A DNA stretch of 20,423 bases. Origin: a virus. Numbering within the stretch: the first letter of the stretch is position 1; each line of letters begins with the position of its first letter. Below, piece by piece: positions 1 to 20,423 of this stretch. The DNA lies in the IMG/VR virus record IMGVR_UViG_3300024475_000010, positions 1 to 20,423 of that record; one strand, given 5' to 3'. Both the position numbers and the translations under genes were made by a program. Under the pieces are notes generated by a model that had not been told where the DNA came from, ran no database searches, and saw nothing but the letters and a program-made list of their open reading frames with translations.

Positions 1-1
1 A

Positions 2-1846
2 TACGGCACTAACGGCTTCCACCTAGACTTTGGCAACTCAGCGGCCATTGGTGACGATATCTCGGGCAACAACAACGACTGGACTGCTAACAACCTAGCG
101 GCGAGTGATGTTGTTCTGGATAGTCCGACGAATAACTTTACAACACTAAACGCTTTAGATACTGCCGCACCGCTGACTGAAGGCAACCTAGAAATTACTG
201 GCAATAACTCTTGGCGTGGCGCCAAGGCAACTAACTATCTGCCAGTGACAGGTAAGTATTATTTTGAGGTTGCCGCAACTAACACGTCACAGCGTGCTAA
301 CGGTGGCTTTGTTAAAGCATCTGCGCTAAACAGCGGTGGCCCCACTGGCGGTTCGTGGCAATGGCTAAGTGACGGCTTTGTTGGCATTGCCGCTGACTCT
401 GTTAACTTTAACTTTTACGGCCCTGCTAGTTCGAGTCCATTGTTCGTACAAAGCGGCACGAGCAGTGGCCCACAAACCATTTCTTTTGCCGTTGATGTTG
501 ATACTGGCAAAGTATGGATGGGTCGCAATGGCACATATTACGACAGTTCAGGTAACGCTACTGGCAATCCCTCAGCAGGCACAAACGAGACTGCAACTCT
601 GAGCAATCCGCAAGAGTACGTCATGGCGGCGCAATGCTATGACAATGCAATAAATGTAAACGTCAACTTCGGCCAAGACAGCTCATTCGCAGGCAACAAA
701 ACCGCCCAAGGCAACACAGACGCTAACGGCATTGGTGACTTCTACTACAGCCCACCCGCAGGCTACCTAGCTTTATGCACGGCTAACCTACCAGAGCCAG
801 CGTTTAGCCCTGCTAATGATGAGTCGCCGCAGGATCACTTTAATACGATTGCTTACACTGGCGACGGAGCAACAAGGAGCATAACTGGCCTAGGATTTGA
901 GCCGTCATTTACTTGGATTAAGGGTCGCAGTTACTCTTTTAGTCACATTTTATCCGATGCAGTACGTGGCGCTGGCAATGCCTTAATATCCAATTCGACC
1001 AATGCTGAGACATCTTATGGCTTTACGTCATTCGACAGTGATGGCTGGAGCATGGCAGGCGTGATGAATGCCATCAATGAATCGGGCCAGACCTACGTAG
1101 CATGGAACTGGAAAGCCAACGGATCAGGCGTAAGCAACACTGACGGGTCTATTACGTCTACGGTGAGTGCCAATACTGAGGCTGGGTTTAGTATTGTTAG
1201 TTATACGGGCACGGGTACGTCTAATCTTAGTGAGACAATTGGTCACGGGCTGACGCAAGCGCCTGATTTTATTGTGGTCAAAGATAGAGATGCTTCGGAA
1301 GGTTGGATTGTTTACCACTCAGGAAACACATCGTCTCCAGAGACTCAACGTTTGCTCTTAAGCACAACAAGCGCCACTGCATCTTATGGTCAGTATTACT
1401 GGAATAGTACAGCCCCTACAGCGTCGGTGTTTACCATTGGATCAACAACAAGTTCTGATAACACGCTGAATGACACCAATGCCCACATTGCATACGTGTT
1501 CCATAGCGTAGACGGCTTTAGCAAGTTCGGGTCTTACACAGGCAATGGAAGCACTGACGGGCCATTTGTGTACTGCGGGTTCAGGCCAGCGTTTGTTCTC
1601 TACAAAAACACAGATAACGGTTCGGCAGATTGGGAAATGTACGACGGCGTACGTGATCCTTACAACGTGGCAGACGCTCAGTTATATCCCAACTCAAGTT
1701 CAGCAGAAGTGCATTCGGATAGGCTAGACTTTGTATCAAACGGAATAAAGATTCGTTCGAGTGGCGGAGGCGTGAATCAGTCTGGTAGTAATTTCATCTT
1801 CATGGCCTTTGCCGAGAACCCCTTTAAGTATTCTACAGGAGCATAG
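2..1846 (+). CDS. Tail fibre/host-recognition protein with SPRY-like and DUF7483-like regions (5' partial)
   Basis: The reading frame is open from the left edge (first full codon at base 2), giving 614 visible residues and no N-terminus. A GTG at 245 is internal and is not the start. The first ~60 residues carry the GFHLDF...IGDDISGNNNDW pattern that often precedes ligand-binding domains in phage fibres. Residues ~65-225 look like a SPRY/concanavalin-like beta-sandwich (GKYYFEV, FVGIA, VWMGRNG, VNVNFGQ). Residues ~275-614 resemble the DUF7483 region of phage tail proteins (FNTIAYTGDG, TWIKGRS, GFTSFDSDGW, YVAWNWKANG, GFSIVSYTGTG, IGHGLTQAPDFIVVKDR). Such proteins are thought to sit on the tail tip and bind host surface glycans or proteins; the receptor is unknown. 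It is followed 2 bases later by an assembly-like protein, as fibres often are. Structural class is fairly sure; exact role is inferred. Confidence 0.75.
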   Translation, partial: YGTNGFHLDFGNSAAIGDDISGNNNDWTANNLAASDVVLDSPTNNFTTLNALDTAAPLTEGNLEITGNNSWRGAKATNYLPVTGKYYFEVAATNTSQRANGGFVKASALNSGGPTGGSWQWLSDGFVGIAADSVNFNFYGPASSSPLFVQSGTSSGPQTISFAVDVDTGKVWMGRNGTYYDSSGNATGNPSAGTNETATLSNPQEYVMAAQCYDNAINVNVNFGQDSSFAGNKTAQGNTDANGIGDFYYSPPAGYLALCTANLPEPAFSPANDESPQDHFNTIAYTGDGATRSITGLGFEPSFTWIKGRSYSFSHILSDAVRGAGNALISNSTNAETSYGFTSFDSDGWSMAGVMNAINESGQTYVAWNWKANGSGVSNTDGSITSTVSANTEAGFSIVSYTGTGTSNLSETIGHGLTQAPDFIVVKDRDASEGWIVYHSGNTSSPETQRLLLSTTSATASYGQYYWNSTAPTASVFTIGSTTSSDNTLNDTNAHIAYVFHSVDGFSKFGSYTGNGSTDGPFVYCGFRPAFVLYKNTDNGSADWEMYDGVRDPYNVADAQLYPNSSSAEVHSDRLDFVSNGIKIRSSGGGVNQSGSNFIFMAFAENPFKYSTGA

Positions 1847-1848
1847 CA

Positions 1849-2397
1849 ATGCCTTACATTTACAATGGCAAAGCCCTTCGCACTGGTCGTGGCTGGGTCG
1901 ATAACAACGGAATCAAACACCCGACTAACTGGGCATCATGGTCAGAGGCTGAAAAGACAGCCAAAGGCATCACATGGCAGGACGATCCAGCCCCTTTTGA
2001 TTCTCGTTTTTACTGGGATGCCAACACGCCCAAGTCGCTGGATGACGTTAACGAGGTAGACGAGGACGGCAACGCAGTACTGGACGAGAAGGGTAACCAA
2101 GTCGTTACCAAGGGTCTCAAGACTGTTGCAATTGAGACAGTCAAAGCACAGGCAGGTGGACTGTTAGCGCCTACTGACTGGATGGTGATTAAGGCGGCTG
2201 AGGTTGATGACTACACAGTGCCTGCTGATGTTGTGGCCTATCGTGCGGCAGTGCGTGCTAAGTCGAACAGCATTGAAGCATCAATCAACAATGCGGCTGA
2301 CCTAGCGGCGTTTATGGCCCTGTACGACACACCAGTGGATGCTGATGGTAATGCTACTGGCAATCCTGTTATTACTGATTGGCCTGAAGAAGTCTAG
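1849..2397 (+). CDS. Tail-fibre-assembly-like protein
   Basis: 182 residues. AGGAG at 1837-1841 lies 7 bases before the ATG. The N-terminal half is hydrophilic and Trp-rich (WVDNNGIKHPTNWASWSEAEK), with an Asp-rich insert. The C-terminal half has the pattern LLAPTDWMVIKAAEVDDYTVPADVVAYRAAVR...AFMALYDTP, like the C-terminal domain of caudoviral tail fibre assembly proteins and DUF4376-like proteins, where a tryptophan-rich LLxxTDW segment is followed by an Arg-rich helix. Family members act as chaperones for trimeric fibres and may stay on the fibre. The position directly after the fibre gene agrees. It could instead be a minor fibre-cap protein. A short peptide near the C-terminus (GNATGNP) also occurs in the upstream fibre. 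Confidence 0.6.
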   Translation: MPYIYNGKALRTGRGWVDNNGIKHPTNWASWSEAEKTAKGITWQDDPAPFDSRFYWDANTPKSLDDVNEVDEDGNAVLDEKGNQVVTKGLKTVAIETVKAQAGGLLAPTDWMVIKAAEVDDYTVPADVVAYRAAVRAKSNSIEASINNAADLAAFMALYDTPVDADGNATGNPVITDWPEEV

Positions 2398-2439
2398 GTG
2401 CGGGTTGGGTTATACTTGCCTTATTCAAGAGGATAGATC

Positions 2440-3918
2440 ATGGCCCTATTGCCCCTAAAGATCCCCGCAGGCGTAGTCCACACCGGCACGGAGTATGACA
2501 GCTCAGGCCGGTGGCGCGAGGCCAATTTGGTTCGCTGGCGTAATAACGCAATGCGCCCAGTGGGCGGCTGGGAAGTTCGGAAGGACACTGAGCTGGATAA
2601 GCCGCCGCGTGCCATTCACTCATGGCGCGATAACACTGACGGGTCACAGCTTGCCATTGGGTTCCATGACTCGCTATATCACTTAGGCGCTGGCGGCATC
2701 CTGACCGATATCAGCCCTAGTGGACTGACTGCGGGTAACATCGATGCACAAGAAAACCGAGGCTTCAGCGGCAAGTTCTACGGCACTGGATACTATGGCG
2801 TTACACGCCCATCTAACGGTGTTTTCGAGGAGTGCGATACGTGGTCGCTGGACAACTTTGGCGAGTACCTTATCGGCTGTCTGACATCTGATGGCAAGAT
2901 ATATGAGTGGCAGTTGAACACCGCAAGCGATGCCGCAGTCTTGTCAAACGCACCCACCAACAACAAGGCCATTGTTGTCACTGAGGAGCGCTTTGTCTTT
3001 GCACTGGCCTCTGGTGGAAACCCGCGCAAGATTGCTTGGTCCGACCGTGAGGACAACAACACGTGGACGCCAAGCGATCTAAACGAGGCTGGCGACATTG
3101 AGTTGCAGACTAATGGCGAGATCATGACCGGCATCCGTATGCGTGGCCGCACACTAATTCTAACGACCACAGACGCTCATGTTGCCACGTATCAGGGTCC
3201 GCCATACGTGTACGGCTTTGAGCGAGTTGGCACTGCCTGTGGCGCCGTGTCGCGCAAGTCAGTTGTGGCGGTGGATGAGGGTGCATTCTGGATGGGTAAG
3301 CGCTCGTTCTTTGTGTTCAATGGTTCATCTGTCACTGAGATACCCTGCGATGTGTGCGACTACATCTTTGCGGACATCAACGACAACCAAGCATCAAAGG
3401 CATGGGCCACGCACAATGCCGAGTTTGGTGAGATCTGGTGGTTCTTCCCCAGTAACTCATCGACCGAGATCGATTCATACGTCAGCTACAACTACAAGGA
3501 AGGCCACTGGCAGACGGGCAAGCTGAATCGCACTTGTGGCGTATTCCGTGGCGTTTTTCAGGACCCCATTTGGTGCGACGAGACCGGCATAGTGTATAAC
3601 CACGAAACCGGTCTTGATCACGGTATCTATACCCCATATGCAGAGACTGCGCCGATATCCATTGGTGCTGGTGATGGCATCATGAAGGTGAACAGCTTGA
3701 TACCAGATGCCGAGGATAGTGGCGATGTGCAGGTTTACTTCAAAACGCGATTCCATCCGCAAGATGAAGAGCGCACATATGGCGCATATACTTTGGATAA
3801 TCCAACGTCTGTTCGGTTCTCAGGGCGCCAGATTCGCATGAGGGTTGAGTCAGCTAGGCCATCGGATTGGCGTGTTGGCACAATGCGTGTTGAGGCTACG
3901 CAGGGCGGTCGTCGATGA
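2440..3918 (+). CDS. Beta-propeller-like tail/head-tail connector protein (P22 gp10-like)
   Basis: 492 residues. AAGAGGA at 2427-2433 lies 6 bases before the ATG. The sequence is beta-rich and has repeating hydrophobic blocks with Trp/Gly turns typical of propeller blades (RWREANLVRWRNNAMRPVGGWE, IAWSDREDNNTWTP, LQTNGEIMTGIRMRGRTLILTT, GTACGAVSRKSVVAVDEGAFWMG, FFVFNG, YNYKEGHWQTGK). This matches a class of podoviral structural proteins related to P22 gp10, the packaged-DNA stabilisation protein below the portal (472 residues), and similar marine-phage tail proteins. The length fits. Its job would be to plug or extend the tail below the portal. No contractile-tail genes lie nearby. The stop overlaps the next start by 4 bases. 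Structural role is likely; the specific gp10 equivalence is inferred from pattern, not from an alignment. Confidence 0.6.
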   Translation: MALLPLKIPAGVVHTGTEYDSSGRWREANLVRWRNNAMRPVGGWEVRKDTELDKPPRAIHSWRDNTDGSQLAIGFHDSLYHLGAGGILTDISPSGLTAGNIDAQENRGFSGKFYGTGYYGVTRPSNGVFEECDTWSLDNFGEYLIGCLTSDGKIYEWQLNTASDAAVLSNAPTNNKAIVVTEERFVFALASGGNPRKIAWSDREDNNTWTPSDLNEAGDIELQTNGEIMTGIRMRGRTLILTTTDAHVATYQGPPYVYGFERVGTACGAVSRKSVVAVDEGAFWMGKRSFFVFNGSSVTEIPCDVCDYIFADINDNQASKAWATHNAEFGEIWWFFPSNSSTEIDSYVSYNYKEGHWQTGKLNRTCGVFRGVFQDPIWCDETGIVYNHETGLDHGIYTPYAETAPISIGAGDGIMKVNSLIPDAEDSGDVQVYFKTRFHPQDEERTYGAYTLDNPTSVRFSGRQIRMRVESARPSDWRVGTMRVEATQGGRR

Positions 3919-4562
3919 TTGGACTGCCGCCACCCACTGGCTCTAAGAACTGGCAACAATGGGGTGAGCGATTAAACGCCTACCTTGGTCGCCAGTGGAA
4001 TAAGCTGTCAGTGCGCCGAGGTGACGAGATCCCGTCAGATGACGGTATCTTGATGTGGGATCGCGGGAACGGATATCCAGTCGTTTCAAAGAATGGTCAA
4101 TTCCGCCAAGTGTTGCTAGAGGACGGCGATGCCAATTTAGGCGTCACAACAACGCAGACCGTGGCGGCTATCAATACAGCCTACGCGCTGACATTTGCTG
4201 GCACGGCTGACGATGGCATCACTCTGAATGGTACGCGCGTTGAGTTCACTGAGGCCGGAAAATATCTTGCGAGTTTTTCCGCTCAGATCAGCTCAAGCTC
4301 GTCATCTACAGTCAATTTCTACTTTTGGCCCCGCGTCAATGGCACTGACTTGACTGGCTCTACCATGATGAACAGCCTTCACTCGAACGGCTCTACTCTG
4401 GTGGTATCGCGTGCGGCCATCCTGACAGTCAATGCTGGCGACTACCTTGAGGCCATGTGGGCGGCAGATAGCACTAGCGGCTCGCTTGTGGCGCATTCTG
4501 CCACGGCATTCTGTCCAGCAACACCGGCGGCCACGATGGCCATCACAAGGATCTCAGGTTGA
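3915..4562 (+). CDS. Virion protein with a TNF/C1q-like jelly-roll domain
   Basis: 215 residues; the ATG overlaps the previous stop (ATGA). Residues 1-60 begin with a short PPPTGSKNWQQWGERLNAYLGRQW segment that could be an anchor to the tail. Residues ~80-215 are a beta-strand-rich domain: AINTAYALTFAG, ITLNGTRVEFTEAGKYLASFSAQIS, STVNFYFWPRVNGTDL, STLVVSRAAILTVNAGDYLEAMWAA, and a hydrophobic C-terminal strand (ATMAITRIS). This pattern (FTEAGKYLASFS...RVNG...LTVNAGDYLEAMW) is that of TNF/C1q-like jelly rolls, seen in phage receptor-binding proteins and collagen-like fibres. Such domains are usually trimeric. It is probably a tail-associated or decoration protein; direct receptor binding is inference. 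Confidence 0.55.
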   Translation: MIGLPPPTGSKNWQQWGERLNAYLGRQWNKLSVRRGDEIPSDDGILMWDRGNGYPVVSKNGQFRQVLLEDGDANLGVTTTQTVAAINTAYALTFAGTADDGITLNGTRVEFTEAGKYLASFSAQISSSSSSTVNFYFWPRVNGTDLTGSTMMNSLHSNGSTLVVSRAAILTVNAGDYLEAMWAADSTSGSLVAHSATAFCPATPAATMAITRISG

Positions 4563-4945
4563 GCGCTGACGCTCAGGTTATGATCCACCAAGAGCTGGAG
4601 CGGTGCCGTCCATGGATCGAGGCGGCACTGGAATACTCAGGCGGCACACATGACTTTGGCGACATCGCCTCTGCGGTAATGACCGGGCATATGCAACTGT
4701 GGCCGGCGCCCAAAGGGTGCATGGTTACTGAGATCATCACATATCCCAAGATCAAGGCATTGCACATATTTTTGGCTGGCGGCGAGCTACGCCAGTTGCT
4801 TCAAATGGAGGATTCTATTGCAAGTTGGGCCAAGAGCCAGAATTGCGGTAGAATTACACTCAACGGCAGACCCGGCTGGAAGCGCGTATTAGAGAAGCGC
4901 AACGCAAAGGTCACCCACACGTTTATTGCGAAGGATATTTTATGA
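4559..4945 (+). CDS. Small conserved phage protein, GNAT-like, TTG start
   Basis: 128 residues from a TTG that overlaps the previous stop (TTGA). AAGGA at 4547-4551 lies 7 bases upstream, a better site than anything before the in-frame ATG at 4580, so TTG is preferred. The sequence has WIEAALEYSGGTHDFGDIASAVMTGHMQLWPAPKGCMVTEII followed by LHIFLAGGEL and a C-terminal block WAKSQNCGRITLNGRPGWKRVLE. The order (substrate-side helix, beta pair, then ITLNGRPGWKRVL) resembles small GNAT-fold proteins found among phage tail and ejection genes, such as T7 gp13-type proteins. No clear acetyl-CoA-binding R/Q-x-x-G-x-G/A loop is visible, so enzymatic activity is doubtful. It is coupled to the next gene by ATGA. 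A conserved structural or ejection accessory protein is the likeliest role. Confidence 0.5.
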   Translation: MSADAQVMIHQELERCRPWIEAALEYSGGTHDFGDIASAVMTGHMQLWPAPKGCMVTEIITYPKIKALHIFLAGGELRQLLQMEDSIASWAKSQNCGRITLNGRPGWKRVLEKRNAKVTHTFIAKDIL

Positions 4946-5727
4946 GTGGCGGCGGCGGTTCACAGACCACAGTGCAACAAGCATCGATTCCTCAGTTTGT
5001 AGAAGATGCGGCAAAGGCAAACCTTGCTCGCGCTGATTACGTTTCGCAGTTGGGCTATATGCCTTACTACGGACCAGACGTAGCGGCACTATCTCCGATG
5101 CAGACGCAGGCAATGCAGTCTACTGGCGCCGGTATGCAGGCTCTAGGCTTGGCTCCACAGGGATTTGACCCGATGGTCGGTATGCCACAACCCCAGACCT
5201 TTATGGGCGGATTACAGGGCTACTCATCTGGAAACCTATTTGATGAGGCGTTGGCCCAGTTACAGGAGCGACGCCCAGCTCAATACGATGCTTACACGGG
5301 TATGTTTATTGATCCAGTGACCGGCGATCTTGGCGTGGGCTTCACAAAGCATGGGTCCTTGGCTAGTGGGTCTTCAGCTCCAATCGTTTCTCAAATGGCT
5401 GACTACAGCTATCGTGACTCCGGCCGCAGTTATTCGGACGGCCCGCAGACAGGTGGCCAACTGCGCCCAAGTACGGGTAACTTTATGCGAGACCTAGAGT
5501 TATTCGGACGCAGTGTTAGCCCATTCCACTCAACCACTCCCGTCATTCAATCGATGGTTAACGAGCAGTTGCCTGCTTACAGCGCGCCGCCGTTGCCTAC
5601 CTATAGTGACTCGGGCCGTAGTGAGTCAGATGGCCCGCAGACAGGCGGCTTCACTTCATCATCTAGCTATCATGACATGGGTTCGGCGGCTAACCCCGGA
5701 CGTTCTGATGGCGGTTGGGGACTATAA
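4942..5727 (+). CDS. Gly/Gln-rich internal virion protein
   Basis: 261 residues; ATG overlaps the previous stop. It opens with MSGGGGSQTTVQQASIPQFVEDAAKANLARADYVSQLGYMPYYGPDVAALSPMQTQAM, a pattern common at the start of phage ejection-complex genes. The rest is low in charge and rich in Gly, Ser, Pro and Gln. A 16-residue unit occurs twice, at residues ~157-172 and ~221-236 (core DSGR-S-SDGPQTGG). No enzyme motif or membrane segment is visible. It stands first of four coupled genes ahead of the portal, so an internal capsid or ejection role is inferred. The next ATG (5739) lies 11 bases after its stop. Confidence 0.5.
   Translation: MSGGGGSQTTVQQASIPQFVEDAAKANLARADYVSQLGYMPYYGPDVAALSPMQTQAMQSTGAGMQALGLAPQGFDPMVGMPQPQTFMGGLQGYSSGNLFDEALAQLQERRPAQYDAYTGMFIDPVTGDLGVGFTKHGSLASGSSAPIVSQMADYSYRDSGRSYSDGPQTGGQLRPSTGNFMRDLELFGRSVSPFHSTTPVIQSMVNEQLPAYSAPPLPTYSDSGRSESDGPQTGGFTSSSSYHDMGSAANPGRSDGGWGL
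5410..5457 (+). repeat. Diverged 48-bp repeat, copy 1
   Basis: Encodes YRDSGRSYSDGPQTGG within the Gly-rich virion protein. A partner lies at 5602-5649 (YSDSGRSESDGPQTGG). Differences are mostly at third codon positions, so the peptide is being kept. Confidence 0.75.
5602..5649 (+). repeat. Diverged 48-bp repeat, copy 2
   Basis: Partner of the copy at 5410-5457, 192 bases downstream in the same frame; 14 of 16 residues are identical. Confidence 0.75.
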
Positions 5728-5738
5728 GAGGATTTATC

Positions 5739-6452
5739 ATGGGCGCTCCAGCAGGCGGTAACGTATACACACAGGCTTCACAAGGTTTAACCGGCGCAAT
5801 GGGCGCTACTGCACAGCAGGCATTCCAGCCTATGCAGACCGGCCCCATGACTGTTGCTGGCTCTAATATGGGCCAGTACATGAACCCTTACACCAATCAA
5901 GTTATTGGCAATCTAGCCCGTGACACTGGCCGCGCTATGGAGATGGGGTCTAACCAGCTTGGCGCGCAGGCATCTAGCGCTGGCGCGTTTGGTGGATCTC
6001 GTCACGGCATTGCTCAGGGTCAGATGATGGGTGACACACTGCGCGGCTTCCAGACGCAGGCCGGCCAGCTACGTCAGTCTGGATACCAGAACGCACAGCA
6101 GATGGCACAGCAGGACGTACAGAACCGCATGGCGGCTAATCAGCAACGTCTGGGTGCGGCCAATCAGTTAGCTGGACTGGGTATGCAAGGCTTCAACATG
6201 GGTCAGCAGATGTCCAACCAGTCGTTCCAGCAGGGTTTGGCACAGCAGGCAGTTAATCAAGCGCTGATCGACGCGGCCAAACAGCAGTACGCAGGATTTA
6301 CTGGTGCGCCAGCACAGAGCCTGCAGTACACGACCACGGCCTTGGGTGCAACGCCAACACCGCAAAGTCAAACACAGGCCGTCAGCAAGAGTCCCGGCGT
6401 ATTTGATTATCTAACGCTAGGTGCTACAGCTTTCGGAGGCTTTGGTAACTAA
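5739..6452 (+). CDS. Internal virion/DNA-ejection protein, Gln-rich
   Basis: 237 residues. A longer frame reaches back to TTG 5715 inside the previous gene, but AAGAGGA at 5726-5732, 6 bases before ATG 5739, fixes the start. The protein has the conserved phage pattern NMGQYMNPYTNQVIGNLARDTGRAMEMGSNQLGAQASSAGAFGGSRHGIAQGQ (residues ~47-98), then long Gln/Ala/Met-rich amphipathic helices (QQMAQQDVQNRMAANQQRLGAANQLAGLGMQGFNMGQQMSNQ). This class occurs in many podoviruses beside the large ejection protein and is comparable in size and composition to T7 gp14 or P22 gp7, which enter the host envelope with the DNA. Equivalence to one of those proteins is inferred. It ends in the hydrophobic segment VFDYLTLGATAFGGFGN. 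Confidence 0.6.
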   Translation: MGAPAGGNVYTQASQGLTGAMGATAQQAFQPMQTGPMTVAGSNMGQYMNPYTNQVIGNLARDTGRAMEMGSNQLGAQASSAGAFGGSRHGIAQGQMMGDTLRGFQTQAGQLRQSGYQNAQQMAQQDVQNRMAANQQRLGAANQLAGLGMQGFNMGQQMSNQSFQQGLAQQAVNQALIDAAKQQYAGFTGAPAQSLQYTTTALGATPTPQSQTQAVSKSPGVFDYLTLGATAFGGFGN

Positions 6453-7777
6453 TGATTACTCGCAACCTAATGCAACAGCGCGGCGGATTAGGTTCACGCG
6501 CTCAAGACATCCTGAAAGGCGTTGGCGAGCTGACGATGCAGAAGCCTTCTCCCATCCAGACGGTTCAGATGGGTCAGCCATTGCAGGTTGAGCCTATTGG
6601 CCCCGCGGGTAGCGGTGGACTGCCACAGCGTAGCGTACCGGTACAGATGCCGGCACAGCCAGTCATGGAGTCTGCCGAGCCAACGCTATCTACAGACATG
6701 ATGCTACCAAAGCTAAAGGCGGCGGCGCAGATGAAGCAGATGGTGGACGCAGACCCCGCCATTGAGCAAGACCCGAGCTTTCAGGACCGCGCCAAGCGGT
6801 TTTTTGGTAGCCGGGAAAATATGTATCGCCTAGCAATGGCGTTCAACACAATGCGCCTAAACCCCGATCAGGGCTTGGCTAGTTTCTTAGGTGATGAGCT
6901 GAAGGACATCCGGGCTCAAAAGCGAACCACGCAGGGCGCAGAGCGAGCGGCACAGATCCTTCGCACAAAGAACCCTGAGCTGGCTCAGATGGTCGAGCAA
7001 GGCGCAATCGATGCCAAGACTGCGCTCCAGTTGGCGTACAAGAGTCCTTCACAGCTAAACCAGATGATCGATCTCATGAGGACCGACCCCGAGATGTTTA
7101 GGCGTCTGGCTGGTGCTGGCGCATTTGGCGGCGATGTGGATGCTGGTCAAGGTAAGTTGTTTGATGAAATGGCCAAGAACGTCATTAGTCGCCGTGATGC
7201 AATGATTGAAGGCGGGACAGTGGCGGGAGACTTGTCGCGTCAGCTAACTCGGTTCCAGATGCAGGCGGAGGGACTAGAGACGGGTCCTCTAGAAGCTCGT
7301 ATGCAGGCACTGCGCGAGTTCGGCGCATCTATTGGCATCCCGGTTGATGAGAATGCTTTGGCTAGCGGTCAATCACTGAAGGCGGCATCGCTTAACTTGG
7401 TTGCAAACGAGTTGCGCAAGAACAAGGGTCCTCAGACTGACTTTGACGCAGAGTTTACCGCTAGTTTTGTTCCCAGCTTGGGCAACACCACGGCGGCTAA
7501 CAACGAGATCGTAAACTATATGCAGTCAGCGAACCGCATCATGACGATCTATGGCGGCATGGCATCTGAGATGCCTTATGACACACGCGAAGCTGACACA
7601 TTTGTCACAAAGCTACAGCGCGAACAGATGAACACGCCTGCGGTGACTAAGTTCAACGGCGAGTGGATCACCTTCAACGAATACTATCGTGAAGCTAAAG
7701 GCCGCGACCGTTCGATGTCAGATATGCAGATCCTAGAGATGTGGCGCAAAGATCACGAAGAGATGGGCGAACTATAA
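6452..7777 (+). CDS. Internal virion/ejection-complex protein
   Basis: 441 residues; start and previous stop share one base (TAATG). Residues 1-90 are Gln/Pro-rich and probably disordered. Residues ~100-441 are mostly helical and charged, with AKRFFGSRENMYRLAMAFNTMRLNPDQGLASFLGDELKDIRAQKR at ~113-157 and WITFNEYYREAKGRDRSMSDMQILEMWRKDHEE at the C-terminus. I recognise the general appearance (helical virion protein between the Gln-rich ejection protein and the large pore-like protein) but no named family. No catalytic motif is seen. Overlaps on both sides indicate co-translation with its neighbours, so stoichiometric assembly in one complex is plausible. Confidence 0.55.
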   Translation: MITRNLMQQRGGLGSRAQDILKGVGELTMQKPSPIQTVQMGQPLQVEPIGPAGSGGLPQRSVPVQMPAQPVMESAEPTLSTDMMLPKLKAAAQMKQMVDADPAIEQDPSFQDRAKRFFGSRENMYRLAMAFNTMRLNPDQGLASFLGDELKDIRAQKRTTQGAERAAQILRTKNPELAQMVEQGAIDAKTALQLAYKSPSQLNQMIDLMRTDPEMFRRLAGAGAFGGDVDAGQGKLFDEMAKNVISRRDAMIEGGTVAGDLSRQLTRFQMQAEGLETGPLEARMQALREFGASIGIPVDENALASGQSLKAASLNLVANELRKNKGPQTDFDAEFTASFVPSLGNTTAANNEIVNYMQSANRIMTIYGGMASEMPYDTREADTFVTKLQREQMNTPAVTKFNGEWITFNEYYREAKGRDRSMSDMQILEMWRKDHEEMGEL

Positions 7778-9750
7778 TGAGCGAAATCCTGCAAAGCCTA
7801 GCAAACCAGAAAGCCACTAGCCGACAGCCGGCCCCTGCGCCCAGCGGAGATGTGGACAGCCAGTTCGGTCGCACCATGCTTGGTGGCCTGACCTTTGGTT
7901 TTTGGGATGAGATTGAAGCGGCGGCGCGTAGTGCTGTAAGTGGATTTTCAGACTATGAGCAGGTTCGTGATGAGATCCGCGGCAAGATGAAGGCGTATCA
8001 GGAAGCTAACCCCGGCACCGCTCTAACAGCAGAGGTTATCGGTGCGGCGGCTCCGACTGCCTTGATGATGATTATGCCCGGCGGTCAGGGTGCGGCGGCG
8101 GCTAATGTGGCTCGCATGACTGGTGGCCAGCTAGCCAAGCGCGCTACCAAGGTCGGTGCGGCCGAAGGTGCGGCGGTTGCATACGGCACTGGCGAAGATG
8201 GCGCTCTAGAAGACTTGGCTCGCGTACCCGGTGGTGCAATTACAGGCGCGGCGACTAGCGCAGTCATGGGAGTTACCGGACAAAAGCTAACGGGTGCGGC
8301 TGGTAACTTTATGCAGTTCCTCCGAAAGAAGGCTGAAGGCCGGCCTACTGGTGCAGTGCAAGCTGAACTACAGCGTCTAGTGCAAATCAGCGGAAGATCT
8401 GAAGACGAAATCATTAATGATCTTTTGAATGGCAGGATCATGGCTGATAACCCGAAGCTAGCGGCACAGCTACGAGAATATCGCACTCAGGGTGCAACAG
8501 TAGGTCGCGGTGTTGATGAGAGTGGACAGCCGGTTCGTGAGGGCATCTTTGAGACCACACAGCAACGCGCATTGCAAAAGCGTGAAGAGGCGACTTCTGC
8601 AATTCAAGAGGGAATGACGCCCGGCGCGCAAGGCAGTGTCGTGAGGGTGTTTACGGAGAGCGAGGAAGCATTTAAGAAGCGCGAAGGCGATGCGTATAAG
8701 TCAATCTTCGCAGAAGCTGGCTCGGCATCACGCGAAACTACGGACGCAATCACTGATGCCTTCGCGCGAGTTCCTGACTTGGCTAAGAAGCTACAGGAGC
8801 GATACAAGGTTAAGGGTGGGCTAGTTCCTTTCTATGACGAAAAGCTACTGCGCGAGACAGGCGAGTTGCGCATTGTGCGCCAGCCCACCATCGAAGACGC
8901 TGAAATTGTTCGCCGTACAGTTCAGAACGAGGTAGACAACGCATTTGCTCCGCAATCCACAATGAAGGATATCGGACCTGACCTGAAGGGCATCGAGCAG
9001 AAGTTGCGTCAAAGCATTGATGCAGATGCACCCGATCTGGCTCAAACACGAGCAAATTGGGCGAGTATGTCGCAGGGCCGCAAGGCATTCGATGACGGCA
9101 ACAAGGCGTGGGGTCAGAACGTAGACGAAGTGGCAATGAATTACGGCAAGATGAATGAGGCGCAACAGCGCGCATATCGTGCCGGAGCAATGAACACTTT
9201 GCGTCAGCGGATCAAGAAGTCCCCAATCATGATGCGCAAGTTGGCTACTGAGGGTTCTGCTGAGAACGAGTTGCTAAGGACCCTATTCCCCGGCCAAAAC
9301 ATCGATGACGTATTGCGCAAGGCTAATCTGGCGGCAGATACTCGCGCTATCTCTGAGCGGGTCAATCCTCTAGGTCAGTCAGTTACCGCAGATCAGTTGG
9401 CGGCTCGTGAGGCATCAGGCACAGGTCCGATAGGTGTATTTGATGCAATCGGCGTGGCTACACTAGACCCACAATCACTGGCTCGCGCCGGCAATGCAAT
9501 TGCAGAATCATTCAAGGTCCAGTTGACGCCGGCACAGCGAAACAAGGTCGTGGACCTGCTATTCGCTGAAGACCCTGAGATCGTAGACAAGGCACTGCGC
9601 GGCGGTGGATTCACAGAGCGTCAGATGCAGAAGATCGGCACTGTAGTTTCTGCCGCAGTTGAAGGCGCAAGATCAGCCGGCACACGACAGTCTGGTGAGC
9701 TAGGCGGCAACATCAGCGAACGGTACATCCAAGGGGTCATGGGGCCATGA
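7777..9750 (+). CDS. Large ejection/internal core protein (gp16-like role)
   Basis: 657 residues. The frame extends back to a GTG at 7741, but ATG 7777 shares one base with the previous stop and gives the expected coupling. Residues ~34-75 contain GGLTFGFWDEIEAAARSAVSG...YEQVRDEIRGKMKAYQEANPGTALTAEVIGA, a strongly recurring motif of phage ejection proteins. Residues ~75-175 are Gly/Ala-rich and weakly hydrophobic (GAAAPTALMMIMPGGQGAAAANVARMTGG, GAITGAATSAVMGVTG), suited to inserting into membranes after ejection. The remaining 480 residues are charged helices. No lytic transglycosylase domain (Glu in an SxxQ... context) is visible, unlike T7 gp16; P22 gp16 also lacks one. Predicted to form part of the DNA-translocating channel. 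The longest of the ejection genes and the last before the portal. Confidence 0.65.
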   Translation: MSEILQSLANQKATSRQPAPAPSGDVDSQFGRTMLGGLTFGFWDEIEAAARSAVSGFSDYEQVRDEIRGKMKAYQEANPGTALTAEVIGAAAPTALMMIMPGGQGAAAANVARMTGGQLAKRATKVGAAEGAAVAYGTGEDGALEDLARVPGGAITGAATSAVMGVTGQKLTGAAGNFMQFLRKKAEGRPTGAVQAELQRLVQISGRSEDEIINDLLNGRIMADNPKLAAQLREYRTQGATVGRGVDESGQPVREGIFETTQQRALQKREEATSAIQEGMTPGAQGSVVRVFTESEEAFKKREGDAYKSIFAEAGSASRETTDAITDAFARVPDLAKKLQERYKVKGGLVPFYDEKLLRETGELRIVRQPTIEDAEIVRRTVQNEVDNAFAPQSTMKDIGPDLKGIEQKLRQSIDADAPDLAQTRANWASMSQGRKAFDDGNKAWGQNVDEVAMNYGKMNEAQQRAYRAGAMNTLRQRIKKSPIMMRKLATEGSAENELLRTLFPGQNIDDVLRKANLAADTRAISERVNPLGQSVTADQLAAREASGTGPIGVFDAIGVATLDPQSLARAGNAIAESFKVQLTPAQRNKVVDLLFAEDPEIVDKALRGGGFTERQMQKIGTVVSAAVEGARSAGTRQSGELGGNISERYIQGVMGP

Positions 9751-9771
9751 TAAAAAATCAATGTGTTAGTC

Positions 9772-9783
9772 TAATGCGCATTA
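9772..9783. repeat. Perfect 12-bp palindrome before the portal gene
   Basis: TAATGCGCATTA reads the same on both strands. It lies in the 49-base gap between the ejection gene and the portal gene, just upstream of the portal ribosome-binding site (AAGGAG, 9787-9792). It could be a protein-binding site or chance; no clear promoter surrounds it. Confidence 0.45.
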
Positions 9784-9799
9784 ATGAAGGAGTAGCCTC

Positions 9800-11905
9800 G
9801 TGACACTAGAACCGATGGAACGTGACGATATCGAGAGCATTGCTCATGACGCTATCGTTGATGCACTAGACTTTATTGACTCAGAGATCGCTGACGACCG
9901 CATCAAGGCACAGCGTTACTTTGACGGTGACGTAGACATCGGTGAAGAGGAAGGCCGGTCTCGCGTAGTCGCAACCAAGGTTCGTGATGCCATCCGCAAC
10001 GTGAAGCCGTCTCTGGTGCGCACGTTCCTGTCCAACGAGAAGTTCGTGGAGTTCATTCCTAGCCGTCAGGACGAGGTCCAGATGGCGGAAACTGCGACCA
10101 AGTACGTCCACAGCCAGTTCACCGAAAAGAACGGCTACAGCGTGCTCTATGACGCATTCCACGATGCTTTGCTCAAGAAGACCGGCGTGGTTAAGGTTTA
10201 CTGGGATCGCTACATGGAAGGCGATACCTACGAGCTGACCAACCTGACCGACCAAGAGCTAGAAGTTGTGCTGGCTGATGACGACGTCGAGCTAGTCTCA
10301 AAGACCACTGAGGTCGTGATTGAGCTGGACGAGATGGGCATGGAAGTCGAGATGCCAGTTCACAGCATCCGCATCATCAAACAGCGCGAAGAAGGCAAGC
10401 TGGTGGTCGAATCAGTACCGCCTGAAGAGTTCTTTGTGGACCGCGAAGCCACGTCGATTGACGACTGCTACATTTGTGGTCACCGCACTGAGATGCGCGT
10501 TGGTGACCTAGTTGCCATGGGCTATGACTTTGATGAGGTTGTGGCGCTAACTGGCGTACAGGATCACGACACCATGGCAGACGCAGAGCAGTTTGCTCGC
10601 CGTGGGTTCGATGATGACAACCAGCAGGAAAGCGAACGCGATCCGTCCATGAAGCTGGTGGCTGTCACTGAAGCCTATATGCGCATGGATATCGATGGCA
10701 CTGGCGTACCTTCAATGTATCGCCTGACTCTAGGTGGTGGCGACTACAAGTTGCTGGACGTAGAGCCATGTGACAAGGCTCCCTTTGCCATCTTTGAAGT
10801 GGACCCCGAGCCTCACACGTTCTTTGGTCGCTCAATGGCTGACTTGATCCTAGACGATCAGGATGCGGCTACAGCGATCCTGCGTGGCGTTCTCGACAAC
10901 ATCGCCATGACCAATATGCCTCAGCGTGGATTCGTTGAAGGTCAGGTCAATATCGACGACCTGCTGAACAATGAGATCGGCGGCTTGGTTCGTATGAAGC
11001 AGGCGGGTGCCATCCAAGAGATGTCAGTGCCGTTTGTTGCCGGGCAGACCTTGGGCGCTCTGGAGTACTACGATCAGGTCATCGAGCAGAAGACCGGCGT
11101 CACTCGCGCCTCTAACGGCTTGGACCCTGATGCCCTACAGAACACCACTGCAACAGCGGCACAGATCACTGCCAGTGCGGCGGCTGGTCAGGTAGAGGTG
11201 ATGGCTCGCAACTTGGCTGAAGGCGGCATGACTCGCCTGTTCAAGTTGATGCTCAAGGTGCTGTCAGAGAACAGCCCGGAAGAGGTCATGATGCGCATCG
11301 CAGGCGATCAGTTCGCCCCGGTTGATCCGCGCTCATGGAACACCGACATGACCATCTCGGTCAACGTAGGTCTGGGTACTGGCAAGGAAGATCAGAAGGC
11401 GGCTGTCCTACAGGCGCTATTGGCTCAACAGCAACAGATCTTTGCCCAGTATGGCCCGATGAACGGCATGGTCACCATGACCAACATCCGCAACACCATG
11501 GCTGACGTATTGAACGTGGCCGGTGTTCGCAACGCTGACCGCTACCTACAGCCGATGACTCCGCAGATCGAGCAACAGATCATCCAAATGCAACAGCAGA
11601 TGGCGGCACAGCAGGGTCAGCAACAGGTCGATCAGCAGGCTCAGGCTCTGGTGCAGGCCGAGACCATTAAGGCTCAGGCTAAACAGCAGTCGGATATGTT
11701 GAAGATCCAGCTCGAAGCGCAGAAGGCTTTGGCGGCTGATGACCGTGAGCGCGATGCAATGGATCAGGATCTATTGATCAAGGCGGCTGAGATCATTGGC
11801 AAGTACGGCACATCGGTCGATGTTGAGCGTATCAAGGCGATGCAGTCACAGCCTCGCTACCCCGATCAAGCCCCGGCTCAGGCCGCTGTTGGTAGCCGAT
11901 TCTAA
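9800..11905 (+). CDS. Portal protein (P22-like)
   Basis: 701 residues from a GTG with AAGGAG at 9787-9792, 7 bases upstream. Length is close to P22 portal (725). Features typical of this portal class: an N-terminal acidic helix, then RYFDGDVDI...RSRVVATKVRDAIRNVKPSLVRTFLSNEKFVEFIP (residues ~40-91), a wing with VVESVPPEEFFVDREATSIDDC and CGHRTEMRVGDLVAMGYD, the stem/crown core DQDAATAILRGVLDNIAMTNMPQRGFVEGQVNIDDLLNNEIGGLVRMK, and TGVTRASNGLDPDALQNTTATAAQI. Residues ~560-640 are a Gln-rich coiled coil (QQIIQMQQQMAAQQGQQQVDQQAQALVQAE), comparable to the P22 portal barrel. Twelve copies would form the DNA channel at one capsid vertex. It is followed by a small protein, scaffold and capsid in the standard head order. 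Confidence 0.92.
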   Translation: MTLEPMERDDIESIAHDAIVDALDFIDSEIADDRIKAQRYFDGDVDIGEEEGRSRVVATKVRDAIRNVKPSLVRTFLSNEKFVEFIPSRQDEVQMAETATKYVHSQFTEKNGYSVLYDAFHDALLKKTGVVKVYWDRYMEGDTYELTNLTDQELEVVLADDDVELVSKTTEVVIELDEMGMEVEMPVHSIRIIKQREEGKLVVESVPPEEFFVDREATSIDDCYICGHRTEMRVGDLVAMGYDFDEVVALTGVQDHDTMADAEQFARRGFDDDNQQESERDPSMKLVAVTEAYMRMDIDGTGVPSMYRLTLGGGDYKLLDVEPCDKAPFAIFEVDPEPHTFFGRSMADLILDDQDAATAILRGVLDNIAMTNMPQRGFVEGQVNIDDLLNNEIGGLVRMKQAGAIQEMSVPFVAGQTLGALEYYDQVIEQKTGVTRASNGLDPDALQNTTATAAQITASAAAGQVEVMARNLAEGGMTRLFKLMLKVLSENSPEEVMMRIAGDQFAPVDPRSWNTDMTISVNVGLGTGKEDQKAAVLQALLAQQQQIFAQYGPMNGMVTMTNIRNTMADVLNVAGVRNADRYLQPMTPQIEQQIIQMQQQMAAQQGQQQVDQQAQALVQAETIKAQAKQQSDMLKIQLEAQKALAADDRERDAMDQDLLIKAAEIIGKYGTSVDVERIKAMQSQPRYPDQAPAQAAVGSRF

Positions 11906-12138
11906 TGTCGGCTATCAAGGACCGCGCTGGCCGCTACAAGCGCATCAAGAACGACGAGACCTTCCGTGAGATTATGGATGGTGTAAGGGCATCACAAGTT
12001 AGTGTATTCACTGACACCGGTGCTACAATCGAATCCATAGCAGAAGCGCACAGCGTTCTACGCGCCCTGCAGTTGGTGGACAGCTACATTCAATCCGCAC
12101 TGGACGATGAAGCTGTCTATGATAAGAAGAACGCATAA
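11905..12138 (+). CDS. Small conserved protein between portal and scaffold
   Basis: 77 residues; ATG shares one base with the portal stop. The first third is basic (MSAIKDRAGRYKRIKNDETFREIMDGVRASQ), the rest is a mixed amphipathic helix (TIESIAEAHSVLRALQLVDSYIQSALDDEA). Small proteins with this look often sit between portal and scaffold in aquatic podoviruses. I know no assigned function. A head-assembly cofactor is the natural guess from position. Confidence 0.5.
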   Translation: MSAIKDRAGRYKRIKNDETFREIMDGVRASQVSVFTDTGATIESIAEAHSVLRALQLVDSYIQSALDDEAVYDKKNA

Positions 12139-12158
12139 ACCGAGAGGCACACTGTACC

Positions 12159-13154
12159 GTGAGTGACACGACAGAACCTACAGGACCGCTGACAATCGAC
12201 TCAGCACTGGAGCAAATGTTCCAGACAGAAGAACCTGAAACCGAAGCTGTTGAGGAGGCTGAGGACGCGCAACCAGAAATGGACGAGTCTGATGAGGTCG
12301 AAGAAGTAGCAGAGGATGATGGGGACGATATCGTAGAGGATGACGAAGAGTACGAATCTGACGATGAAGACGAGGACTATGACGACGAGGAAACCGAGGC
12401 CAGTTCCGAGGACCAGTCTTTCACCGTTAAAGTTGATGGTGAGCTAAAGACTGTAACCCTAGATGAACTCAAGCGAGGGTATTCAGGTCAGCAGTATGTC
12501 CAAAAGGGTATGCAAGAGGTCGCAGAACAGCGTAAGCAGTTCGAGTCTCTAAATGCCCAAATTGCTCAAGAGCGGCAGGCACTAGCCCAGCTTCTTCAGA
12601 GCGCACAGCAAGGTGAGTTAGTCCCACCCAAAGAACCTAGTCGGGAGCTGTTTGATGCAGACCCGATTGGCTACATGGAGGCAAAACTCAAGTACGACGA
12701 GCAGGTCAAGGACTACCAAGGCAAGGCGTCACAGATCCAAGAGCAGATGCAGAAGGCACAGCAACAGCAACAGCAGGCTATGCAACAGCAAGCTCAGATC
12801 GAAGCGCAGAAGCTAATGGAAGTCGTCCCTGAACTACGTGAGCCAAAGAAGGCTCAGGTATTCAAGGAAAAGCTCGTCAAGATCGCGCAGGATGCCTATG
12901 GCTACACGCCAGAGGAGATCGCAATGGTGAACAATCACCGTGATCTTTTGGTACTCCGCGATGCCATGATGTATCGAGAGATGCAGGCCGGCAAAGCAAG
13001 CGCACAGGGTAAGGCTAAAAAGCCGAAAGCCCCGATCAAGGCTGGTGCGAAGAAGGTGAACACTAAGGGCCGTCAAGCTCAACAGCAACGACAAAAGCTG
13101 AAACAGACTGGGTCCATTCAGGACGCCATGTCTTTAATGTTTACAAACAATTGA
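12159..13154 (+). CDS. Capsid scaffolding protein
   Basis: 331 residues from GTG, with GAGAGG at 12142-12147 (spacing 11, slightly long); no in-frame ATG lies near. Residues ~20-90 are extremely acidic (runs of Asp/Glu with almost no Lys/Arg). Residues ~90-115 form a short beta-containing segment (FTVKVDGELKTVTLDELKRGYSGQQYVQKGM) seen in many scaffold or head-assembly proteins. Then come long coiled coils with Gln tracts (KAQQQQQQAMQQQAQIEAQ), and a basic C-terminal tail (AKKPKAPIKAGAKKVNTKGRQAQQQRQKLKQTG) that would contact the coat protein, as in P22 and T7 scaffolds. It precedes the capsid gene by 11 bases. The protein would template procapsid assembly and leave on maturation. Confidence 0.82.
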   Translation: MSDTTEPTGPLTIDSALEQMFQTEEPETEAVEEAEDAQPEMDESDEVEEVAEDDGDDIVEDDEEYESDDEDEDYDDEETEASSEDQSFTVKVDGELKTVTLDELKRGYSGQQYVQKGMQEVAEQRKQFESLNAQIAQERQALAQLLQSAQQGELVPPKEPSRELFDADPIGYMEAKLKYDEQVKDYQGKASQIQEQMQKAQQQQQQAMQQQAQIEAQKLMEVVPELREPKKAQVFKEKLVKIAQDAYGYTPEEIAMVNNHRDLLVLRDAMMYREMQAGKASAQGKAKKPKAPIKAGAKKVNTKGRQAQQQRQKLKQTGSIQDAMSLMFTNN

Positions 13155-13165
13155 GGTAAATCAAA

Positions 13166-14131
13166 ATGGCACAGCCTACTAATACTTTCGACTCATACGA
13201 TGCTAACGGCATCCGCGAAGACCTGTCTGACATCATCTACGATATCAGCCCCGAAGAAACCCCCTTCTACAGCGCTTGTAAGAAGGTCAAGGCTTCTAAC
13301 ACTTACCACGAGTGGCAGACTGACGCATTGCGCGCTTCAGCGGCTAACGCACACATCGAAGGCGACGACACTGCCGCCTCTGCGATGACTGCTACCAGCC
13401 GTCTGGGTAACTACACTCAGATCTTCAAGAACGCAGTTACCGTTCCTGACACCGACGAAGGCTTGAACAAAGCTGGTCGTGCTAAGGAAATCGCGTATCA
13501 GGCACTGAAGATCGCCAAAGAGCAGAAGCTGGACATCGAGAAAGCCCTGTTCGACAACAACGCTCGTGTGGCTGGTAACTCTACCACTGCTCGTGAGTTG
13601 GCTGGCGCTCCCGCTTGGTTGGTCACCAACACCGTATTCGGTGCTAACGAAGGTGCTGACCCGACTGGCGACGGCACTGATGCACGTACAGACGAAACCA
13701 CTGCCTTGACTGACTTCAGCCAAGCTAAGTTCGACACTGTCATGCAGTCTATCTGGGAACAGGGCGGCAAGCCTGACGTGGTTTACCTGTCTGCCTTCCA
13801 GATGAACAAGGCTCTGGGCTTCACTGGCATGAACAACCAGCGTTCAACCATCGGCGCGGCAGTCGGCGGCACCAACGCTGTTGTCAACGCGGTTGACGTA
13901 TACGTCACCCCGTGGGGCACTGTTGATTTCATGCCTTCGCGTGAAAACCGTAGCCGTGACGTGTTCATCATGCAGTCTGATATGTGGGCTGTTGGCAACC
14001 TACGTCCTACCAAGAACGTAGAGCTGGCTAAGACCGGCGACGCCACCAAGCGTCAGATCGTTACCGAGCTGACTCTGGCTTGCTTGAACGAAAAAGCGTC
14101 AGGCATCATTGCAGACAACACCGTTTCTTAA
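13166..14131 (+). CDS. Major capsid protein, HK97 fold, DUF5309 type
   Basis: 321 residues; ATG with GAGGT 9 bases upstream. The N-terminus (MAQPTNTFDSYDANGIREDLSDIIYDISPEETPFYSACKKVKASNTYHEWQTDAL) is the signature start of DUF5309 capsid proteins. Next come the N-arm and E-loop region (DDTAASAMTATSRLGNYTQIFKNAVTVPDT) and the spine helix (AYQALKIAKEQKLDIEKALFDN), then the P- and A-domain with PDVVYLSAFQMNKALGF and VDVYVTPWGTVDFMPSREN. The C-terminus (WAVGNLRPTKNVELAKTGDATKRQIVTELTLACLNEKASGII) is typical of the family. It would form the icosahedral shell. Codon use looks more GC-ending than in neighbours, as expected for the most expressed gene. A terminator follows 21 bases downstream. Confidence 0.93.
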   Translation: MAQPTNTFDSYDANGIREDLSDIIYDISPEETPFYSACKKVKASNTYHEWQTDALRASAANAHIEGDDTAASAMTATSRLGNYTQIFKNAVTVPDTDEGLNKAGRAKEIAYQALKIAKEQKLDIEKALFDNNARVAGNSTTARELAGAPAWLVTNTVFGANEGADPTGDGTDARTDETTALTDFSQAKFDTVMQSIWEQGGKPDVVYLSAFQMNKALGFTGMNNQRSTIGAAVGGTNAVVNAVDVYVTPWGTVDFMPSRENRSRDVFIMQSDMWAVGNLRPTKNVELAKTGDATKRQIVTELTLACLNEKASGIIADNTVS

Positions 14132-14141
14132 TCGAAGCTAG

Positions 14142-14169
14142 TTGAATGCGGACGCCCCTGCGGTAATAT
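14142..14169 (+). promoter_or_regulatory. Possible sigma70 promoter nested in the capsid terminator
   Basis: TTGAAT (14142-14147) and TAATAT (14164-14169) are 16 bases apart; each matches 4 of 6 consensus bases. Initiation near 14176 would fall in the 3' arm of the terminator and so escape it. Weak and unproven. Confidence 0.28.
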
Positions 14170-14185
14170 CCAAAGGGGCGTTTTT
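14153..14185 (+). terminator. Rho-independent terminator after the capsid gene
   Basis: CGCCCCT (14153-14159) pairs with AGGGGCG (14174-14180), loop of 14, followed directly by five T (14181-14185). The long loop may make it leaky, which would let the downstream small genes be expressed at a lower level than the capsid gene. Confidence 0.8.
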
Positions 14186-14198
14186 GTAAGAGGCAGAT

Positions 14199-14372
14199 AT
14201 GAAATTTATTGTTACCAACAGTGCAACATGGATCGACGGCAAGAAGTACCGCCGTGGCGACATCCTTGAGCTGGCAAGCGGCGACGGATATGCCGGGATC
14301 GCTGAACACCACGAAGTCGAGAAGCCCAAACCTGCGCGTCGTACACGTAAGAAAGCGGAGCCCAAAGAATGA
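14199..14372 (+). CDS. Small basic-tailed phage protein
   Basis: 57 residues. AAGAGG at 14188-14193, 5 bases before the ATG, supports the start. MKFIVTNSATWIDGKKYRRGDILELASGDGYAGIAEHHEVEKPKPARRTRKKAEPKE: a compact beta-like N-terminal two-thirds followed by a Lys/Arg/Pro tail, as in small proteins found next to capsid genes in many podoviruses. Function unknown; the basic tail could contact DNA or the acidic capsid interior. The stop overlaps the next ATG by 4 bases. Confidence 0.7.
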   Translation: MKFIVTNSATWIDGKKYRRGDILELASGDGYAGIAEHHEVEKPKPARRTRKKAEPKE

Positions 14373-14653
14373 AGATCGGTGAAAAGGTCTATCAGGAAGG
14401 CGACAAGGTCATCGTCCAAAAGGTGCACGACTTCACTGGCGAACTAGACCGGGCGAAGCAGTTGCGTGATGGCGGCCATGGCCAGTCAGGCGAAAGCCGT
14501 CTGGTGGGCACTGTACCGCTCAGCATGATCTGGGAGTGGTGCAAGGAAGCCGGCGTAAAGTGGGACGACATCCACGGGCGTCAGGAAGTAATCAAGAAGA
14601 AAATGCTGGGATCGGATCATAAGAATCTGCGCGTGTGGCAGGGCCGGTACTGA
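14369..14653 (+). CDS. Conserved phage protein downstream of capsid
   Basis: 94 residues; ATGA overlap with the gene before. Pattern: KVIVQKVHDFTGELDRAKQLRDGGHGQSGESRLVGTVPLSMIWEWCKEAGVKWDDIHGRQEVIKKKMLGSDHKNLRVWQGRY. The order (DRAKQLR, RLVGTVPLSMI-EWCKEAGVKWDD, then an EVIKKKML helix and RVWQGRY) recurs in proteins downstream of phage capsid genes, but I know no assigned function. One Cys, no membrane segment. A head-completion or accessory virion role is suggested only by position. Confidence 0.6.
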   Translation: MKIGEKVYQEGDKVIVQKVHDFTGELDRAKQLRDGGHGQSGESRLVGTVPLSMIWEWCKEAGVKWDDIHGRQEVIKKKMLGSDHKNLRVWQGRY

Positions 14654-14659
14654 TCGGCC

Positions 14660-14688
14660 TACACACGGCGCCCGCGTTAGTCCATAAT
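14660..14688 (+). promoter_or_regulatory. Possible weak promoter before the membrane/coiled-coil gene
   Basis: TACACA (14660-14665) and CATAAT (14683-14688) are 17 bases apart, with 4/6 and 5/6 consensus matches. It lies in the 63-base gap before the gene at 14717. Spacing is ideal but the -35 is weak. Confidence 0.3.
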
Positions 14689-14716
14689 GGGACCTGAATC
14701 AACTTGGTGAGATGAG

Positions 14717-14968
14717 ATGGATCAAGTCTTTATTAACTGGGCGATCGCCGGTTTCGGAGCATTGATAGGATACGTTCTGAAGGCAGTCTGGGACGAAGTG
14801 AAAACACTCCAGTCAGTGGACCGCGATCTATCGGATAAAGTCTCATCAATCGAAGTTCTAGTTGCAGGCAACTACGTCAAGCGAGACGAGTTTGAAAGGA
14901 CGGTTCTGAGACTGTTCGAAAAGCTCGACACCATCGAAGAAAAAATAAGTAGCAAGGCTAACCGCTAA
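14717..14968 (+). CDS. Small membrane protein with C-terminal coiled coil (possible lysis protein)
   Basis: 83 residues; GGTGAG at 14706-14711 lies 5 bases upstream of ATG. Residues ~6-24 (INWAIAGFGALIGYVLKAVW) form one hydrophobic or amphipathic helix. Residues ~25-83 form a charged coiled coil (DEVKTLQSVDRDLSDKVSSIEVLVAGNYVKRDEFERTVLRLFEKLDTIEEKISSKA). The VLVAGNYVKRDEFE link is common to small phage proteins near lysis genes. Candidates are a holin-like, antiholin-like or inner-membrane spanin-like protein. One TM and no signal cleavage site are seen. It is separated from the gene before by a possible promoter, so it may begin its own unit. Confidence 0.5.
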   Translation: MDQVFINWAIAGFGALIGYVLKAVWDEVKTLQSVDRDLSDKVSSIEVLVAGNYVKRDEFERTVLRLFEKLDTIEEKISSKANR

Positions 14969-14970
14969 TT

Positions 14971-14999
14971 TTGCGACCTATGTCGCACTTAGGTACTAT
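14971..14999 (+). promoter_or_regulatory. Possible promoter for the exported-protein cassette
   Basis: TTGCGA (14971-14976) and TACTAT (14994-14999) are 17 bases apart, each 4/6 consensus. Initiation near 15006 would precede ATG 15029 by ~23 bases. The -35 lies within a small hairpin (TGCGAC 14972-14977 with GTCGCA 14982-14987) and the -10 joins a palindrome. Confidence 0.35.
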
Positions 15000-15010
15000 G
15001 TGTTCACATA
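14997..15010. repeat. Inverted repeat at the start of the exported cassette
   Basis: TATGTG-TT-CACATA: a 6-bp inverted repeat with a 2-base centre, spanning the predicted -10 and transcription start. The position fits an operator; the binding protein, if any, is unknown. Confidence 0.4.
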
Positions 15011-15028
15011 TGTACTTTGGTGCAACAC

Positions 15029-15568
15029 ATGGCTCAAAAGGCTCTACTTCTAGCAATACTAATTGCCTGCCTAAGCGCAATGATTGCGCAAGCGTCAGAT
15101 CCTATTAAGACTGAGTCTGTATCCACGGTCACCACTAATGGCGACATGACCACAACGGTGAAGTCTCCACCGCCATCAGCAATATCTCCGCAAATAAGCA
15201 CAGGGTCGACATCCGATTTGTGCACGGTAGGCATTGCTGGCGCCGTTCAAACTCAAATACTCGGCATCTCTGCCGGCACAACCGTCCGCGATGAAAACTG
15301 CGAAAAGCTGAAAAACGCCAAGGTTCTGTACGACATGGGCATGAAAGTGGCGGCTGTCAGCGTCATGTGCCAAGACCAGAGGGTGTTCGATGCGATGATG
15401 AACGCGGGAACGCCATGTCCATATGATGGCCTTATTGGCGAGGAAGCTAAGGCGGCTTGGCAGGCCGATCAAGCGTCAAAGCCAGAGGAGGAAGAAAAGG
15501 ATGAAACCAAGAAGCGCGTTGGCGTTGGTGCCGTTGTTAGCGCTCTATCCTTCCTGCTCATATTCTGA
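15029..15568 (+). CDS. Exported Cys-rich protein with signal peptide and C-terminal hydrophobic segment
   Basis: 179 residues from ATG 15029; in-frame TTG 15017 and GTG 15020 exist but none of the three has a good ribosome site, and ATG places the signal peptide best. Residues 1-22 are a Sec signal (KALLLAILIACLSAMIAQA, cleavage after AQA). The mature part has four Cys (DLC, ENC, VMC, TPC), so two disulphides are possible. Core motif: CTVGIAGAVQTQILGISAGTTVRDENCEKLKNAKVLYDMGMKVAAVSVMCQDQRVFDAMMNAGTPCPYDGLIG, which I have seen only in uncharacterised phage proteins. An acidic/basic linker leads to a terminal hydrophobic run (VGVGAVVSALSFLLIF), possibly a membrane anchor. Function unknown; an envelope location is a fair inference. 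Its 3' end overlaps the next gene by 68 bases. Confidence 0.7.
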   Translation: MAQKALLLAILIACLSAMIAQASDPIKTESVSTVTTNGDMTTTVKSPPPSAISPQISTGSTSDLCTVGIAGAVQTQILGISAGTTVRDENCEKLKNAKVLYDMGMKVAAVSVMCQDQRVFDAMMNAGTPCPYDGLIGEEAKAAWQADQASKPEEEEKDETKKRVGVGAVVSALSFLLIF

Positions 15569-16310
15569 CTTCCTATACGACTACACGGACAATGTAGCGA
15601 TATCGAGTCATGCGTGGGATATGGCCAATGCGATACCTGACACAACAGGCGTTGCAATCAATGGCGTCCTTTACCGGTATACCGTTGATAAAGATCCGGC
15701 AGACGCGATGCTGGTGCATATCCAGAACAAGGATACTCAGGGGCCGGGTTATGTATTCCGTGAGACTGACGATTGGTCCGGCCTACCTAGCTCCACTATC
15801 AAAAAGTTTGTGGCGGTTCCCCTAGTCCCGGCAGATCGCTTTGGCGATGGATCAATTGATATTGATGGTGACGGCCAAGTTCTTGATGCGAGCGTGGTCT
15901 ACACGTACCGCATCGACCCATCTGCAAGGACTCCAAGTCTGCCAGACATCCCCGAGGTCGAGGTGTACAATGCCCTTGAGGATGATGCTGTTGTGGGCTC
16001 GATACAGCCATCTGACGGCGATCTGTATGAAGATGAGGGCAGTGGCAAGGCGGAAGAAGAGGATCGCCTTGAAACGGCTACAGAGGCGTCTGAGATGGCC
16101 ATTGCCCAATCCGAGTTAGCGAGGCTACAGGCGATGGCATTGGCCACTAACATAAACCCGTATTACGCCGTATCAATACAAGGCGGCGTTTACAAAGAAT
16201 CGTTGGTTTTGGTGGACGCTAAGTTGCCCAATAGCAAGCAAGGTCTGCGAAATGGACTGGCACAACAGATATTGCACACCAAGATGGTTGATATGCAGTG
16301 GGAGAGGTAA
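15501..16310 (+). CDS. Probably exported protein with Ca-binding-type loop
   Basis: 269 residues. The frame is open from 15423, but AGGAGGAA at 15485-15492, 8 bases before ATG 15501, sets the start inside the previous gene. MKPRSALALVPLLALYPSCSYSDF looks like a signal peptide; the Cys at 19 is not in a good lipobox. A DIDGDGQVLD loop at residues 120-129 has the DxDxDGxxxD form of calcium-binding loops. Residues ~160-215 are acidic then helical (EEEDRLETATEASEMAIAQSELARLQAMALA). The C-terminus (NPYYAVSIQGGVYKESLVLVDAKLPNSKQGLRNGLAQQILHTKMVDMQW) recurs in uncharacterised phage proteins. Function unknown; the operon position indicates it works with the other exported proteins. Confidence 0.65.
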   Translation: MKPRSALALVPLLALYPSCSYSDFLYDYTDNVAISSHAWDMANAIPDTTGVAINGVLYRYTVDKDPADAMLVHIQNKDTQGPGYVFRETDDWSGLPSSTIKKFVAVPLVPADRFGDGSIDIDGDGQVLDASVVYTYRIDPSARTPSLPDIPEVEVYNALEDDAVVGSIQPSDGDLYEDEGSGKAEEEDRLETATEASEMAIAQSELARLQAMALATNINPYYAVSIQGGVYKESLVLVDAKLPNSKQGLRNGLAQQILHTKMVDMQWER

Positions 16311-16312
16311 AC

Positions 16313-16804
16313 ATGGTTAAGGTTTCTTTGGTCGCATTATTGGTCGCTACGAGCGTCCATGCGGGCGAGTCAGTCATCACCGGCACGGTCCAATCCAAGT
16401 GCGTAATTAACACGGATGTTGCAGGCGTCTACGGCAACCCAATTGCTAACAAGTTATCAACAGCCCCAGCAGATGGCGGTGTTCATCCGATCATTCGATA
16501 CGACGTTTCGCTTGCTGACGCTTATACGGCGCGGATCACTACGCCTGAGAACTTTACTACTAGCCCATCACTAAGCGATACCTTGAGCTGGCTGGGCGCG
16601 GTGTCAGTTAAAGAGGTCAGTGATTCTGCCATGGCTGACTATGAGACTGGCAAGGTTGAGTACAACAGCTCGACGGAGTTTGATCTACATACCGCAGGCA
16701 CGACTTGGTTTGAGGTGACTTCTGCTGTCGAGTACGGCTACAACAAAGCTCTGCCGGCGGGTACTTATCGGGCGGTGGTGCAAGCGGAATGCATCGCAAA
16801 GTAA
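16313..16804 (+). CDS. Exported beta-sandwich protein, pilin/SCPU-like appearance
   Basis: 163 residues. GGAGAGG at 16301-16307, 5 bases before ATG 16313, favours it over GTG 16298. Signal peptide residues 1-17 (MVKVSLVALLVATSVHA, cleavage after VHA). The mature part is nearly all beta strand. One Cys lies in the first strand region (VQSKCVIN) and one at the extreme C-terminus (QAECIAK), so a disulphide could tie the ends together, and the C-terminal strand (GTYRAVVQAECIAK) resembles the GTYSGTVTVTV-type end of spore-coat-U/pilin-like domains. The overall look is that of a chaperone-usher-type or SCPU-like subunit, but similarity is to fold pattern, not a confident family. Its 3' end overlaps the next gene by 16 bases. 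Confidence 0.65.
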   Translation: MVKVSLVALLVATSVHAGESVITGTVQSKCVINTDVAGVYGNPIANKLSTAPADGGVHPIIRYDVSLADAYTARITTPENFTTSPSLSDTLSWLGAVSVKEVSDSAMADYETGKVEYNSSTEFDLHTAGTTWFEVTSAVEYGYNKALPAGTYRAVVQAECIAK

Positions 16805-17166
16805 TCGCACTGGCGCTCATGCTCGGCCTGCAAGCGCAGGCTCATGAGATGGTGCCAACATACCCGCGGCTAATGCCATCACATATAGAAAATGTGGCAA
16901 AGGCCGACATGGCGCTGTTTAACAAGCGCATGGATGTTGAGTTCTACGAGATCGGGGTGTTCGATGGCGAATGGAACGCAATACCCTTTGTCTCGTCTTA
17001 CAAGATCATCCCGGTCGGCTACCTTGAGCAAGTGAAATTTACGGTATACGTCAGCGAAGACAATAGACGAAAAGCGCAGTACGTTTGCTCAGTATCCAAG
17101 CTCAGATCCAACAAGACGGTAGGCACTTTGGTGTCATCAAAGATATGCTCAAAGTTCAAGCAGTAG
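16789..17166 (+). CDS. Small exported protein, beta-rich, one likely disulphide
   Basis: 125 residues; the ATG lies 16 bases inside the previous gene and has only a weak ribosome site, so coupling is likely. Residues 1-18 are a signal peptide (KVIALALMLGLQAQA, cleavage after AQA). The mature part: EMVPTYPRLMPSHIENVAKADMALFNKRMDVEFYEIGVFDGEWNAIPFVSSYKIIPVGYLEQVKFTVYVSEDNRRKAQYVCSVSKLRS...SSKICSKFKQ. This reads like one Ig-type beta-sandwich (the N-terminal domain of pilus chaperones has a similar run of strands: FNKRMDVEFYEIGVFD, YKIIPVGYLEQVKFTVYV), with Cys in the two late strands. A chaperone-like or subunit role next to the previous gene is a guess. No named family is assigned. Confidence 0.62.
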   Translation: MHRKVIALALMLGLQAQAHEMVPTYPRLMPSHIENVAKADMALFNKRMDVEFYEIGVFDGEWNAIPFVSSYKIIPVGYLEQVKFTVYVSEDNRRKAQYVCSVSKLRSNKTVGTLVSSKICSKFKQ

Positions 17167-17558
17167 CGCTCGCTTTGTGTTCGGCGGTGGCCTTGGCCGA
17201 CAGCAGTTCGCTGAATTTGCAGATGCCGAATGGCGCAAGCAATCACCAGTCTGACAAGTTCAGGGCCGGCGACTTAGATTGCAGTAATGCTATCGGCGGC
17301 GGGACTAACTTAGAGTTTGGCGTGACCGGCATCATCAACAATGCTACCGGGCCGTTCGAGTCATCCAGCTCAATCAACCCTGAAACCAAAGACATCGGCG
17401 TATACGCTCGAATCATCATGCCGCTAGATGGCCCGAAGGAACGAATCAACTGCAACACGCTGTACCAGCTTGAGCTACAGAAGAAGCGCCTTGAGGTGCA
17501 ACAACTCCGGCAAGAGATAATCAATCTACAGCGCCTCAATAGCGAGTTCGAAAACTGA
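17145..17558 (+). CDS. Exported protein with C-terminal coiled coil
   Basis: 137 residues from ATG 17145, 22 bases inside the previous gene; an earlier in-frame start (17085) would hide the signal peptide and is rejected. Residues 1-18 are a clear signal (MLKVQAVALALCSAVALA). Mature part: SDKFRAGDLDCSNAIGGGTNLEFGVTGIINN...ETKDIGVYARIIMPLDGPKERINCNTLYQLELQKKRLEVQQLRQEIINLQRLNSEFEN. Two beta segments (LEFGVTGII, IGVYARIIMPL) look like a hairpin of an outer-membrane or surface protein; two Cys bracket the domain; the end is a ~35-residue coiled coil. I have seen this arrangement in uncharacterised phage proteins only. Probably periplasmic or outer-membrane associated. Confidence 0.65.
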   Translation: MLKVQAVALALCSAVALADSSSLNLQMPNGASNHQSDKFRAGDLDCSNAIGGGTNLEFGVTGIINNATGPFESSSSINPETKDIGVYARIIMPLDGPKERINCNTLYQLELQKKRLEVQQLRQEIINLQRLNSEFEN

Positions 17559-18016
17559 TGGCAGAAGTTGAATTTGCAGGAATGACATTCAAGGGCGGCA
17601 AGATGATGGTGCTGATTACTGCGCTATCTACTCTTGGCGGCGCATCGTGGGCTGGGTTTGAGTTCTACAAGGACTACATGGACATGAGGGAAGTGGTCCA
17701 GAACATCGACACATCGGCCATTGAGGCTCGGAACGATGTTATCGAAACCCAGTTGCGTGAGGCGATTGATTACACGCGCGACATAAAGGCAGGCTTGCGT
17801 GATGACATCCTACGCATCGAGAAGGTATCTGATCGCACAGAGGATGAAGTACGCGAGCTTGAGGACAAGGTTAGGTCTTTGATTGATGACGCTGAAATCA
17901 GATTTGAGGCCGCACGGGAACGGCTCAGGATGTCGCAAGACGCCGACATCAAAGAGCTGGAAGATAGACTTAACCGGAGGCTTCAGCAGGCGCTGGACAA
18001 TCCACTGGCAAATTAG
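17558..18016 (+). CDS. TM plus long coiled-coil protein (possible inner-membrane spanin-like or virion protein)
   Basis: 152 residues; ATG shares one base with the previous stop (TGATG). Residues ~14-33 (GKMMVLITALSTLGGASWAGFEFY) form a single hydrophobic helix after a short N-terminus (MAEVEFAGMTFKG). Residues ~40-145 are a highly charged heptad-rich coiled coil ending in ALDNPLAN. The start motif EFAGMTFKGGKMMVLITALSTLGGA-WA-FEFYKDY and the end NPLAN recur in aquatic-phage proteins of unknown function. With the N-terminus inside, the coiled coil would lie in the periplasm, as in lambda Rz. No lipoprotein partner is evident, so the spanin idea is weak. Confidence 0.55.
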   Translation: MAEVEFAGMTFKGGKMMVLITALSTLGGASWAGFEFYKDYMDMREVVQNIDTSAIEARNDVIETQLREAIDYTRDIKAGLRDDILRIEKVSDRTEDEVRELEDKVRSLIDDAEIRFEAARERLRMSQDADIKELEDRLNRRLQQALDNPLAN

Positions 18017-18024
18017 GTGAGCAC

Positions 18025-18333
18025 ATGACTGATTTAGAAAAATACGACACTAACGGCAACGGCGTACTCGACCCCGAGGAGCGCGAGATCATGCTAGAGG
18101 ATCGACGCCGAGAGATGGATGACGCAGACGCCAAGCGAGACGCACAGCGACGCATCACGTACCTATCCGCAAGCGGCATTCTGCTATTCCCGTTCTCGGT
18201 TGTTGTGACCGAAGGCATGGGTCTGACTGGAGCCTCTGCGTTGTTGGCTGACATGAGCACGATCTACTACGGGTCAATCTCAGTCATCGTGGCGTCCTAT
18301 TTCGGCTTTTCGAATATGGGTGGTAAGAAATGA
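18025..18333 (+). CDS. EF-hand-containing two-TM membrane protein (holin-like)
   Basis: 102 residues; AGGTGAG at 18015-18021 lies close upstream. Residues 8-19 (DTNGNGVLDPEE) match a canonical EF-hand loop: Asp1, Asn3, Asn5, Gly6, Leu8, Asp9, Glu12. A charged helix follows (EREIMLEDRRREMDDADAKRDAQRRI). Two hydrophobic helices lie at ~44-63 (YLSASGILLFPFSVVVTEG) and ~76-97 (STIYYGSISVIVASYFGFS). Proteins with one EF-hand loop and C-terminal TMs are found beside phage lysis genes and may be holins or antiholins, but I know no characterised member. Calcium binding in the cytoplasm would be unusual. The stop overlaps the next gene by 4 bases. Confidence 0.6.
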   Translation: MTDLEKYDTNGNGVLDPEEREIMLEDRRREMDDADAKRDAQRRITYLSASGILLFPFSVVVTEGMGLTGASALLADMSTIYYGSISVIVASYFGFSNMGGKK

Positions 18334-18665
18334 TCGTATCAGCATTAAGCAACCTTGCTGGGTCATTCCTAGAGGCTAAGACAGCCAAGCAGAAGGCTAA
18401 GGCGGCACTAGAGGAAAAGAAGGTTCAGGGCGACATCGACTGGGAAGTCATGGCGCTAGAGGCCAGCAAGGACTCATGGAAGGATGAGTTATGGACCGTG
18501 GTATTTGTGGCAATCTTGATCGCCAACTTTATCCCGGCGTTACAACCATTCATGCAACAAGGGTTCGCCAACCTAGAGGCCACACCGTTGTGGGTTCAGG
18601 CGGGCATGGGCGCGTCAATCAGCGCGAGTTTTGGTATCAAGATGTTTAAGGGGTTCAAGAAATGA
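18330..18665 (+). CDS. Holin, 3TM GTA-type
   Basis: 111 residues; ATGA overlaps on both sides. Residues ~1-40 are a charged cytoplasmic helix (EAKTAKQKAKAALEEKKVQGDIDWEVMALEASKDSWKDELW), followed by hydrophobic segments at ~53-70 (WTVVFVAILIANFIPALQP) and ~88-103 (VQAGMGASISASFGIKMF). The WDW...SWKDE followed by FIPALQPFMQQGFANLEATPLWVQ pattern belongs to the 3TM holin family described for gene-transfer agents (PF11351). It would form the inner-membrane lesion that releases the endolysin encoded next. Two clear TMs are seen, with the N-terminal ALSNLAGSFLEA possibly the third. Confidence 0.72.
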   Translation: MIVSALSNLAGSFLEAKTAKQKAKAALEEKKVQGDIDWEVMALEASKDSWKDELWTVVFVAILIANFIPALQPFMQQGFANLEATPLWVQAGMGASISASFGIKMFKGFKK

Positions 18666-19042
18666 GCTGGGAATCACCCTACTTTTCACACGAAGAAATG
18701 AAGTGCAAGCACTGCGGCAAGGATGGAATGAACCCTGAGTTCATGGCCAAGCTGACCGAGTTGCGCGAATACTGGGAAAAGCCCATGACGATCACGTCAG
18801 GCTACCGGTGCGAGGAGCACCCCATCGAGGCGCGCAAGTCTAAGCCCGGCGCTCACACATACGGACGCGCTTGCGATGTAGCAGTACGTGGCTCAGAGGC
18901 ACATGATTTCGTCGCGGCGGTGGTCAAGTCTGGCTTGTTCAATCGTATTGGCATTCAGCAGAAGGGTGATGGCCGGTTTATTCACCTAGACAATATGTCC
19001 GACCGTGAGGGCTTCCCTTCACCTTGGATCTATTCCTACTAG
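18662..19042 (+). CDS. Endolysin, M15-family L,D/D,D-peptidase
   Basis: 126 residues; ATGA overlap with the holin. The protein has the M15_3 pattern: SPYFSHEEMKCKHCG at the start, TSGYRCEEH (Ser46, Arg49), GAHTYGRACDVAV (zinc ligands His65 and Asp72) and RFIHLD (His108, third ligand). The fold cleaves the peptide stem of peptidoglycan; T5 endolysin and VanX/VanY are relatives. Length is normal for a single-domain phage enzyme (~120-140). No signal peptide is present, so export depends on the holin. The CxHC start (Cys15, His17, Cys18) could hold an extra structural feature. The catalytic residues look intact. Confidence 0.9.
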   Translation: MSWESPYFSHEEMKCKHCGKDGMNPEFMAKLTELREYWEKPMTITSGYRCEEHPIEARKSKPGAHTYGRACDVAVRGSEAHDFVAAVVKSGLFNRIGIQQKGDGRFIHLDNMSDREGFPSPWIYSY

Positions 19043-19065
19043 ATTCACCGGCAAGGAATCAGGCA

Positions 19066-19116
19066 ATGGCGGAAGTCTGCGAGGATTGGGGGAGCCCGGT
19101 CGAAGACGCCACATGA
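19066..19116 (+). CDS. Possible 16-residue mini-ORF after the endolysin
   Basis: ATG with AAGGAA 7 bases upstream encodes MAEVCEDWGSPVEDAT before TGA. The ribosome site is better than chance for a short intergenic ORF, but length gives no coding proof. Could be spurious. Confidence 0.18.
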   Translation: MAEVCEDWGSPVEDAT

Positions 19117-19170
19117 TACACTAACGTCGTTTCATTGGTTTTCCCCTGTGGCCATGACTGAGCCACCCTC

Positions 19171-19199
19171 AAGCCCCTAGCCCATTGGGGCTTTTTTTT
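19171..19199 (+). terminator. Strong rho-independent terminator ending the late/lysis unit
   Basis: AAGCCCC (19171-19177) pairs with GGGGCTT (19187-19193) over a 9-base loop, followed by a T tract to 19199. A weaker hairpin (GTGGC 19148-19152 with GCCAC 19162-19166) lies just upstream. It separates the late genes from the early promoter. Confidence 0.92.
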
Positions 19200-19220
19200 G
19201 TTCTAAAATAATTTACACAA

Positions 19221-19267
19221 TCAATAATAAAAGTGTTGACACACTAAACAGTATTTCCTATTATTGA
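19221..19267. repeat. 9-bp inverted repeat flanking the early promoter
   Basis: TCAATAATA (19221-19229) and TATTATTGA (19259-19267) are exact reverse complements. The right arm covers the -10 box and the left arm lies upstream of -35. A second, smaller inverted repeat (AGTGT-N4-ACACT, 19232-19245) is centred on the -35. Both could be operators. Confidence 0.55.
19236..19264 (+). promoter_or_regulatory. Strong sigma70 early promoter
   Basis: TTGACA (19236-19241, perfect -35) and TATTAT (19259-19264, 5/6) are exactly 17 bases apart in an AT-rich stretch right after the terminator. Start near 19271 gives a ~20-base leader before ATG 19292. Best promoter in the window; read by host RNA polymerase. 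Confidence 0.88.
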
Positions 19268-19291
19268 CTCATCGAAACGGGAGACACACAA

Positions 19292-19483
19292 ATGAACACA
19301 TTCGTTAAAACAGCAATGACCAACCAAGCAATCCGCATGATTTTTGCAGGTGATCTGGAGGCTAGTGCTAAGGCAGTAGCCAATATGCTGAGTGAGCTAC
19401 CTACCATCGGCGCAACTGCGAACGACATTGCCGATATGGTTGATGACGTAGCGAAGGAAGTTGTTTTAGAGGGCGTCGCGTAA
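19292..19483 (+). CDS. Small early protein of unknown function
   Basis: 63 residues. GGGAGA (19279-19284), 7 bases before ATG, supports translation, and the gene is the first behind the strongest promoter. MNTFVKTAMTNQAIRMIFAGDLEASAKAVANMLSELPTIGATANDIADMVDDVAKEVVLEGVA is mainly helical, slightly acidic, with no membrane segment, Cys or known motif. First genes of early operons often encode small host-takeover proteins or antirepressors; nothing in the sequence proves either. A second promoter follows its stop. Confidence 0.6.
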   Translation: MNTFVKTAMTNQAIRMIFAGDLEASAKAVANMLSELPTIGATANDIADMVDDVAKEVVLEGVA

Positions 19484-19491
19484 GCGACCCC

Positions 19492-19519
19492 TTGCACCAT
19501 CAATATAAAACACTATAGT
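19492..19519 (+). promoter_or_regulatory. Probable second early promoter with palindromic -10 region
   Basis: TTGCAC (19492-19497) and TATAGT (19514-19519) are 16 bases apart, with 4/6 and 5/6 matches. The -10 lies in a perfect 10-bp palindrome, CACTATAGTG (19511-19520). It lies between the small early gene and the annealing-protein gene. Confidence 0.45.
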
Positions 19520-19543
19520 GGGTCAACCACAAGGGAGAGAACA

Positions 19544-20155
19544 ATGAGCAACAAAACTGAATCACTGGCCAAGCGCGTCTGGGAAACTTTGTCCGTAATC
19601 GACGTGTCCAGCTTTACTGAGAAAAAGCAAGGGCTGACATACTTGTCATGGGCCAACGCATGGCAGGTCATGTGCCAGCACTACCCTGACACGGACTACA
19701 CATTCGCGGAGACCGCACAGCCTGATGGGACTGTCATGGTTGAGTGCGCCGTTACCGTCCGCGAGGGTGAGGAGTCACTGACTCGCACAATGTGGCTACC
19801 GGTTATGGACTATCGCAACAAGGCGATCCCTAACCCTGACGCTTTTGCGGTGAATACGGCTCGTATGCGGTGCCTGACTAAGTGCTTATCGATGCTGGGT
19901 CTGGGTGTTTACATCTATGCCGGGGAAGATCTGCCGCGGGCAGTGGTCGAGCAAAACGAACAACCGATTGATCCCAAGCAAGTAGCAATCATTGGCGATC
20001 TAATTAAAGAGCTAGAGGTTGACGAGGAGAGATTCTGCAAGGCGTTTAGCATCAAGTCGATTGACGGGCTCAAGAACGTCCAGTTCGATCAAGCGCTGGC
20101 GATGCTCCACAAGAAAAAAGCAAAGATGGAAGCAGAGGCCGCTCAAGGTGAGTGA
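19544..20155 (+). CDS. Single-strand annealing protein, Sak3/DUF1071 type
   Basis: 203 residues; GGGAGAG at 19534-19540 lies just upstream of ATG. Residues ~28-122 carry the DUF1071/Sak3 pattern: LTYLSWANAWQVMCQHYPDTDY, TVMVECAVTV, RTMWLPVMDYRNKAIPNPDAFAVNTARMRCLTKCLSMLGLGVYIYAGEDLP. The C-terminal 70 residues (DPKQVAIIGDLIKELEVDEERFCKAFSIKSIDGL) are a helical tail like those in phage RecT/Erf/Sak proteins. These proteins bind single-stranded DNA and anneal complementary strands in phage recombination, usually with an exonuclease, which is the next gene. It lies in the early operon, as expected. Confidence 0.85.
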   Translation: MSNKTESLAKRVWETLSVIDVSSFTEKKQGLTYLSWANAWQVMCQHYPDTDYTFAETAQPDGTVMVECAVTVREGEESLTRTMWLPVMDYRNKAIPNPDAFAVNTARMRCLTKCLSMLGLGVYIYAGEDLPRAVVEQNEQPIDPKQVAIIGDLIKELEVDEERFCKAFSIKSIDGLKNVQFDQALAMLHKKKAKMEAEAAQGE

Positions 20156-20423
20156 TCTACAGCGCACGGACGAGTGGTTTAAGGATCGTCTGGGCATCCC
20201 TACTGCGTCAGGTTTCTCCAAGCTAGTCACTAGCCAAGGCAAGCCATCGACGCAGGCACAGGGTTACATCAACCAGTTGATTGCTGAGAGGGTCACAGGA
20301 GCCCGTCAGGAGACGCATACGAGCGAGGCAATGCAACGGGGCATCGAGATGGAAGCGAACGCCCTAGCGTGGTTTGAGCTTGAAACAGACCTAGAGGTGA
20401 TCGAGTCAGGATTGATTCGTCAC
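20148..20423 (+). CDS. YqaJ/lambda-type exonuclease (3' partial)
   Basis: 92 residues visible, running off the right edge. The GTG at 20148 overlaps the previous gene by 8 bases; CAGAGG at 20133-20138 lies 9 bases upstream. The start has the YqaJ/lambda-exo pattern: RTDEWFKDRLGIPTASGFSKLVT (entry motif with TAS), then YINQLIAERVTGARQETHTSEAMQRGIEMEANALAWFELETDLEVIESG. The Glu in GIEMEANA corresponds to the first metal-binding acid of this nuclease fold; the Asp and Glu-x-Lys that complete the site lie beyond the window. It would resect double-stranded ends from 5' to 3' and feed the annealing protein upstream. Confidence 0.85.
   Translation, partial: MSDLQRTDEWFKDRLGIPTASGFSKLVTSQGKPSTQAQGYINQLIAERVTGARQETHTSEAMQRGIEMEANALAWFELETDLEVIESGLIRH

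Follow-up and report, generated by a model that had tools for sequence, protein, structure and literature searches.

The 20,423-nucleotide stretch of viral DNA analysed here (IMG/VR record IMGVR_UViG_3300024475_000010; hereafter the window) carries a module of six genes, G1 to G6, that appears to form a so far undescribed machine targeting the host envelope in late infection (Table 1). A sequence-only reading had singled out the first five of these genes and offered four roles for them: altering the host envelope, blocking superinfection, forming a surface structure or aiding lysis. Our analysis leans towards an envelope complex with a probable part in lysis. That the products form a late, Sec-exported complex linking the inner to the outer membrane and working with the lysis genes is a reading we hold tentatively, at somewhat short of an even chance.

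Table 1. The six-gene module and its downstream neighbours in the window.
Gene	Coordinates	Strand	Length (aa)	Features
G1	15029..15568	+	179	ATG at 15029; exported; core component
G2	15501..16310	+	269	exported; jelly-roll head, Glu-rich stretch, C-terminal helix
G3	16313..16804	+	163	exported; pilin-like beta-sandwich (predicted)
G4	16789..17166	+	125	small, exported
G5	17145..17558	+	137	small, exported; charged helical C-terminus
G6	17558..18016	+		inner-membrane signal-anchor and periplasmic coiled coil; sixth member of the unit
G7	18025..18333	+		EF-hand-like motif and predicted TM segments; non-obligatory neighbour
G8	18330..18665	+		holin-like membrane protein; context gene
G9	18662..19042	+		M15-type peptidase, endolysin; context gene

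The five genes first picked out were all recovered as plus-strand open reading frames at the positions then given and, as had been claimed, lie between capsid and lysis genes. Their description as overlapping fits the junctions G1/G2, G3/G4 and G4/G5 (68, 16 and 22 bp, respectively) and fails at the remaining one, G2/G3, where the genes are 2 bp apart. The count of five had to be corrected, since a 1-bp overlap of G5 with G6 extends the unit past G5, and G6 belongs to it as well. Further downstream, the EF-hand matches of G7 fall below the Pfam cut-off, and a G7-related ORF is found in 26 of the 50 cassette loci with room for it (71 of 222 loci overall). G8 matches phrog_2524, of unknown function (3e-25), and its match to GTA_holin_3TM is weak and below cut-off (E 0.055); G9 matches PF08291 (5.4e-15) and the endolysin family phrog_894 (2.6e-28).

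Signal peptides were scored by a heuristic of hydropathy, charge and cleavage site, with the hydrophobic core taken as the best 10-residue Kyte-Doolittle mean. By this measure the cores of G1–G5 reach 2.5–3.4, with a basic N-region in all five; 16 other window genes score at most 1.98. Among 40–55 dereplicated homologues per family, 82–95% have a strong h-region together with a basic n-region, and an A-x-A-type site is present in 89–100% of the homologues of G1, G3, G4 and G5. The signal of G2 is the weakest of the five, and an S-x-S-type site is conserved in place of A-x-A. The proposed run of five exported proteins is thus borne out, with heuristic signals found in every product and kept across homologues. 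Invariant cysteines occur in G1 (C65, C91, C114 and C130), G3 (C30 and C160), G4 (C100 and C120) and G5 (C46 and C103); such invariant pairs, as read from the alignments, suggest an oxidising periplasm.

Relatives of each of G1, G3 and G5 were found on at least 574–596 IMG/VR contigs (at least 596 for G1 and at least 574 for G5). Separation of the genes in other genomes had been named beforehand as a possible refutation; instead, they stay together in 100% of cases wherever the contig has room, from 50/50 up to 69/69 loci with three different seed genes, the partner being present in 66/66 (G2), 60/60 (G3), 56/56 (G4), 54/54 (G5) and 51/51 (G6) loci with room. Gene order and strand are identical in 205/205 loci, and the loci carrying the set have different, unrelated capsids and endolysins. 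Complete co-occurrence and fixed order rule out five unrelated accessory genes, and spurious ORFs are ruled out by the protein identity of ~30–75% kept across loci. Bacterial origin was also rejected: among 84,980 species genomes a single G2 relative was found, on a MAG contig that holds all six genes and is probably a phage contig. The full set occurs in none of 50,697 phage records, and in no record of a cultured phage. The view that such a run is rare in phages therefore holds for cultured phages and not for marine viral contigs, where it is common.

Searches of Pfam, NCBIfam, PHROGs and PADLOC gave no named-family match for any of the six proteins, in agreement with the earlier impression that none belongs to a characterised family. 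PHROG matches are limited to families of unknown function for G1 (phrog_20531, 2.6e-15) and G5 (phrog_37374), and G6 gave only weak coiled-coil matches. DNA-level blastn, PDB sequence searches and a BFVD fold search yielded nothing informative for the module, and no earlier description of it was found in literature searches. The suggestion of a candidate for an undescribed system is accordingly upheld.

The module is composite, consisting of a lysis-linked G1...G6 core and a separable G3-G4-G5 trio. The core lies directly upstream of holin and endolysin genes; G6-like proteins adjoin G1 in phages that have no G2–G5, and between G1 and G6 other phages carry a different exported protein. When lysozyme genes served as anchors, 24 of 31 loci proved to carry G1, usually accompanied by G6 and lacking G2–G5; the genes run G1, exported protein X, G6, a small TM gene, a gene for a three-TM protein and lysozyme. 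Among the genes that follow G6 are those for holins and for endolysins, the latter of five or more Pfam types unrelated to one another (GH19, phage lysozyme, GH108, Hydrolase_2 and M15). The lysis side could also be no more than a place where late accessory genes tend to insert.

The central domain of G1 is also found in cultured phages, namely the pelagiphages HTVC023P, HTVC033P, HTVC115P, HTVC202P and Mosig and the Roseobacter phages CRP-207 and CRP-810, whose clusters are annotated as hypothetical or misannotated. Their G1 proteins are homologous to that of the window (profile E 6e-44 to 4e-66), and the layout is shared: G1, then an exported protein, then a TM/coiled-coil protein that is G6-like by profile or layout and mostly ends in NPL-x, the alignment of the G6 family having an invariant N148-P149-L150 at the C-terminus. 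The middle protein is either unrelated to G2 or distantly related (HTVC115P gp53, E 2e-4) and, unlike the window unit, these clusters have no G3–G5. The G1 C-terminus is short and hydrophobic; a LIAC string in the window G1 is missing from its homologues.

The trio was found in 179 Vibrio phage records, where it keeps the order G3, G4, G5 (PS14A.1 p0043-p0045, Thalassa gp150-gp152 and pVco-14 019-021, all annotated as hypothetical), with E values of 1e-6 for G3, 1e-3 to 1e-6 for G4 and 1e-12 to 1e-13 for G5. No G1 or G2 match was found near the Vibrio trio. In 6/6 Vibrio phages examined, a small lipoprotein gene directly follows it, which has no counterpart in the window unit; that of pVco-14 encodes C-T-I-N-L-Q-I-D-T-D-Y. 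In Thalassa and 252E42.2 the trio precedes genes for holin/membrane proteins and endolysin; it stands among head-tail genes in pVco-14 and K251 g3, which counts against a lysis link.

The structural model of G3 (pLDDT 91.8) is confidently predicted to have a fold like that of chaperone-usher pilins, which are its top PDB matches (E ~1e-3, probability up to 1.00, TM ~0.5). Its N-terminal tail, V20-x-I22-x-G24-x-V26, resembles a donor strand and is invariant across homologues. In predicted fold and donor-strand-like tail G3 resembles the subunits of chaperone-usher pili (Fim, Pap, CFA/I and Csu), and the gene order, a pilin-like protein followed by a small exported one, is also alike. On the other hand, no usher was found, and sequence similarity is not significant: the G3 profile is marginal against K-12 pilins (1/60 shuffles), and no usher (PF00577) over cut-off was found in 40 carrier records, some of them incomplete, with a positive E. 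coli control, or in six complete Vibrio phages.

G4, which has no Pfam match and a mature N-terminus of the form HEM-x-P-x-Y-P, appeared by eye to be a PapD-type chaperone, an identity that was not significant against shuffled profiles: 11/60 shuffles reach the observed score of window-type G4 against K-12 PapD-type chaperones. The Vibrio G4 aligns with FimC over its full length in a sensible register, and 5/80 shuffles reach that score. A role as a PapD-type chaperone for G3 is, from these alignments, a candidate to be taken only as a lead. A histidine brace, considered for G4 on account of the invariant mature His1, was dropped because a second invariant His is absent and the Vibrio homologues have no His. 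The mature N-terminus of G5 is an alternating hydrophobic strand, S-L-x-L-x-L-P. G2, without a match in Pfam, PHROG or phage records, has a predicted jelly-roll head (residues ~25–138, pLDDT ~97), for which Foldseek returned generic jelly-roll, lectin and knob folds (best E 4e-4, low TM).

Among known systems, two-component spanins of the Rz/Rz1 type resemble the module in the layout of G6, with its N-terminal TM segment and periplasmic coiled coil, and in their lysis-side position. The window unit differs in having no outer-membrane lipoprotein partner; no spanin-family match was found for G6 in Pfam or PHROGs, and no o-spanin lipobox is conserved in the G1–G6 families. A point in favour of a part in lysis is that ORFs with a lipobox near GH19 endolysins were seen in none of the carriers (0/12) against 18/35 of the non-carriers (p 0.0014), a comparison confounded by relatedness. 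At least six carrier lineages encode a separate, overlapping i-/o-spanin-like pair, so the module is unlikely to be a plain spanin substitute; together with the annotated Rz-like spanin of Thalassa, these pairs imply that outer-membrane disruption is not the task of the module alone. Pelagiphages are also reported to encode curli genes (PMC9599517, PMC9004378). Like the module, the curli or type VIII secretion sets of pelagiphages and Melnitz are multi-gene, exported and carried by marine phages, and a connection to lysis or the cell surface has been proposed for them (PMC9599517, PMC9004378). Curli identity was ruled out by the family searches, by the absence of CsgG (PF03783) from 40 carrier records, in which positive controls worked, and by the lack of similarity of G1–G5 to K-12 CsgA, B, C, E and F. 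A likeness of G1 (AVQTQILG/AIQSQILG) to CsgF is short and not conserved.

In the preferred reading, G1–G6 would be a single envelope module, expressed late to judge from its position, whose products would reach the host periplasm via Sec. The complex would bridge the inner and outer membranes and, as the cell opens, act together with the neighbouring holin and endolysin. G3 would be completed by an alternating-hydrophobic strand of a partner, the candidate donors being the N-terminus of G5 in the window unit and the tiny lipoprotein that follows G5 in Vibrio phages, through which G3 would be tethered to the outer membrane; G4 might keep hold of G3 until then. The G2 head may bind envelope glycans, G6 could be the inner-membrane anchor or transmitter, and the outcome would be an outer membrane destabilised or conditioned at lysis. 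The more specific proposal, usher-independent donor-strand assembly of a G4-held G3 that takes its completing strand from G5 or an outer-membrane lipoprotein, coupled through G1 and G2 to G6, used at lysis and with middle proteins exchanged to suit the host envelope, is possible, with more doubt than confidence attached to it.

Other explanations share part of this evidence. Superinfection-exclusion proteins such as T5 Llp and P22 SieA tend to be exported or to sit in a membrane, and the module products, all exported, could coat or alter the outer membrane and so block adsorption or DNA entry by competitors. The Vibrio trio, followed by a probable outer-membrane lipoprotein and adjoining large genes that resemble fibre or structural genes, fits such receptor masking. 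We nevertheless consider it rather unlikely, as there is no match to PADLOC or a named exclusion family, six genes fixed next to an endolysin would be unusual for such a system, and the G1-X-G6 core goes with lysis genes. Virion-associated proteins, with signal-peptide-like N-termini arising by chance or serving maturation, would accord with the late structural region and with the trio among structural genes in some Vibrio phages; cleavable signal peptides (by heuristic) kept in five unrelated families, and invariant paired cysteines suggestive of an oxidising periplasm, make this very improbable.

A surface fibre, in which G3 would polymerise by donor-strand exchange on the infected cell and promote aggregation or host capture, draws on the pilin-like fold and tail of G3, on the jelly-roll head of G2 and, by analogy, on the roles proposed for the curli genes reported from pelagiphages (PMC9599517, PMC9004378). 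Yet neither usher nor CsgG was found in the 40 carrier records, and the six Vibrio phages likewise lack an usher, so that such a fibre has no known export pore; G6, too, would keep some of the assembly bound to the inner membrane. We judge a fibre clearly unlikely. The constant G1 and G6, the exchangeable exported proteins between them and the position directly upstream of membrane or holin-like genes might also suit a periplasmic sensor of lysis timing, with the variable middle protein sensing and G6 gating holin triggering. The analogy is to T4 RI, which imposes lysis inhibition. No sequence link to RI/RIII or antiholin families was found, however, and the cytoplasmic and TM part of G6 is short, so that this reading is highly unlikely.

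Little is known, to our knowledge, about how the outer membrane of the host is opened or altered by marine phages, and the module described here is abundant in marine viral contigs and strictly kept as a unit. Cultured Vibrio phages with trio homologues, such as Thalassa, Ceto, PS14A.1 and pVco-14, make the question testable in laboratory-grown strains. Should usher-free donor-strand assembly be confirmed, a textbook mechanism would gain a viral example.

The five genes that the sequence-only reading had singled out as a cassette of exported proteins are all present on the plus strand at 15029-17558, and the observation could be extended by a sixth gene, G6, which overlaps the end of G5 by 1 bp. 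Overlaps had been claimed throughout; they were found at three of the four junctions, G2 and G3 being separated by a 2-bp gap. The signal peptides proposed for G1-G5 were supported by a Sec heuristic that sets these proteins apart from 16/16 other tested window genes, and they are kept across homologues, G2 having the weakest. Searches of G1-G6 against Pfam, PHROGs, NCBIfam, PADLOC and PDB sequences returned only PHROGs of unknown function and weak coiled-coil matches for G6, and the claim of an undescribed system is supported.

Features of the cassette and its neighbours (window coordinates)
Feature	Coordinates	Position	Assignment
Virion structural genes		5' of cassette	
Portal		5' of cassette	phrog_1216
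Major capsid protein		5' of cassette	phrog_1328, 5e-91
G1	15029-15568		predicted exported
G2	15501-16310		predicted exported
G3	16313-16804		predicted exported
G4	16789-17166		predicted exported
G5	17145-17558		predicted exported
G6	17558-18016		predicted inner-membrane-anchored coiled coil
G7	18025-18333	3' of G6	EF-hand-like small protein, predicted TM segments
G8		3' of G7	holin-like, weak
G9		3' of G8	M15 endolysin (PF08291 5e-15, phrog_894 3e-28)

Co-occurrence was checked, as had been set beforehand, by neighbourhood search. A G1 search of IMG/VR gave at least 596 relatives, of which the best 80 were kept; in loci with room, the partners were G2 (66/66), G3 (60/60), G4 (56/56), G5 (54/54) and G6 (51/51). 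Searches seeded with G5 and with G3, which gave at least 574 and at least 587 relatives respectively, likewise showed every partner at 100%; all these 100% figures apply to this lineage, because the kept loci are the best matches to the seeds. Order and strand were the same in 205/205 loci holding at least four of the genes. The window capsid protein was present in only 1/62 G1-seeded loci with room, and capsids vary among the viral contigs carrying the unit (phrog_1328 in 3/37, HK97-type in 4/37, one below the family cut-off; other records had no capsid call). The whole unit was not found in 50,697 phage records, which held no G2 relative, and among 84,980 species genomes G2 relatives occurred in just one, on a metagenome-assembled contig with all six genes; this contig (L238), binned as a Bacteroidetes MAG (UBA10340), is probably from a phage.

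The unit has a core linked to lysis genes: in diverse loci, the proteins encoded within 2.2 kb 3' of G6 include holins, the EF-hand protein and endolysins belonging to five or more unrelated Pfam types. Phages with only G1 and G6 also exist. Among 31 loci fetched through a carrier's lysozyme, four held the full unit and 24 held G1, mostly with G6, without G2-G5, in the order G1, an unrelated exported protein of ~280 residues, G6, a small TM gene, a three-TM protein and lysozyme. In cultured pelagiphages and Roseobacter phages, G1 is followed first by an exported protein, which in the pelagiphages combines a carbohydrate-binding-like head with a Glu-rich stretch, and next by a TM/coiled-coil protein that is G6-like by profile or layout and in most cases has an NPL-x end. 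From these layouts it follows that G1 and G6 are constant and the middle is exchangeable. In the phage isolate ctXG6705 the middle slot, between G1 and a G6-like gene, holds a protein with the annotation 'transport protein tonB' (L085:6233-7339). CRP-207 gp73 (L087:3292-3873) and CRP-810 gp51 (L088:7174-7596) are G6-related, with TM segment, coiled coil and NPL end, and their "lysozyme" label is probably a misannotation. A toxin-activating lysine-acyltransferase is annotated 3' of the G1 cluster in pelagiphage HTVC115P (L083:11252-11701), and an HlyC-family match also lies 3' of one cassette locus.

G3-G4-G5 form a separable trio. Through a weak G5 match we reached Vibrio phages in which three adjoining genes match the G3 (E 1e-6), G4 (1e-3 to 1e-6) and G5 (1e-12 to 1e-13) profiles, with profile-profile probabilities of 95%, 88% and 98%; G1 and G2 profiles had no match near this trio. 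G3-like and G4-like genes occur together in 179 records, all Vibrio phages, the T5-like Thalassavirus group among them. In 6/6 loci examined, the next gene after G5 encodes a very small lipoprotein that begins with C-[ST]-x-x-x-x-I-D-T-D-Y, except that PS14A.1 has a homing-endonuclease-like gene (L407:5360-6034) between the two. The trio lies amid head-tail genes in pVco-14 and K251 g3; in Thalassa and 252E42.2, holin/membrane and endolysin genes lie 3' of it. An annotated PagP (lipid A acylation; L411:10577-11014) lies a few kilobases from the trio in Vibrio phage D82.

The fold of G3 is predicted with confidence (mean pLDDT 91.8), its best PDB matches being the chaperone-usher pilins CfaB (E 1e-3, probability 1.00, TM 0.5), PapG pilin domain, FimF, FimG and CsuA/B, alongside other fibre subunits and generic beta-sandwiches; profile comparison with K-12 pilins was marginal (1/60 shuffles). 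Its N-terminal tail, V20-x-I22-x-G24-x-V26...C30, forms no strand in the model, and across 108 homologues G24 and C30 never vary and residues 22 and 26 are hydrophobic in every case, as expected for a pilin donor strand. The mature N-terminus of G5, L23-x-L25-x-L27-P28, is comparable, and also resembles C-T-I-N-L-Q-I of the Vibrio lipoprotein. G4 gave no significant profile match to PapD-type chaperones (11/60 shuffles); Vibrio G4 aligned in a sensible register, but only at 5/80 shuffles. Residue 1 of predicted mature G4 is His in 120/120 aligned sequences, though not in the Vibrio homologues. In the G2 model the jelly-roll head is confident and the helices low-confidence.

Rival readings make the cassette a surface fibre, virion parts, a superinfection-exclusion system or a device for lysis timing. 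No usher over the cut-off was found in 40 carrier records or in six complete Vibrio phages, nor CsgG in the 40 carrier records, so the cassette differs from the curli systems described in pelagiphages (PMC9599517, PMC9004378). Spanin candidates are reported in 586/677 surveyed Gram-negative phages (PMC6139136). A plain spanin substitute is unlikely, since at least six carrier lineages also have an overlapping spanin-like pair; counting against its dismissal, though confounded by relatedness, lipobox ORFs lay near GH19 endolysins in 0/12 carriers versus 18/35 non-carriers (p 0.0014).

On the most likely reading, G1-G6 would form a Sec-exported envelope complex, presumably made late, that helps disrupt or condition the outer membrane at lysis. 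G6 would sit in the inner membrane and G1 and G2, with a glycan-binding-like head, in the periplasm; a donated strand may complete G3, which would thereby be fixed in the complex or to the outer membrane, and G4 may hold G3 until then. The EF-hand-like protein lies near lysis genes in 71/222 loci, and a calcium-responsive role of G7 in lysis is an idea worth testing.
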